DNA of 51,021 bases, from the IMG/VR virus record IMGVR_UViG_3300031857_018292, positions 1-51,021 of that record. The stretch is one strand, 5' to 3'. A program made the translations under genes and the position numbers. Shown in pieces: positions 1 to 51,021 of this stretch. Every line of letters starts with the position of its first letter. The stretch's first letter is position 1. The notes under the pieces are model-generated. The model was not told the DNA's origin, ran no database searches, and saw only the letters and a list, made by a program, of their open reading frames with translations. Source of the DNA: a virus.

Positions 1-1
1 T

Positions 2-70
2 AATTATCGCTATCAAGTATTAGAGCGTAGTGAAGGCTTTAAAATGGTAGTCGAGGAGGACATCAAATGA
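2..70 (+). CDS. C-terminal fragment of an upstream gene
   Basis: An open frame enters from the left edge and stops with TGA at 68-70. It gives about 22 residues ending VVEEDIK. The next gene's ATG at 67 overlaps this stop, which is the usual translational coupling in this genome. Too little remains to name a function. Confidence 0.5.
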   Translation, partial: NYRYQVLERSEGFKMVVEEDIK

Positions 71-297
71 AATGTTCGTTTTGTACTTTTAACCATACCC
101 CAGAAACTTTGCCTTTAATGAAGATGCACGCTCATGAATGCATGATTGAAGGAAACACTAAAGGTATTACACCTGTAGTAGTTTGGAGAGAAGGATCTTT
201 TGTTTTAGTAGCTGAAGCTGAAGAAGGAGAAGTAGTTCATGCAACTATTGACCCGCTTCCAGAACCTGCTGAAGTTAAAGAAGAAGTAGAAGAGTAA
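67..297 (+). CDS. Small zinc-finger-like protein
   Basis: A 76-residue protein. Its N-terminus carries C3-x2-C6 followed by H21 and C25, the spacing of a small C2HC/C2H2 zinc finger. The second half is acidic and ends in a Glu/Val-rich tail. A GGAGGA ribosome site lies just upstream and the ATG overlaps the previous stop. It is the last + strand gene before the long - strand block and converges with it. A nucleic-acid or protein-binding role is only inferred from the finger. Confidence 0.7.
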   Translation: MKCSFCTFNHTPETLPLMKMHAHECMIEGNTKGITPVVVWREGSFVLVAEAEEGEVVHATIDPLPEPAEVKEEVEE

Positions 298-516
298 TTA
301 CTCGTCTACATAATCTGAGTCATCAAAAATATCATAAGCCTTCTCTAGAAGCGCTTCTTCGTGCTTAACGAAATGATGACGACAGAAGAAAAGTTCTCCA
401 AAAGGAAACTTAACTAAATAAAAAGCTTTTGCGCTACAAGAATCGCAACGGTCATGAGGACCTATTGCTTTTTCTGGTTCAAGAGTTGGAGTCGTCGGAA
501 CCGAAGATTCCATCAT
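298..516 (-). CDS. DUF7455-like zinc-binding protein
   Basis: A 72-residue protein. CDSCSAKAFYLV, followed by FGELFFCRHH, matches the short actinobacterial DUF7455 family: a Cys-x2-Cys pair plus a Cys-x2-His pair forming one zinc site. Such genes are common in Actinobacteria and their phages and their function is unknown. It overlaps the neighbouring DUF3039 gene by 38 bases in another frame and is probably co-transcribed with it. It is the last gene of the - strand block. Confidence 0.75.
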   Translation of the reverse strand: MMESSVPTTPTLEPEKAIGPHDRCDSCSAKAFYLVKFPFGELFFCRHHFVKHEEALLEKAYDIFDDSDYVDE

Positions 517-724
517 GTATCTCCTTGCACTCTGGACATATAGGAAACTTCTTAGGATCCCTAGATGGAACCCACACTTTTCCGCACAAAGCTGTAAGTG
601 GGGTTCCTTCTATATAGGATCTTGTTGCGTCATTTTTTGCAACATAGTGAGCAAAACGGTCATGATCTCCGTCTCCTGTACTAAGTCTGGTATCGAGGTC
701 CAGATCGTAGGCTGTTTCACTCAT
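479..724 (-). CDS. DUF3039 family protein
   Basis: An 81-residue protein. The segment GTPLTALCGKVWVPSRDP, followed by FPICPECKEIHDG, is the signature of DUF3039, a small actinobacterial zinc-binding family with one Cys and a later Cys-x2-Cys pair. The upstream HYVAK segment also fits. No biochemical function is known. It sits between the GH130-like gene and the DUF7455 gene, pairing two uncharacterised actinobacterial zinc proteins and supporting an actinobacterial host. Confidence 0.85.
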   Translation of the reverse strand: MSETAYDLDLDTRLSTGDGDHDRFAHYVAKNDATRSYIEGTPLTALCGKVWVPSRDPKKFPICPECKEIHDGIFGSDDSNS

Positions 725-733
725 GTATAGATT

Positions 734-1672
734 TTAATCCTTTATTGGGTGCAGTGATTTTAAAACTGTTTCTTTGGGGAGTGTCGCTATGTGAGATGAA
801 ACATCTTTAGAGCCATAGCTGATTAAAAAGTTCTTGCCTTGTTCACATAACCCAGCAGCGAACTCGACACCCATTTTTTCAAATATAAAGCCTTTAGATA
901 TCTTTTGTATCATTCCTTTTTGGTCATACTGTGCAAAATAATGAACATAAAAACGCAAGTTGTGATTCATAATAGTCCTAGTCCACATGCGATGTACAAC
1001 GGCTAAATATGATCCATCTTTTAGTAGATGTAGATTAGAACTGCCTCGAAGTCCAGCTATTTGATCGTTATCGTTGAGGTGAGTTGTTAAAACATTATCT
1101 TTTATAACTGAGTTAGTTCCATAAATAAAATCAAAGTATGGATTCTTTTCGTAAGGAAGCATCCAGTTTTTCTCTGGTCTAACTCCATCTATGCCTTGGA
1201 GCTTCTCGAAAGATTCGATGGCTGTTAGGTCTTTGTTGAGTCTACAGATGGCTACACGAGCTTTTTCTGTGTGACCCTTCTCCATTGTGATGGCGGTGAA
1301 ATGCCAAGCTCCATCACGATAGAAAAGCTTTGGATCTTCAAGTCCTCGACGAATCTCTCCTTCAGGAGATATCTTTTTTACATCAAGAAGCCTTGGATTA
1401 GTTAACTTATAAGTTTTTTCATCAAGCTCTGATACATAAATCTTGCTCTTAATAGTTCCTTCTACAACTACCTTGTATTCGCCTTGCTCTGTGATTATGT
1501 AGTTTCCAGAACGAAACATTCCCATATAACCTGTAGAAACATGAAAACCAATAGAGAGATTAGTTGCAGACCACTCTTTAATGTTTGGATCAGCTAAGCG
1601 CCTGACATTGTGAATCTCTCCACCAAGTTGTTTGATAGATGGGTAGGTTCTTTCGAGTTTAGTCGACATAGA
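734..1672 (-). CDS. GH130-like five-bladed beta-propeller glycan enzyme
   Basis: A 312-residue protein from the preferred ATG. The motif GLEDPKLF near residue 110, a RGSSNLHLL segment and a final EFAAGLC...LISYGSKD block resemble glycoside hydrolase/phosphorylase family 130 (mannoside phosphorylase-type propellers). The first Asp is the likely catalytic acid. A TTG 21 bases upstream is also in frame, but AAAGGA sits correctly before the ATG at 1672. The start overlaps the methyltransferase stop by 14 bases. The family call is from motifs only. Activity on host or phage glycans is inference. Confidence 0.65.
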   Translation of the reverse strand, partial: SMSTKLERTYPSIKQLGGEIHNVRRLADPNIKEWSATNLSIGFHVSTGYMGMFRSGNYIITEQGEYKVVVEGTIKSKIYVSELDEKTYKLTNPRLLDVKKISPEGEIRRGLEDPKLFYRDGAWHFTAITMEKGHTEKARVAICRLNKDLTAIESFEKLQGIDGVRPEKNWMLPYEKNPYFDFIYGTNSVIKDNVLTTHLNDNDQIAGLRGSSNLHLLKDGSYLAVVHRMWTRTIMNHNLRFYVHYFAQYDQKGMIQKISKGFIFEKMGVEFAAGLCEQGKNFLISYGSKDVSSHIATLPKETVLKSLHPIKD

Positions 1673-2447
1673 TTTCCTTTGGATATCTATCAACTACACC
1701 TTCAAACTTTTTTGTGACTCCAAAAATGTTATCTCCAACATGCTTCATCTCGTATCCAAGCATCTCAAGTTGGAGTGGTACAGAGACTATTCCATCTTCA
1801 AAGATATCTTCAGTCCAAAACTTTCCTTGAAAACCTGCAGCTGCTAACACGGATTTTAAAGTTGGAACGCTGTATTCGTAGTTGTGTCTGTAGAGAGATC
1901 TATCATGACGATATTGCATATAAAAATATGGTTCAATACCAGAAAGTATTTTGCTAATATTTCTTGAGCTTGTTACATTTGGAGTTGTAAGAATAAGTTT
2001 TCCACCATGCTTAAGAACTCTATTCATCTCAGCTAACATAAACATTGGATCAACTTCCATATGCTCGATGACTTCGCAGAGAAGAACTATGTCAAAAGTT
2101 TCATCTGGAACTGGAATTGGGTTTTCTTCAAGGTTAACTCTGTAAACATCTACCTCAGTAGTTTTATTGTTAAGAAAGCATTCCATCTTTCCTGAATATT
2201 CTTTTGTAAGGTCAAAATCAGTAACGGATACCTCAAGGTCTAGGCCAAGTTCTTTAATAGCAAGTGGCATTAAATGAGAAGTTCCAATTTCTAAAAGCTT
2301 TCCTTGTGGCTCATTTTCTACCAAAGTCTGAAGAGTTCTAGCCATTCTACGAGCGTGACCTTGATGGTAAGTATCTTCAGGAGAAATTAAAGATTGAACT
2401 ACTGAAGCGTATTTTTCTGGAATATCTCTGTAAGGTTCTTTAATCAT
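1659..2447 (-). CDS. Class I SAM-dependent methyltransferase
   Basis: A 262-residue protein. Motif I is KLLEIGTS near residue 50, the acidic residue after strand 2 appears in VTDFDL, FDIVLLCEVIEHM is motif IV/post-I, and HGGKLILTTPN is motif V. This is the Methyltransf_11/UbiE-type layout, in which CEVIEH usually marks small-molecule, lipid or sugar methylation rather than DNA methylation. Neighbours are a GH130-like protein, DUF6065 and, across the divergent promoter, a glycosyltransferase. A glycan-tailoring role is plausible but unproven. Overlaps the DUF6065 stop by 4 bases. Confidence 0.8.
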   Translation of the reverse strand: MIKEPYRDIPEKYASVVQSLISPEDTYHQGHARRMARTLQTLVENEPQGKLLEIGTSHLMPLAIKELGLDLEVSVTDFDLTKEYSGKMECFLNNKTTEVDVYRVNLEENPIPVPDETFDIVLLCEVIEHMEVDPMFMLAEMNRVLKHGGKLILTTPNVTSSRNISKILSGIEPYFYMQYRHDRSLYRHNYEYSVPTLKSVLAAAGFQGKFWTEDIFEDGIVSVPLQLEMLGYEMKHVGDNIFGVTKKFEGVVDRYPKEIYVD

Positions 2448-3205
2448 CGTTGATGGTCCTCAAACTTATTACCATATATGTCTTGTCCTTTTAAATAAGA
2501 TCTATCAAACATTTCTCCATTATTTATAAGCTCTGTTCTTTTTGCTTTGCAATCTAAATTGTGTTGTATTTCTTTTTGAACTAAATCTTGACCAAAAAGC
2601 TCTTCCCCATTTACTAAACTAAACGAATCACAATAATATCTAGGAATTGGTATAAAAGAAACTAAATGACTTCCTTTAGGAACAAATATTTTTAAATCGG
2701 GGATCTGAACTTTTAAATTAAAACTAAAATCTCTTCTTAGATTATCAGCTTCTACCACTCCTGTAAGAACTGTTATGTTAGGAATTATATGATTAGGTGG
2801 ATTTATTGTCATAAGATTTACACCTTTAGGTGTTCTAAAATGAACTGGAAGGTTTACTGTAATTATTCCTCCACCAAAATGACTACCAAGAATTGGAAGC
2901 TTTTTTAGTAAAGATTCTTGATCTTCAAAAAATTCAAAGTCAATACCTTTTGTACTAGTATCGCCATTCCAACTAAATGCAAAATCATATTCTGTTACTA
3001 TTGAAAAACCTTGTTGATTTCCTATAGTAAGAGGAAGACATCGATAAGCAAATGATGGAAACCAAGATCTTTGTTTCTCAGTATTTAAAGGGACAACGAC
3101 TCTAAAAATTTGATCGTAGTCAACTGAATGTTCTGTAGGAAGAACTGCAATTGTTTTTTCTGGAACTAAATTAGCTTCTTTATTTATAATATTTGTATCA
3201 AGCAT
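2444..3205 (-). CDS. DUF6065 family protein
   Basis: A 253-residue protein. The block SWFPSFAYRCLPLTIGNQQG near residue 50, the later HFGGGIITVNLP and LFRTP-type segment (here HFRTPKGVNL), and TGVVEADNL match what I recall of DUF6065. That family is found in bacteria and large phages next to glycan and lipid genes. No reaction is known. The gene lies directly downstream of tRNA-Glu on the same strand and overlaps the methyltransferase start by 4 bases, so one transcript probably carries all of them. Confidence 0.7.
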   Translation of the reverse strand: MLDTNIINKEANLVPEKTIAVLPTEHSVDYDQIFRVVVPLNTEKQRSWFPSFAYRCLPLTIGNQQGFSIVTEYDFAFSWNGDTSTKGIDFEFFEDQESLLKKLPILGSHFGGGIITVNLPVHFRTPKGVNLMTINPPNHIIPNITVLTGVVEADNLRRDFSFNLKVQIPDLKIFVPKGSHLVSFIPIPRYYCDSFSLVNGEELFGQDLVQKEIQHNLDCKAKRTELINNGEMFDRSYLKGQDIYGNKFEDHQR

Positions 3206-3210
3206 TGCAG

Positions 3211-3283
3211 TACCCCGTATCGGATTCGAACCGACGATTTCTTCCGTGAGAGGGAAGCGTCATAACCGCTAGACCAACGGGGC
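3211..3283 (-). tRNA. tRNA-Glu (anticodon CTC)
   Basis: A 73-base cloverleaf reads on the - strand. The acceptor is GCCCCGT with ACGGGGT, and the anticodon stem CTTCC/GGAAG encloses a loop with CTC. The variable loop has 5 bases, and the T arm is GTCGG-TTCGAAT-CCGAT. The discriminator is A and no CCA is encoded. It begins one base after the TGA stop of the upstream gene and ends six bases before the DUF6065 start, so it must be cut from a protein-coding transcript. Confidence 0.93.
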
Positions 3284-3532
3284 TCATTCTTTTGAACCTT
3301 CTAGTTTTTGTTCGACCCAAACCTTGTAACCTTCATGGTAAGGATTTACCATGTTAGATCCTACATAAACTTGTCCAGTTTCCATATCAATAAGAATGTA
3401 TTTTTCTGGAGCTTTAGTGATGACTGATAGCTGAACTGGTTCTTCTAGCTCTTCTACATCAGTTCTTTGCCATTCAAAACCAATTTTGTTTTGCAGAATT
3501 TTTCTTCTTTTAGGTTGAGGAACAATTGGCAT
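3284..3532 (-). CDS. Hypothetical protein
   Basis: An 82-residue soluble protein with a basic N-terminus (PKRRKILQNK) and a beta-rich middle (YILIDMETGQVYVGSN). I do not recognise a family. Its stop codon touches the tRNA 5' end and its start overlaps the previous gene's stop by one base, so it belongs to the tRNA-containing operon. Confidence 0.65.
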   Translation of the reverse strand: MPIVPQPKRRKILQNKIGFEWQRTDVEELEEPVQLSVITKAPEKYILIDMETGQVYVGSNMVNPYHEGYKVWVEQKLEGSKE

Positions 3533-3735
3533 TATTTGTCTTCCTCATCTTCAATAATCATTTCGTAGTAGGTTGCGTATGGTTCTGCCCAGCCAATTAA
3601 CTTACTACCAAACATTGTGATTACATCTGCACAGAAAACGATAAAACGATTAGAGGATCCTTGAACTCTGCGCCATGTAGTTCCAAGGTCATCTACTTCT
3701 TCGCTAATGATTATTTCTTCACGCTTCTTTTTCAT
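3532..3735 (-). CDS. Hypothetical protein
   Basis: A 67-residue protein with an acidic C-terminus (IIEDEEDK) and a central hydrophobic stretch (FIVFCADVITMFGSKLIGW) that could be a buried helix or a weak membrane segment. No family recognised. It overlaps the dCMP deaminase 3' end by 17 bases and abuts the next gene, so it is probably translated by coupling. Confidence 0.65.
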   Translation of the reverse strand: MKKKREEIIISEEVDDLGTTWRRVQGSSNRFIVFCADVITMFGSKLIGWAEPYATYYEMIIEDEEDK

Positions 3736-4123
3736 ATGTAATCATCCTCTCAATTCCTGCAGACGCTATCAGCTTTGAGCAACCGGGACAAGGAGTTCCA
3801 GTAATGTAAATTGTTGATCCCTTAAGTTCTTCCCAAGATGCTCTTATTATTGCATTAGCCTCTGAGTGAGTTGCCCAGCAGAGGTCGTAATCACCTTTAG
3901 AGTGTTCTGAAGTTGCATCCAGCGCTCGTGGACATTGACCAGTAGAGCCACATGAGCGTTCATCTCCAGGTGGAGTTCCGTTGTAGCCAGTAGAAATTAT
4001 TTTGTTATTTTTGACAATGACTGTTCCATGCTGAGCTCTGACACAATCTCCACGCAAGGAAACTGCTAGAGCTATGTTCATGTAGTAATGATCCCAGTCG
4101 GGGCGGTGAATCGGTTCTGTCAT
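3719..4123 (-). CDS. Deoxycytidylate (dCMP) deaminase
   Basis: A 134-residue enzyme converting dCMP to dUMP, the substrate for thymidylate synthesis. The cytidine deaminase zinc site is visible: HSEANAI supplies the His ligand and catalytic Glu, and TPCPGCSKLI supplies the two Cys ligands. GYNGTPPGDE near residue 47 is the substrate loop typical of ComEB/dCMP deaminases. Its length is close to the phage members of the family. With the ribonucleotide reductase in the same strand block it forms a deoxynucleotide supply set. A hairpin lies in its upstream leader. Confidence 0.92.
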   Translation of the reverse strand: MTEPIHRPDWDHYYMNIALAVSLRGDCVRAQHGTVIVKNNKIISTGYNGTPPGDERSCGSTGQCPRALDATSEHSKGDYDLCWATHSEANAIIRASWEELKGSTIYITGTPCPGCSKLIASAGIERMITYEKEA

Positions 4124-4143
4124 TCTGAAACCCTATCAAATAA

Positions 4144-4177
4144 GAAACAGGGGCGTGTATTTCAACACCCCTGTTTC
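4144..4177 (-). terminator. Hairpin, possible attenuator or weak terminator
   Basis: A 13-bp stem with a two-base bulge (GAAACAGGGG-TGT against ACA-CG-CCCCTGTTTC) lies between the Lys/Ala-rich gene and the dCMP deaminase. It is followed on the - strand by a poor T tract (TTATTTG). It could end the upstream transcript or modulate read-through. Confidence 0.5.
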
Positions 4178-4209
4178 CACCAAAGGTAGCGAGCCTAGGT
4201 GTTTAAATT

Positions 4210-4506
4210 TTACTTGCTTTTCTTCTTGGCTACTGCTTTCTTTTTTGCTGGAGCCTTTTTTGCCTTGGCTTTTGGTTTAGCTTTGGCTGAAGTTGTTTTC
4301 TTTTTTGCTGCTGCCTTTTTCTTTACTGGCTTAGCAACTTTTCTGGCTAATGGAGTTCCTTCAAGAATTACTCCATCTCCATCACGATCGATTGCTCGCT
4401 TGACAAGCTTTTCAATCTCTTTGTTTTGTTGGTCTTCTTTGATTGCGTAGTAAGCAATTGCAATTCCAATCGCTCCTACAACTAGTATCACTAGGTAAAT
4501 GTCCAT
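4210..4506 (-). CDS. Membrane-anchored protein with EF-hand-like loop and histone-H1-like tail
   Basis: A 98-residue protein with three parts. Residues 3-22 form a hydrophobic membrane segment. Residues about 40-50 contain DRDGDG, a calcium-binding EF-hand/dockerin-type loop. From residue about 58 to the end is a Lys/Ala/Pro-rich repeat tail (AKPKAKAKK, KKKAAAKKK) like histone H1 or bacterial nucleoid proteins. The tail could hold DNA at the membrane, which is inference. The start has GGAAAA upstream. Confidence 0.7.
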   Translation of the reverse strand: MDIYLVILVVGAIGIAIAYYAIKEDQQNKEIEKLVKRAIDRDGDGVILEGTPLARKVAKPVKKKAAAKKKTTSAKAKPKAKAKKAPAKKKAVAKKKSK

Positions 4507-4532
4507 GTGTTTTCCTTATCTCGAGATATGAA

Positions 4533-4721
4533 CTAGCTAATACTACCCTTACCAGCCCATCCTCCGCCACGAAAGATGATAGATGTCTTGCCAAAAAACT
4601 TTCTAGCCTCGTTATTGCAGGTAGGACAAGGGGCAGTTTTTGGAGCTTCTCCAAAAGAATATTGAAGCTCTATAAGTTTGTTGCAGGTATCGCATCTGTA
4701 CTCGTAAGTAATCAATGCCAA
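4533..4721 (-). CDS. FmdB-family zinc ribbon protein
   Basis: A 62-residue protein. YEYRCDTCNKLIELQYSFGEAPKTAPCPTCN is split here into its two halves: C-x2-C at about residue 9 and C-x2-C at about residue 32. FFGKTSIIFRGGGWAGKG follows. This is the FmdB/regulatory zinc ribbon family found throughout bacteria and frequent in actinophages. Function is uncertain; a regulatory role is usually assumed. The start overlaps the WhiB stop by 10 bases. Confidence 0.85.
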   Translation of the reverse strand: MALITYEYRCDTCNKLIELQYSFGEAPKTAPCPTCNNEARKFFGKTSIIFRGGGWAGKGSIS

Positions 4722-5035
4722 GCCCTCCCACTTCTCTTTAGAATAATGCGTCGCTGCTCTTCAGTCAACCCTCCCCAGACGCCATAGATCTCTGGGACCT
4801 TGAGAGCATGCTCTCTACATTGCTGAATAACGGGGCAAGTATTGCATATAGCAACGGCTGCTAGTTCTTTCTTACGCTTTGAAGTTCCTCGTTGATTATG
4901 CTCAAGATAGAAATCTTCAACACTAGAATCTCTACAAGCACCCTCATATTGCCATTCCCATAACTCATGAAGTGGTTCAAGGTTTAAGCTATAGCTTCTA
5001 TCTAACCTAGGAATTTTTTCAGCGCCCACTTCCAT
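4712..5035 (-). CDS. whiB: WhiB-family iron-sulfur transcription factor
   Basis: A 107-residue protein with the four WhiB cysteines: C34 in YEGACRD, then CNTCPVIQQC at about residues 64-73. The GVWGGLTEEQRR motif follows and the C-terminus is basic. WhiB proteins bind a [4Fe-4S] cluster and act with sigma factor region 4 on promoters. They are confined to Actinobacteria and their phages, so this gene strongly marks the host. The phage copy could redirect host sigma factor or respond to redox state; both are inference. It overlaps the cobalamin adenosyltransferase gene by 17 bases. Confidence 0.93.
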   Translation of the reverse strand: MEVGAEKIPRLDRSYSLNLEPLHELWEWQYEGACRDSSVEDFYLEHNQRGTSKRKKELAAVAICNTCPVIQQCREHALKVPEIYGVWGGLTEEQRRIILKRSGRAWH

Positions 5036-5594
5036 CTCCTGGAACCCAAAGCTGGTCGCCCTTGTCTCTGTTCTCGTATCGAGCTAGCACGAATAAAAGA
5101 TCTGAAAGTCTGTTTAAATACTTTGCAGTCAAGACATTCACTCCTTCTCCAAAACTATTAATAGCGTTCCAAGTTCTTCTCTCTGCACGACGCACGATAG
5201 TTCGTGCTACATGAAGATGAGCCGAAGCTGCAGAGCCAGAAGGTAGCACAAATGAGCGTAAAGATGGTAAATCTTTATTATAAAAATCTATTTGAGTTTC
5301 TAAGTAATCTATCTGCTCTTGTGTAATACGAAGTGGTTTTATATTTGGGTTATCTATAACTGGAGTACATAGATCAGCTCCAACATCAAATAAATCATTT
5401 TGAATAGATACAAGCAAAGACTTAATTTCAAAGTTAGTTACATGTAAAAGAGCTACTCCGATATAAGAGTTTGCTTCATCGACAGTTGCGAATGCTTCAA
5501 GTCTTGGATCATTCTTGGAAGTTCTGCTCATGTCTCCTAGAGCTGTCGTTCCATCATCGCCCGTCTTTGTGTAGATACGACTTAAATGAACCAT
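5019..5594 (-). CDS. Cob(I)alamin adenosyltransferase, PduO type
   Basis: A 191-residue enzyme transferring the adenosyl group of ATP to cob(I)alamin to make adenosylcobalamin. The N-terminal ATP loop YTKTGDDGTTALGD (residues 8-21), VDEANSYIG, and LPSGSAASAHLHVARTIVRRAERR followed by NRLSDLLFVLAR are the conserved PduO/MMAB blocks. Its length is normal for the family. It is three genes from an adenosylcobalamin-dependent ribonucleotide reductase on the same strand, so its likely job is to supply that enzyme's cofactor. The start overlaps a 43-residue membrane gene (TAATG). Confidence 0.94.
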   Translation of the reverse strand: MVHLSRIYTKTGDDGTTALGDMSRTSKNDPRLEAFATVDEANSYIGVALLHVTNFEIKSLLVSIQNDLFDVGADLCTPVIDNPNIKPLRITQEQIDYLETQIDFYNKDLPSLRSFVLPSGSAASAHLHVARTIVRRAERRTWNAINSFGEGVNVLTAKYLNRLSDLLFVLARYENRDKGDQLWVPGDGSGR

Positions 5595-5725
5595 TAATGT
5601 CCTGTCATTGATCGCCAGATATCTATGCTGACTCTGTTTGCTATGTACATTGTAAAGAGAGTTAACCCTATTTGAAGGAAAATATCAATAGACACTCTGC
5701 TCTTTTCTTTTGTGTCTAAGGCCAT
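5594..5725 (-). CDS. Small single-span membrane protein
   Basis: A 43-residue frame beginning MALDTKEKSR. It has one hydrophobic segment, IDIFLQIGLTLFTMYIANRV, and ends IWRSMTGH. The ATG at 5725 overlaps the end of the DUF4430 gene by 10 bases, and its TAA overlaps the adenosyltransferase ATG as TAATG. The tight fit on both sides argues that it is real. It lies inside the B12-related gene set and may anchor or assist the secreted DUF4430 protein, which is speculation. Confidence 0.65.
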   Translation of the reverse strand: MALDTKEKSRVSIDIFLQIGLTLFTMYIANRVSIDIWRSMTGH

Positions 5726-6168
5726 CGTAGATCTCCATTGGTAGAAAAGACTAATCCTAAACTATCACCAGGTAAAACAATGGTTTCGTTTATACCTTTT
5801 TGAGCCCATCCCCAGTCATTAAGAAACGGTACTAGTTGGTTTTTCTTTACGATCACTGCCCAGAAAGCGTTCTCTGGTGGCATTACATCGCAAGACTCTA
5901 CAGATTTACTTGGAAGATTATTAACTCTGCAGACAACAGCATCTCCATACTTCTGAGTACCTTCTACTTCAAAACCAGCTTGTTTAACAAGTTCTAAAGC
6001 GTTTGTAGGTCCAGATGCTTTAATGCACTTTTCAACTTTAGTTGAGTTATCTAATGAACCAAAGTCAACATAAAAATTAACGCATGACTCATTATTGTTT
6101 TGAACAACATGAAAGCCACCAGCAAAAACTAGAAAAGCGATAATGGAAAGAGATAACTCTTTTTTCAT
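5716..6168 (-). CDS. Secreted/anchored DUF4430 (transcobalamin C-terminal-like) protein
   Basis: A 150-residue protein from the ATG at 6168. Residues 4-20 form an N-terminal membrane or signal segment (LSLSIIAFLVFAGGFHV). The rest fits the DUF4430/transcobalamin-like C-terminal fold: NALELVKQAG, then a strand pair, then ENAFWAVIVKKNQ, then WAQKGINETIVLPGDSLGLVF, which is the usual GD-containing final strand. An upstream in-frame ATG would add 16 residues, but the TAATG overlap with the reductase stop and AAAGGA upstream favour 6168. Placement between a B12-dependent reductase and an adenosyltransferase suggests cobalamin capture. Family assignment is by pattern only. Confidence 0.6.
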   Translation of the reverse strand: MKKELSLSIIAFLVFAGGFHVVQNNNESCVNFYVDFGSLDNSTKVEKCIKASGPTNALELVKQAGFEVEGTQKYGDAVVCRVNNLPSKSVESCDVMPPENAFWAVIVKKNQLVPFLNDWGWAQKGINETIVLPGDSLGLVFSTNGDLRWP

Positions 6169-8213
6169 TATGCATTTTCCTTTATTAGTTTCACCTCGCA
6201 TGCATCTGTTGTGCAATAGGCTTCGCCAATAGCATCTGCTGCAAGACCAGCATAGACTCCAGAGAAGTCGATTGGGAATAGTTTCATTGTATATTCCTCG
6301 TACTCTTCCTTAGTTATTTGCGTGTATGGCATCTGAGGATATGTAAAGTTTCCTGAAGGTAGGAAAGATACAGTCTTAAGCTGGCCATCATGCATATGTA
6401 GAACAGTTCCGATGTGCTGCTTCTCTGTCTCTGGATCAAATGAAACTGTGACAGATACAGAGTTGTCAGACCAGTAGCGCTGAGCTGTTACTGCTAACGC
6501 CATCTTTTCAAAAATAGTTACATCTTTCTCTGCTCGCTCTGCATCAGACTTGATTGGGAAGAAAACAACTGAAGTTGTATCTGGAGACTCTGATGCTGGC
6601 TCAATTCTGTATTGAGCAAGTTTGAAGAGTGGAAGCATTGGATCTGCATTCGAGAAACGAATTGCACGATTGAAATACTTTCCACCTGGTGTCCAGTGAA
6701 CTCCTGGTGACTCACCTGCAAGAATGGAAACGGTTCCAGAAGGTTTAACGGTTGTGGTCTTGATTGACTCACGAATACCTAGCCACTCTGAATAAACTGT
6801 GTCGTAACTCTTTACAACTGCGTAACCTTGGTTCATCCACTCTTTAAGAATTGGAAGACCAGTGGTATCTGCAAAGTTTGCAACACCAGAGATTGATGTT
6901 CCAATTCTGCGATTACGCTGCATGATTGCGTTGGTCTCTTCCCAGTGGGTTGGAAGAAGCGTTACAGTCTTAGCATAGAGATAAGCAAACTTGAGAGTAC
7001 GCTTGAAATCTTCTAAAGAATCGTGACGATTTAGATAAGTCTCTACAAGAGTACACATTTCATATGACTCAAGGGATTGTTCAGCGCAAGGGTTGTAACC
7101 CATGATGCGATGGTCTTTGTTATTAGGTGGATCGATAAGGCGACCATACTTGCGTGATAGGTCTAGCCAAACAACTCCTGGTTCACCATTGAGTGCAATA
7201 CCATCAACAATCTTTGATAAATCTTGACCTACCTCAGCTGAGACAGAGTTGTTAGACATCCAACCCCAACCGGGTGCTTGTGGGTCATAAGAATTGCGCT
7301 CTGGAAAAACTTCAGGGTTTTTTAAATTTAAAAACTTATCATCATCAAGACGACCAATAAGAAGTTCAGCGCTACGACGAACATTGCCACTAACGACGCA
7401 TACGCCAATAAGATTGCCGATATCAGCAATATCAACACGAGTGAGTTTTTCATTTTCTCTCCCATCAAAAATCTTTCTGATGTAATCATGGAGTTTGATT
7501 AACGGATCTGGACCTGCAGCTGTTCCACCAAAAATTCTGATAGGTGCACCTGCTGGACGAATAAGAGAGTAATCAAAATCTAACTCTGCTTGCTCTGGCT
7601 TCAAATAAGAATCAATAAGTGCTGCAGTTGATTCAACCCAGCCTTCACGAGAATCTTCAATAACAATTGTTTTAATGTTATTTGCAATTGGCTTGTAAAT
7701 TGTGAAATCTTTATCTGCACCTTGATCATCAAAACCAACGCCAACACCAAGCATTGATGCTTCCATAAGAAATGCAAATGGACGAGATGGATCCATCTTT
7801 GTCATTTCACGAGTTGAAACGAAAGCGCAGTTTTGTAGTGCTGCTGAATTCTTTTGTTCATTAACTAGTGGAGTTCCCATAACCCAAAGTCCTCGTCCTG
7901 GAGGAGTCCACTTCAATTCGAAAAGGCGCTGAAATGCTTCTTTTGCAGATGCTTGACCTCGAGCATCATTCCAAGGCAAACGGTTAGTTTTGCAATGATC
8001 TTTTTGAATTGAATACATACCATTGATAACGCGCTCGCAAACATCTACCCAAGTCTCTTTGGTTCCATCTTCTTTTTTACGAGAGTATGTGCGTAAGAAT
8101 GTAATTTCTCCTACTGAATTACCTGCTGCATCTCTATAGCCAAAAGGTGCTTGTTTACTGCGAAAAGTAGAAACAAAGTCTTCTGAAAGCTTAAATGAGA
8201 ATGCGACAGACAT
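6168..8213 (-). CDS. nrdJ: Adenosylcobalamin-dependent ribonucleoside-triphosphate reductase, class II monomeric
   Basis: A 681-residue enzyme reducing ribonucleoside triphosphates to deoxy forms with coenzyme B12 as radical source. Visible signatures are GNVRRSAELLIG (near residue 280), NPCAEQSLESYEMCTLVETY, holding the active-site Cys and Glu, and TVKPSGTVSILAGESPGVHW, a substrate phosphate loop. The C-terminus has CTTDACEVK, the shuttle Cys pair. The length and single-chain layout match the Lactobacillus leichmannii RTPR type. An ACGAGGAG ribosome site precedes the ATG. It leads the B12 gene set (DUF4430, membrane peptide, adenosyltransferase) and shares the strand with dCMP deaminase. Confidence 0.95.
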   Translation of the reverse strand: MSVAFSFKLSEDFVSTFRSKQAPFGYRDAAGNSVGEITFLRTYSRKKEDGTKETWVDVCERVINGMYSIQKDHCKTNRLPWNDARGQASAKEAFQRLFELKWTPPGRGLWVMGTPLVNEQKNSAALQNCAFVSTREMTKMDPSRPFAFLMEASMLGVGVGFDDQGADKDFTIYKPIANNIKTIVIEDSREGWVESTAALIDSYLKPEQAELDFDYSLIRPAGAPIRIFGGTAAGPDPLIKLHDYIRKIFDGRENEKLTRVDIADIGNLIGVCVVSGNVRRSAELLIGRLDDDKFLNLKNPEVFPERNSYDPQAPGWGWMSNNSVSAEVGQDLSKIVDGIALNGEPGVVWLDLSRKYGRLIDPPNNKDHRIMGYNPCAEQSLESYEMCTLVETYLNRHDSLEDFKRTLKFAYLYAKTVTLLPTHWEETNAIMQRNRRIGTSISGVANFADTTGLPILKEWMNQGYAVVKSYDTVYSEWLGIRESIKTTTVKPSGTVSILAGESPGVHWTPGGKYFNRAIRFSNADPMLPLFKLAQYRIEPASESPDTTSVVFFPIKSDAERAEKDVTIFEKMALAVTAQRYWSDNSVSVTVSFDPETEKQHIGTVLHMHDGQLKTVSFLPSGNFTYPQMPYTQITKEEYEEYTMKLFPIDFSGVYAGLAADAIGEAYCTTDACEVKLIKENA

Positions 8214-8276
8214 AGAGATACTCCTCGTTAGTAAAATGCGAATGGTGTGCTAGGAATACCCTAGAAGAGAATTCTA

Positions 8277-8510
8277 CTAGATTTCGAACAACACGCTTTG
8301 GTCGTTTTGTTCTAATTCCTCTGTTTTAAACCCTAGCACCTGTGCTTGTGCACATTCAAGTCCAGCAATAAAGTGATTTGAAATTCCCTGAAGCTTAGAA
8401 GTCTCTACTATAGCTTTAATGTCTGAATATATTTTATTTCGTACATCGTATTCTATTTGTGAACGATGAGTATCATAATTGCTCCAACGAACTGCAGTGT
8501 CATCGCACAT
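8277..8510 (-). CDS. Hypothetical protein
   Basis: A 77-residue, mainly helical, acidic protein. It begins MCDDTAVRW and contains IYSDIKAIVETSKLQGISNH. No recognised family. It lies just upstream of the reductase on the same strand with a 63-base gap holding the reductase ribosome site, and downstream of another small helical protein. Confidence 0.6.
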   Translation of the reverse strand: MCDDTAVRWSNYDTHRSQIEYDVRNKIYSDIKAIVETSKLQGISNHFIAGLECAQAQVLGFKTEELEQNDQSVLFEI

Positions 8511-8515
8511 TGTTA

Positions 8516-8776
8516 CTATTCCTTTTTATTTTTAGGAGTACAGGTGTGAGTAAACCTATGTGGATTGCAAAGATGAATGATAACTAAAACATCATCTTCA
8601 TCGCATTCTCCGCAAGAGATTTTTTGAACTTGATAACCTTGAAGAACTAAATCTTTTACAGACTCTGCTAAACGCTCAGCGTTAGACTTTTCTTCAAGCA
8701 TGTTGTCCGGGACACCCTTGAACTGGGCAACGAGGTTTTCCATTATTGCCTTGAGTTTCTGTTCTGCGTTGTCCAC
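8516..8776 (-). CDS. Hypothetical helical protein
   Basis: An 86-residue protein starting at GTG. The first half is a helix (NAEQKLKAIMENLVAQFKG) and the second half has a CGECDEDD segment plus Cys and His residues near the end (HLCNPHRFTHTC) that could bind a metal. An internal ATG at residue 12 is an alternative start. No family recognised. Five bases separate it from the next gene, so they are in one transcript. Confidence 0.55.
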   Translation of the reverse strand: MDNAEQKLKAIMENLVAQFKGVPDNMLEEKSNAERLAESVKDLVLQGYQVQKISCGECDEDDVLVIIHLCNPHRFTHTCTPKNKKE

Positions 8777-8814
8777 AGAACGGGCAATCGTCTTGTCTAT
8801 CTAACGGTAGTGGA

Positions 8815-9027
8815 TTAGTCATCCCAGCCTCCTTGTGAATCCTCACCAGTAATAAGCATTCCCTTTGGGAAGGAAGAAGCCCAACCTGCCAAGCACTCTG
8901 TTGAATGAAAGTAGCGTATTTTATCGATTGCTTTTGGCCAATGAAGGGTTAGGGCTTTTGCTGGTTCAAAAGTATCGTGACTTGGACATTTTTCCCAAGA
9001 GCAAGTTACTTCAACCAGTGTCGACAT
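8815..9027 (-). CDS. Hypothetical zinc-binding protein
   Basis: A 70-residue protein. CSWEKCPSHD near the start, and YFHSTECLAGWA near residue 40, give a Cys-x4-Cys pair and a His/Cys pair like short treble-clef or MYM-type fingers seen in actinophage proteins. It is the first gene of the long - strand block and faces the glycosyltransferase across a 32-base divergent gap, so its promoter must sit in or near that gap. Confidence 0.65.
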   Translation of the reverse strand: MSTLVEVTCSWEKCPSHDTFEPAKALTLHWPKAIDKIRYFHSTECLAGWASSFPKGMLITGEDSQGGWDD

Positions 9028-9059
9028 GTTCTAATCTTATGCTGGATGTGTATGCTTGA
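9028..9059. promoter_or_regulatory. Divergent promoter gap
   Basis: Only 32 bases separate the two divergent genes. On the + strand TATGCT (9051-9056) lies seven bases before the second in-frame GTG at 9063. On the - strand TAAGAT lies about seven bases before the ATG at 9027. Both spacings would give transcripts beginning at or next to the start codon, as in the leaderless mRNAs common in Actinobacteria. No clear -35 boxes are visible. Confidence 0.4.
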
Positions 9060-9722
9060 GTGGTGACGACACCTCATTACGATGTAGCGATAGCAACGCC
9101 TGGGCACTCTGTAAAAGCTGAATATGTCAGAAGTCTGGTTAAGACATGCGCCAAGTTAGACGAATGGGGTATGTCCTATACATGGCTAAACAAGTACTCG
9201 AGCTTTGTGCCAAGTGCTCGAGAACTTACTGCCACTGACACCTACAGCCATAACTGGACAACTAATGTTATTGGTTCCGGGGCCTTCAGCTGTGGAAAAA
9301 TCTTCTGGATCGATTCCGACATCGAATGGGAGGTTGAGGATTTTTTGAAGCTACTTGTCTCATCTGAAAATATTATTTCTGGGCTTTACCAGACGGGACC
9401 TGATGGAACCGTGGCTGTGAATCGTTTGGATGAAAAGGGTCGCCCTAAGAAGGTCAATAGGGCTGAGTTCATGCTAGATGATGAGCCTGTCGAGGTGGGT
9501 GGGGTCGGATTTGGGTTTGTGGCTATGAAGCCTGAAGTCTTTGAGCAAGTGCCTAGACCTTGGTTCCTGATAGATAGGGTCAAATGGGACGAAGTGGATT
9601 TTGAGTGCAATGTGGGGGAGGATTACTCTTTCTGTAACCATGCTAGAAAAGCTGGGTTCAAGATTATGGTCGATCCTTTGGTAAGGGTCAAGCACCATAA
9701 GGAAACTGTCTACCTGCCTTAG
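9060..9722 (+). CDS. GT-A fold glycosyltransferase
   Basis: A 220-residue protein. FWIDSDIEWE near residue 81 holds the DxD-type metal/sugar-nucleotide motif. VGGVGFGFVAMKPEVFE near residue 150 is the acceptor-loop pattern of phage GT-A enzymes. GEDYSFCNHARKAGFKIMVDP near residue 190 supplies the late ED motif, and VKHHK the final metal His. It transfers a sugar to an unknown acceptor (phage DNA, virion or host glycan). The start is one of two consecutive GTG codons with no ribosome site, which fits leaderless translation. It is the first + strand gene after the strand switch. Confidence 0.82.
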   Translation: MVTTPHYDVAIATPGHSVKAEYVRSLVKTCAKLDEWGMSYTWLNKYSSFVPSARELTATDTYSHNWTTNVIGSGAFSCGKIFWIDSDIEWEVEDFLKLLVSSENIISGLYQTGPDGTVAVNRLDEKGRPKKVNRAEFMLDDEPVEVGGVGFGFVAMKPEVFEQVPRPWFLIDRVKWDEVDFECNVGEDYSFCNHARKAGFKIMVDPLVRVKHHKETVYLP

Positions 9723-10046
9723 TCTTGGATTATTTCGATTATTTTATTATCGATTATGCCATATTAGTGACTATTTTGAATTTTTTGATTTTTGGGGTAA
9801 AATCTGGGGTCTAGAAAAAAGTGCAGGAAAGTGGGTATTATATGAGATGCGGTCAAGAAAAATGAAAATAATGGTCAGTGAGGGTCAACCGCATAATTAT
9901 AAAATTATATACTATGTATTGTATTAGTATCTATATTTTCATATCGCGTGTGTGCGTGCGCTACGGACCTGGCAAAAACTATAGTCACTAATATGAGCTA
10001 TAATCTATAGTCTATAATCTAGGAGAAAATGAGCGTAAACTATCCC
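9723..10046. other. Gene-free AT-rich region at a strand switch
   Basis: This gap of about 330 bases carries no credible gene. It holds one GGGGTAAAA copy (9794-9802), one promoter with the CAGGAAAGT spacer element (9813-9841), a 17-base alternating CG/TG tract (9945-9961), and a string of CTATAATCTA/CTATAGTCTA repeats near 9995-10022. The mixture of AT-rich DNA, short repeats and a potential Z-DNA tract resembles an origin or a control region; no function is shown. Confidence 0.45.
9813..9841 (+). promoter_or_regulatory. Promoter with CAGGAAAGT spacer element
   Basis: The -10 is TATTAT at 9836-9841. The 17 bases before it contain GTGCAGGAAAGTGGG, the spacer element shared by this genome's promoter family. 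The -35 (AGAAAA) is poor. No gene follows directly; it may drive a leader into the small-gene operon from 10096. Confidence 0.45.
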
Positions 10047-10075
10047 TTGACTATTGATTATCGAGGGTATAGATT
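10047..10075 (+). promoter_or_regulatory. Sigma70-like promoter
   Basis: TTGACT at 10047-10052 and TAGATT at 10070-10075 are 17 bases apart. TATAGA at 10068 is an overlapping alternative. It sits 20 bases before the ATG at 10096 and probably drives the operon to 11906. Confidence 0.5.
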
Positions 10076-10095
10076 ATTCTCAAAGAAGGAGCGAC

Positions 10096-10275
10096 ATGAG
10101 TGACAAAAGATTGGCTGAAATCTCTCAGGAGTTAGATAGGGTCGAGTTTCGGATGAAGAAACTTGGCGAAGAGATTAAAGCTTTGAGGTTGTTGGTTGAG
10201 AAAGAATCCAAGAACATCAAGGAAATTCTGCTGATTCTAAAATTCCGAGAGGAGTTAGATAATGCAGGAAAGTAA
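10096..10275 (+). CDS. Small coiled-coil protein
   Basis: A 59-residue protein, almost all charged helix with heptad-like Leu/Ile spacing (ISQELDRVEFRMKKLGEEI, then LRLLVEKESK). An upstream in-frame ATG at 10054 exists, but AAGGAG lies seven bases before the ATG at 10096 and the promoter would overlap the longer start. First gene of a six-gene set with overlapping ends. Function unknown. Confidence 0.65.
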   Translation: MSDKRLAEISQELDRVEFRMKKLGEEIKALRLLVEKESKNIKEILLILKFREELDNAGK

Positions 10276-10525
10276 ACCAAATCTCAAGTTAGTAACTGAG
10301 ATGACTGATGAAGAAGTCGAAGATGCAGTTGAGCTTGATCTAATTGAGACGGCTGCTCTTGGATTATTGAAACGGTGGTTTCCTACCAAGGTTCCTACCG
10401 ATATTGAGAAGTGGTCAGAGATTGCATATGAAGATGCTGTTGCTGCTTTGACTGCTTTGAAAGAAGCAGGGTATCAACTAAAGATCGAAAGGACAGAAGA
10501 GACAAATGACACTGACAATATTTGA
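10262..10525 (+). CDS. Hypothetical protein
   Basis: An 87-residue acidic helical protein (TDEEVEDAVELDLIETAALG). No family recognised. It overlaps both neighbours (14 and 20 bases), which argues for coupled translation. Its first codons read through a copy of the CAGGAAAGT element that elsewhere lies in promoter spacers. Confidence 0.65.
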   Translation: MQESKPNLKLVTEMTDEEVEDAVELDLIETAALGLLKRWFPTKVPTDIEKWSEIAYEDAVAALTALKEAGYQLKIERTEETNDTDNI

Positions 10526-10727
10526 CTTGGCTTTGATAGGAGCAACAACTGGGTTAACTAGTTTTGTTGCTTTTTTGACAGCAATGATTTATATGAAAGC
10601 TCGTGATGTAAGACGAAAGAAGATTGTCATGGAAGAGATGATGGAACAGATGCATGATCAATTCCAAACAAAACAACAGTTTGAAGAAATTGTTGAACGC
10701 TTCAGAAACAGTAGAGGTGAGGAATAG
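10506..10727 (+). CDS. Small membrane protein with cytoplasmic coiled coil
   Basis: A 73-residue protein with one hydrophobic segment at residues 6-30 (LALIGATTGLTSFVAFLTAMI), then a basic stop-transfer patch (KARDVRRKK) and a charged helix with repeated Met/Gln. The layout is typical of small phage inner-membrane proteins. The start overlaps the preceding gene by 20 bases. Function unknown. Confidence 0.65.
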   Translation: MTLTIFDLALIGATTGLTSFVAFLTAMIYMKARDVRRKKIVMEEMMEQMHDQFQTKQQFEEIVERFRNSRGEE

Positions 10728-11251
10728 TGAGTAATCCAGCCCTAGATGCTTTAGCTGCTATGGGTGTCGATGTTCAAAAGATCGATATCTTAGATAACAG
10801 TAAAAGCAATAATAGAAGTGTTGATAGGAGAATCTGTATCTGTGGGCACTCAGTCGACAGACACAAAGACCCAAACACTCCTTGGCCATATACGCCAATT
10901 CTAAAAACTGGTAATCCAGATAATCCATTTATCTGTCAACCCAATGCAATGACCTGCAACTGTAAAAAAGTCATACCAGTACTTCTGGTATCTAACCCAA
11001 AGTACTTCTTGAAAAAGACAGAAGGTCATGGAGAACTTCATGCTTTGACTAGAGGTATTCGAGGTCTAGCCAAAGTCGAAGGTCACACAATGGAATGGCT
11101 ACTTGACCCTCAATGCCGAATCTGTGGTTGCGTAGGAGCTGGAGAGCGAATCGTGCCAGCAGCCTTTACAGCAAGTGGCGAACTTAAAAAGTCACAAGGC
11201 TCTGATGGTTTCGATGCTTTTATCTGCGAGAAGTGTAGGTTGGCTCAATGA
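10727..11251 (+). CDS. Actinophage-type zinc ribbon protein
   Basis: A 174-residue protein with two metal-binding clusters. CICGHSVDRH near residue 37, with later CQP and CNC cysteines, forms one. CRICGCVG near residue 133 and CEKCR at the C-terminus form another. The layout resembles conserved hypothetical zinc proteins of actinobacteriophages. No enzymatic motif is visible. It overlaps its neighbours by 1 and 4 bases. Confidence 0.65.
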   Translation: MSNPALDALAAMGVDVQKIDILDNSKSNNRSVDRRICICGHSVDRHKDPNTPWPYTPILKTGNPDNPFICQPNAMTCNCKKVIPVLLVSNPKYFLKKTEGHGELHALTRGIRGLAKVEGHTMEWLLDPQCRICGCVGAGERIVPAAFTASGELKKSQGSDGFDAFICEKCRLAQ

Positions 11252-11574
11252 GCGAACTAGATAAAAACTTTCAAGAAACTATCTTCAACACTTTGGCAAC
11301 TTTGCTTGCCCAAAATAAATTCGATACTGATACTCAATTGGATATCTACTTGGCTATGAAAAAGGCTGCTTTAGATATGCAGGAAAGTAAAGCTGACCTA
11401 ATCAGAGCAAAGATCGCTGAATGGGACTCGATGTATGGAGAAGCAGATAACAGTCTCTATACCTTGGGACTACGCCATGCTTTAGATATAATAACTAATG
11501 AAGTAGCAACTGAACGCAATGGCTATGACGGTGAGAAGTATCAAAAGGAAGAGACGGATGGATTTTCGATTTAA
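11248..11574 (+). CDS. Hypothetical helical protein
   Basis: A 108-residue helical, acidic protein. It overlaps the preceding stop as ATGA. A second in-gene copy of ATGCAGGAAAGTAAA occurs at about 11379 and encodes MQESK, the same five residues that open the gene at 10262. No family recognised. Confidence 0.6.
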   Translation: MSELDKNFQETIFNTLATLLAQNKFDTDTQLDIYLAMKKAALDMQESKADLIRAKIAEWDSMYGEADNSLYTLGLRHALDIITNEVATERNGYDGEKYQKEETDGFSI

Positions 11575-11701
11575 GAAAACTGCAGAGGAGCTGAGACGAC
11601 TTTTGGAACTACGAAGGTCGTCTGCTTCTCGTCCTGTCGACTCAAAAAAGAACTACAAAAGAAAACCTAAACACCCAAAAAAGAAATTCGATGAAAAATA
11701 A
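11558..11701 (+). CDS. Small basic protein
   Basis: A 47-residue, strongly basic protein (RLLELRRSS, KKNYKRKPKHPKKK). A longer in-frame start at 11519 exists, but AAAGGAAG precedes the ATG at 11558. The basic tail could bind nucleic acid. It overlaps the neighbouring genes on both sides. Confidence 0.5.
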   Translation: MDFRFKKTAEELRRLLELRRSSASRPVDSKKNYKRKPKHPKKKFDEK

Positions 11702-11906
11702 ATCTGTAAGAATTGAAGTAGAAGAAAAGACTTTTGATGGAGAGTTCTCACATTGGGAAGCAACACTTTGGTATGAGGGCGACATAATCTGTGAATGCAC
11801 TGGACCAACTTTCTATGGTGTCCTTGATTGCGTAATGGAATCTTTGGAAGATGAAGGAACACCTGTCGATCTCGATTGGCTAAGACAAGACAAGAATAAA
11901 ATCTAA
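11691..11906 (+). CDS. Hypothetical protein
   Basis: A 71-residue acidic alpha/beta protein (VRIEVEEKTFDGEFSHWEAT, ending in WLRQDKNK). No family recognised. Last gene of the operon begun at 10096. Confidence 0.6.
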   Translation: MKNKSVRIEVEEKTFDGEFSHWEATLWYEGDIICECTGPTFYGVLDCVMESLEDEGTPVDLDWLRQDKNKI

Positions 11907-11934
11907 TTTCAGAAGCACTTTTTTGGTCATACTT

Positions 11935-11965
11935 TTGACCTAGTTCGTACAACTTTCTCTATAAT
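11935..11965 (+). promoter_or_regulatory. Sigma70-like promoter
   Basis: TTGACC at 11935-11940 and a consensus TATAAT at 11960-11965, with a long 19-base spacer. It lies ahead of the membrane protein gene and two inverted GGGGTAAAA sites (12065-12073 and 12113-12121). Confidence 0.55.
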
Positions 11966-12016
11966 GAAACAACATTAAAAAGTCCTTATTTCACGCTTAT
12001 TTTCATAATTTTGTTT

Positions 12017-12421
12017 ATGAAAGTCCTAAACCGTCATGATGTCATTCAACTCATCAAAAAATTTTTTTACCCCCTAACAGTCATGGAATCATATGTAATG
12101 CAGGGAACTGTTTTTTACCCCCTGCAGAAACGAGTACTCGTGATTAACAAAGCAGCACTAGAGTCGTATGTGCGTAACCTGCTTGGTCAAGTTATTGGCG
12201 CAGTAATGATTGTGTCCCAGACCAGCGGAATCGCATCTCCACTCGAGTTCGGTTCAGGGGAGTGGCTCCTAGTAGCCAACGCTCTCTGGGCTTCCATCAT
12301 CCCAACAGCACTTCGTTGGTTAAATAAAAAAGACCCGGCTTTTGGCCGTGTCGGCGAAGCAGTTGCAAAAGAAGCTGGCAAGAAATTGGCAGCAGCAGCT
12401 GACAAAGCAAAGAAGAAATAA
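12017..12421 (+). CDS. Holin-like small membrane protein
   Basis: Up to 134 residues from ATG 12017. A GTG at 12140 gives a 93-residue form beginning VINKAALESYVRNLLG, and that may be the real start, because the upstream part contains two inverted GGGGTAAAA sites and lacks a ribosome site. Two hydrophobic segments (LLGQVIGAVMIVSQ, and LLVANALWASIIPTALRWL) are followed by KKDPAFG and an Ala/Lys-rich tail. This resembles phage holin or holin-like membrane proteins, but the lysis genes lie 20 kb away, so the name is uncertain. Confidence 0.55.
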   Translation: MKVLNRHDVIQLIKKFFYPLTVMESYVMQGTVFYPLQKRVLVINKAALESYVRNLLGQVIGAVMIVSQTSGIASPLEFGSGEWLLVANALWASIIPTALRWLNKKDPAFGRVGEAVAKEAGKKLAAAADKAKKK

Positions 12422-12498
12422 TAACTTAATAGGAATCCCTAGGGGGGTAAAAACTCCCTAGGGGTCTTCCCATGTATGAGGGGTAAAAAAGTTTTCCA

Positions 12499-13431
12499 AT
12501 GACGGACATCGTGCCAACAGATTTCGACGGAGCTGAAGACAGCCCGGAAAAAACATTTCCACTTGTCGATACGCCATATGACAAACGGCCCAATCTTGAA
12601 GAACTCGGTATCATAGAGGTAGAGAGAGGTGTCTGTGAGGACACCGTAGAAAATCGGCGAGCACTTCGCCATGCAATGCTCAAATGGGATTATGTGTATG
12701 ACACAACTGGGAACGCAACTGGTCACATAGCCGCTAGGTCCATCGAACAACAACGGGACAGAGCGATGATCAGCATCAATCAGAAGAAACAACTTTTGTT
12801 AGATCCGGGAAATATCAACTCAGATTTTTTAACGGGCCTCGATCTTCTTCTCGATGACGATGCTGCAAAGATAGTTCCGGGTTGGGTACTTGGTGCTACG
12901 AGAGGCTGGCAAAAAGAGCAGGAAACTGGAGGCCCCGTTTCTTCCCGCCGCCAACCAGCTGGTCTACCCGGAAGATGCACAATGATTAAAACGGATGGCC
13001 TTCGTTGTATGTTGTGGCACAGCGGCAGAATCAAAGACGCAGGTCTTTGCAATCTCCATCTCGGCTCCACTCGCAGGACAACAAGTTCAGTGGAACGGGC
13101 CCGGGAAAAAGTAAGTCAGATTTCCATCTACGCAGTCGATGTCCTTGAGGAACTAATGGACACTGCCCAATCCGAACCAGTCAAACTCAAAGCGGCTACA
13201 GAGATTCTTGACCGTGCTGGTGTTCGTGGTGGTATTGAGGTCGGCGTGGACATCAACATGAATGAACGGCCAGCGGGCGAGATTCTAAAAGAACGGCTCG
13301 ATAGATTGCGAGCTGCCGCGGTTGAGCAAGTTATTATTTCCACAGAGAACGGCGTGGAAACCGAAGAGGTTTATGAGATAACAGATGTAACTCCAAGAGA
13401 AGACGGATCGGATCCAGATGCCCGGAACTAA
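12499..13431 (+). CDS. Putative terminase small subunit-like protein
   Basis: A 310-residue protein. The C-terminal half (VLEELMDTAQSEPVKLKAATEILDRAG, given here in part) resembles the helical region of actinophage small terminases and related DNA-binding proteins. Before it lies a Cys/His cluster, RCTMIK...LRCMLW...GLCNLHLG, near residues 160-190, like a small zinc site. The N-terminal third is acidic. The gene opens the repeat-rich, CGG-rich region and sits far from the portal, so the terminase label is tentative. A GGGGTAAAA site precedes the ATG by about 12 bases. Confidence 0.45.
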   Translation: MTDIVPTDFDGAEDSPEKTFPLVDTPYDKRPNLEELGIIEVERGVCEDTVENRRALRHAMLKWDYVYDTTGNATGHIAARSIEQQRDRAMISINQKKQLLLDPGNINSDFLTGLDLLLDDDAAKIVPGWVLGATRGWQKEQETGGPVSSRRQPAGLPGRCTMIKTDGLRCMLWHSGRIKDAGLCNLHLGSTRRTTSSVERAREKVSQISIYAVDVLEELMDTAQSEPVKLKAATEILDRAGVRGGIEVGVDINMNERPAGEILKERLDRLRAAAVEQVIISTENGVETEEVYEITDVTPREDGSDPDARN

Positions 13432-13582
13432 CAATCTAGAACAGCTTGAAGAGCTAGCGGCCCGCCTTCAGGAAGATATAATATTAGCTAAGTCCCGTGA
13501 GGAACATGTTCGACTAACGGCACGGGCAAATGCAGCTGCAGCTATAGTCCAGGAAATGAAAACTCCAGAACAAACAATTTAA
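13418..13582 (+). CDS. Small helical protein
   Basis: A 54-residue frame starting MPGTNNLEQLEELAARLQED and ending KTPEQTI. It overlaps the preceding gene by 14 bases. It is helical with Ala-rich heptads (ARANAAAAIVQEM). Codons 2-6 are one copy of the CCCGGAACTAACAAT element, and an internal CAGCTGCAGCT palindrome encodes the Ala run. Likely a coupled partner of the upstream protein; function unknown. Confidence 0.55.
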   Translation: MPGTNNLEQLEELAARLQEDIILAKSREEHVRLTARANAAAAIVQEMKTPEQTI

Positions 13583-13744
13583 AGATCGGCGAGCCGGGCG
13601 GCGAGGGATAGCGAGCGCTTATATATAACGGTCAGCCCTCGAGCTCAGATCCAGATAGTGGAACGGGTGTTGTTAGTTCCGGGTACAGCTAGCTGCAGAT
13701 CCTGTGGATAACCGTTCAGACTTAGAACTAACCCTGTACGCTAC

Positions 13745-13773
13745 TTGCACTTATATGACGGGTATGTTTTAAT
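13745..13773 (+). promoter_or_regulatory. Promoter for candidate ncRNA
   Basis: TTGCAC at 13745-13750 and TTTAAT at 13768-13773 with an exact 17-base spacer. The predicted transcript start (about 13780) coincides with the first strand of a nested stem structure. Confidence 0.5.
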
Positions 13774-13779
13774 CGCCAT

Positions 13780-13930
13780 CTTGTCCTAGTGGGAGTCAAC
13801 GCTCGAAAGAATCACGGGGTTCTCGTATTCATCCCCTTGCATACCGGGCGAAGGACGATCATGACATGGGTGTTCGCGGTTTGTGATTCTTCCCAATTCG
13901 CACTCGAGTCGTACCTGCTCCCACTGGGCG
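13780..13930 (+). ncRNA. Candidate structured small RNA
   Basis: Two nested long-range stems are visible. The outer stem pairs AGTGGGAG (13788-13795) with CTCCCACT (13918-13925), with near-complementary extension. The inner stem pairs AGAATCAC (13808-13815) with GTGATTCT (13883-13890). A GGGG/CCCC hairpin lies inside. Open frames here are poor and lack ribosome sites. A promoter sits just upstream. No known RNA family is recognised. Confidence 0.4.
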
Positions 13931-14492
13931 TCCAAACAAAATCACCAACACAGGTTGTGATCAGCTCTGCCTGGAAATAACAAATCAATGTAGCAGCGGC
14001 AGCAGCTGCAGCTGTCAAGCTTTTTAAATTTTCATTTCCGGGAAAAGCACTCTTCGCAAATCGGACAAATCCCCGGTACGAGGAAGACGGGCCCAGGGCC
14101 TGGAACTAATAATGTTTGAATGCCAGATCCAGATCTGCAGCTGACAGCGGCATGCTGTGCTGTTAGTTCCGGGAGGAATTACACGGTTGTGATTTGGTGG
14201 CGGTAGAGGCGGAGGCGGCGTGCTTGCATCAAGCCCGGAAATAATAAAACAACGGCAGCGACCTGGGATCCGACGGGCGTCCCCTGGAAATTACAACGGC
14301 AAGTTACTGGCCAGTACAGCTGTAAGCTGCAGCGGGCAAGACATCTTGTAATTTCCGGGCCAGATGGAGATCGTTGAATTTTCAACAAAGCGGCGAGGGA
14401 ATGGGAGGGGTAAAAATATAACGGGTTGGTTATTGACATAGCGGCGAGGGAATGGGAGGGTTATATATACAAACGGATGAAGGAGTGACGAC

Positions 14493-14924
14493 ATGCAAAC
14501 ATTTCTGCCATATGCAGACTTCGCACAGAGTGCACAGGTACTCGACTACAGGAGATTGGGAAAACAACGGGTAGAGACTTGGCAGCTCATCAGAGCAATC
14601 AACGGTGAGACCAAGGGATGGAGGAATCATCCAGCCGCTGTGATGTGGAGGGACCATGTCCCAGCGCTCGCAGTCTACGGAAAAGTTATTTGCGAAGAGT
14701 GGATTCGACGAGGGTACAACGACTCGATGCTGCCGCGGTTTGAATTAATTATTTCCGGGTCTGAAGATCTGCAGCTGCCAGCTTGGCTGGGAACTGAAAA
14801 CTTTCATAAGTCCCATCGCAGCAACCTCCTTCGTAAGTTCCCGGAGTACTACAGGTCCCATTGGCCAGAACTTCAAGATGACCTGCCATATGTATGGCCT
14901 GTGGATAACTTGGTTGGAGTCTGA
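14493..14924 (+). CDS. MSMEG_6728-family protein (pyrimidine-dimer glycosylase-like)
   Basis: A 143-residue protein. MQTFLPYADFAQSAQVLDYRRLGKQR (shown partly), WRNHPAAVMWRDH, AYGKVICEEWIRRG and LPYVWP are the conserved blocks of the MSMEG_6728 family common in mycobacteria and actinophages. The family is often annotated as similar to pyrimidine-dimer DNA glycosylase; the activity is not proven. A DNA repair or modification role is therefore tentative. AAGGAG precedes the ATG. A copy of the AATTATTTCCGGG element lies inside the coding sequence at 14747. Confidence 0.8.
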   Translation: MQTFLPYADFAQSAQVLDYRRLGKQRVETWQLIRAINGETKGWRNHPAAVMWRDHVPALAVYGKVICEEWIRRGYNDSMLPRFELIISGSEDLQLPAWLGTENFHKSHRSNLLRKFPEYYRSHWPELQDDLPYVWPVDNLVGV

Positions 14925-15015
14925 CGAGGAGGTCCAGAAGATCCAGCCTGGAACTAACAATGTTCGTTGTTACATGCACAGCTGCAGCGCTGCCAAAAAT
15001 TTTTCTTGACAGTAC

Positions 15016-15044
15016 TTGACATCGATTGCCCAGTTCTATAATAT
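15016..15044 (+). promoter_or_regulatory. Sigma70-like promoter
   Basis: Consensus TTGACA at 15016-15021 and TAATAT at 15039-15044 with 17-base spacing. An overlapping TATAAT at 15037 gives 15. It drives the gene at 15094. Downstream is the leader AAATGACGAAGGG, which recurs before the genes at 16134 and 21339. Confidence 0.65.
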
Positions 15045-15093
15045 AAATTCCACTAGCGAATGCTAGGTTTAAATGACGAAGGGATATCAATCA

Positions 15094-15489
15094 ATGGGTC
15101 AATATCATGTGCTCGTAAATGTCGACAAGAAGGAAGTAGTTACACCCCACCAACTCGGCTTGGGGCTCAAGCAATGGGAACATCTTGGTGAATTCAACGG
15201 CACCTTGGCTGACGCCCTTTATGTTTTAACAATGACCAGCCCAGCTCGAGGCGGCGGCGACTTACCTGAGACTGTAATTTCCGGGAGATGGGCGGGGGAC
15301 CGCTGTTTTGTTTACGGTGACTACACCGAGGAATCGGATTTACCAGACGGCATCTTCGACCAGGTCAAAGGGAAAGTAGATTCTGAGTTCACAGAAATCG
15401 GCGAGCTCGTATCCGAGGAACTTGGAAAAATATTTGGATTCCGAATGGAAGGCGAGGGTTGGAAACGGCGAGTCGTAATGACGGCTTGA
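15094..15489 (+). CDS. Conserved actinophage hypothetical protein
   Basis: A 131-residue protein starting MGQYHVLVNVDKKE. An ATG 21 bases upstream (15073) is an alternative, but ATGACGAAGGG recurs as an untranslated leader elsewhere. The N-terminus, the LKQWEHLGEFNG region and the RWAGDRCFVYGDY segment recall a conserved family in actinobacteria and their phages of unknown function. The reading frame crosses a TGTAATTTCCGGG element at 15273. Confidence 0.65.
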   Translation: MGQYHVLVNVDKKEVVTPHQLGLGLKQWEHLGEFNGTLADALYVLTMTSPARGGGDLPETVISGRWAGDRCFVYGDYTEESDLPDGIFDQVKGKVDSEFTEIGELVSEELGKIFGFRMEGEGWKRRVVMTA

Positions 15490-15613
15490 GCAAATAGCGG
15501 CACGGGAAGAGCCCGGAAATAATAACTTAACGGTGCACCTTTAAGCTTGGCCAGAGAGCCAGCAAGGTGCATCGTTTTTTCAATAACGGCGAGCGCAAGT
15601 GGAGGGTATATAA

Positions 15614-15853
15614 ATGGGTCGCAAGATTGTGACACGGATAGAGTTTGAGTTCGATGAGGACCTGTTGTATGAAGGAACTGACTCAACGGATGAGAGAAGT
15701 GACGAGGATGTGCTGGACTACGCAGCGGAGTGCTTCGTCGACGATATCTACAACATGGTGAAGTACAACGAGTTGTATGAAGTTGCTCGAGGACAAACAA
15801 GATTCGTTGATGACGAAGCTGCAGCTGCAGAACCCGGAAATAACAATGTCTGA
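15614..15853 (+). CDS. Small acidic hypothetical protein
   Basis: A 79-residue very acidic protein (FEFDEDLLYEGTDSTDE). Its last codons (AAAAEPGNNNV) are made of a CAGCTGCAG palindrome followed by a CCCGGAAATAACAATG element, which suggests the 3' end of the gene was shaped by insertion of repeat sequence. A GGAGGG ribosome site lies upstream. Confidence 0.6.
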   Translation: MGRKIVTRIEFEFDEDLLYEGTDSTDERSDEDVLDYAAECFVDDIYNMVKYNELYEVARGQTRFVDDEAAAAEPGNNNV

Positions 15854-16045
15854 TGTCTAGGGCCTGGATGCCATCCAGGCTCCAGGAAATAATAACTCGA
15901 GGACAGCGAGGAGTTTCTGGCAGCGCTGTCCGGGAAATAACAAATCCAAGGAGAAAGGCCAGGGACCCAGAGTCCCAGCCCGGAACTTAGAATGTTTTAT
16001 TGTGCCAGGGCCCTGAAGGTAATCACCGGGAACTGATAACTCAAC
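15854..16045. repeat. Array of hairpin plus CCGGGAAATAAYAA elements
   Basis: Four elements in tandem, each a hairpin followed at once by the conserved tail. GCCTGGATG-C-CATCCAGGC precedes the tail at 15882. GGACAGCG...CGCTGTCC precedes 15930. GGGAC-CCAGA-GTCCC precedes 15979. CAGGGCCCTG precedes 16026. The hairpin sequences differ while the tails are alike. No coding sequence is visible. Confidence 0.65.
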
Positions 16046-16072
16046 AAGCAGAGGACATGACCAGACAAACTC

Positions 16073-16100
16073 TTGACTTTTATTTTTTCTATAATAAACT
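16073..16100 (+). promoter_or_regulatory. Promoter for the DUF1281-like gene
   Basis: TTGACT at 16073-16078 with TAAACT at 16095-16100 (16-base spacer). The spacer is very T-rich. The leader then carries CAAATGACGAAAGGA before the ATG at 16134. Confidence 0.5.
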
Positions 16101-16133
16101 CTGTAATGGCAATCAAATGACGAAAGGAATGCC

Positions 16134-16763
16134 ATGCCAAACTGGTGCGACAACACAGTGTCCATATCTGGACCTGATGAAGCAATCAAAAGATTAGATA
16201 AGTTCGTAGGGCGACCATTGGTCTCTGATGAGGAAAAAGTAGATGAACCCATTTTTGCTTTGGGCAACATCAAACCTTCTACTCCTGACCTAGACCCTAA
16301 ATACGCAATGTTCCCAACAGAAGGAAAAGATGATTGGTGGCACAACAATGTAAATAGTTGGGGAACTAAGTGGGATGTATTTGGCGAGGGAGTCAATCGC
16401 TACATGGAGGAAGGCGCCGTAAGTTATTCGTTCCAGTCGGCTTGGTCCCCACCAACCCCGGTAATAGAACGGCTTGCCGAGATTTTCCCGGAAGTAAGAA
16501 TAGAGTTCAAGTATATGGAAGGTGGCATGGACTTCTGGGGTGTTGAGGTTTATGAGAACGGCGAGTTGGTATCGGAGGAAGGTGGGTCAATAACTCACAA
16601 GGCATACGAGGTAATGGAATACGAATGCTACGCATGCCAGTCCTACGAGGAAGAAGGCGAGAGCGAGGAATACTTTGAGTATCTCCATAGCGACTGCCCA
16701 CCAAAAGTAGAACGGCGTGCCAAGAAAAAGAAGCGCAAGAAAAAAGAAACGGCGAGCGCATAG
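16134..16763 (+). CDS. DUF1281/Api92-like ferredoxin-fold protein
   Basis: A 209-residue protein. MPNWCDNTVSISG at the start, WWHNNVNSWGTKWDV near residue 70, FQSAWSPPTPVIERLAEIFP near residue 100 and YMEGGMDFWGVEV are the family signature shared with phage Api92 and plasmid YubB-like proteins. The C-terminus adds a CYAC motif and a Lys/Arg run. The function of the family is unknown. AAAGGA lies eight bases before the ATG. Confidence 0.85.
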   Translation: MPNWCDNTVSISGPDEAIKRLDKFVGRPLVSDEEKVDEPIFALGNIKPSTPDLDPKYAMFPTEGKDDWWHNNVNSWGTKWDVFGEGVNRYMEEGAVSYSFQSAWSPPTPVIERLAEIFPEVRIEFKYMEGGMDFWGVEVYENGELVSEEGGSITHKAYEVMEYECYACQSYEEEGESEEYFEYLHSDCPPKVERRAKKKKRKKKETASA

Positions 16764-16922
16764 GGGTAAAAACTAACGGCGAGGGGGTGGGGTAAAAACC
16801 TGCCCCCAAGCAAACGGCAAGGGAAAAGACGGGAAGCTGGATCGGATCTCCCGGAAATGAAAACGGATAGATGACGCACAGCTCAGCACGCTAGACTTGA
16901 CGGATAGAGAAACGGAGTGAGT

Positions 16923-17210
16923 ATGGGTCGCCTACATTATTTTGATATTGACGGGAACTATGGGAACGCCGACAAGATAACGGTCATAGGTACAGAGCAG
17001 TGGATTCGTGAGGACTTCCTGCTGGTGCGTGAGTGTAAGGACGAGGATAGGTATCTCGTTGCTCGCCTTGTATCTGACTGGATTACAGAGGGTCGGGATA
17101 ACAAGAAATATAAAAAAGAGTTCAAGAAGTATGGACTAAAGCCCCACGACACAAAACCTGCTGAACCTGAAATCCCAGAAATTGTGAAAGAGGTTGATGT
17201 AGCCAACTAA
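16923..17210 (+). CDS. Hypothetical protein
   Basis: A 95-residue protein from ATG 16923, preceded by GGAG at a good distance; a GTG six bases upstream is an alternative. It contains HYFDIDGNYGNADKI and a Lys-rich central region followed by a Pro/Glu-rich C-terminus. No family recognised. Confidence 0.6.
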   Translation: MGRLHYFDIDGNYGNADKITVIGTEQWIREDFLLVRECKDEDRYLVARLVSDWITEGRDNKKYKKEFKKYGLKPHDTKPAEPEIPEIVKEVDVAN

Positions 17211-17267
17211 TAATGTTATTTCCGAAGCATAATGCTTTGCTGACCTGAACGAAATAACTATCTAACT

Positions 17268-17322
17268 TTCTGCCCCCCACGCTTTTACTCGTCATTTGAG
17301 CGTTGAGGGGCAGAACCTTTTT
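17268..17322 (+). terminator. Rho-independent terminator
   Basis: TTCTGCCCC(CCA)CGC pairs with GCG(TTGA)GGGGCAGAA around a 17-base loop. CCTTTTT follows. The T run runs straight into an inverted GGGGTAAAA site (TTTTACCCC at 17319-17327). Confidence 0.7.
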
Positions 17323-17442
17323 ACCCCCTTTCTCTATATCCACGACACGAAATAAGAAAAACTTGATTTATAGAATAGAGTGTGGAAAAATTGTCTTATG
17401 CGTTAGGGAACGCATGAACGACACAGAGAGAAAAGAGAGAAA

Positions 17443-17895
17443 ATGCTAGACAAGGACAAGCCTATTCAGGGTGTTTCGGTCTATGCCGAGTTCGCAAAAC
17501 CCGGCTATCGCACCGAGATTTTTATTACGCCTGACGGATTTTCTAACGAGGGCAAAGTAGTTCCTGCCAAAATCTTTAGCAGGATTACCAGCGCAGACAA
17601 GCCAAAGAAAGTTTGGCAACAATACACAGTTCAGTTGGTTGAGGACATGGCTAAGGTTGGTGAAACCTTGCTTGATATGGACAAGCGAAACGAATATGTG
17701 GATAAGCGATTAGCACACCTAGAAAATGTATTCGCAGGTTTGGTCGCTAACGAGTGGCAGATTACAAAAGAGCCTATCCTGATAGAAACCAGCAAGAACG
17801 ACCTATCAGAACTCGCTGAAAACAAGACACCTACAAAGGTGATTTATCGTATCAACCAAAGCAGGAAAGCACTTGGCTTTCCTGAAAACTTCTAG
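17443..17895 (+). CDS. Hypothetical protein upstream of the AAA+ gene
   Basis: A 150-residue protein with a beta-rich N-terminus (GVSVYAEFAKPGYRTEIFITP) and a central helix (LLDMDKRNEYVDKRLAHLENVFAG). No family recognised. A TAGAAT -10 lies at 17371-17376, with a roughly 65-base leader. Twelve bases separate it from the MoxR-like gene, so it may be a third component of that module. Confidence 0.6.
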   Translation: MLDKDKPIQGVSVYAEFAKPGYRTEIFITPDGFSNEGKVVPAKIFSRITSADKPKKVWQQYTVQLVEDMAKVGETLLDMDKRNEYVDKRLAHLENVFAGLVANEWQITKEPILIETSKNDLSELAENKTPTKVIYRINQSRKALGFPENF

Positions 17896-17907
17896 GGGGT
17901 AGCAAAA

Positions 17908-18960
17908 ATGGATTTGGAAACTAAATCAAAACTCACTTCCATAAGTGGAAGTTTTTGGAAAATCGTAAATGAGTGCCTTATTCAGGGTGTTGATGATGAG
18001 GTTAGACTTAGACTTGGCGCAGAGGTAAAGCCAAGTGGTCGTTGCGTTGAGAGAGCGAGTGGTGATGAAAGAAAAGCACGAACCAGCGCACCTACTCCTA
18101 GTGGTGTAGAAGTGGCGAATATGGAAGCAGATGAGTTCTATGTTCGTCCTAATGGACAAAAGTATTTCACTCGTTCATGGGGTATCCACACAGATACAGC
18201 AGTTCTAAGAAAAGCAAGAGAAGCAACTAACAACTTCTTTTCTAGTGGAGTTGGTTCGCCACAGTTCGCTTACTTCTATGGAGTTCCCGGAACAGGAAAA
18301 ACTGCTTTGGTAGAAGCAAGTTTCCATGACGACAAAGTTATTACTTTGGTAGGTAATGGTGATACTGATACCAATGATTTTTATGGTTCGTTTATCCAAA
18401 CCCCTAGTGGAAAGTTTGAGTGGGTAGATGGTGGATTTATTGAGGCAGTAGAAAATGGTTATGTATTTTTTATTGACGAGATAGGTCTTATTGACCCTAA
18501 AGCGTTGGCAATAGTTTATGCCGTCATGGACGGACGAAAGAGTATTACTATTCCAATGAACCCTGATAGAGGAACTATCAAAGTCCATGAAAACTTTTAT
18601 GTAGTTTCAGCGACTAATCCAAACGCTCCCGGAGTTAGACTTTCCGAAGCCATGCTTTCTCGCTTCCAACTACAAGTGGAACTAACAACTGATTATGCGC
18701 TCGCAAAGAAGTTAGGTGTTCCAGCGACAATGGTGAGCGTTGCTCAAAATCTTTACAAGCGCACACAAGGCGATAGTGCTGAAATCTCATGGTCGCCACA
18801 AATGCGTGAGTTGATAGGTTTCAGAGATACTTCCGATATTTTCGGAACAGAGTTCGCTATTGCTAACTTGATAGCAAGTGCGCCTGAACTAGATAGAGAT
18901 GTTGTGGTTGATGTTATCTCTAGGGCGTATGGCGCAGAATATAAACCTGCCAAGATTTAG
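17908..18960 (+). CDS. MoxR/CbbQ-type AAA+ ATPase
   Basis: A 350-residue protein. Walker A is GVPGTGKTA near residue 130, Walker B is VFFIDEIGL near residue 188, and sensor 1 is VVSATNPNAPG near residue 230, followed by MLSRFQLQVEL. This is the AAA_5/MoxR branch, which acts as a chaperone that remodels or inserts cofactors into target proteins together with a VWA-domain partner. That partner is encoded directly downstream. The N-terminal 80 residues are not conserved-looking. In phage the target is unknown. Confidence 0.88.
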   Translation: MDLETKSKLTSISGSFWKIVNECLIQGVDDEVRLRLGAEVKPSGRCVERASGDERKARTSAPTPSGVEVANMEADEFYVRPNGQKYFTRSWGIHTDTAVLRKAREATNNFFSSGVGSPQFAYFYGVPGTGKTALVEASFHDDKVITLVGNGDTDTNDFYGSFIQTPSGKFEWVDGGFIEAVENGYVFFIDEIGLIDPKALAIVYAVMDGRKSITIPMNPDRGTIKVHENFYVVSATNPNAPGVRLSEAMLSRFQLQVELTTDYALAKKLGVPATMVSVAQNLYKRTQGDSAEISWSPQMRELIGFRDTSDIFGTEFAIANLIASAPELDRDVVVDVISRAYGAEYKPAKI

Positions 18961-18994
18961 AAAGGGGTTTTTTACCCCCTTCTAATATATGGGC

Positions 18995-19030
18995 GAAGGT
19001 GGGGGCTTCTCTCTCCCCCACCTTCCCTTT
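18995..19030 (+). terminator. Rho-independent terminator
   Basis: A perfect 11-bp stem (GAAGGTGGGGG at 18995-19005 with CCCCCACCTTC at 19015-19025) and a 9-base loop, followed by CCTTTCT. It separates the ATPase gene from the VWA gene; TAGGAT at about 19032 may be the -10 of the next promoter. Confidence 0.7.
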
Positions 19031-19088
19031 CTAGGATAGAAGTGATACGATTAGAGAGTAAGGACACACGACAAGAAAAGGGAACAAA

Positions 19089-20873
19089 ATGGCTCATATA
19101 AAGCATAAGGAAGCCACTAACTCAAAGGTGAAAACACCTAGCGAGTGGCTAGGCGTTGGTTATGAAATCACGCAGTTAGTAAATAAGTGGTCTGATAGAA
19201 CAGACCTAGTTGCGCTAATAAATCAAGAAGCAGGACAAGGCGCACCTGCTTGCTATATTCCAGCGTTCGCAGAAGTGGAAGTAAATAGCAAAGAAGCGTT
19301 TGGGGAAATAACAACTCCTAATCAAGTCAATGATTTGACTAAGAGAGCGAACCAATACGAGTGGGCTAAAGCCACAGGTGCTATTCGCCATGAGGCATAC
19401 CACGCAAAGTTTTCTGCTTGGGATATGCCAAGCGCAAGTAAGGCTCTCAAAGATGATGAGTATTCTGCTTTGGTCTTACTAGAGGAAGGTCGCATAGAAG
19501 CGTGGGGTATCAAGACCCACCCTGACGCAAAAGTTTTTCTACGAGCAAGTGCTATGGGTTTGATTATTGACGAAGCAAAAGAAGTATTTGGAAAAGAAAC
19601 TTCCAGCGTTGCTAGTGCTAGTTCGCTAGTTGGTCTATGCCACGCAAGAGTTATCGCAGGTTCGCTTGATGAGGACGAAGCACTAGACCTAATCGCAGAA
19701 GTAGAAAAAGTATTAGGTAAAGAGTTAGTAGATAAGTTGGAAGCGATTATCAAAGAGTTTCAGGCACACTCTAATCACACAGATATTTCTGCTTGCTATC
19801 CATTAGCAAAAGAGTGGGCGAAGTTAGTTCGTGAAAAGAAAGAGGAAATGGGTGAAAGCGAAGGTGGTTGCGAGTTCCCTACTTTCGTAGAGATTATGAA
19901 AGAGATGTTAGGGGAAATGGAAAAGCAAGTTCCTATTTCCAATGAAAGAGATTTACAAGACCAAAAGCGTTCAGAGGATATGAAAGAGAGCGCAACTGCT
20001 AAAGAGCAGACTTCTAAAGAGCAAAAGAAAAATGAGGAAATCGCTAAGGAAGTATTTTCTAAATCAACAGGTCCCGGAGAGAGCGCAACTCGTTCTCGCC
20101 TAACAGAGAAAAGACCCCCTAATGGCGCAGAGCGTAATAGCGCAGTAAAAATCGCTAGGGCTTTGGAAAGAGCAAAGTATCGTGAGCGTGGTCTTACAGA
20201 AAAGGGAAGTGTAGTTCCCCCCGGAAAACTAAACACACGAAAGATTATTGAGGCTAAAGCGTTAGAGCAAAGAGGCGTATTTACTCAACCAACTGCTTTC
20301 ACAAAGAAAGTTCGTAAGCACACAGACGAGCCACCACTAACAGTTGGAGTAATGGTTGATATTTCAGGTTCTATGGGAAGTGCCATGAACCCAATGGCTT
20401 CTACTGCTTGGATTATGAGTGAGGCAGTTCGCCGAGTTCAGGGAAATGTCGCTATGGTTTATTACGGAAGTGATGTGTTCCCAACTCTCAAAAGAGGGCA
20501 ACGACTAAAAGAAGTAAATGTTTATTCTGCCCCTGACGGAACTGAAAAGTTTGATAAGGCGTTTCGTGCTTTGGACGGCGCACTCCACTTGATTTATGGA
20601 CAGGGCGCACGACTTCTCGTAGTTGTGTCGGACGGACAATACACACCACAAGAAACAGAAAGCGCAAAGTCATGGATAAAGACCTGCTCTAAAAACGGCG
20701 TAGCAGTTCTATGGTTGCCTATCGGCTCTCACGATTACTACGCAAAAGATATTTGCGAGGGTGCTAACGCAGAAATCGTTGTCGGCATAACTGACCCAAC
20801 AAGTTCGGCGTTGGCTATCGGAAAGTGCGCCGAGAGAGTTCTCTCAACGGCAGGAAAGAGGTTGAGCGCATAA
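19089..20873 (+). CDS. VWA-domain protein, CobT-like, MoxR partner
   Basis: A 594-residue protein. The C-terminal VWA domain has the MIDAS motif VDISGSMGS near residue 424, the later conserved Thr/Ala region (FDKAFRALDGAL) and LLVVVSDGQYTP. The middle is charged and low-complexity (KEQTSKEQKKNEE), as in the cobaltochelatase CobT and other MoxR-associated VWA proteins. HEAYHAKFSAWD near residue 100 resembles an HExxH-like patch but lacks the canonical spacing. It pairs with the upstream AAA+ ATPase. Target unknown. Confidence 0.85.
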   Translation: MAHIKHKEATNSKVKTPSEWLGVGYEITQLVNKWSDRTDLVALINQEAGQGAPACYIPAFAEVEVNSKEAFGEITTPNQVNDLTKRANQYEWAKATGAIRHEAYHAKFSAWDMPSASKALKDDEYSALVLLEEGRIEAWGIKTHPDAKVFLRASAMGLIIDEAKEVFGKETSSVASASSLVGLCHARVIAGSLDEDEALDLIAEVEKVLGKELVDKLEAIIKEFQAHSNHTDISACYPLAKEWAKLVREKKEEMGESEGGCEFPTFVEIMKEMLGEMEKQVPISNERDLQDQKRSEDMKESATAKEQTSKEQKKNEEIAKEVFSKSTGPGESATRSRLTEKRPPNGAERNSAVKIARALERAKYRERGLTEKGSVVPPGKLNTRKIIEAKALEQRGVFTQPTAFTKKVRKHTDEPPLTVGVMVDISGSMGSAMNPMASTAWIMSEAVRRVQGNVAMVYYGSDVFPTLKRGQRLKEVNVYSAPDGTEKFDKAFRALDGALHLIYGQGARLLVVVSDGQYTPQETESAKSWIKTCSKNGVAVLWLPIGSHDYYAKDICEGANAEIVVGITDPTSSALAIGKCAERVLSTAGKRLSA

Positions 20874-20942
20874 CTCAACGGCAAGGTTTCGTAGTCGGGT
20901 ATCGTTCCCAAAAGGTTCGTGTGTCCCCCCTGCTACGGATAA

Positions 20943-20981
20943 CAGAACCCCCTACACAAGTGGTTGCGTAGGGGGTTTCTG
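20943..20981 (+). terminator. Rho-independent terminator
   Basis: CAGAA-CCCCCTAC pairs with GTAGGGGG-TTTCTG around a 14-base loop. TTTCTGC follows. It ends the VWA gene transcript, and a TATATAAGAG-GGGGTAAAA site follows at 21000. Confidence 0.65.
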
Positions 20982-21033
20982 CTTTCGGTATATAAGAGGG
21001 GGGTAAAAAATAGACGGATAGAGTTTTACCCCC

Positions 21034-21300
21034 CTTCTATATATGGAACTTAGATTTTCAGTTTCCAACTCCAGCCGGGAACCCAAGCCAAAAACACGCT
21101 CAAAAATCTTGCCAGCAACAATGCTAACTTCGGGAACTGAAAACTTTGAGATGAGATAGGACGGGTGCTGGCAACTTAGATTTTCATTTGGTTTCAGGTA
21201 GCCCAGGTCAGCAAGCGTGATTTTGACCAGGGTAGCACCAGAAATAGGGAACTGAAAACTTTTGGTTGAGAGCAAATGCTTGAGGTTCTATTTTAGAAAT
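21034..21300. repeat. Gene-free repeat cluster
   Basis: No convincing gene. AACTTAGATTTTCA occurs twice (21046 and 21174). TTGCCAGCA (21108-21116) pairs with TGCTGGCAA (21167-21175). GGGAACTGAAAACTTT variants of the CCGGGAAATAAYAA element occur near 21132 and 21248. A TTGAGG-17-TACGCT promoter candidate near 21273-21301 precedes the gene at 21339. Confidence 0.5.
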
Positions 21301-21338
21301 GCTACGCTTCTCTCAAGCCAAATGACGAAAGGGAAAAA

Positions 21339-21509
21339 ATGGTTGAGTGCGGTTCATGTTTGGGAGTCCATGAAGTTGAGGACGACCCATGTTATTGCGT
21401 TGTTTGTTCTAATAATTACGATAGTGGTTGTATGAACGAAATAAATGGAGAGCCTGTTTGTTTCGGTTGTTCAGAGAAAAAGGGATACAAGAGGGATACA
21501 AATGAGTAA
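21339..21509 (+). CDS. Small double zinc-ribbon protein
   Basis: A 56-residue frame. CGSC near the start, CYCVVC near residue 18, a C at 31 and CFGC near residue 41 give at least three Cys pairs, enough for two zinc knuckles. GAAAGGG lies upstream in the recurring AAATGACGAAAGGG leader. It overlaps the next gene by 8 bases. Function unknown; size and cysteine layout suggest a binding protein. Confidence 0.65.
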   Translation: MVECGSCLGVHEVEDDPCYCVVCSNNYDSGCMNEINGEPVCFGCSEKKGYKRDTNE

Positions 21510-21657
21510 ATACGAAGTAGTGGTTTCAGCAAACATTAGAACTGTATGGCAAGCCGATAACGAGCAAGAGGCTCTACGGCTGGCAGACGAGTGGGTGCGA
21601 CAGGAATACGGCGACCTGATACACAAAGCTAATCTTGATGTAAGGGAGATTTCATAA
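21502..21657 (+). CDS. Small hypothetical protein
   Basis: A 51-residue protein starting MSKYEVVVSANIRTVWQADN, then EQEALRLADEWVRQ. A beta-beta-alpha-type layout. A longer in-frame start at 21445 would run through the zinc protein gene and has no ribosome site; GAGGGAT precedes the ATG at 21502. The stop overlaps the next ATG (TAATG). Confidence 0.6.
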   Translation: MSKYEVVVSANIRTVWQADNEQEALRLADEWVRQEYGDLIHKANLDVREIS

Positions 21658-21887
21658 TGGCAGAAATCCACTACCTCATCTGCTTTGATACAGAAACTCA
21701 AAAGTGGAAGTCGGCAGATGAGGCTTTGGGTTCTTGGTTTAGGAACGGCGTGGTGTGGGACGGCAAAGACCACGAGGAAGGTAAGTGGCGACCACTCAAC
21801 TATGACGACCCTGTTGAAATGGATTTGGAATACGAGGCTTCCGATAAGGTCGGCGAGTTGTTGAGGAAGCTAAACGGAGATATATAA
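21657..21887 (+). CDS. Hypothetical protein
   Basis: A 76-residue acidic protein rich in Trp (SWFRNGVVWDGKDH). No family recognised. Start codon overlaps the preceding stop; a GGGGTAAAA site at 21892-21900 immediately follows its end. Confidence 0.6.
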   Translation: MAEIHYLICFDTETQKWKSADEALGSWFRNGVVWDGKDHEEGKWRPLNYDDPVEMDLEYEASDKVGELLRKLNGDI

Positions 21888-21900
21888 CTAGGGGGTAAAA

Positions 21901-22374
21901 ATGCCAACGGCAGGGGATTACGAGATAGAGTTTGTTTGGCATGACGGAAATGTTCCTGATGCAGACCACCAAGATCCGATTTGGTGGGAGAACGGCGCGG
22001 TCTGTTCAGTTCGGCTTGACGATTTAGAAGTTGTAATTCATAAAGACGGCGCGACTAGAATTGAGGACAGGGAAACGGGAAGTATTTACACCAGCAGTAG
22101 TGAGTTCCCAGCAGAGGTAAACGGAGATAAAGCTTTAGAGGAAGTGAGTTCAGGGAACTATCCACGCTTCTATTGGGAGAATAATCCGTGGTTTGATATT
22201 TACACACCTGACGGAGAACACCTAGATATGGTTGGTCATGGTGCTGATGAAGTGTTTGATAGTGCTTGCGATTATCTGATAGAGCAGTTCACGAACTTAT
22301 GCCAAATAGAAAACAACCAAATCCCACAGGTTGAGGGAAGGCGCGTTGTGGTTGTTGATTTTGGGGACGAGTAG
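21901..22374 (+). CDS. Hypothetical acidic protein
   Basis: A 157-residue, very acidic protein (WHDGNVPDADHQDPIWWENG). The GGGGTAAAA site ends exactly one base before the ATG, so the G run can also serve as ribosome site. Ends with VVVVDFGDE. No family recognised. Confidence 0.6.
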   Translation: MPTAGDYEIEFVWHDGNVPDADHQDPIWWENGAVCSVRLDDLEVVIHKDGATRIEDRETGSIYTSSSEFPAEVNGDKALEEVSSGNYPRFYWENNPWFDIYTPDGEHLDMVGHGADEVFDSACDYLIEQFTNLCQIENNQIPQVEGRRVVVVDFGDE

Positions 22375-22417
22375 TTATAGAATATATACACAAGGGGTAA
22401 AAAACGAAGGGACACAA

Positions 22418-22909
22418 ATGCACACAGTTCAGTTGCTTCTCGTAGAGGCAGATACTCACCAAGAAGCAGTAGAGATAGTAGATAGCAAAATAAATGACTG
22501 GGAAGGTCATTGGTCAGACTGGCACGCCATTGGTGGTCGTTGGTCAGGTATCTTTGGTGATAACCACCCTGATGTAATCAACTACAAGAACGAACCTGAA
22601 CTATTTGAGAAACACCTAAACGATTTTGTTGAGGGTCGCAAGAAGCGTTTGGAAGAGTGCTTACAACGCTTTGAGGAAGGTGGGAAATCACTTAGTCAGT
22701 TTGTTGATACTTACAACCCTGAAATCTTTGATATTGATATGAACCTTTACTCCCTGAAATGTATGGTCAAGGTTTTGGCAGGGGACTGGACTTACGACAG
22801 TTGCTTCTTTGACCTAGAGGCTTATTCTGAAACCCTAGTTCCTTTCAGAGAACGAGTTGCGACACGCCCAGAAAAACAGTTTGTCGTAGCAGTTGATTTC
22901 CATTTTTAG
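22418..22909 (+). CDS. Conserved phage hypothetical protein
   Basis: A 163-residue protein from the ATG at 22418, which has AAGGGA upstream; a longer frame starting at 22331 would overlap the previous gene by 44 bases. WSDWHAIGGRWSGIFG near residue 33 is a motif I recall from many actinophage proteins of unknown function. The remainder is acidic and helical. Confidence 0.65.
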   Translation: MHTVQLLLVEADTHQEAVEIVDSKINDWEGHWSDWHAIGGRWSGIFGDNHPDVINYKNEPELFEKHLNDFVEGRKKRLEECLQRFEEGGKSLSQFVDTYNPEIFDIDMNLYSLKCMVKVLAGDWTYDSCFFDLEAYSETLVPFRERVATRPEKQFVVAVDFHF

Positions 22910-22948
22910 ATTTTATAGAATATATCCAAGAGAGAAGGGATACCTAAA

Positions 22949-23467
22949 ATGGGTATGGATGTATATGGGAAGAACCCACTAAGCGAAGTGGGCGAATATT
23001 ACAGACAAAATGTTTGGGGTTGGCATCCACTTTGGCATTACATTGAGTTGTATCACGAACAATATGCGAACAAGGTTCAGCATGGACACTCTAACGATGG
23101 AGATGGATTAGGCGCAGAAGACAGTTCGCAGTTATCACTTTGCCTAAAACAAGATTTGATTACAGGTATGGCAAAGCAACGCCTTGATGAGTGGCAACGA
23201 CAGTTAGATGAAATGCCTTTAGAGGATTGCGATTTATGTAATGCCACAGGTATTCGCACAGACCCTAAAGGAAAAGAGTTCGGCATGGATAAGAAAGAGT
23301 TATCTGCCGAGCAGAGTGCAAAGTTAGGTCGCCGTATTGGCTACTGTAATGCTTGTGAAGGTGTTGGTAAGAAAGAACCATTTATCAAAAACTACTCTAC
23401 TAGCCTTGACGATATTCGTGAGTTTGCTGATTTCTTGGCAGACTGCGGTGGATTTGAGATTTGCTGA
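22949..23467 (+). CDS. Conserved phage protein with DnaJ-like zinc insert
   Basis: A 172-residue protein. MGMDVYGKNPLSEVGEYYRQ (first 20 residues), followed by NVWGWHPLWHYI, matches a widespread phage hypothetical family. A CDLCNATG motif near residue 94 and a CNACEGVGKK motif near residue 132 form a DnaJ-type zinc finger inserted into that fold. Function unknown. It overlaps the next start as TGATG. Confidence 0.75.
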   Translation: MGMDVYGKNPLSEVGEYYRQNVWGWHPLWHYIELYHEQYANKVQHGHSNDGDGLGAEDSSQLSLCLKQDLITGMAKQRLDEWQRQLDEMPLEDCDLCNATGIRTDPKGKEFGMDKKELSAEQSAKLGRRIGYCNACEGVGKKEPFIKNYSTSLDDIREFADFLADCGGFEIC

Positions 23468-23874
23468 TGAATAAGAAAAATACTGAAAAGGCTCGCCGAA
23501 AGTTAGTCGTGGAAAGCACACCAGCAAAAGACCAAGACATAGTTTCATTTGTAGCGCAGAATGTTATGAAACGAGATACGAATAAGGTCTATCTCGCTCA
23601 AAGAGGTATGCGTGTTCATAATAAACAACTACTTGCTAAGAAATGCTATATCTGTAAGCACACAGGTTCTTTGGAAAATCAACTAATACCACGCTGGATT
23701 TCCAAAGAAACAATGGTTTGTATTTGCGCTGGTTGCTACGAAAGAACTAATGGTTGGGTAAAAAACGAACCTGTAAAAACTTGGGCATGGTGGGAAAACA
23801 ACAAGGAAGCAAATGTTCTCATGAGTGCCGTGAGTGCTATGTCCGACTCGAAAAAAAGAAACGAGCAAGGATAA
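23467..23874 (+). CDS. HNH-like zinc protein
   Basis: A 135-residue protein (a TTG at 23461 would add two residues). CYICKHTGS near residue 61 and CICAGCYE near residue 87 bracket NQLIPRWIS, a layout close to HNH endonucleases. The catalytic His pair is not evident, so it may be a degenerate or binding-only form. The N-terminus is basic. Confidence 0.55.
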   Translation: MNKKNTEKARRKLVVESTPAKDQDIVSFVAQNVMKRDTNKVYLAQRGMRVHNKQLLAKKCYICKHTGSLENQLIPRWISKETMVCICAGCYERTNGWVKNEPVKTWAWWENNKEANVLMSAVSAMSDSKKRNEQG

Positions 23875-23938
23875 CTTGTTTTTACCCCTATCTATAATAT
23901 AGACTTAGAACACCGAAGCGAGAGAAGGGAAAAATCAA

Positions 23939-24181
23939 ATGACGGCTTTCGGAGAAATGGTTAGAAACACTACTTATGTAGTTCAGACACCGACTTGTTT
24001 TGTTTGTGGCAAGGACGGCGAAGTAGAAGTGCCAATGGAAGGATTTTTGCGCCGACAACTCGGTGCGCTAATCCAAGACGCTTATCCTGAAATCGGCAAG
24101 GACTTGCGTGAGCAAATGATGACGGGTATCCACCCACAATGTTGGGAAGCAACATACGGCTCAATGGAAGGGCACGCCTAA
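23939..24181 (+). CDS. Conserved actinophage hypothetical protein
   Basis: An 80-residue protein. CFVCGKDGEVEVP followed by LIQDAYPEIGKDLREQMMTG (20 residues) and IHPQCWEATYG recalls a common actinophage family with one Cys pair plus a late His/Cys. Probably zinc-binding; function unknown. It is preceded by a TTTTACCCC...TATAATATAGAC block that may hold its promoter. Confidence 0.65.
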   Translation: MTAFGEMVRNTTYVVQTPTCFVCGKDGEVEVPMEGFLRRQLGALIQDAYPEIGKDLREQMMTGIHPQCWEATYGSMEGHA

Positions 24182-24222
24182 CGGCGTGCTCTCTCCATAT
24201 ATAAGAGAGGGGTAAAAACGGC

Positions 24223-24471
24223 GTGAAGGTGAAAGAGTTAGTGAAACAATTAGAGGCGTATGACGGCGAGGACGAGCTTATTGTCGCCTACTGGGACAAA
24301 GAGATAGTGAGTATGTATGGTTCCCCGGATCTAACGGACGAGGAGTGGGGTCAAGTAGTTTGGAGATACGAGGACGGAGAGTTTAGTTGGCAAAGTGATG
24401 CCGCAGTTCTATTCGTTGATTTATCAAAAGAAGTTAGAAAAGAAACAGAAAAATACGGAAGCGAGAAATAA
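24223..24471 (+). CDS. Hypothetical protein
   Basis: An 82-residue acidic protein starting at GTG (KVKELVKQLEAYDGEDELIV). This opening resembles small phage proteins that begin with a helix and a D-G-E-D turn. A TATATAAGAGA-GGGGTAAAA site ends 5 bases before the start and may provide the ribosome site. Its stop abuts the next ATG. Confidence 0.6.
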   Translation: MKVKELVKQLEAYDGEDELIVAYWDKEIVSMYGSPDLTDEEWGQVVWRYEDGEFSWQSDAAVLFVDLSKEVRKETEKYGSEK

Positions 24472-24675
24472 ATGTTTTTCAATGGATTTACTTTACTGAT
24501 GATGATTATTGGTGGTGGAATTGGATTTTGGATTTCACGCTGGATAATCACTACTGAATACCTTGTGGATAACTTATCTCGCAGGGTTGGATACGAATAC
24601 GACAATGAGGGGCAGGTAGTTATTTACACAGGTCTTTATGATGATGAGCAGGAGATTTACGCTGATGGCTACTAA
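24472..24675 (+). CDS. Small membrane protein
   Basis: A 67-residue protein with one N-terminal membrane segment (FTLLMMIIGGGIGFWISRWI) and an acidic soluble tail. It starts directly after the previous stop. No family recognised. Confidence 0.6.
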   Translation: MFFNGFTLLMMIIGGGIGFWISRWIITTEYLVDNLSRRVGYEYDNEGQVVIYTGLYDDEQEIYADGY

Positions 24676-24805
24676 TTTTTACCCCTTATCTATGTATGCC
24701 ACGACACGAACCAAAATGGAGTTGTGGAATAATTTTTTATAGGATAGAGTTATACCACTAGGCAAGGAGCCTAGAAAAGACAAAGTGAAAGGTAGGAAGT
24801 AGCCA

Positions 24806-25240
24806 ATGGCTAGCACTATCAAAAGCACCACAACTACCAAGACCAAGAAGGTCGCTGGTAAGGCAGTAAAGACAACCACTACTGAAACAACAGTAGTAGC
24901 AACTAGCGAAGTTATTTCGCTAGACAAGAACGCAAAGAAAGCAATAAATCTCGTAGCAGAATTAGTGCGTTTGCGTGAAAACATTTCCGATTTGGAAAAG
25001 GCAAAGCAAGAAGCCACCGAAAACATTTACAAACTTATGGGTTATGAGCAAGTAAAGGTTGGCGAAAAAACTAAGTGGGTAGGCGTTGCGAAAAAGGGAA
25101 CAGTAAAAGGCGCAACAGTTATCACAATTTCAGAACGACCAAGAACAGATGTGGATACGAAAGAACTAAAACTTTCTTATCCTGAAGTGTATGCTTCGGT
25201 GGCATACGATAACCCTTACTTGGTTATCTTGACGAAGTAG
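24806..25240 (+). CDS. Hypothetical protein with Thr/Lys-rich N-terminus
   Basis: A 144-residue protein. Residues 1-35 are Thr/Lys repeats (STTTTKTKK, KTTTTETTVV). Residues about 45-75 form a coiled coil (VAELVRLRENISDLEKAKQE). The C-terminus holds TDVDTKELKLSYPEVYASVA. No family recognised. A leader hairpin CTAGGC-AAGGA-GCCTAG (24758-24774) and a TAGGAT -10 (24740-24745) lie upstream. It is the first clear cassette of the array. Confidence 0.6.
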   Translation: MASTIKSTTTTKTKKVAGKAVKTTTTETTVVATSEVISLDKNAKKAINLVAELVRLRENISDLEKAKQEATENIYKLMGYEQVKVGEKTKWVGVAKKGTVKGATVITISERPRTDVDTKELKLSYPEVYASVAYDNPYLVILTK

Positions 25241-25266
25241 GTATCCCTAGTCCTACAAGTCGGCGA

Positions 25267-25299
25267 ACCCCCTTGCGAAAGCAGGGGGGTTTTGCTTTT
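25267..25299 (+). terminator. Terminator with GAAA loop
   Basis: ACCCCCTTGC-GAAA-GCAGGGGGGT followed by TTTGCTTTT. Its T tract forms the first half of the palindrome at 25296. Confidence 0.85.
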
Positions 25300-25331
25300 A
25301 CCCCCTTTCTATATATAGGAGAGGGGTAAAA
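25296..25331. repeat. 36-bp palindrome of GGGGTAAAA sites
   Basis: TTTTACCCC, 18 bases centred on TATATATA, then GGGGTAAAA. Half-site starts are 27 bases apart. It lies between the terminator of one cassette and the next gene. Confidence 0.8.
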
Positions 25332-25400
25332 AGATTAGGGAAGTATTTTCTAAAAAAGGTTGTTATATAAAATGAAAAACTCATTAGGGAAAGAGAGTAT

Positions 25401-25559
25401 ATGGAACAAGAGTTAGAACAAGAGTTAGAAGTCTTGAGAAGGAAAAGAGCCTCAAAAAAACAAATAACAAAACATCAGGACCCGGCTTATAACTCTAGCG
25501 ATAGTAGAAACAGTAGAGCGCGTAGTCGTTATGGAAAAAGAAAGAAACGGCGTAAGTAA
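25401..25559 (+). CDS. Small basic coiled-coil protein
   Basis: A 52-residue frame. The N-terminus repeats EQELEQELEVL, then a basic, Arg/Ser/Lys-rich half ends with RYGKRKKRRK. GGAAAGAGAG lies upstream. Its charge pattern suggests an RNA- or DNA-binding peptide with a helical dimer region, which is inference. It occupies a full cassette between a palindrome and a terminator. Confidence 0.6.
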   Translation: MEQELEQELEVLRRKRASKKQITKHQDPAYNSSDSRNSRARSRYGKRKKRRK

Positions 25560-25565
25560 GAGAAG

Positions 25566-25593
25566 CCCCCGCTACGGCGGGGGTTTTTCTTTT
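25566..25593 (+). terminator. Rho-independent terminator
   Basis: CCCCCGC-TACG-GCGGGGG followed by TTTTTCTTTT. The T tract merges with the next palindrome half-site. Confidence 0.85.
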
Positions 25594-25625
25594 ACCCGCT
25601 TGCTATATATAAGAAGGGGGTAAAA
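25590..25625. repeat. 36-bp palindrome of GGGGTAAAA sites
   Basis: TTTTACCCG (one mismatch), 18 bases with TATATA, then GGGGTAAAA; same 27-base half-site spacing as the other three copies. Confidence 0.75.
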
Positions 25626-25646
25626 AAGAAACGGCACGGCACGCTA

Positions 25647-25676
25647 TTGCGAAAGAGCAGGAGAGTGTTATAGAAT
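25647..25676 (+). promoter_or_regulatory. Promoter, CAGG-spacer family
   Basis: TTGCGA at 25647 and TAGAAT at 25671-25676 with an 18-base spacer containing GAGCAGGAGAGTG. The leader ACTAGGGAAAGGGAAAAC follows, directly before the GTG at 25707. Confidence 0.65.
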
Positions 25677-25706
25677 AGAACTACCGAACTAGGGAAAGGG
25701 AAAACA

Positions 25707-25859
25707 GTGAAAGCAAGTTGCGTAGAGTGCGGGCGAGTATTCGACCTAACTAATGAAACGGATTTACAGGAAGCAAAATACGGGCACGATTGCGAAGCAC
25801 CAGCAAGCACCCGGAACGAAAGTTATTGGTTCGACCACCAAGACGGGAGATTTATCTAA
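25707..25859 (+). CDS. Small zinc-binding protein
   Basis: A 50-residue frame starting at GTG. CVECGR near the start and a GHDC segment at about residue 26 give a Cys-Cys-His-Cys site. The end is SYWFDHQDGRFI. AAAGGGAAAA precedes the start, and its stop overlaps the next ATG (TAATG). The paired overlap and cassette promoter support expression. Confidence 0.65.
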   Translation: MKASCVECGRVFDLTNETDLQEAKYGHDCEAPASTRNESYWFDHQDGRFI

Positions 25860-26185
25860 TGAACGGCGAGTCTAAGTATTACTCAACGGGGCGAGACCTA
25901 TCTATCTCAATAGTAGAAATCAAGGCAAGCAGTATGGAAGAAGCCGAAGCGGTTATGCAGAGGTTCATAGATGAAATCGGCAAGGTGATGAAGGACGAGG
26001 TTCGTTGGGACGAAGCGGATTGGACTATTCAGGAAAACACTATGAACGCAGAAGGAACGGGTTACGAAGTAACGGACGAGGGTGTTCCAGAATACTTTGA
26101 GATGAGTGATGTGGAAGCAGATGCCGACACACTTGCGAGCGCAGGACACGGAACGGACGAGGACTACGGATACTACGGAGATTAG
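25859..26185 (+). CDS. Hypothetical acidic protein
   Basis: A 108-residue acidic protein from ATG 25859. A longer in-frame start at 25790 would overlap the zinc protein gene and lacks support. It contains a ferredoxin-like beta-alpha-beta start (SISIVEIKASSMEEAEAVMQ, 20 residues). The C-terminus is Asp/Gly/Tyr-rich. No family recognised. Confidence 0.6.
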   Translation: MNGESKYYSTGRDLSISIVEIKASSMEEAEAVMQRFIDEIGKVMKDEVRWDEADWTIQENTMNAEGTGYEVTDEGVPEYFEMSDVEADADTLASAGHGTDEDYGYYGD

Positions 26186-26214
26186 TGCCGATATATAAGA
26201 GAGGGGTAAAAAAG

Positions 26215-26250
26215 TCCCTGGATCCAAATTGGGTTCAGGGATTATTTTTT
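26215..26250 (+). terminator. Rho-independent terminator
   Basis: TCCCTG...CAGGGA stem with inner TCC/GG pairs, followed by TTATTTTTT. A GGGGTAAAA site (26203-26211) lies immediately upstream of the stem. Confidence 0.75.
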
Positions 26251-26259
26251 GGCGTGTTG

Positions 26260-26288
26260 TTGAGAAATGCAGGAAACTAGAATAGACT
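26260..26288 (+). promoter_or_regulatory. Promoter, CAGG-spacer family
   Basis: TTGAGA at 26260-26265, 17-base spacer with CAGGAAACTAG, TAGACT at 26283-26288. Leader CTCACTAGGGAAAGGAG follows. Confidence 0.75.
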
Positions 26289-26317
26289 TTGCTCACTAGG
26301 GAAAGGAGATACTACAA

Positions 26318-26407
26318 GTGGGAAAAGAGTTACAGGAAAAGCTGGACGCAGTTGCGCCAGAGTTAGAAAAAATACTCGCCGAACTTCTTGAGGAAGTAGA
26401 AAAATAA
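26318..26407 (+). CDS. 29-residue helical peptide
   Basis: A GTG-started frame of 29 codons giving an almost pure amphipathic helix (KELQEKLDAVAPELEKILAE). It has its own promoter, a GGAAAGGAG ribosome site nine bases upstream and its own terminator, which is strong support despite its size. Function unknown; such a helix could dimerise or bind a host protein. Confidence 0.6.
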   Translation: MGKELQEKLDAVAPELEKILAELLEEVEK

Positions 26408-26413
26408 AAGAAG

Positions 26414-26442
26414 TCCCTCACCGAAAGGTGGGGGATTTTTTC
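26414..26442 (+). terminator. Terminator with GAAA loop
   Basis: TCCCTCACC-GAAA-GGTGGGGGA followed by a T-rich tract. Confidence 0.85.
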
Positions 26443-26455
26443 TTTCTGCGTGTTG

Positions 26456-26484
26456 TTGTAAAAGTCAGGAAACTAGAATAAACT
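26456..26484 (+). promoter_or_regulatory. Promoter, CAGG-spacer family
   Basis: TTGTAA at 26456-26461, 17-base spacer with GTCAGGAAACTAG, TAAACT at 26479-26484. Leader TTACTCACTAG follows. Confidence 0.75.
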
Positions 26485-26525
26485 TTACTCACTAGCCCAA
26501 AGTGGCTAGAGAAACTAGGGACAAA

Positions 26526-26918
26526 ATGAAACAAGGAAAAGCAGTAATCATCAAGGCAAATGGCGCAAAAGAGGTCGTTACTTTCACTATCGGAGAAAGT
26601 TACAAGGTTCTATCTAATGCAGTAGAAGGAATGATTGAGTGCGTTCGGCTCGCAGAGGATACCGATATGTGGTGCAACGAAAATGGAATTGCAGAAGGTC
26701 GCGATTTGAATCTAATGGCTTCGGCTATCTACAACGAAACTTTCGGAGTAGCGAATCCTATTCTTGGAAATGTAATCATTACAGGTGGCGCAGATGAAGA
26801 GGGCGAAACGCTTGGGCTTACCGAGGAGCAGGTTCAGAAGTGGCTCGCCTATAACAAGGCGATAATTCCAACGGCTTACTTTGCAGACCCAATGTATGCC
26901 GAATACCTAAACAGGTAG
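26526..26918 (+). CDS. DUF3846 family protein
   Basis: A 130-residue protein. AVIIKANGAKEVV opens it, then VLSNAVEGMIECVRL, MWCNENGIAEGRDLNLMAS and GNVIITGGADEEGE. This is the DUF3846 pattern (a beta-strand start, VgG-type turn, NE-G motif and a late iiG). The family is common in phages and plasmids and has no known function. The ATG at 26526 follows AGGGACAAA; a frame from 26502 would start inside the leader hairpin CTAGCCCAAAGTGGCTAG. Confidence 0.8.
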   Translation: MKQGKAVIIKANGAKEVVTFTIGESYKVLSNAVEGMIECVRLAEDTDMWCNENGIAEGRDLNLMASAIYNETFGVANPILGNVIITGGADEEGETLGLTEEQVQKWLAYNKAIIPTAYFADPMYAEYLNR

Positions 26919-26933
26919 AAGAATCAAAAAGAG

Positions 26934-26962
26934 TCCCCCGCCGAAAGGTGGGGGATTTTTTT
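26934..26962 (+). terminator. Terminator with GAAA loop
   Basis: TCCCCCGCC-GAAA-GGTGGGGGA followed by TTTTTTT, which merges with the palindrome at 26959. Confidence 0.85.
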
Positions 26963-26994
26963 ACCCGCTTGCTATATATAGAAGAGGGGTAAAA
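26959..26994. repeat. 36-bp palindrome of GGGGTAAAA sites
   Basis: TTTTACCCG, 18 bases with TATATATA, then GGGGTAAAA; half-sites 27 bases apart. Another repeat, CCGGGAAATAATAATC, follows at 27061 within a GGCTAG/CTAGCC-flanked segment. Confidence 0.75.
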
Positions 26995-27121
26995 AGGCTA
27001 GGGCTAAGCGTCGGCAGGAAGAGAGAAAATATTTTCCGGGCGAAAGGCATCGACAGCTAGCCGGGAAATAATAATCTATGATAGAGTTTGCTTGCCGTCG
27101 AAAACTAGGGAAAGGAAAACG

Positions 27122-27580
27122 ATGAGCACAATAGAAGTACAGGCAGGGAAAGTATCTTTCTCGCTAAATAGTGACTGCCAATGCTTTGACTGCAATAAGT
27201 GCGGTATTGGTTATATGGGTGGAGAGTCTGGACAAAAATGCGATGACTGCACTGGCGGAGTCTTAGAGCACGCTAATGGTTGTATGGGTTGTTGGGACGA
27301 TAGCAAGGAGATGTTTTATCAGTCTCTCTATGAATGGCGCAAGGAAGTAGGCGTATCTTGGAATCTAGTGCGGATTGAAGGAAGCGCAATGGGCTGGACT
27401 AGAAGCAAGGGAAGCGCCGTAGTGCCGTTGGAGAAGGCATTAGAAGCAATTACTATCAGAGGTGACTTTCGAATTGAAGTGCGGTTGGAAGGAAAGAGTT
27501 TCAGCGCTCGCCGTTACTCACACGATGAGCCGACAGGTGCGAGTTTCTTTTTCACGCTAGTCAAGGGTGAAGAAGACTAG
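27122..27580 (+). CDS. Zinc-rich hypothetical protein
   Basis: A 152-residue protein. A cysteine block CQCFDCNKCG near residue 19, then KCDDCTGG and GCMGCWDD, gives up to four Cys pairs in the first 60 residues, then a mixed alpha/beta domain. AAAGGAAAAC precedes the ATG at 27122; an in-frame codon at 27092 is weaker. Probably two zinc sites. Function unknown. Confidence 0.6.
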   Translation: MSTIEVQAGKVSFSLNSDCQCFDCNKCGIGYMGGESGQKCDDCTGGVLEHANGCMGCWDDSKEMFYQSLYEWRKEVGVSWNLVRIEGSAMGWTRSKGSAVVPLEKALEAITIRGDFRIEVRLEGKSFSARRYSHDEPTGASFFFTLVKGEED

Positions 27581-27600
27581 AAAGGATACGGAGCGCGAGA

Positions 27601-27630
27601 AGCCCTGCCGAAGAGGCGGGGCTTTCGTGT
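27601..27630 (+). terminator. Rho-independent terminator
   Basis: AGCCCTGCC-GAAGA-GGCGGGGCT followed by TTCGTGTTATTG. The stem is good and the T tract weak. Confidence 0.65.
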
Positions 27631-27661
27631 TATTGTTGGCATATATAGAAAAGGGGTAAAA

Positions 27662-27973
27662 ATGGACGAGATACCGAATGTAAAAAATGTAATGTTTATT
27701 GGGGATTATTTTTCAATGATTGTGAGTGTCGCCGTTCCTGGATCCGAAGTGAAGGATGGCGAGATATATGAAGATGCTTGCTTGCGTGCCGCCGGGCGCT
27801 TGATGAAAGAGCATTATGGTTGGGATGTTCAAGCAGTTAGTAATCATATTGGCGTACTTGATGAGGGAGACCCTAACTGCGAGACTTGCTATGGGGCTGG
27901 AAAGATGAGTGCCGAAGTAGCTGGCTCAATGCGTGAGGTTGAGTGTCCCGATTGTTTTGCAGGTAGGGGGTAA
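27662..27973 (+). CDS. Hypothetical protein with C-terminal zinc ribbon
   Basis: A 103-residue protein. The N-terminal half is alpha/beta. The C-terminal half has CETCYGAG near residue 74 and CPDC near residue 95, a zinc ribbon. The ATATATAGAAAA-GGGGTAAAA site ends exactly at the base before the ATG. Confidence 0.6.
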   Translation: MDEIPNVKNVMFIGDYFSMIVSVAVPGSEVKDGEIYEDACLRAAGRLMKEHYGWDVQAVSNHIGVLDEGDPNCETCYGAGKMSAEVAGSMREVECPDCFAGRG

Positions 27974-28011
27974 AAATTTCTGCACCGACTATCGTTGGTG
28001 TTAGAATAAAG

Positions 28012-28113
28012 TCACCGGGTAGTAGCGAGGATTCCCTTCCTATCGCTCCCCGATGAGGTGAGAACACCCTACTCACCGCACTTTACCCCTGCCTCCCTAG
28101 CGGGGGTGAAGTG
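28012..28113 (+). ncRNA. Candidate small structured RNA
   Basis: After a TAGAAT -10 (28002-28007) come three hairpins: AGCGA-GGA/TCC-TA-TCGCT, GGTGAG/CTCACC, and a final CACTT-ACCCC/GGGG-TGAAGTG stem at 28079-28113. No ribosome site or good frame is present. The final hairpin is followed by TCTTATTT and could terminate it. Unlike known families I can recall. Confidence 0.45.
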
Positions 28114-28119
28114 TCTTAT

Positions 28120-28148
28120 TTGCAAAATGCAGGGAAGTAGTTTAGACT
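28120..28148 (+). promoter_or_regulatory. Promoter, CAGG-spacer family (best match)
   Basis: TTGCAA at 28120-28125, 17-base spacer AATG-CAGGGAAGTAG-TT, TAGACT at 28143-28148. It drives the structured leader and the gene at 28264. Confidence 0.8.
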
Positions 28149-28154
28149 TTAGGT

Positions 28155-28263
28155 AACTTGGTAGGGGGCAGTCGTTGGTCAAACGAAAGTCTCGAAACCT
28201 GCAGGGGGCAGAAACAATGCGACGCCCTACCGAGTCTAATACCACCGAACAAGGGAGAAACAA
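28155..28263 (+). promoter_or_regulatory. Structured 5' leader
   Basis: A 10-bp stem (CTTGGTAGGG with CCCTACCGAG) closes about 55 bases. Inside is a TCGTT-GGTCA-AACGA hairpin and two GGGGGCAG copies. Its length and multi-branch form resemble a riboswitch or ribozyme-like leader, but no known family matches. Confidence 0.45.
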
Positions 28264-28512
28264 ATGAGTGGGTATTATCCAGAAGGAAGTATGAAAGGGT
28301 CAGGTATTGACTCCGTTGATATTACTTTGGAAGTAGAGTGCGAAGAGTGCGGTAAGGCTTGGGAAGAAGATTTCAGCACCGACGATTGGGGAAATGTTGA
28401 GTCAGATGTGAAGTGCGAGTGCGGTCATACTTGGACTTTTAGCAAGGAGCAAGAAGAGATAGGCGACCCACACGAACCCGACACTTTAGAAGAATTATGG
28501 GGCGACGCATAG
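28264..28512 (+). CDS. Small zinc-ribbon protein
   Basis: An 82-residue acidic protein. VECEECGKAWEED near residue 30 and VKCECGHTWTF near residue 53 form a four-Cys zinc ribbon. Only the ribbon fold can be inferred. The long structured leader is unusual for so small a gene and suggests post-transcriptional control. AAGGGAGAAAC precedes the ATG. Confidence 0.65.
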   Translation: MSGYYPEGSMKGSGIDSVDITLEVECEECGKAWEEDFSTDDWGNVESDVKCECGHTWTFSKEQEEIGDPHEPDTLEELWGDA

Positions 28513-28526
28513 TCGCACCGAAGGAA

Positions 28527-28555
28527 GCCCCGTCGAAAGGCGGGGTTTTTCTTTT
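28527..28555 (+). terminator. Terminator with GAAA loop
   Basis: GCCCCGTC-GAAA-GGCGGGG followed by TTTTTCTTTTT; the TATATAGAAGA-GGGGTAAAA site follows at 28574. Confidence 0.85.
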
Positions 28556-28616
28556 TCAGCGATATATAGAAGAGGGGTAAAAATCAGGGAAGCCCGGTGC
28601 GGTTATTCTTGAAGTC

Positions 28617-28862
28617 ATGGAAATCGTTCAAAAGTATTATCACCCAAATGGTGGTGGTGCGCCGTTCATGGTTGCAATTGTTGATGACCCTGCAGATGGA
28701 GACACAAAACTTGTAATCATGTTTGAAGAGCCAGAGTGCACCGCCGTTCTTTCGTTAGACACTTTGATAGAAAGTGAAGACATAGGTAAGAGAAACTCTT
28801 ATTCAGGAGAAAGATACGAATACGCTTTGCGTGATGAGCTGTGGAACGACCCTAACTACTAA
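28617..28862 (+). CDS. Hypothetical protein
   Basis: An 81-residue alpha/beta protein starting MEIVQKYYHPNGGGAPFMV. TTATTC at 28603-28608 lies eight bases before the ATG and no ribosome site is present, which suggests a leaderless transcript. A CAGGGAAG element lies at 28585. No family recognised. Confidence 0.6.
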   Translation: MEIVQKYYHPNGGGAPFMVAIVDDPADGDTKLVIMFEEPECTAVLSLDTLIESEDIGKRNSYSGERYEYALRDELWNDPNY

Positions 28863-28879
28863 CTTGTAAGGAAAAAGAA

Positions 28880-29449
28880 GTGACCACAATAGCTGCAATA
28901 CAAGGTGAAGGTTGGGCTGTTGTTGGCTATGAGTCTAGGGTTTGTGAAGAAGATGGCCGGGCTTATACCTTGCCAAAAGATAATGGAAAAATAATAAAGA
29001 ATGGTTCATATCTTTTAGGTGCGGCCGGGGATATGAGAGCAATAAATATTTTGGCTCATGTATTCAAGCCACCGATTTGTAGTCCTTCAACAAGAGGCGT
29101 GAAGTTAGATAAGTTTATGACTACACACTTTATCCCGGATCTAAAAAAGTGTTTTGAGGAAAACTCTTATTCAAAAGATGGTGAGCAAGATTCTCAAATA
29201 ATGGTTTTGGTCAATGGAACTATCTATGAAATAGGCGAGGACTATTCTTGGTGTCATGATGAAATGGGAGTGTATGCCGTTGGTTCAGGTGCGCCGTATG
29301 CTTTAGGTGCGCTCAATGCGCTCGCAGATGGAAAGAAAAGAACTCTTACAAATGCTAGAAGTAGTTTGAAGTTAGCGCTCGCCGTATCTTGTAAGTTTGA
29401 TAAGCAGTCAGGCGAACCTATCTATTTACAGACCCAGTACGCCGAATAG
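28880..29449 (+). CDS. HslV/proteasome beta-like Ntn-hydrolase
   Basis: A 189-residue protein opening MTTIAAIQGEGWAVVGYESR. As in HslV, removal of Met1 would leave Thr as the N-terminal nucleophile. E18 stands where the family has Asp17, K37 in NGKII fits the catalytic Lys, and YLLGAAGD supplies the conserved G-x-x-G turn. YAVGSGAPYALGAL near residue 135 is the second hallmark. Its length is close to HslV (about 175). It probably hydrolyses peptides as a ring, but no ATPase partner is adjacent. Actinobacterial hosts have their own proteasome, so it may act with or against host proteolysis. Confidence 0.8.
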   Translation: MTTIAAIQGEGWAVVGYESRVCEEDGRAYTLPKDNGKIIKNGSYLLGAAGDMRAINILAHVFKPPICSPSTRGVKLDKFMTTHFIPDLKKCFEENSYSKDGEQDSQIMVLVNGTIYEIGEDYSWCHDEMGVYAVGSGAPYALGALNALADGKKRTLTNARSSLKLALAVSCKFDKQSGEPIYLQTQYAE

Positions 29450-29469
29450 GGGTTTTACCCCCTTTCTAT

Positions 29470-29589
29470 TTATCGCTTAGGGCAGTCAGGGCAGAGTAGG
29501 TTTCTTACATAATCTCTTGAGCGAATAGAAAACTTTTCTCCGCATAGATAGCAGTTTATCCAAATCATTACTTGCTTTGTTCTTGCCAC
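29470..29589 (-). CDS. Small double Cys-pair zinc protein on the opposite strand
   Basis: A 39-residue frame (start MARTKQVMIWINCYLCGEKF) with CYLC at about residue 13 and CPDC near the end, a classic zinc ribbon or knuckle. AAAGGGAAC precedes the GTG, and TAGGAT/TAGACT -10-like sequences lie about 35 bases further upstream. It is the only gene on this strand between 9 and 33 kb. It is supported by the paired cysteines and the ribosome site. Confidence 0.5.
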   Translation of the reverse strand: MARTKQVMIWINCYLCGEKFSIRSRDYVRNLLCPDCPKR

Positions 29590-29663
29590 TTGAGTTCCCT
29601 TTCTCTTGGCTTGGTATAAGTCTATCCTAGAAACACGCCGAAATAAATATTTAGCGTGGTGTG

Positions 29664-29692
29664 TTGTAAAAGTCAGGTAAGTCGTTTAGAGT
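29664..29692 (+). promoter_or_regulatory. Promoter, CAGG-spacer family
   Basis: TTGTAA at 29664-29669, 17-base spacer with GTCAGGTAAGTCG, TAGAGT at 29687-29692; leader ATCTCACTAGGGAAAGGAGG follows. Confidence 0.75.
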
Positions 29693-29720
29693 TATCTCAC
29701 TAGGGAAAGGAGGGAACCAA

Positions 29721-29945
29721 ATGGGAAAAAGTTTTGCAGGGATAGACGCACCGAAGTATCCAGATATTGAAGTGCAACTTACTGGCGAAGATGGAAACGC
29801 AGTAGCGATTATGGGTCGTGTTTCTAACGCTATGAAGAAGGCAGGAGTTTCTCAAGAAGAAATAAACGCCTATCTTGATGAAAGTATGTCGAGCGATTAC
29901 GACAACTTGCTACGAACTGCCGTGAAGTGGGTTTCAGTATCGTAA
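29721..29945 (+). CDS. Conserved phage hypothetical protein
   Basis: A 74-residue protein. YPDIEVQLTGEDGNAVAIMG and SQEEINAYLDESMSSDYDNL (each up to 20 residues) recall a small conserved phage family of unknown function. GGAGGGAAC lies before the ATG. It occupies a whole cassette with its own promoter and terminator. Confidence 0.65.
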   Translation: MGKSFAGIDAPKYPDIEVQLTGEDGNAVAIMGRVSNAMKKAGVSQEEINAYLDESMSSDYDNLLRTAVKWVSVS

Positions 29946-29960
29946 GGTTCTAAAAGATAA

Positions 29961-29987
29961 GGGGGGCGAAAGCCCCCTTTATTTTTT
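29961..29987 (+). terminator. Terminator with GAAA loop
   Basis: GGGGGC-GAAA-GCCCCC followed by TTTATTTTTT, which runs into an inverted GGGGTAAAA site at 29984-29992. Confidence 0.85.
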
Positions 29988-30068
29988 ACCCCCCTTATCT
30001 ATACCGCAAGAAGCGTTGATAAATTTTCAGAGGTCCTGGACCCGGAAATGAAAACTTTTGGTTCAGAC

Positions 30069-30097
30069 TTGAAAAAGTCAGGGAAGTAGATTATTAT
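30069..30097 (+). promoter_or_regulatory. Promoter giving a leaderless transcript
   Basis: TTGAAA at 30069-30074, 17-base spacer AAGT-CAGGGAAGTAG-AT, TATTAT at 30092-30097. The ATG is at 30104, seven bases beyond the -10, with no room for a ribosome site. Confidence 0.75.
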
Positions 30098-30103
30098 TCA
30101 GGT

Positions 30104-30295
30104 ATGAAGTTCTTACCCGATAGCGCAATACTTGGAACGCTTGGACATATCAAGCACGCTGGCAAGGCACGCCCTAAGAAGCGTATTGCTCGCCGAGTTG
30201 ATACACGCTCCGAGTTTGTAGGTGGTGGCGACTTTAGAAGTCTTGAGCAGTTGCTCGCACTAGCGAAACAACACGCCGAGAAATCAGGGAAGTAG
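30104..30295 (+). CDS. Small basic protein, leaderless
   Basis: A 63-residue basic protein (KARPKKRIARRVDTR). A helical C-terminus (LEQLLALAKQHAEKSGK). No family recognised. The start codon lies at the predicted transcription start. The 3' end of the gene contains a second CAGGGAAGTAG element that forms part of the next promoter. Confidence 0.55.
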   Translation: MKFLPDSAILGTLGHIKHAGKARPKKRIARRVDTRSEFVGGGDFRSLEQLLALAKQHAEKSGK

Positions 30296-30321
30296 AAAAA
30301 AGCAGGGAAGTAAGATAGAGT
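30293..30321 (+). promoter_or_regulatory. Promoter, CAGG-spacer family
   Basis: TAGAGT at 30316-30321 with the 17 bases before it holding AGCAGGGAAGTAAG; the -35 (TAGAAA) is poor. A second CAGGGAAGTAG copy lies 18 bases upstream. Leader ATCTCACTAGGGAAAGGG follows. Confidence 0.55.
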
Positions 30322-30347
30322 TATCTCACTAGGGAAAGGGAAAACAA

Positions 30348-30545
30348 ATGGAAGCAGTATTTACTTGGGTAGAGCGAAAGACTAACTCACGCCTTACACG
30401 CAGAGGTCGCTTGGTTATTGGTTGGGCTATTGCGCTCGCCTTCCTTGTGGCGTTTGGTCTTGCTAACTATGCGACAACACCTGCCGAGTGTCGAGTCGAG
30501 GTCGAGCAGATGTCTAACTTTTGTAAGGAGTTGTTATACCCATGA
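30348..30545 (+). CDS. Small single-span membrane protein
   Basis: A 65-residue protein with a basic N-terminus (RRGRLVIG), a membrane segment at about residues 23-42 (WAIALAFLVAFGLA), and a Cys-containing outer tail. The topology suggests N-in, C-out. No family recognised. Overlaps the next start by 4 bases. Confidence 0.6.
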   Translation: MEAVFTWVERKTNSRLTRRGRLVIGWAIALAFLVAFGLANYATTPAECRVEVEQMSNFCKELLYP

Positions 30546-30760
30546 AAAACGATTTACTAGAAAAAGAGTTGTTAGAGGCATACCGAGTTTATGGGTATGA
30601 GTATGACGAAGAGTTTTACCCCATGTCTATATATAGAAGAGGGGTAAAAACAGAAGTAAAGGTAGATGAAGTTCTTATGGAGATGTTCGTCTATTGGTTG
30701 GACTTGGTAAATGCTAGTGATTTTGGAAATGACGAAGGACTAGAGGGGGTCTTGGTATGA
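30542..30760 (+). CDS. Hypothetical protein carrying the 36-bp palindrome
   Basis: A 72-residue acidic protein. The palindrome at 30614-30649 lies inside the reading frame and is translated as FYPMSIYRRGVKT. It overlaps both neighbours by 4 bases, so translation is coupled. No family recognised. The palindrome in coding sequence is unusual, as the others lie between genes. Confidence 0.55.
   Translation: MKNDLLEKELLEAYRVYGYEYDEEFYPMSIYRRGVKTEVKVDEVLMEMFVYWLDLVNASDFGNDEGLEGVLV
30614..30649. repeat. 36-bp palindrome inside a coding sequence
   Basis: TTTTACCCC, 18 bases with TATATATA, GGGGTAAAA; same 27-base spacing as the intergenic copies. Confidence 0.8.
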
Positions 30761-31224
30761 GCAAGAAAAAGGGAACTACTGCGCCGACATGGACGCCGTT
30801 TGTAGAAGTCGAGGCTATTGGTGGAGAACTTGGCGAACATGAAACAATGTGGCAGAACAGATTTTATGTAGTGATTAGAAAGTATCTTCAGGGAACTCAT
30901 GAAGGGGCTATTCACTTGAGCATTAGACATATCGACAGAAAAGCCATTAGAGATTGGCGACACTTTCAGCGTATCAAAAATGAGCTGGCTGGAAGCGATA
31001 GAGAAGGGCTAGAAATTTTTCCACCAGAAGAATATCTAGTTGATACCGCTAATCAGTATCACTTATTCGTCATGCCAGTTGGGCAGACAACCCCTTTCAC
31101 TTGGAAGAGTCAGGGTCGTATTGTTGGAAATAAGGGAGACGCAGAAGTCATGCGAAAAATGGTGGACTTGGGAGTAAAGCCCGAAGAGACAGTCAATTCA
31201 GTTCAGAGGGAAGTGGAAGCATGA
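30757..31224 (+). CDS. DUF7694 family protein
   Basis: A 155-residue protein. IHLSIRHIDRKAIRDWRHFQ near residue 50, then RIKNELAGSDREGLEIFPPE and LVDTANQYHLFVMP, form the DUF7694 signature found in phages. The family has no known activity; charged HFQRIKNEL-type helices suggest nucleic acid or protein contact. Overlaps neighbours by 4 bases on both sides. Confidence 0.8.
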   Translation: MSKKKGTTAPTWTPFVEVEAIGGELGEHETMWQNRFYVVIRKYLQGTHEGAIHLSIRHIDRKAIRDWRHFQRIKNELAGSDREGLEIFPPEEYLVDTANQYHLFVMPVGQTTPFTWKSQGRIVGNKGDAEVMRKMVDLGVKPEETVNSVQREVEA

Positions 31225-31403
31225 GTGAAGAAGTATTAGACCCTCAAGCAGGGCTAAGTGACGCCGAGTTCGCTTGCCTTTTGATGAGGTCGTGTGCGGT
31301 TCCCGAAAGTGCGCTTGCAGGTGCGTTAGGGCGCTCGCATTATCAAGAGTGTGGATTTTGCCAAGGAACAAAACAAGTAGACCCAAGAAGCATTAGACGA
31401 TGA
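31221..31403 (+). CDS. Hypothetical protein
   Basis: A 60-residue protein. A helical N-terminal part (LSDAEFACLLMRSC) followed by a CGFC motif. Its ATG overlaps the previous stop. No family recognised. Confidence 0.5.
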   Translation: MSEEVLDPQAGLSDAEFACLLMRSCAVPESALAGALGRSHYQECGFCQGTKQVDPRSIRR

Positions 31404-31427
31404 GCATATATAGAAGGGGGGTAAAAA

Positions 31428-31607
31428 ATGTACTTTGATACTGGAATGATTATTGGAACCACGATTGCGCTCGCTGGATCCATTTTCGTAATGGTTGTAG
31501 GACTGCGCCGAACAATGGAACTAGAGCGAGTGATTAGGATAAAGAACAGACGCATTATCGAACTGGAAGCAGAACTAGACAAAAACAAGAGAAAGGCAAG
31601 GGCTTAG
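31428..31607 (+). CDS. Small membrane protein with coiled-coil tail
   Basis: A 59-residue frame. Residues 6-26 form a membrane segment (GMIIGTTIALAGSIFVMVVG, 20 residues) followed by a charged helix (IKNRRIIELEAELDKNKRK). The GGGGTAAAA site ends two bases before the ATG. Four bases separate it from the HTH gene. It may be a spanin or holin accessory, given the nearby lysis genes, but this is speculation. Confidence 0.6.
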   Translation: MYFDTGMIIGTTIALAGSIFVMVVGLRRTMELERVIRIKNRRIIELEAELDKNKRKARA

Positions 31608-31610
31608 GTC

Positions 31611-31817
31611 GTGAAGGTTGCGAAGATTGCAGATGAGGCTATCAAGCTTTATCAAGAAGGATTGGCTATTGAGACAGTTGCCGAAGAACTTGGGGTTTCT
31701 TACCGAACTGCAAGAAAGGCAATAAATCTCAATGGTGCAATAACAAGAGACCCCTCAACAAGGGTCAAGGGTCGAACAGACCCTAGAGGTGGAAAGAAGG
31801 TAACGAAGAAAAGATGA
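31611..31817 (+). CDS. Small helix-turn-helix DNA-binding protein
   Basis: A 68-residue protein starting at GTG. ADEAIKLYQEGLAIETVAEE followed by LGVSYRTARKAIN is a resolvase/Hin-like or Xre-free HTH with the recognition helix at SYRTARKAI. A basic tail (VKGRTDPRGGKKVTKKR) follows. It is a candidate for the protein binding one of this region's dispersed motifs, which is inference. The start lies 4 bases after the previous stop, and its own stop overlaps the next ATG. Confidence 0.7.
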   Translation: MKVAKIADEAIKLYQEGLAIETVAEELGVSYRTARKAINLNGAITRDPSTRVKGRTDPRGGKKVTKKR

Positions 31818-31969
31818 AACTAGAAAACATAGTTTGGACTGCGGTGATAGCCCTAGTCATGGGTCTAGCAACCATAGTCTCTGCCGTTTATGGAGACTTG
31901 GTCTATACGACTGGCTTTGGGTTGTGTGCCGTGACATCAGCCCTACTTTCTTCAAGAGAAAGACGCTAG
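31814..31969 (+). CDS. Two-span membrane protein, possible holin
   Basis: A 51-residue frame with hydrophobic segments at about residues 7-25 (WTAVIALVMGLATIVSAV) and 31-46 (YTTGFGLCAVTSALL), then a basic end SSRERR. Small size, two spans and position 300 bases before the endolysin gene fit a holin. It overlaps the HTH gene stop as ATGA. Confidence 0.55.
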   Translation: MKLENIVWTAVIALVMGLATIVSAVYGDLVYTTGFGLCAVTSALLSSRERR

Positions 31970-31971
31970 AG

Positions 31972-32020
31972 GTTGCATTATAGAGAAGTGGGGTAAAAGC
32001 CACTTCTCTGCAACTTTTTT
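31972..32020 (+). terminator. Strong terminator with GGGGTAAAA in its loop
   Basis: GTTGC...AGAGAAGTGG pairs with CCACTTCTCT...GCAAC, followed by TTTTTT. The 8-base loop carries most of a GGGGTAAAA copy (31990-31998). Confidence 0.9.
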
Positions 32021-32106
32021 GAGGCATTTTAGGTTTTTGAGCGTTTAGCCTAAGAATCCATGATTTTGTGCGTAAAAAATTTTTTCAGACACACGCTTAG
32101 GGCGAC

Positions 32107-32136
32107 TTGACTACTGGACTTCCCTGCATTTATGCT
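32107..32136 (+). promoter_or_regulatory. Lysis gene promoter with inverted element
   Basis: TTGACT at 32107-32112 and TATGCT at 32131-32136 (18-base spacer). The spacer contains ACTTCCCTGCA, the reverse complement of the CAGGGAAGT element. Confidence 0.6.
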
Positions 32137-32279
32137 AAGGTTGTAATCAAGTAAGACCCAAGTGACACAAGGAGATATACGAATTAGACACTTGAAGTAA
32201 GGCTATCCCCAAGAGGCGATGGTCGTAGGTTGGCTAAGTCAGCAACCTTGTCCCTGTACCCTAACAAAGGAAAAACCGA
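32137..32279 (+). other. Long untranslated leader of the lysis genes
   Basis: About 140 bases before the endolysin ATG contain two hairpins: CAAGTG...CACTTG near 32160-32195, and AGGTTG...CAACCT near 32228-32249. Neither has a T tract. It could control lysis timing; there is no gene here. Confidence 0.45.
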
Positions 32280-32903
32280 ATGAACTATTCTCCAAAGCAA
32301 AAAGCGGAGAACCTGCTGGCTATCATATCTATGATGATAGTGTTCAGTTCAGGTGCGGTTGCTTTAGCAGTAGAGAAAGAACAAGAGGTTGTCGCAACAG
32401 AGCAAGTGGCAACTAGAAACATATCAGCGCTTCAGGCGCTCGCAGGAGAAAAGAAGGAAGTCGAGAAGAAGCCAAAGCTTCGTCCACTTTCTTACTTTGA
32501 AAACAAGACAAGTCTTACCGATAAAGAGTTGGTAGAACTTTTGCAGGTTGTTGGCTTTACAGGTCAAGAACTGAAGGAAGCATGGGCTATCGCCAAGAAA
32601 GAAAGTAATGGCAGACCTTTGGCTTTCAATGGCAATAAACTAACTGGAGACAACTCATACGGAATCTTCCAAATCAACATGATAAATACTTTGGGAGAAG
32701 ACCGAAGAGAGAAGTTTGACCTAGACCATAATGCCGACCTATTCAACCCCGTGACTAATGTGGAGATTGCTTTCCATATGAGCAATGGTGGAGAGAACTG
32801 GAGCTCATGGCATATAGGCAAAGACGCTTATACTAGTACTAGTGGAAAGCACTTCGCTAAGTTCAAAGAATGGCTGGCTAAGTTTCCCGGAGAGGTAAAG
32901 TAA
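32280..32903 (+). CDS. Endolysin-type lytic transglycosylase
   Basis: A 207-residue protein. Residues 12-32 form a signal or anchor segment (LLAIISMMIVFSSGAVALAV). The catalytic domain has AWAIAKKESNGRPLAFNG near residue 100, where the Glu of KES is the SLT catalytic residue, then GDNSYGIFQINMI, the SLT GLMQ-like motif. It cleaves peptidoglycan glycan strands. It lacks its own cell-wall binding domain, but the next gene encodes one. AAAGGAAAAA precedes the ATG. The stop overlaps the next ATG. Confidence 0.82.
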   Translation: MNYSPKQKAENLLAIISMMIVFSSGAVALAVEKEQEVVATEQVATRNISALQALAGEKKEVEKKPKLRPLSYFENKTSLTDKELVELLQVVGFTGQELKEAWAIAKKESNGRPLAFNGNKLTGDNSYGIFQINMINTLGEDRREKFDLDHNADLFNPVTNVEIAFHMSNGGENWSSWHIGKDAYTSTSGKHFAKFKEWLAKFPGEVK

Positions 32904-33319
32904 TGAGCGAGCAAGAAGAGTTGAAACCTATGCTTGGTTCACTAGAGCCAGTAGTTGCTAGCCCTGCCCCAGTTGCAGAGCCAGTAGTTATGGTGAAGGA
33001 AGAGCCAAAGAAGGAAGAGCCAAAGAAAGAAAGCAAAGCCCCGAAGTTGAACACCGAAGGCGACAAGATCGTTTTCATGTCTGCTTTGAAGGTTGGTGCT
33101 TATGAAGGTAACTCCGAAAGTGTAAAGACAGTTCAACTCCGTTTAGTTGAACTTGGCTTCGATACTTGCATGAACGACAAGTTTGGTCGTTTGGGAAGTG
33201 GAGCAGTAGAAGCGATAAACGCTTACAGAAAATCAAAAGGTCTTTTAGAGAATGGCGCTTTTGATGAAGAAGTCTTGGCACATTTATTTGCTGGCACTAA
33301 TGTAGGTGTCAAGCACTAA
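32903..33319 (+). CDS. Peptidoglycan-binding domain protein
   Basis: A 138-residue protein. The N-terminal half is a Pro/Glu/Lys-rich linker (VKEEPKKEEPKKESK). The C-terminal half, VKTVQLRLVELGF...DKFGRLGSGAVEAINAYRKS, is a PG_binding_1 domain (three-helix cell-wall binder). It has no catalytic motif. It overlaps the transglycosylase stop (TAATG), so the pair probably works as a split endolysin. No signal peptide is visible. Confidence 0.82.
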   Translation: MSEQEELKPMLGSLEPVVASPAPVAEPVVMVKEEPKKEEPKKESKAPKLNTEGDKIVFMSALKVGAYEGNSESVKTVQLRLVELGFDTCMNDKFGRLGSGAVEAINAYRKSKGLLENGAFDEEVLAHLFAGTNVGVKH

Positions 33320-33334
33320 AGCATTGCAACAAAA

Positions 33335-33370
33335 AACCCCCTACCTTGCGGTGGGGGGCTTTTTGTTTTT
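33335..33370. terminator. Terminator, probably bidirectional
   Basis: CCCCCTACC-TTGC-GGTGGGGGG, followed on the + strand by CTTTTTGTTTTT; the - strand side has AAAAAA before the stem, so it can also end the convergent - strand gene. Confidence 0.8.
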
Positions 33371-33376
33371 GAAGCT

Positions 33377-33700
33377 TTACCCGTATACAACCTCACCTAG
33401 CACCGCAACTTGAAGAACTGCATCACCGCAAATAGCATCGTATTGGTCGAAGTTGAATAAGTCCATGCTTACTTGGTTATTAGCAATAGGAAGAGCCTTG
33501 CCGAGTTCTTCAATTCCAATAATCTTTTCAGTCTTTTCTTCAGTAACTTCGTCAATAGCAACTAAACGAACTTTGCCGATCTTATCCCAGTCGCCTTCTA
33601 GATATTCGATTTCGTTCCAATGAGTTCCGAAAGTTTCAAAAGCAGAACCGAACACCGCTTCCCAAAGTTCTTGTTCGTTGATTGTTACTACTATGTCCAT
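33377..33700 (-). CDS. Conserved phage hypothetical protein
   Basis: A 107-residue acidic protein starting MDIVVTINEQELWEAVFGSA. The ending DAICGDAVLQVAVLGEVVYG and the start recall a conserved phage family without known function. It converges on the lysis genes. Its promoter at 33751-33779 carries the CAGGGAAGTAG element, and the leader has CACTAGGGAG before the ATG. Confidence 0.65.
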   Translation of the reverse strand: MDIVVTINEQELWEAVFGSAFETFGTHWNEIEYLEGDWDKIGKVRLVAIDEVTEEKTEKIIGIEELGKALPIANNQVSMDLFNFDQYDAICGDAVLQVAVLGEVVYG

Positions 33701-33750
33701 TTGATTTCTCCCTAGTGCGGTTGTTTGTTGTTTGTTTACCGCTAGGAAAA

Positions 33751-33779
33751 TAGTAACCTACTTCCCTGCAACTTTGCAA
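33751..33779 (-). promoter_or_regulatory. Promoter, CAGG-spacer family
   Basis: On the - strand: TTGCAA, 17-base spacer AGTTG-CAGGGAAGTAG-G, TTACTA. The opposite strand orientation shows that the family is not confined to + strand cassettes. Confidence 0.7.
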
Positions 33780-33799
33780 GTCCAAATATGCCGTGTCTT

Positions 33800-33831
33800 A
33801 GAAAAGAAAAAACCCCCTATTTCTAGGGGGT
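33800..33831 (-). terminator. Rho-independent terminator
   Basis: On the - strand ACCCCCTA-GAAA-TAGGGGGT followed by TTTTTCTTTTC. It ends the 33852-34100 gene. Confidence 0.85.
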
Positions 33832-33851
33832 CAGTTCTTTGCCGTTGGGAG

Positions 33852-34100
33852 TTAGGCAATAGGTTGCAAGATTCTTGGTAATGCTTTCTCTTCTAAAGTT
33901 CTTGCGGTGTTATCAAGAAAAATCCTATGAAGGATTTCAGTATCAGAGAGTTTGCGGTATGAACTTAGAAACTCTTCATGAACTATTAGTGCGGTGATGT
34001 TTGTTGAACCTTCGATTAGTTCTTTGACACTTGCGGTTGTGTCAACATGGAAGTTATGAGGAAACCCCCCTGCGACTATATGAACTCCATATGAAATCAT
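33852..34100 (-). CDS. Hypothetical protein
   Basis: An 82-residue protein beginning MISYGVHIVAGGFPHNFHVD, with helical C-terminal half (ILHRIFLDNTARTLEEKALP). No family recognised. CTAGGGAGAAAAC precedes the ATG. It has its own promoter and terminator, matching the single-gene cassettes of the + strand. Confidence 0.6.
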   Translation of the reverse strand: MISYGVHIVAGGFPHNFHVDTTASVKELIEGSTNITALIVHEEFLSSYRKLSDTEILHRIFLDNTARTLEEKALPRILQPIA

Positions 34101-34147
34101 TTGTTTTCTCCCTAGTTAGTTAGTTGATCGTTTGACCAACAAGAGAA

Positions 34148-34176
34148 GCATATAATACTTGTCTGCACTTTTGCAA
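34148..34176 (-). promoter_or_regulatory. Promoter, CAGG-spacer family (divergent copy)
   Basis: On the - strand: TTGCAA, then AAGTG-CAGACAAGTA, then ATATGC 17 bases on; TATTAT also lies within the -10 region at shorter spacing. Confidence 0.5.
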
Positions 34177-34550
34177 GTCGTGTCGTAGATTTTTTGTAGG
34201 TGTGTCTAGTTATGACCTTGCATGCTTGTCCTAGATTTTTCTAGGCTTGGCTTGTAAGTTACTAGGCTAAAGCTTTGAGTAACTTACTTGGAAGTAACAA
34301 GTTAGTTTCATAACCTTTTTTAGAAGTCTAAGTTACTCATGAGTAAGTTGTTTTTGTATAAGTTTTTTGTATTTATAAATATTTTTTATAAAAGCCTTAT
34401 ATATTTTTGTTATAAAAATAAATATCTTTTTTATATTTTTTAGAGCAAAAATAAAAACGATCTTTGAAAACATTGCTTACTTTCTTGAAGATTTTTTATT
34501 TATTTTTAGAGCAAAAATGGGGGGTAAAAAAGCATTATATTTTTTAGGAA
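34177..34550. other. AT-rich gene-free region with inverted repeats
   Basis: No gene. GTAAGTTACT pairs with AGTAACTTAC (about 34252-34285), and TTACTCATGAGTAA is a 14-base palindrome near 34334. Between about 34345 and 34470 the sequence is nearly pure A/T. TTTTTAGAGCAAAAAT occurs twice (about 34436 and 34503). A GGGGTAAAA copy lies at 34521-34529. It separates the accessory and structural arms and could be an origin, late control region or packaging-related site. Confidence 0.5.
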
Positions 34551-34555
34551 AAAAG

Positions 34556-34606
34556 CCCCGGAACGATTTTGAAAAGTGCGAAAACATACCGTACCCTTCT
34601 CCGGGG
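34556..34606. other. Long-loop hairpin before the structural genes
   Basis: CCCCGGA at 34556-34562 pairs with TCCGGGG at 34600-34606. The interior contains TTGAAA-17-TACCCT, a possible promoter. No T tract follows. Confidence 0.4.
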
Positions 34607-34708
34607 TCAAAAGCAAAATATGGAAAGGTTCATATTTTTGCTTGCATCGTACAAGATTAAGGGTCCTTCTTTAAATTCACCTTCTTTATACTCCCGTACA
34701 ATTGCTTT

Positions 34709-35206
34709 ATGGACAAGCAGCTCAAACTTCCCGTAGACGAGATGCACTACCTCTCTACCCTCACACGAGTTGAGATGGAATCTCGCCTTCGTGCTTTGTG
34801 GAAAGCTGGTTGGTCCTTGGCAATTATTGGAGCGTCTTTTTCTCCCCCTCGCCCCAAGACCACCATCCACTTTTGGGTTAAGCGAGCACAGGATCTCAAG
34901 CTCTCTCGTCCTATCCCATCTCCTGCACCTAAGTCCTTAACCACTTCTGTGCCTACCAAGAATGCTCCTCGCCTTAGATCCATTTCTCCGGGCGTCCCTC
35001 CCGAAATAAGACCCCGTCTGAGGGAGTTATCTGCCCTTTCCAAGCGCTACAGAGCTAAAACACGCCCTGACAGTCCTTTAGCTCAAGCCAATCAAGAGTT
35101 GACCTACCTAGCTCAGCAGTTACGGGCTCGTGGAGTCCCTACAGCCGCTATAGCAGAGGCTGCAGGAGTTACCTATCGTGCTATGGCAAGGCGTTTGAGT
35201 CAATGA
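34709..35206 (+). CDS. HTH DNA-binding protein at the head of the structural genes
   Basis: A 165-residue basic protein with two HTH-like segments. Residues about 25-55 read LRALWKAGWSLAIIGASFSP then a second helix. The C-terminus reads LAQQLRARGVPTAAIAEAAG followed by VTYRAMARRLSQ, a clear HTH. Its place just before the portal region suggests a terminase small subunit or late regulator; neither can be fixed. TATACT at about 34686 may be its promoter -10. Confidence 0.6.
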   Translation: MDKQLKLPVDEMHYLSTLTRVEMESRLRALWKAGWSLAIIGASFSPPRPKTTIHFWVKRAQDLKLSRPIPSPAPKSLTTSVPTKNAPRLRSISPGVPPEIRPRLRELSALSKRYRAKTRPDSPLAQANQELTYLAQQLRARGVPTAAIAEAAGVTYRAMARRLSQ

Positions 35207-35544
35207 TCAGAAGCTATAAGACAAAGAATGGCACTTATAGCGAGAATGACCTTGCTGTAATCGTTTGGAAGAACCCTAAGAAGACCAAGCGTCCTCAGTC
35301 TCGCCAACTTGAGACCATGACCAGCCCTCACTCACGCTATCCAATGGCCTTTCCTCTCAAAAGTCTTATTCAAAGTAATGCTTTCAAAGCAGCTAAGCAG
35401 GTTAGAAGCTCTGACGAGTTCTTTACAGAGATCGATAAGACCTCTAGGAATGCTCCAGTGCTTTTGGTTCTACCTCTAGCAACAGTTACACTAGGTTGGA
35501 TTGATTTTTATGTTCCAGAAGAGTTTGTAGAAGGGGAAATCTAG
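35203..35544 (+). CDS. Hypothetical protein
   Basis: A 113-residue protein with a basic, Lys-rich N-terminal half (KNPKKTKRPQSRQ) and a hydrophobic C-terminal strand set (APVLLVLPLATVTLGWIDFY). It starts with ATGA overlap on the HTH gene. No family recognised. Confidence 0.6.
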   Translation: MIRSYKTKNGTYSENDLAVIVWKNPKKTKRPQSRQLETMTSPHSRYPMAFPLKSLIQSNAFKAAKQVRSSDEFFTEIDKTSRNAPVLLVLPLATVTLGWIDFYVPEEFVEGEI

Positions 35545-35545
35545 A

Positions 35546-35914
35546 TTGAGAGCAGTTTCGGATGTCTTTCCAGCAGTTGTTTGGCTTGCTCCACCTAACT
35601 CCATTGGCCTAGACGAGCTAGTAATTCCAGGCCCATGCCCTGAAGGCACTCGCAAGGTTGATCGAGTCCGAGTTGTGCTCCTAGGAGATAACATTTTGAT
35701 AGCACAGGACACTCCAGAAGGCCCTAAACTAGTTTTTAGAGAAAAATACCTGCACAAACATACTGACTACAACCATCATGCCGTCCTTACCGAATCTGGC
35801 AAGGTTGTAGCCTTCAAGAAAGATGCCAGCTGTGGATGCGGGTCGCGTCTACGAGGTTGGAACCCTTATGGGCAGAATAGTTCTGTCTACTCGAGTCAGG
35901 ATCCCGAAGAATGA
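35546..35914 (+). CDS. Hypothetical actinophage protein
   Basis: A 122-residue protein starting at TTG. CGCGSRLRGWNPYG near the C-terminus is a short Cys-x-Cys motif I recall from actinophage proteins before the portal gene. It overlaps the DUF1360 start by 4 bases. Function unknown. Confidence 0.6.
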   Translation: MRAVSDVFPAVVWLAPPNSIGLDELVIPGPCPEGTRKVDRVRVVLLGDNILIAQDTPEGPKLVFREKYLHKHTDYNHHAVLTESGKVVAFKKDASCGCGSRLRGWNPYGQNSSVYSSQDPEE

Positions 35915-36207
35915 TAGATATAACACTTTTACAATTTGTAATTTTAGGTCTAGCAAGCTACCGAGTGACTCGTCTCTTCACCAGAGACATGATCACTACC
36001 TCTCTCCGTAATGCCTTTTGGAAAAAGTTTCCACCAGAGTCTACCTACATTGGCTACCTATCCACCTGCGAGTGGTGTTTTAGCTTTTGGATCGCAGCAG
36101 CCTTTGTTGGAGGCTTCATAATCATTCCATCAGTAATCTCTATCATTGCTATAATTTATGCTGTATCAGCTGTAGCTGGTTTACTGACTGCGTATGAAGA
36201 TAAGTAA
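35911..36207 (+). CDS. DUF1360 membrane protein
   Basis: A 98-residue protein. LASYRVTRLFTRDMITTSLR, then LSTCEWCFSFWIAAAF, and a second long hydrophobic stretch are the DUF1360 signature: an SYRxTRL...D helix, a CxxC near a membrane segment. The family is common in phages of Gram-positive hosts, often near structural or lysis genes. Function unknown. Confidence 0.85.
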   Translation: MIDITLLQFVILGLASYRVTRLFTRDMITTSLRNAFWKKFPPESTYIGYLSTCEWCFSFWIAAAFVGGFIIIPSVISIIAIIYAVSAVAGLLTAYEDK

Positions 36208-36243
36208 GACTTCATATTCCGTTGAAGATGACAAGGAGTTCTA

Positions 36244-37980
36244 ATGGGTATCTTTACAAACGATAATCCTGAACAGTCATCTCCTCAACCTCCAAAGTCT
36301 TCACGCAAAAGAACTAAATCAACTTTTTCTCGTTCTACACAAATAGTTCAAGCCCCAGCAACTACATCTTCAATAATTTCTGTCTTTAGTAACAATGCAA
36401 AAGCTGTCCCTTACTCTGCACCTAGATCTCTTACAGCTGCAGCAGCTCAAATTAAAATTAATGACAAGGGAGAGTTCGAGCAATTTAGAATTCGTCGTGC
36501 TGCTGGTTCTAGCGCATGGCAAGCAGAGGCTTGGGAGTATTACGACGCAATTGGCGAAATCAAATACGCTTTTAATTTAGTTGCATCTGTTGTTTCACGC
36601 ATTCGTATTTACGCAGCTGCAATTGATGATCCATCAGAGCAACCAACATCTGTAAGAAATTCAAGCATTGTTGATCAAAGACTTGCTAATGCAGCTGAGC
36701 GTGCTCTCGGTAGGCTAAACTCAGCATATGGTGGACAAGCAGGACTTCTTAAAGATGCAGCACTCAATTTGGCTGTTGCAGGAGAATGCTACTTGGTTCA
36801 AATGCCAGCTCGTCCAGGAGCTAACCTTCCTGAGTCTTGGGACATTCGCTCTGTTGATGAAGTAACTGCAGATGTTCGTGGCGGATTTAATGTTATTGGC
36901 CGTCGTGAACAATCAACATCTTCACAAGGCGCAACTGCAAATACAAAATTAGGTAAGAATGCATTTATTGGACGCATCTGGCGTTCACATCCAAGATTTT
37001 CGGATGAAGCAGATTCATCGCTAAGAGGTTTGCTTGATCTTTGCGCCGAACTACTTCTACTGAATAGGACATTCCGTGCTACTGCTCGCTCTCGCCTCAA
37101 TGCTGGTGCTCTTTATCTTCCAGATGGTCTTTCGGTTGCGTCGCAAGGCGATCCAGACTACCCCTACGATTCTGAAGATGGTATCGGCGCAGGGTTTACT
37201 GCTGAAGAAGCAGAGGACGAATTCGAAGAACAATTAATGGATGCGATGACGACTCCAATCAGAGATGAAGAGTCAGCATCAGCAGTTGTCCCATTGATTA
37301 TTCGTGGTCCAGCAGAGCTTGGTGACAAAATCAAGCAATTTAAGTTTGAGCGTTCGTTCGATCCTGCATTAGCTCAGCGTGCAGACCGTGTACTAGAAAG
37401 AATCCTTCAGGGACTTGATGTTCCAAAGGATGTGGTTACTGGTCTTGCTAATGTCAAGTACTCGAACGCTCTTCAAATTGATGAATCTTTATACAAAGCA
37501 CACATCGAACCACTTATGTTGCTTATTGCAGATGCGCTAACTGTTGTTTATCTTCGCCCATACCTTCTTGCAACAGGTTTTGAAGAGTCACAAGTTAACA
37601 AGATTGTTGTTTGGTATGACCCATCAGCAATTGCAACTCGCAATGACCGTGCAGCAGATGCAGACGCTGGTTATGACCGCATGGCTGTCTCTGCAGACTC
37701 ATGGCGTCGTGCTCATGGCTTCTCAGATCAAGATGCACCAACTCCTACAGAAGTTGCAGTACGACTTCTACAAGAGAAGGGCGCAATCACTCCAGAATTT
37801 ACAGAGGCAATGCTTGGAGCTATCGCACCTGATGTAATTAATCAGATTCGTGGTGCACAGCAAGCAGCTTCCGTTGCTCCACTACCTCCAGAGGTAGAAC
37901 AAGCACTTCAGCAAGCAGCTCAAGGAGCTGAGGCAGCAGGTATAGCTGCAGAAGCACCAGCAGAGGAGGCTCAGCAGTAA
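36244..37980 (+). CDS. Portal protein
   Basis: A 578-residue protein forming the dodecameric DNA channel of the capsid vertex. It has the length and order of actinophage portals: a Ser/Lys-rich N-terminus, WEYYDAIGEIKYAFNLVASV near residue 100, a GECYLVQ strand, a FRATARSRLNAGALYLPDG segment, an acidic loop (EEAEDEFEEQLMDAM), then GLDVPKDVVTGLANVKYSNA with a helical C-terminus rich in Ala/Gln. No catalytic motif, as expected. It precedes two proteins in the order portal, Cys-rich DUF5824-like, giant polyvalent. Confidence 0.85.
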   Translation: MGIFTNDNPEQSSPQPPKSSRKRTKSTFSRSTQIVQAPATTSSIISVFSNNAKAVPYSAPRSLTAAAAQIKINDKGEFEQFRIRRAAGSSAWQAEAWEYYDAIGEIKYAFNLVASVVSRIRIYAAAIDDPSEQPTSVRNSSIVDQRLANAAERALGRLNSAYGGQAGLLKDAALNLAVAGECYLVQMPARPGANLPESWDIRSVDEVTADVRGGFNVIGRREQSTSSQGATANTKLGKNAFIGRIWRSHPRFSDEADSSLRGLLDLCAELLLLNRTFRATARSRLNAGALYLPDGLSVASQGDPDYPYDSEDGIGAGFTAEEAEDEFEEQLMDAMTTPIRDEESASAVVPLIIRGPAELGDKIKQFKFERSFDPALAQRADRVLERILQGLDVPKDVVTGLANVKYSNALQIDESLYKAHIEPLMLLIADALTVVYLRPYLLATGFEESQVNKIVVWYDPSAIATRNDRAADADAGYDRMAVSADSWRRAHGFSDQDAPTPTEVAVRLLQEKGAITPEFTEAMLGAIAPDVINQIRGAQQAASVAPLPPEVEQALQQAAQGAEAAGIAAEAPAEEAQQ

Positions 37981-39348
37981 ATGGCTGAAGAAACTTGTCC
38001 TCCAGCAACGCAGGACATCGCTCTTAATCTTGATAATCGCAAGAATGCAATCGATACAGCAATGTATGGACCACTTAACCCTGCAGAACCAAACGAAGAG
38101 TATTGGTCAGCAATTGCAGATGAGTGGAAAGTGGATACAGAAACTGCAAAGAAACAAGTTTGCGGCAACTGCGCTGTCTTTATTCAAACACCACAGATGC
38201 TTGATTGCATTGCAACAGGACTGACAGGAGAACAAAACGATGAATATGATTCTATTCAAGCAGCTGGCGACCTCGGATACTGCGAAGCGTTTGATTTTAA
38301 GTGCGCTAGTGCTCGGACTTGCCGCGCTTGGGTTGCTGGTGGTCCTGTAACAGCAGCTGCGAAGAAAAAGCGAACAATTTCCCAAACACCTGCTCCAAAG
38401 AAAGATCGCATTAAGGGATCAAGCAAAAACAAAAAGGGTTCAGCATCTGGATCTCGTAAAATTAATTTTTCAGCATCTGTAGAGAAGTCTCTTCGTGAAA
38501 AAGTGGCAAAGCATAATGAAAAAGCCTCTAAAGGCCGTCGTGCATCTCTAGGAATGCTTAAAGCTGTATATCGCCGTGGTGCAGGAGCTTATTCTGTGTC
38601 ACATAGACCAGGAATGACTCGCAATCAATGGGCAATGGGTAGAGTTAATGCATTCTTGCGTCTTCTTAAGTCTGGAAAGCCATCAAACTCAGCATATGTA
38701 ACTGATAACGATCTACTTCCATCAGGACATCCTCGTTCGACAAAGAAATCGAACTCTATAACCGCTGCAGCTGGCTTAGTTCCAGAAGAAAGCGATCTAG
38801 CAGAAGCGCTGATCGAGATTGCAGACAAATATGGAAAATTCAATGAAGATGCCACAGGAATCTGGGCAGGATATACACCACCAGCAGAAAATGATGTCAA
38901 AGGAATCGGAGTCAAGTGCTCTAGCTGTGTTCTATACATGGGTAACGGCCAATGCCGAATCATTGACATGGAAGTCGAAGACGAAGGTAAGTGTCGTTTC
39001 GCGGTTATTCCAGATGGCGTCGTTGATGTTGGAGTTCTCGAAGGTGAGAAGCTCGGAAACAACATCCAATCCGAACGAGAGCTTGCAGAACTCGCAGAGC
39101 AATGGAGCTACCAGCAAGAATTAGAAGCAAATATTGGAAATGCTGAGGATTATCCAAATCCTGAAGATGCAATTCTTGCTTTAACAGAGTATTCAAACTT
39201 AGGATATGAAGCAGAGCATGCAATTCGTGCTTCTTGGCTTCGTGCAGTCCGCAATGGAGAGGATCCATTCAAGAGAGCAGCTCTTCTAGCATCTCTAGGT
39301 GAAGAAAGCCTAGATGCAGACCTACTTCCTACTGACGAGGAAGAATAA
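37981..39348 (+). CDS. Cys-rich DUF5824-like capsid-region protein
   Basis: A 455-residue protein. Residues about 60-120 carry a cysteine cluster (VCGNCAVFIQT, CIATG, GYCEAFDFKC, RTCRAW) like small iron-sulfur or zinc domains. Residues about 170-250 (LREKVAKHNEKASKGRRASL...YRRGAGAYSVSHRPGMTRNQ) match DUF5824. A second cluster, VKCSSCVLYMGNGQCRI, sits near residue 310. The DUF ends in NDLLPSGHPRSTKK, a motif also present in the next protein. It starts directly after the portal stop. Confidence 0.65.
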   Translation: MAEETCPPATQDIALNLDNRKNAIDTAMYGPLNPAEPNEEYWSAIADEWKVDTETAKKQVCGNCAVFIQTPQMLDCIATGLTGEQNDEYDSIQAAGDLGYCEAFDFKCASARTCRAWVAGGPVTAAAKKKRTISQTPAPKKDRIKGSSKNKKGSASGSRKINFSASVEKSLREKVAKHNEKASKGRRASLGMLKAVYRRGAGAYSVSHRPGMTRNQWAMGRVNAFLRLLKSGKPSNSAYVTDNDLLPSGHPRSTKKSNSITAAAGLVPEESDLAEALIEIADKYGKFNEDATGIWAGYTPPAENDVKGIGVKCSSCVLYMGNGQCRIIDMEVEDEGKCRFAVIPDGVVDVGVLEGEKLGNNIQSERELAELAEQWSYQQELEANIGNAEDYPNPEDAILALTEYSNLGYEAEHAIRASWLRAVRNGEDPFKRAALLASLGEESLDADLLPTDEEE

Positions 39349-39349
39349 G

Positions 39350-42300
39350 ATGATTTTTAATCAAAGAGTATTATCTACTCGTGAGCAAGCTCGACTTATT
39401 CGTCGTGAAGTAATTGAACTTGTAGATAAGGCTAATGAATTCTCTACAGGGTCTCGTAGAGTTAATCGTAAAGCTGCTTACAAAGTAATTTCACGCTCTC
39501 TTAGCCAATCTAGAGGTCTTCCGTTCTCGATTCGCAAGCACAAAGCTATTACAGACCTTTCAACATACATCGCACTTGCTAAATATAACAAAGTTGTTGG
39601 TCTACTAGCAGACCATACTGATCTTCTTCCAATCTCTCATCCAAGATCAACCAAAATTAATGCGCTATCAGCATCTGCACTAGTTCAAGCAAAAATTCGT
39701 TGGTATCTTGATGACCCAAGAATTAAAGATGACACTGTAAAGTCACTTGTTGCATCTGCAATGGCTGCTCCAACAGATTCTGCAGAGTACAAATACGCTC
39801 TTACTCGTCTAGAGAATCTTCCAGCATCAGAACTACCTATTGAAGTTCTTACAGCTGCTGCAAATCCATTTGCAGGTAAAAACTCTGCTGCTGCTCGTCG
39901 TGCTCGTGAAGCTATTCAACTTTCTGACCGCTTTGAGCGTTGGATCAACATGGGTAGGTCACTCGGTGATCGTGCCACAGATGGTTTTAGATCTTATGTC
40001 CGTAGAAATGATGGAACAACAAGAAGCCATTCTGGAACTGTTCTTAATCAGAATATGTTTGAACCACAACTTGTTGATATTGAAGTTGGAAAAGGTAAAG
40101 TTTTTTCTGTTCCAGTAAAGACTGGTGAAGGCTTAAAAGCTATTCTTAAAGACCCAGACTCTGTAGACGGTTATTCTCAAGTAGATGCAAATCCTGGAAA
40201 CGCTCCAGTAATTCCAGAATCTAAACTTACAGAGCTAGAAGCTCCTAGTATCTATCGTAAAGAAGATGATTACAGAGGTAAAGGTAAAAAGTTTACAGAT
40301 GACAAATATGACATTATTAAGTTTGATACTCCTAAAGATGCATTGGTCATGCTTGATGAATCAAACAAGCGTGCAGCAGAGCTAGATAAGCCAGCTCCAA
40401 AGCAAATTAAAGCTGGAGAGATAGATGCAGATACAGGTCGTCAGTTCTGGAACCCAGATGAGCCAGTGTTTGCAGTTTCTAGACGCGGTAAGAAAACTGC
40501 CTTTGCATTTGCTCAGAGTTGGAAAGATGTTAACGAAGAGATCATGGCCGATGAACCAGATCTTGATGAAGAAGAGGGTCGTGATTACACTCGTCCAGAG
40601 CCAAAGAAAGAAGGCGATGCAGACGACACGATTCCACTCATAGAGCAAGCTAATAAAATTTTTGATGGCAAGAAGCGTAAAAAAGATAAAGTCGAAACAG
40701 CTCCTGTATTTCCTTACACAGTTCCAGAGCGTGCATATGAATTTAATCCAAATGAAGAATACACACCAGAGTTTGAATTTGATGACCCACAATCTCTTTC
40801 TCAAATTGATACTCCAAAATTAGAAGAAGCTCTTCTTCGTTCTGTAGAGCCAGTAAGCGCAACTGATAGAGCTACAGGTTTTGCTCCATTAGATCTTCCA
40901 AATGGAGATACAGAAGATGTTTCATCAGAGGCAATTGCAGCAGCTCTTAGAGAAAAGGGCGAAGATGCTGAGATGTCTCTTGCTAAGGCTTATGACACAA
41001 TTGCAGGAAATACTAAAAACCAAAATGATCTAACGGCTTTTCGTGAAGGCCGTAAAGCAGAGGATGCTGCAAAACCAGCAGATCTTGAAGAGAAATTTGA
41101 TGAAGTAGTTAAAGAAGAACCAGAAAAGGTTGAACCTACACCTATTCCTGATGAAGTTGCAGAGGATATTGCAGATACTTCAGAAGGTCTTGTAAGAGAT
41201 CTTTCAGATGAAGAGCTTAGAAAGATTCCAGCTCTTAAGGGTCTTACAGATGAAGAGTTTGACAAGATTGTCAATGATCCAAATTATGATTACTCAAGTG
41301 CAATCCCTAAGATTGATGACTTCGATGTACCAGAAGGTATGTACAAGCCGGGCGAGTCTACAGCTGAAGATCGTCTTAATGCTTTAGAGCTTGCAGCAAT
41401 TTCAAATAGAAGAGCTCCTAACTCTTTACTAGAAACCAAATTGAAAGAAGCTATGGATGGAAGTGGTCCAGAGTTAGGTAAAGCTTCTATCCCCGCCGCT
41501 GATGAAAATGGCGAGCCAATAGATATTCCAGTATCTGCAGAAACCCTCCGTGATGCTATAGCTCTTCGCGGCAAAGATGCTGCTAAGGCTATGAAAAAGA
41601 TTGCTAAACCAGAAGCAGAAGAGAAGCCAGCTAAAGAAGAGAAGCCAGCGGAAGAAGAAAAAGAAACAAAGCCAGTAGGAACATATAAGCGTTCTGGTGG
41701 AAGAACTCTTCTAAAAGATGGCAAAGGCAAGCCTTTCACATCTAATAAAGAAGTTGCAGATTTCTTGGCAGAGAATGGTTTTGAGTACACAGAAAAAGTT
41801 ACAACAAAAGATGGAAGAGAACTTCCAGTATTTGCTCACTCAAAGCAACAAACAGATGAAGAGTTTAAAGCTATAGCAAGAGAGCTTCGTGATCGTTTTG
41901 GTATTGATCTAAAGCCTCGTCCTGCAACTACTCAATCACCAGCTCAAGAAGAGATTGATTTTGATGCTCCATCTTTAGAGAAACCATCAGAAGAAGCACC
42001 TATACCTGCTCCAGCTCTAAGCAGAGAAGAGCAAAAAATTGCAGATTTAGAAAATGAGCTTGAGATGGTTGAAAGACTTATCAAGCAAGATGATGTCAAA
42101 CCTTCTGTAAAAGATAAGATGGCAAAAAGAATTGAAAATATCAAAAAAGAAATTGAAGACCTGAGATCTGGAGAAAAAGCAGAAGAAAAACCAGCTGCTA
42201 CTCCACCAACAACTCCTCCATCACCTCCAACTCCAACTCCTTCACCTGAACCAGACCCTGAAGAAGAGCCTAAGCTTCGCTCAGATAAGCGTATAGCTAT

Positions 42301-45300
42301 GGACAATAGAAATAACAGAGTAAATGAAAATCAAAAGATTATTACTCAAGATAGAAATGTCTTTACATTAGATGGAAAGTTCCTTGGAAAAATTCCAGAA
42401 GGATTCTCTTTAGAAGATTTCTTCAGAGCATACTATTACAGAGCAGCTAGAACTGATCGAGATGCTGAATCTATTTTTAATGCAATAAAGCCGTCTGAAA
42501 AAGATAAGCCTTATGATGCAGATGTTTATCCTACACGAGAAGAAGAAGAAGCTATTGAAGAGGCTATTAAAGCTGATGAAGAGGAACAGGAATTTACTCC
42601 TGATAAAAGAGCAGTACTTAAGAATCTTGTTAACGAGCGTCGTATTGTTCAGGATGCCATTGATGAAGCTGATCTTTCAGATGAAGTAAAGCCAGAAGAA
42701 AAACAAGCTCTTCGTGATCTCTACGATAAATTAACACGAGCAATTGACGCAATTGTTCTTGGTGAATATGTACAAGATGCTAAGTCTCCAGAGAATCAAG
42801 TAATGGATGAAATTCTTGGTGGAGAAGAAGCTCCAACTCTTGATGAATTAATTGATAAAGCAAAAGAGAAGACTGATCCGTCAGCTCCAATTTTTGGTTC
42901 TCGTAAAGACATGATCTCTAAGTTGATGTGGTTTAAGTGGGGCGCTGGATTTAGAAAGAACGAGTCTCCTTACATCAGAGATGCAATGAGAAATTATGAG
43001 AAAGAGTTAAACAAGCTTTCAGATCAAGACATGATTGATCTTCTCAATCTTTACTATGATGAAATTGATGCTCGTATGGAAGCAGAAAGAATTGCTTCTG
43101 ACCGTGCAAAGATTATTGCCGAAGCAAGAAAAGCTCGTCGCAAAGCATATGAAGACAGCCTCATTGAAGAATTTATTCGTGGCAAGAAGGGTGAAGCAGC
43201 TAAGCCAACTCCTGAAGCTCCTGCTGCAGAAGAAACTAAAAAACCTACAGACAGCCTTAAGGAAGGGGATGAATTTTATCTTCCTGGCGTTGGAATGGTT
43301 AAAGTTAAAAAAGTAACTTATGCTCCAGTACCTGGTCGCGGAGTGCTTGTTGAGTATGAAGATAAAGAAGGTAAAACTGGAAACACGGAAATATTTGGTA
43401 AATTTGTAGAAACTCGTGCTCCAGAAGCTAAAACTGAAGAAGCTCCAGCTCCATCAGCAGCAGAATCAGCTCCAGCCTCTTCTCTAGTTAAGAAGATTAA
43501 ATCAAGAACTTCCGAATTACAACCAGGCGATGTTAAGGCAGATGATTTCTTCACAATCACTAAGATTGAACAGGAAGGAACAAAACCAGTTCGTGTTGAT
43601 GGACAGGTTCAAGAAATTCCTGCATATAGAGTTACTGGTTACTATCCAGGTTCTGTAGAACAGTCCAGCAAGCTCTGGTCTGACAACTATGCACCAGAGG
43701 TTTATCGTGGAGCAACTCCTCCTGCAAAGGGAGATCTTCCAGAATTAAATCAGCCTAAAGCTGAAGACTATGGTGACTTTGCATATCCAAATCAGACAAA
43801 GGTTAAATACAAGGACCGCACACTTTGGGCTCCAAAGGATAAAGCTCTTGCAGACAAATTCTTAGAAGATTACAAAGCATATGACGAAGAACTTGCTCGT
43901 CGTAAAGCATTGTGGCAAGCACCAGAAGTTCTTCCAGAGAACGACGAATCTAAATCAGGCTCACCAACAACTCCAAAGAATCCTCTTTACACAGATAGCG
44001 TTCCAGCATCTGAAGTAAAGGAAGGCGATATTGCATTCAGAAGAGACAAAGATGGTCTTAAAGAATTCTTTGTTGTTACTAAGGTAGTTAGTGATAGAGA
44101 TGGCACAACAACTCTTGAAGGTCACTATGTTGGACACCAGACACAAACTAAGGAATGGCGTTCTGGAACTAACATTGAAGTAATTCGTGGAGAAACTAAT
44201 CTTCCTGCAGCTGGAGACAAAGAACCTCTAGATCGTCCAGATAAGACTCTTCCAAACTATGCAGAACTTGAGAAAGCTCGAAAAGAAAAGATTGCTGAAG
44301 CAGATAAAGGTTACTCACCAGTATTTGCAACAACAGATGCATTCAAGGGAGTTACTCCTCTAGAGTCTAAACCAAATCTTCCAGCATTCTACGGATCTGC
44401 TGAAGATCTCCTAGCTCTTGGCGATGGCTCAGCAATTATGAAAGCTCTTGACGAAAAAGGATTTGTTGTCTTTGACTTTGAAACAATCGGAAAAGATGTT
44501 GCTAACTCACTTAACCCAGATGCTCCTATTCAAGTTGCAGCATCTAAGTATCTAAACGGTGAAAAGGTAGAAACACTAAATCTTTTCATCAATCCAGGCG
44601 AACCTCTTTCAACTTACTACTACGAAACAGATGAAGCTGGAAACAGAGTTCTCAAGGCTGATCGCTTAAGAGACTCTGAAGGTAATCCAATTACTGATGA
44701 GTGGCTAGCTACTCAGCCAAGCGTTAAAGATCAACTACAGAAACTCATCGACTTCTTTGGAGAAAAACCAATTCTTGTTGGTCAGAACAACACATTTGAT
44801 ATCAACTTACTTGAGCGTTGGGCAGAAAAGCTTGGACTTGATTTCTCAATGGGTGGAGCTGTAGATACACGAGCAATTGCTAAGATTTTACAAGCTAAAG
44901 ATCAAAAGTCAGTTGAATTCCCAGAGAATCCAGCTGATGGAGATGTTGTAACTATAAATGGTGGAGACTGGGTTTACTCAGAAGAGAAAAAGCGCTTTAT
45001 AGCACCGTCTAATTCTTTGAAGCCACTCGCAGAGCGTCTAGGAGTTTCCACAGATGCTCCAGGTGGATTCCACGACGCAGCATTCGATATTGATGTAACA
45101 GAAAAAGTCCTTCGCGCTCTTATGTCTCAGGTGCAAGCTGGAGACTTTAAGACAACAGGAGCAACCAAGAAGTATGACGCTGGATATGACAAGTGGATTA
45201 AGTCCCGTGATCAGAGAGTCAAGGATATTGCCGCAATTCAGGCAGATAGATTGCTTTCTGGTAAGACTACAGATGTTGATGCAGCTGTTGGAGAAATCAA

Positions 45301-48300
45301 TGCTGTTGGCGACGAGAAGGTTGTAATTGTCGATGGAGAAGAGACTGTAGTAACTCCTAAAGTTTACAAGTCAGCATTCTCAGACCAAGTAATTAATAAA
45401 GACTGGGTAGAAGATCCAGAAAACACAACATTTATAGAGAACGCAAGGATCAAAGATCTAAAACTTGGAGACTTTATTGTTGGTAAGAATGGAAACTACC
45501 AAGAAGTAGTTGCTTTTGACGATGACGATAAAGATCCAGCAAATGCAATTAAGGTCTTCCGTGCAGATATTGAAGATGGCGTAGTTCTTGAGAATAGAGA
45601 TTCAGATAGAGAAGATGGCGGAACTGGTTTCTATCTAAATGGAAGACTTGAAGGCGGAATCTTTAGACCTAATGGAAACAGAGATAAGAGCAGTGCTCAG
45701 ATCAATGTTGATTCTATTAAACCAGAACCTGTAGACGAAACTCCAGTCATCGTTGAGCCTGTAGCCCCAGTAAAGGGCGAAGAATTAACTGATGACCAAG
45801 TAAAGACAGTTGTTGCAGATGTTATTGATGACATCACATCTGGTGCAAAGCCTGAAGCAACTATTGAAGAAGCTGTTAAGGGTGCAAACATTGATGAAAC
45901 CATCAAGGAGCAAGTACTTGGTGCAGATAGAGAAAAGACCTCAGAACACCTCACCAAACAAGGCGTACAGCTTGCTAAGGGAGACAGAGTTCTTAACATC
46001 AAGAACAAGAAGACTGGTCGTGTAGTAAATCTATTTGATACATATGGAAAAGCTGGATACTCCAACTACGCAAAGATTAAATATGATGATGGCTCTAAGG
46101 GACCTGTAGCAAGCGACAGCTTGTCAATCATTGATGCTGCAACAGATGGTTACACACCAAGAGTTATCAACGCTGGTGACATTCTACGCCCAGCTGATAA
46201 GACATCTACAAAGACAGTTCAAGATGTTGTAGACACAATCAAGAACATTCAATCTAAGCCTGTTCCTGAAGGTGTAGATGCTCCAGAGAATCTTCCAAAC
46301 CCTGAAGAGCTTGCAAAGACTTGGAAAGATAAAGAAGCAGAGCGCAACAGACTTGCTGAAGAATTAAACTTTGTCTCTACATCCCCAGAAGTTGTTTCTG
46401 CTATTAAGGAAAACCTTCCAGCTAAGGTTTCTACAGAGAGCTTCATGCCAAGTCTTAAGACTGGCGAACCTATGACTGTCACTTTTGGTTTTGATAAGCC
46501 AAATGGAAGAGAGCTTGCAAGCTATGCAGATATGATGAATATATCTGGACCAGATGACATTTTGGTTTTCAAAGCTACTCCAGAGTACATTTTAAGAAAA
46601 GAACATCTTGCAACAATTAAGCCAGATGGAACAATTACTTGGGTTGGAGAAAATCAAAAGAATACAACCTCTATTGACTTAAAGAACGCTTTAGACTCAT
46701 ATACAAATCCTGTAACTGGTCTACAAGCTATGGCTGTTATGCCAGAGGATGATGACGAAGAACCAACACCGAGCGTTCTTGGTACAGATGAAGATGTCTT
46801 TGACTACAGCAGAATCGCAAGCATTAACCCAACATCTGAACAGCGTTCTGTTATTTCAGCTGTAATGACTGGAAAGAATGTTGTTGTTCGTGCTTTAGCT
46901 GGAACTGGAAAGACTTCTACTCTCAAGCTTGCTGCAAAGCGTCTCAAGGCAGAAAAGCCAGATAAAAAGATTACATACATCGTATTTAACAAGTCTGTTC
47001 AGGTTGAAGCTTCTAAAGAGTTCCCAGATAACACAGACCCAAGAACTGCTGACTCGATTGGTTATTGGAATGTCTCACCCGCTTTAAGAGATAAAGCAAG
47101 AAAAGCTGAATTTATTCTTAATGCTCCAGATATTTCTAAACACCTAGGAATAGTTCCTACACCAGTGAAGGTAAAAGGAACAGAGCAAAATCTTTCAACA
47201 AGAGACATTCCTAAAATTCTTAGAGATGCTCTTGATAAGTTCACAGCTTCAGATGACGATAAAGTCACAGTAAAGCATTTTGCTGGAATGAACTTGGATG
47301 AAGTTCCTCCTGCATTTATTGAATGGGCAAACAAGTGGTGGGACGATCTTTCAAGCCCTACAGGAAAGCTTTACACATCTCCTAGCGATTTAACAAAGTC
47401 TTGGGCTTTATCTAATCCAGACTTCTCAAAGGGACTCATCGGTCCAGATTCAAAGGGTAAGCCAGTAACAAGAGATGTTGATGTTGTTATGTATGACGAA
47501 GCACAGGATATCAACCCTGTTATGGCTAAGGTAATGCGTGATCAGAAGAATATTCAAGTAATTTATGTTGGAGATAGCAATCAAGCAATCTATGGTTTCC
47601 GTGGAGCTATAGATGAGCTAGACAATGTCGTAGCAGATTACGACTTGCCTATTACAGAGACCTTCCGCTTTGGCGAAAAGATTGCAGGTATTGCTAATAG
47701 ATTCCTAACCAAACTTGAATCTAGATATCGTGTTAAGGGTCTACAAGGCAAAGACGGAGAAGTCCTTGATGTCATGGAAGACCCAACAGTAATCATCACC
47801 AGAACGAATGGTGGCGGCATTTCAGCAATGCTTGAAATGCTAGAAAAGAATAAAGTTGTTGGTATTGATGAGAAGACATTTAATGACTATGAATCTTTGA
47901 TTAAAGACATTGAATGGTTAATGCGTGCAGGTCGTGCTGGTGGGGTATCTCCAGGAGTTAGAAGACCACACAAGGATCTAGCTAGCTTCAACACATGGGC
48001 AGAAGTAATATCCGCTGTACAAAAAGGAGAGTCTTTAGGATCTGCGGCATACATGGTAAATATTTTGAGAGAAAAGTCTCCTCAAGATATCAAGGATGTT
48101 CTTTCACGAATTGAAAAAATTACTAATAAGCCAGAGCCAACCGCTCCATATGTACCTATAACACTCGATGATCTTAAGGATGGATCTAAGGGAGTTCTTG
48201 GATACAAAACTATTAGCAAGGGTGGAAGACAGTTCCCTGTAAATGTTGAATATTCCATAGAAAACGGAACTATGACAATTACAAATGGTGGAGATTTCTC

Positions 48301-50428
48301 TACTCTTCTTAGAGGAGCTGGATTTGAATACAGTCCTGAAAAATTTACTTACTCTAAAAAGCTTGACAATAAGCAAGAGCTTCTACCACTATTTAATAAA
48401 ATTAAAAGAGCTGCAAGCGGTTACAAGCCAGAAAAGCCAATTGAAGTAGAAATAATTACTGCTCACAAGGCAAAGGGCAAGCAGTGGAAGCGTGTAAGAA
48501 TATTTGACGACTTCAAGGGTCCAGAGCTTAGCGAAGAAGATGGTCAAATGAAACTTCCTCCAGCAGAGGAAATGCGTCTTTCATATGTTGCTGTAACTAG
48601 AGCTGAAGAAGCTTTAGAGCTTGGTTCTCTCGCTTGGATTACAGATGTAACTTCAGAAGCAGATGAGTCTGCAAACTTAAGCCCGGTTGAAGAAATTCTT
48701 GGCATGAAGGTCGGAAAAGATATTGATCCAGTAACTGCTGAAGAAGCGGTTAAAGAAACAGAAAAGACTGCTCGTAAGCTTGATGAGAAGACAGAAGCAA
48801 TTGCTGACGCAATCATTGCAGCTATTGAGAAGGGAACACCACCTTGGCGCAAGCCTTGGACTGGTGGTGGATTCTTACCAACTAGCGTAAGCACAGGTAA
48901 GCCTTATCGTGGAACAAACATTCTTCAACTCTGGGCCGCCGCTACCGCAAATGGTTGGACAGATAACCGTTGGTTAACTTACAAGCAAGCAGAGAAGCTT
49001 GGTGGAAATATCAAGAAGGGTGAAAAAGCAACTTTCATCATTCATTGGACTCCACGATTTAGAGATGTGACTCAGCCAGATGGTACTGTTGAAAAGCAGT
49101 TCTACTGGACACCACCTAAGTTCATTCCAGTATTCAATGTTGAGCAAGCTGAAAATATCAACTTGCCGCCACTTGTTACTAGACCTCCTGTTCCAGTTAG
49201 CGAAGCCGAGCAGATAGTTCTAGATGCTTACAAAGATAAGCCAGAAATTACCTACAGAGCTCAAGACGGTGCGTACTACACACCTTCTGAAGACAAGATT
49301 TACATGCCTCTAAGAGAGCAGTTCACAGATCCAAAAGATATTTTTGAAACTTTGATTCATGAGCTTGCACACAGCACTGGTCACAAAGACAGACTAGGTA
49401 AAGAAGGAAAGCGCAAGGATCTTCAAGATAACTACGGCAATCACAAAGCAAGCCGTGGTGAAGAAGAATTAATTGCAGAAATCTCTGTTGCAATCCTTGC
49501 TGCTGAACTTGGTGTAGAAATTGACTGGGGCAATGTTGCAGCTTACGCAGATAGCTGGCTCAAGCCTCTCAAGGATGACAAGTCCATGATCATCGTTGCC
49601 GCAAAGATGGCACAAGACGCTGTCAACTATATGATGGGCAGAAAAGATGACGAAGAAGGCGCAGAAAAGCCAGTAGGTGAAGGCGTTGGCAGTGAAGGCA
49701 AAACTGGAGATCAGATTGTAGAAGATGCAGGGTTAAAGCCAGAGTCAACTCCTGAACCAAATGTTGGAACTGAAGGCCAGACTGGTGAAGAAGTTGCCAA
49801 AGAAAAAGTTGCAAAGAACCGAGATACTTCTATAACAAACAAAAAGTACAAGGACCCAGAGACAGGCGAAGAGTGGGAACTTTGGGACGATGTAACTCTT
49901 GATGATAGCAGCGAGCGCGGACAAGATAATCCACAGCTTGAAGGTATCCATGGAATTTTTGCAAAGCGCCTATTAGAAGATGGCGAGTACATGACAGACC
50001 GAGCCGAGATCGACAAGTACATTGCTGATACTTTAGAAAAGTATGGTTATGGAAAGAAGTTTTTTGCTCTTGCTAATAAGAAAATTTCAGATGCTGCTCT
50101 CGGTCCAATAAAAGAAGATGGTGAATTTATTGAAGCTGGAGTTGGCCTTGCTAACAACTCTCAGATTCCAGAAGGTAATCCTCTAAAAGAACTACAGTTC
50201 CCTCTAGTATTAGTTCGTAGCAGAGGTATAAAGAAAGTAGCTCTACTTCACGAGATTGCCCATTTAATGGAGGGTAGCTGGAAGAATGGAAAAGGTGGAG
50301 GACATAGCATGAACTGGTATGGAACCTTCCTAGCTCTTCTTGACGGAGAGGGTTTCAAAAAAGAATCAAATCTACTAAGATCAGTAGCCCCTATAGCGGA
50401 AGGAGATACAGGTGCCATTAATAGATGA
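39350..50428 (+). CDS. Giant polyvalent protein: exonuclease, SF1 helicase, ArdC antirestriction and two zincin domains
   Basis: A 3692-residue protein. Domains in order: N-terminal basic helical region (1-200) with DLLPISHPRSTK; acidic/Pro-rich linkers (about 950-975); five small GD-motif beta repeats (1302, 1387, 1553, 2035, 2206); a DEDD 3'-5' exonuclease (about 1705-1926) with DFETIG, NNTFDINLL and FHDAAFD; a UvrD-type helicase (about 2490-3091) with AGTGKTST, VVMYDEAQD, GDSNQAIYGFRG and VAVTRAEEAL; an ArdC N domain (about 3150-3270) with GTPPWRKPW; an MPTase zincin with HELAHSTGH (about 3337); and a final zincin HEIAHLMEG with a later His (about 3634). This is the polyvalent protein architecture described for phage and conjugative elements. 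It is probably packaged and injected to protect the genome. Confidence 0.9.
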   Translation: MIFNQRVLSTREQARLIRREVIELVDKANEFSTGSRRVNRKAAYKVISRSLSQSRGLPFSIRKHKAITDLSTYIALAKYNKVVGLLADHTDLLPISHPRSTKINALSASALVQAKIRWYLDDPRIKDDTVKSLVASAMAAPTDSAEYKYALTRLENLPASELPIEVLTAAANPFAGKNSAAARRAREAIQLSDRFERWINMGRSLGDRATDGFRSYVRRNDGTTRSHSGTVLNQNMFEPQLVDIEVGKGKVFSVPVKTGEGLKAILKDPDSVDGYSQVDANPGNAPVIPESKLTELEAPSIYRKEDDYRGKGKKFTDDKYDIIKFDTPKDALVMLDESNKRAAELDKPAPKQIKAGEIDADTGRQFWNPDEPVFAVSRRGKKTAFAFAQSWKDVNEEIMADEPDLDEEEGRDYTRPEPKKEGDADDTIPLIEQANKIFDGKKRKKDKVETAPVFPYTVPERAYEFNPNEEYTPEFEFDDPQSLSQIDTPKLEEALLRSVEPVSATDRATGFAPLDLPNGDTEDVSSEAIAAALREKGEDAEMSLAKAYDTIAGNTKNQNDLTAFREGRKAEDAAKPADLEEKFDEVVKEEPEKVEPTPIPDEVAEDIADTSEGLVRDLSDEELRKIPALKGLTDEEFDKIVNDPNYDYSSAIPKIDDFDVPEGMYKPGESTAEDRLNALELAAISNRRAPNSLLETKLKEAMDGSGPELGKASIPAADENGEPIDIPVSAETLRDAIALRGKDAAKAMKKIAKPEAEEKPAKEEKPAEEEKETKPVGTYKRSGGRTLLKDGKGKPFTSNKEVADFLAENGFEYTEKVTTKDGRELPVFAHSKQQTDEEFKAIARELRDRFGIDLKPRPATTQSPAQEEIDFDAPSLEKPSEEAPIPAPALSREEQKIADLENELEMVERLIKQDDVKPSVKDKMAKRIENIKKEIEDLRSGEKAEEKPAATPPTTPPSPPTPTPSPEPDPEEEPKLRSDKRIAMDNRNNRVNENQKIITQDRNVFTLDGKFLGKIPEGFSLEDFFRAYYYRAARTDRDAESIFNAIKPSEKDKPYDADVYPTREEEEAIEEAIKADEEEQEFTPDKRAVLKNLVNERRIVQDAIDEADLSDEVKPEEKQALRDLYDKLTRAIDAIVLGEYVQDAKSPENQVMDEILGGEEAPTLDELIDKAKEKTDPSAPIFGSRKDMISKLMWFKWGAGFRKNESPYIRDAMRNYEKELNKLSDQDMIDLLNLYYDEIDARMEAERIASDRAKIIAEARKARRKAYEDSLIEEFIRGKKGEAAKPTPEAPAAEETKKPTDSLKEGDEFYLPGVGMVKVKKVTYAPVPGRGVLVEYEDKEGKTGNTEIFGKFVETRAPEAKTEEAPAPSAAESAPASSLVKKIKSRTSELQPGDVKADDFFTITKIEQEGTKPVRVDGQVQEIPAYRVTGYYPGSVEQSSKLWSDNYAPEVYRGATPPAKGDLPELNQPKAEDYGDFAYPNQTKVKYKDRTLWAPKDKALADKFLEDYKAYDEELARRKALWQAPEVLPENDESKSGSPTTPKNPLYTDSVPASEVKEGDIAFRRDKDGLKEFFVVTKVVSDRDGTTTLEGHYVGHQTQTKEWRSGTNIEVIRGETNLPAAGDKEPLDRPDKTLPNYAELEKARKEKIAEADKGYSPVFATTDAFKGVTPLESKPNLPAFYGSAEDLLALGDGSAIMKALDEKGFVVFDFETIGKDVANSLNPDAPIQVAASKYLNGEKVETLNLFINPGEPLSTYYYETDEAGNRVLKADRLRDSEGNPITDEWLATQPSVKDQLQKLIDFFGEKPILVGQNNTFDINLLERWAEKLGLDFSMGGAVDTRAIAKILQAKDQKSVEFPENPADGDVVTINGGDWVYSEEKKRFIAPSNSLKPLAERLGVSTDAPGGFHDAAFDIDVTEKVLRALMSQVQAGDFKTTGATKKYDAGYDKWIKSRDQRVKDIAAIQADRLLSGKTTDVDAAVGEINAVGDEKVVIVDGEETVVTPKVYKSAFSDQVINKDWVEDPENTTFIENARIKDLKLGDFIVGKNGNYQEVVAFDDDDKDPANAIKVFRADIEDGVVLENRDSDREDGGTGFYLNGRLEGGIFRPNGNRDKSSAQINVDSIKPEPVDETPVIVEPVAPVKGEELTDDQVKTVVADVIDDITSGAKPEATIEEAVKGANIDETIKEQVLGADREKTSEHLTKQGVQLAKGDRVLNIKNKKTGRVVNLFDTYGKAGYSNYAKIKYDDGSKGPVASDSLSIIDAATDGYTPRVINAGDILRPADKTSTKTVQDVVDTIKNIQSKPVPEGVDAPENLPNPEELAKTWKDKEAERNRLAEELNFVSTSPEVVSAIKENLPAKVSTESFMPSLKTGEPMTVTFGFDKPNGRELASYADMMNISGPDDILVFKATPEYILRKEHLATIKPDGTITWVGENQKNTTSIDLKNALDSYTNPVTGLQAMAVMPEDDDEEPTPSVLGTDEDVFDYSRIASINPTSEQRSVISAVMTGKNVVVRALAGTGKTSTLKLAAKRLKAEKPDKKITYIVFNKSVQVEASKEFPDNTDPRTADSIGYWNVSPALRDKARKAEFILNAPDISKHLGIVPTPVKVKGTEQNLSTRDIPKILRDALDKFTASDDDKVTVKHFAGMNLDEVPPAFIEWANKWWDDLSSPTGKLYTSPSDLTKSWALSNPDFSKGLIGPDSKGKPVTRDVDVVMYDEAQDINPVMAKVMRDQKNIQVIYVGDSNQAIYGFRGAIDELDNVVADYDLPITETFRFGEKIAGIANRFLTKLESRYRVKGLQGKDGEVLDVMEDPTVIITRTNGGGISAMLEMLEKNKVVGIDEKTFNDYESLIKDIEWLMRAGRAGGVSPGVRRPHKDLASFNTWAEVISAVQKGESLGSAAYMVNILREKSPQDIKDVLSRIEKITNKPEPTAPYVPITLDDLKDGSKGVLGYKTISKGGRQFPVNVEYSIENGTMTITNGGDFSTLLRGAGFEYSPEKFTYSKKLDNKQELLPLFNKIKRAASGYKPEKPIEVEIITAHKAKGKQWKRVRIFDDFKGPELSEEDGQMKLPPAEEMRLSYVAVTRAEEALELGSLAWITDVTSEADESANLSPVEEILGMKVGKDIDPVTAEEAVKETEKTARKLDEKTEAIADAIIAAIEKGTPPWRKPWTGGGFLPTSVSTGKPYRGTNILQLWAAATANGWTDNRWLTYKQAEKLGGNIKKGEKATFIIHWTPRFRDVTQPDGTVEKQFYWTPPKFIPVFNVEQAENINLPPLVTRPPVPVSEAEQIVLDAYKDKPEITYRAQDGAYYTPSEDKIYMPLREQFTDPKDIFETLIHELAHSTGHKDRLGKEGKRKDLQDNYGNHKASRGEEELIAEISVAILAAELGVEIDWGNVAAYADSWLKPLKDDKSMIIVAAKMAQDAVNYMMGRKDDEEGAEKPVGEGVGSEGKTGDQIVEDAGLKPESTPEPNVGTEGQTGEEVAKEKVAKNRDTSITNKKYKDPETGEEWELWDDVTLDDSSERGQDNPQLEGIHGIFAKRLLEDGEYMTDRAEIDKYIADTLEKYGYGKKFFALANKKISDAALGPIKEDGEFIEAGVGLANNSQIPEGNPLKELQFPLVLVRSRGIKKVALLHEIAHLMEGSWKNGKGGGHSMNWYGTFLALLDGEGFKKESNLLRSVAPIAEGDTGAINR

Positions 50429-50519
50429 AGATAGCGACGATTTTGTTCCTGTCGCACTTTCTGATGATGAAAATACATTGCCAGGTCTTCCAGAAGGCAA
50501 GCCCAAGGAGAATGTATAA
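50412..50519 (+). CDS. Small acidic protein
   Basis: A 35-residue frame starting at GTG. DEDSDDFVPVALSDDENTLP makes it strongly acidic. GGAAGGAG lies just upstream, and the next ATG overlaps its stop as TAATG. It overlaps the giant gene end by 17 bases in another frame. Possibly an assembly or chaperone-like peptide. Confidence 0.55.
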   Translation: MPLIDEDSDDFVPVALSDDENTLPGLPEGKPKENV

Positions 50520-50662
50520 TGGCTAAGTCAGATAAAGAAAACTACATTAATCTTATGACTGATGCTTATAAGAAAATAATGGATGTTGCTTTTATAGACC
50601 CCGCAACAGATGATGTTGAGGACTCAGAAATGGTTGATGATATTCCGAAGGAGGATCGATGA
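50519..50662 (+). CDS. Small acidic protein
   Basis: A 47-residue frame starting MAKSDKENYINLMTDAYKKI, with a mostly acidic second half (DPATDDVEDSEMVDD). Overlaps both neighbours (TAATG and ATGA) and has AAGGAG upstream. No family recognised. Confidence 0.55.
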   Translation: MAKSDKENYINLMTDAYKKIMDVAFIDPATDDVEDSEMVDDIPKEDR

Positions 50663-50970
50663 AGACTGTGATGGTCTCAGCCGAGCCTACCGAAGGAATG
50701 GCTATTGCATATAAACAGTACGAAGATGTAGTCAAGCAACTTGTTTACTACAGCGAAGGCTATGGGTTCTTTACCCTTATTGATAACAGATGGTACCCAA
50801 TTGCCGCTGGAGATCAAAGCCTTGAAGGGTTGACTCTTATTGATGTAGAAAAATCAAACTACAAAACAGTGAGAGACATGTATGCAAATGCAAAGTCAAC
50901 CAATAAAACACTTACATACAAAGACATTGAAAAATATAGAGTCGAGTATGTAGTTGAGGAGAAGAAATAA
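50659..50970 (+). CDS. Hypothetical structural-region protein
   Basis: A 103-residue alpha/beta protein (YYSEGYGFFTLIDNRWYPIA), basic-acidic C-terminus. GAAGGAGG precedes the ATG. No family recognised. Its stop overlaps the next ATG. Confidence 0.6.
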   Translation: MKTVMVSAEPTEGMAIAYKQYEDVVKQLVYYSEGYGFFTLIDNRWYPIAAGDQSLEGLTLIDVEKSNYKTVRDMYANAKSTNKTLTYKDIEKYRVEYVVEEKK

Positions 50971-51021
50971 TGGAATACATTGGTCGCAATGGTTCTCAAG
51001 TTCTTTATGTAAACGACACTA
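50970..51021 (+). CDS. 5' fragment of a downstream gene
   Basis: ATG at 50970 overlaps the previous stop (TAATG), has GAGGAG upstream, and reads MEYIGRNGSQVLYVNDT to the window edge. The rest lies outside. Confidence 0.5.
   Translation, partial: MEYIGRNGSQVLYVNDT

Follow-up and report, generated by a model that had tools for sequence, protein, structure and literature searches.

A proteasome-like (BPH/HslV-like) Ntn-hydrolase gene in a phage whose very likely hosts, freshwater Nanopelagicales, mostly lack other members of the family

As summarized in Table 1, the window analyzed herein, a 51,021-nucleotide stretch representing positions 1 to 51,021 of the IMG/VR virus record IMGVR_UViG_3300031857_018292 (GC content, 42.6%), carries an open reading frame for a protein of 189 residues, which exactly fills the interval listed and begins with a GTG codon immediately preceded by the purine-rich ribosome-binding site 'aaggaaaaagaa'. 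The differences between this gene and its closest relatives were distributed over codon positions 1/2/3 as 11/3/37 (L004) and 12/3/47 (L005), and synonymous codon changes exceeded non-synonymous ones (30 versus 13 and 37 versus 17, respectively). This third-position excess indicates that the gene is a genuine coding sequence under purifying selection.

The gene lies in a run of short open reading frames of unknown function, and a transglycosylase-like and a peptidoglycan-binding open reading frame are found further downstream. A virion maturation protease was rejected as its identity, since lysis genes and a distance of 6.8 kb separate the peptidase gene from the start of the portal gene, and it is thus outside the structural module. 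Beside the portal gene, a giant polyvalent protein of 3704 residues combines DEDD exonuclease, SF1/UvrD helicase, ArdC-N anti-restriction and MPTase-PolyVal metallopeptidase domains. Elsewhere, the window encodes a tRNA-Glu (CTC). It also has genes for a cobalamin adenosyltransferase and a B12-dependent ribonucleotide reductase of class II, a pairing that may give the phage a B12 cofactor supply of its own. In the DSL-LC01-like branch and its sisters, all ten loci (L022 and L044-L052) have whiB directly 3' of the peptidase gene and on the same strand. In the branch of the window, it is not adjacent but 24 kb distant, so that whiB was rejected as a conserved neighbor explaining the window locus. 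In two other loci, L039 (10846-11727) and L040, the gene directly 3' of the proteasome-like one encodes a protein that looks secreted and has a subtilase-like motif (IAVIDSGVN); this protein gave no Pfam match at 1e-3.

Table 1. Positions of the window features considered in this study.
Feature	Position	Strand	Evidence or remark
tRNA-Glu (CTC) gene	3210-3283	-	
WhiB-family regulator, host indicator	4712-5035	-	PF02467 1.2e-20
Class II ribonucleotide reductase and cobalamin adenosyltransferase	5019-8213	-	B12-dependent
CobS/MoxR-type AAA_5 ATPase	17908-18960	+	PF07728 2e-14, phrog_16448 2e-51, phrog_249 2e-21
Conserved 594-aa ORF after the AAA_5 ATPase	19089-20873	+	No Pfam/PHROG match
Proteasome-like (BPH/HslV-like) Ntn-hydrolase gene	28880-29449	+	189 aa, no propeptide; phrog_1040 E 5e-21, profile, AF2, Foldseek
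Thr2 codon, predicted nucleophile (Thr1 of the mature enzyme once Met is removed)	28883-28885	+	Invariant in 29 viral homologues
Glu18 codon (GAG), position of proteasome Asp17	28931-28933	+	Asp in all compared relatives
Lys37 codon, candidate catalytic base (proteasome Lys33)	28988-28990	+	Invariant in aligned viral and bacterial homologues
Acidic loop, residues 95-105, second helix to next strand (BPH 'pore loop' position)	29162-29194	+	Model, alignments, PMC5777263
G135-S136-G137 turn (proteasome Gly-Ser129-Gly; HslV GSG)	29282-29290	+	G135 and G137 invariant
D174-x-x-S177 (proteasome Asp166/Ser169 equivalents; BPH 'FDKSS')	29399-29410	+	Alignments
Transglycosylase-like ORF, downstream of the peptidase gene	32280-32903		
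Peptidoglycan-binding ORF	32903-33319		
Portal	36244-37980		
Polyvalent protein, 3704 aa	39314-50428	+	

Several features of the window pointed to its host. The whiB family occurs only in Actinobacteria and their phages (PMC10611076, PMC10202952), and the cobalamin adenosyltransferase of the window was 81% identical to that of a freshwater actinobacterial MAG, with Nanopelagicaceae/Planktophila proteins among the next matches. The closest annotated phage was DSL-LC01 (OQ999401), a predicted actinophage of lake origin with a complete genome of 129 kb. Its portal is 72% identical to that of the window and its 'ATP-dependent protease subunit HslV' 48% identical to the window protein, both phages reading as freshwater actinophages, but the DSL-LC01 homologue differs in having a C-terminal basic tail and whiB directly downstream. 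Furthermore, F5 and E7, the first phages cultured on 'Ca. Planktophila' LanE-43 (PMC10202952), encode a relative of the window protein (31-36%). Taken together, whiB, the adenosyltransferase, DSL-LC01 and the F5/E7 relatives make a host among the 'Ca. Nanopelagicales', which are abundant in freshwater, very likely.

An earlier note on this DNA had proposed an HslV-like Ntn-hydrolase from the letters alone, and its assignment to the proteasome/HslV superfamily was borne out. Over practically its full length (residues 1-181), the protein matched the PHROG family phrog_1040, 'peptidase HslV family' (E 5.2e-21), and phmmer matched it to the bacterial proteasome homologue BPH (5ovu) at 6.6e-6; a profile of 29 viral homologues matched BPH (4e-9), HslV (1e-7) and the 20S beta subunit (about 1e-6). 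The Pfam Proteasome model missed the window protein (13.4 bits, cut-off 22.4) and matched 20 of the 29 close viral homologues at E ≤ 0.01. The AlphaFold (AF2) model (pLDDT 92.4, pTM 0.88) exhibited the two beta-sheets and the helices H1-H4 of the proteasome beta fold, including H1 (H52-60) and H2 (H73-94), and a Foldseek search with this model returned BPH as the best match (E 1e-13, TM 0.77), followed by HslV and 20S beta; many proteins with a proteasome-like fold were also found among predicted viral structures. The window protein is thus almost certainly a member of the proteasome-like Ntn-hydrolase superfamily.

HslV as the precise family, on the other hand, was not sustained. The scores against the curated HslV models were 17-18 bits (17.9 versus 137 bits for NF003964 and 17.3 versus 157.75 for TIGR03692), the predicted structure was BPH-like, HslU was missing, and the stretch aligned to the basic pore cluster of HslV, Arg86/Arg89/Lys90 (PMC5777263), is acidic (SYSKDGEQDSQ). 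The window protein and HslV (ClpQ) nevertheless share the fold, the N-terminal TTI and the GSG-PYAL turn; HslU is encoded in neither the phage nor its likely host. Fuchs, Alva and Lupas (2021; PMC8665760) described the phage proteasome homologues PPH, AAH and CPH, for which they found no co-occurring AAA+ partners, and the window protein belongs among these phage proteasome-like proteins. Like them and PHROG 1040, it is phage-encoded and has a compact group-I proteasome fold, no propeptide and no co-occurring AAA+ that could be found; their active site consists of Thr1/Asp17/Lys33, and the window protein likewise has Thr2 and Lys37 but Glu18 at the Asp17 position. PPH itself, having about 140 residues and lacking helix H2 (PMC8665760), was rejected for a protein of 189 residues with H2. 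The same study reports no AAH from actinophages, whereas homologues of the window protein do occur in them. Bacterial relatives on plasmids of Rhizobium, Sinorhizobium, Paraburkholderia and Streptomyces (25-34%) fell on a different branch and are devoid of the D-x-x-S motif, so that the presumed AAH-type proteins (Rhizobium, Streptomyces) lack the Asp166/Ser169 equivalents, both of which the window protein keeps. A first profile scan of genome contigs with the viral homologue alignment returned zero bacterial relatives, and the homologue clade therefore looks viral. In the tree, the phage and related bacterial/plasmid proteins were placed apart from BPH and HslV, each represented by one sequence, but the branches were long, and this tree, which joins Tunturi_5 with BPH and HslV, was left out of the fine placement.

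By anatomy, as far as the model indicates, the window protein appears most similar to BPH (Cupriavidus/Thiobacillus; PDB 5ovs, 5ovt and 5ovu), which was its best match in the PDB by sequence as well as by structure. Common to both are an acidic loop after H2, a D-x-x-S motif near the C-terminus ('FDKSS' in BPH versus 'FDKQS' in the window) and the lack of a known unfoldase. The two proteins differ in that they share only about 20% identity and that the window protein is viral, has a shorter and less acidic loop and is known here from its sequence and a monomer model. BPH forms a heptameric double ring with a long acidic pore loop, has no partner unfoldase and binds epoxomicin at Thr1, and the recombinant enzyme showed no activity toward casein or the usual test peptides (PMC5777263).

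The residues named earlier (M1-T2-T3, K37 and Y132-A-V-G135-S136-G137) were all present. Throughout the 29 viral homologues, T2, S19, K37, G50, G135, G137 and D174 were invariant, and position 177, the Ser169 equivalent, was Ser or Thr. By position, T2, K37 and D174 match proteasome Thr1, Lys33 and Asp166, and the G-S-G turn holds the Ser129 equivalent. As for homologues without the N-terminal Thr, which the earlier note had regarded as evidence against its reading, Thr2 was found in every one of the 29 viral sequences, and the distant phage and plasmid homologues kept Thr2, Asp18 and Lys37, with Ser replacing Thr2 in Tenacibaculum phage pT24. Moorella phage MTATph1 (L147, 2986-3558) is only an apparent exception: its HslV-family gene has been annotated with too late a start, which leaves the catalytic Thr outside the annotated protein, and initiation at a TTG codon further upstream gives M-T-C-I. 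Asp18, corresponding to proteasome Asp17, was common to every compared relative, and Glu was observed in the window protein alone (codon 18 being GAC in three close relatives checked versus GAG in the window). A search of other IMG/VR records for the window-like stretch around codon 18, a very specific pattern, gave zero matches of any kind. Glu18 may represent either a genuine substitution or a single-base sequencing or assembly error (GAC to GAG), and in place of the conserved Asp it may lower the activity. The window protein is probably an active Thr hydrolase.

With respect to an ATPase partner, the earlier note had seen none nearby. This held for HslU, ARC and any other AAA_2 unfoldase in the window, and no AAA_2 unfoldase was detected in 10 related records, one of them being the complete genome of DSL-LC01, nor ARC in the two phage records examined. 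It did not hold for ATPases at large, in that the window has a CobS/MoxR-type AAA_5 ATPase about 10 kb off, of a kind other than HslU/ClpX/ARC. Related AAA_5 ATPases are encoded by DSL-LC01, L019 and most large relatives. In many relatives, the AAA_5 gene is paired, as in the window, with the conserved 594-aa open reading frame, annotated as 'cobalamin biosynthesis protein' in DSL-LC01.

The suggestion that the phage may borrow a host ATPase such as HslU or ARC was disfavored by the host genomes. HslU was above the cut-off in none of 151 Nanopelagicaceae genomes and a proteasome-family protein was missing in 146; many of these are incomplete assemblies, and the agreement across the 151 is strong. 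ARC/Mpa was present in the five proteasome-bearing genomes only and absent from all seven proteasome-less genomes examined. In LanE-43 (G022), the cultured host of F5 and E7, proteasome-fold proteins, HslU and ARC were all absent. Since the hosts lack HslU and mostly lack the proteasome, these genomes make the borrowing of HslU or ARC unlikely in most of them, and since other members of the family are mostly missing as well, the peptidase probably works without an ATP-driven partner.

The computed fold, family placement, conserved catalytic residues and lack of HslU/ARC-type partners in the relatives and likely hosts can be set beside a working model, in which catalytic activity, ring assembly, ATP independence and biological role are what we infer. 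Methionine aminopeptidase of the host would take off Met1 and expose Thr2 as the nucleophile, which would be activated by Lys37 and the acidic residue at position 18. The subunits would self-assemble and stack as a closed BPH-like double ring, the chamber of which would admit peptides and such chains as are unfolded or held in a loose fold, and nothing else; with such a limited chamber, no dedicated AAA+ unfoldase would be needed. During host takeover, the ring could clear or recycle peptides as well as unstructured proteins of host or phage origin, the degradation of host proteins being a reasonable guess. BPH may serve as a precedent for a ring without a partner, being a double ring that is reactive to epoxomicin yet inert on generic substrates; owing to this inertness, a missing activator is possible. 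Likewise, because the window is a 51-kb fragment, an unfoldase partner could lie elsewhere in the genome of this phage. As a whole, a propeptide-less, unfoldase-independent N-terminal-Thr peptidase ring of a Nanopelagicales phage appeared to us an even call.

Other explanations were weighed against this model. That the peptidase cooperates with a host AAA+ unfoldase (HslU, ARC/Mpa, ClpX/ClpC or FtsH) seems rather improbable: the hosts do have ClpX-like and FtsH-like AAA+ proteins, seen as sub-cut-off matches in frames of about 430-460 and 650-690 residues, but the genome survey described above speaks against HslU and ARC, and the acidic loop stands where HslV has its basic pore cluster. ClpX and ClpC dock on ClpP and not on proteasome-fold rings, which counts against either of them as the partner. 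Feeding of substrates by the AAA_5 ATPase of the phage itself together with the neighboring 594-aa protein, to which the recurrence of this ATPase in the large relatives lends some weight, is very improbable, considering that its gene lies about 10 kb from the peptidase gene and does not share an operon with it, that the CobS-like group (phrog_249) is common in phages, that a peptidase homologue occurs without any AAA/AAA_5 match in Arthrobacter phage Pitbull, the 41-kb genome of which is complete, and that F5 and E7 have only a protein that reads by sequence as a RecA/DnaB-like ATPase.

The enzyme could instead be a specific processing enzyme or ligase of the connectase type, or a maturation protease acting, for example, on the giant polyvalent protein. 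Connectase demonstrates that a protein of the proteasome fold can act as a monomer and with high specificity (PMC8665760), the inertness of BPH on generic substrates fits such a specificity, and a giant polyvalent protein would plausibly need processing. This explanation is nonetheless improbable, because connectase lacks H1 and H2, both present in our model, and has a two-helix insertion (PMC8665760), because the peptidase gene is unlinked to the structural module, and because the giant protein has its own MPTase-PolyVal metallopeptidase. Catalytic weakness or death of the window allele through Glu18, or an assembly error at this base, is quite improbable: the Glu is a singleton where every other compared homologue has Asp, but it keeps the charge, no other active-site residue is altered, purifying selection acts on the gene, and the single-base difference itself could stem from sequencing or assembly. 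An unfoldase-independent peptidase ring remained our preferred reading.

To our knowledge, no phage proteasome homologue has a known function. Phage proteases of the proteasome/HslV family are already catalogued, HslV without HslU having been noted in a Salmonella jumbo phage (PMC7823757) and BPH in a Citromicrobium phage (PMC8953757), and the window gene adds one member. Its added and less expected value is the pairing of a phage with hosts mostly devoid of the whole protease family. It is conceivable, though doubtful, that an actinophage clade with an unfoldase-independent proteasome homologue provides hosts, themselves deprived of both the proteasome and HslUV by loss, with a Thr-peptidase ring, and that in the sister phages this gene has become fixed beside the WhiB regulator; if true, the adjacency would tie phage proteolysis to the control of host transcription. 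F5 and E7, with a homologue and a sequenced host devoid of proteasome, HslV and HslU, constitute a clean system: whatever activity of the proteasome type appears upon infection must be phage-derived, which makes the role of such enzymes without an ATPase directly answerable.
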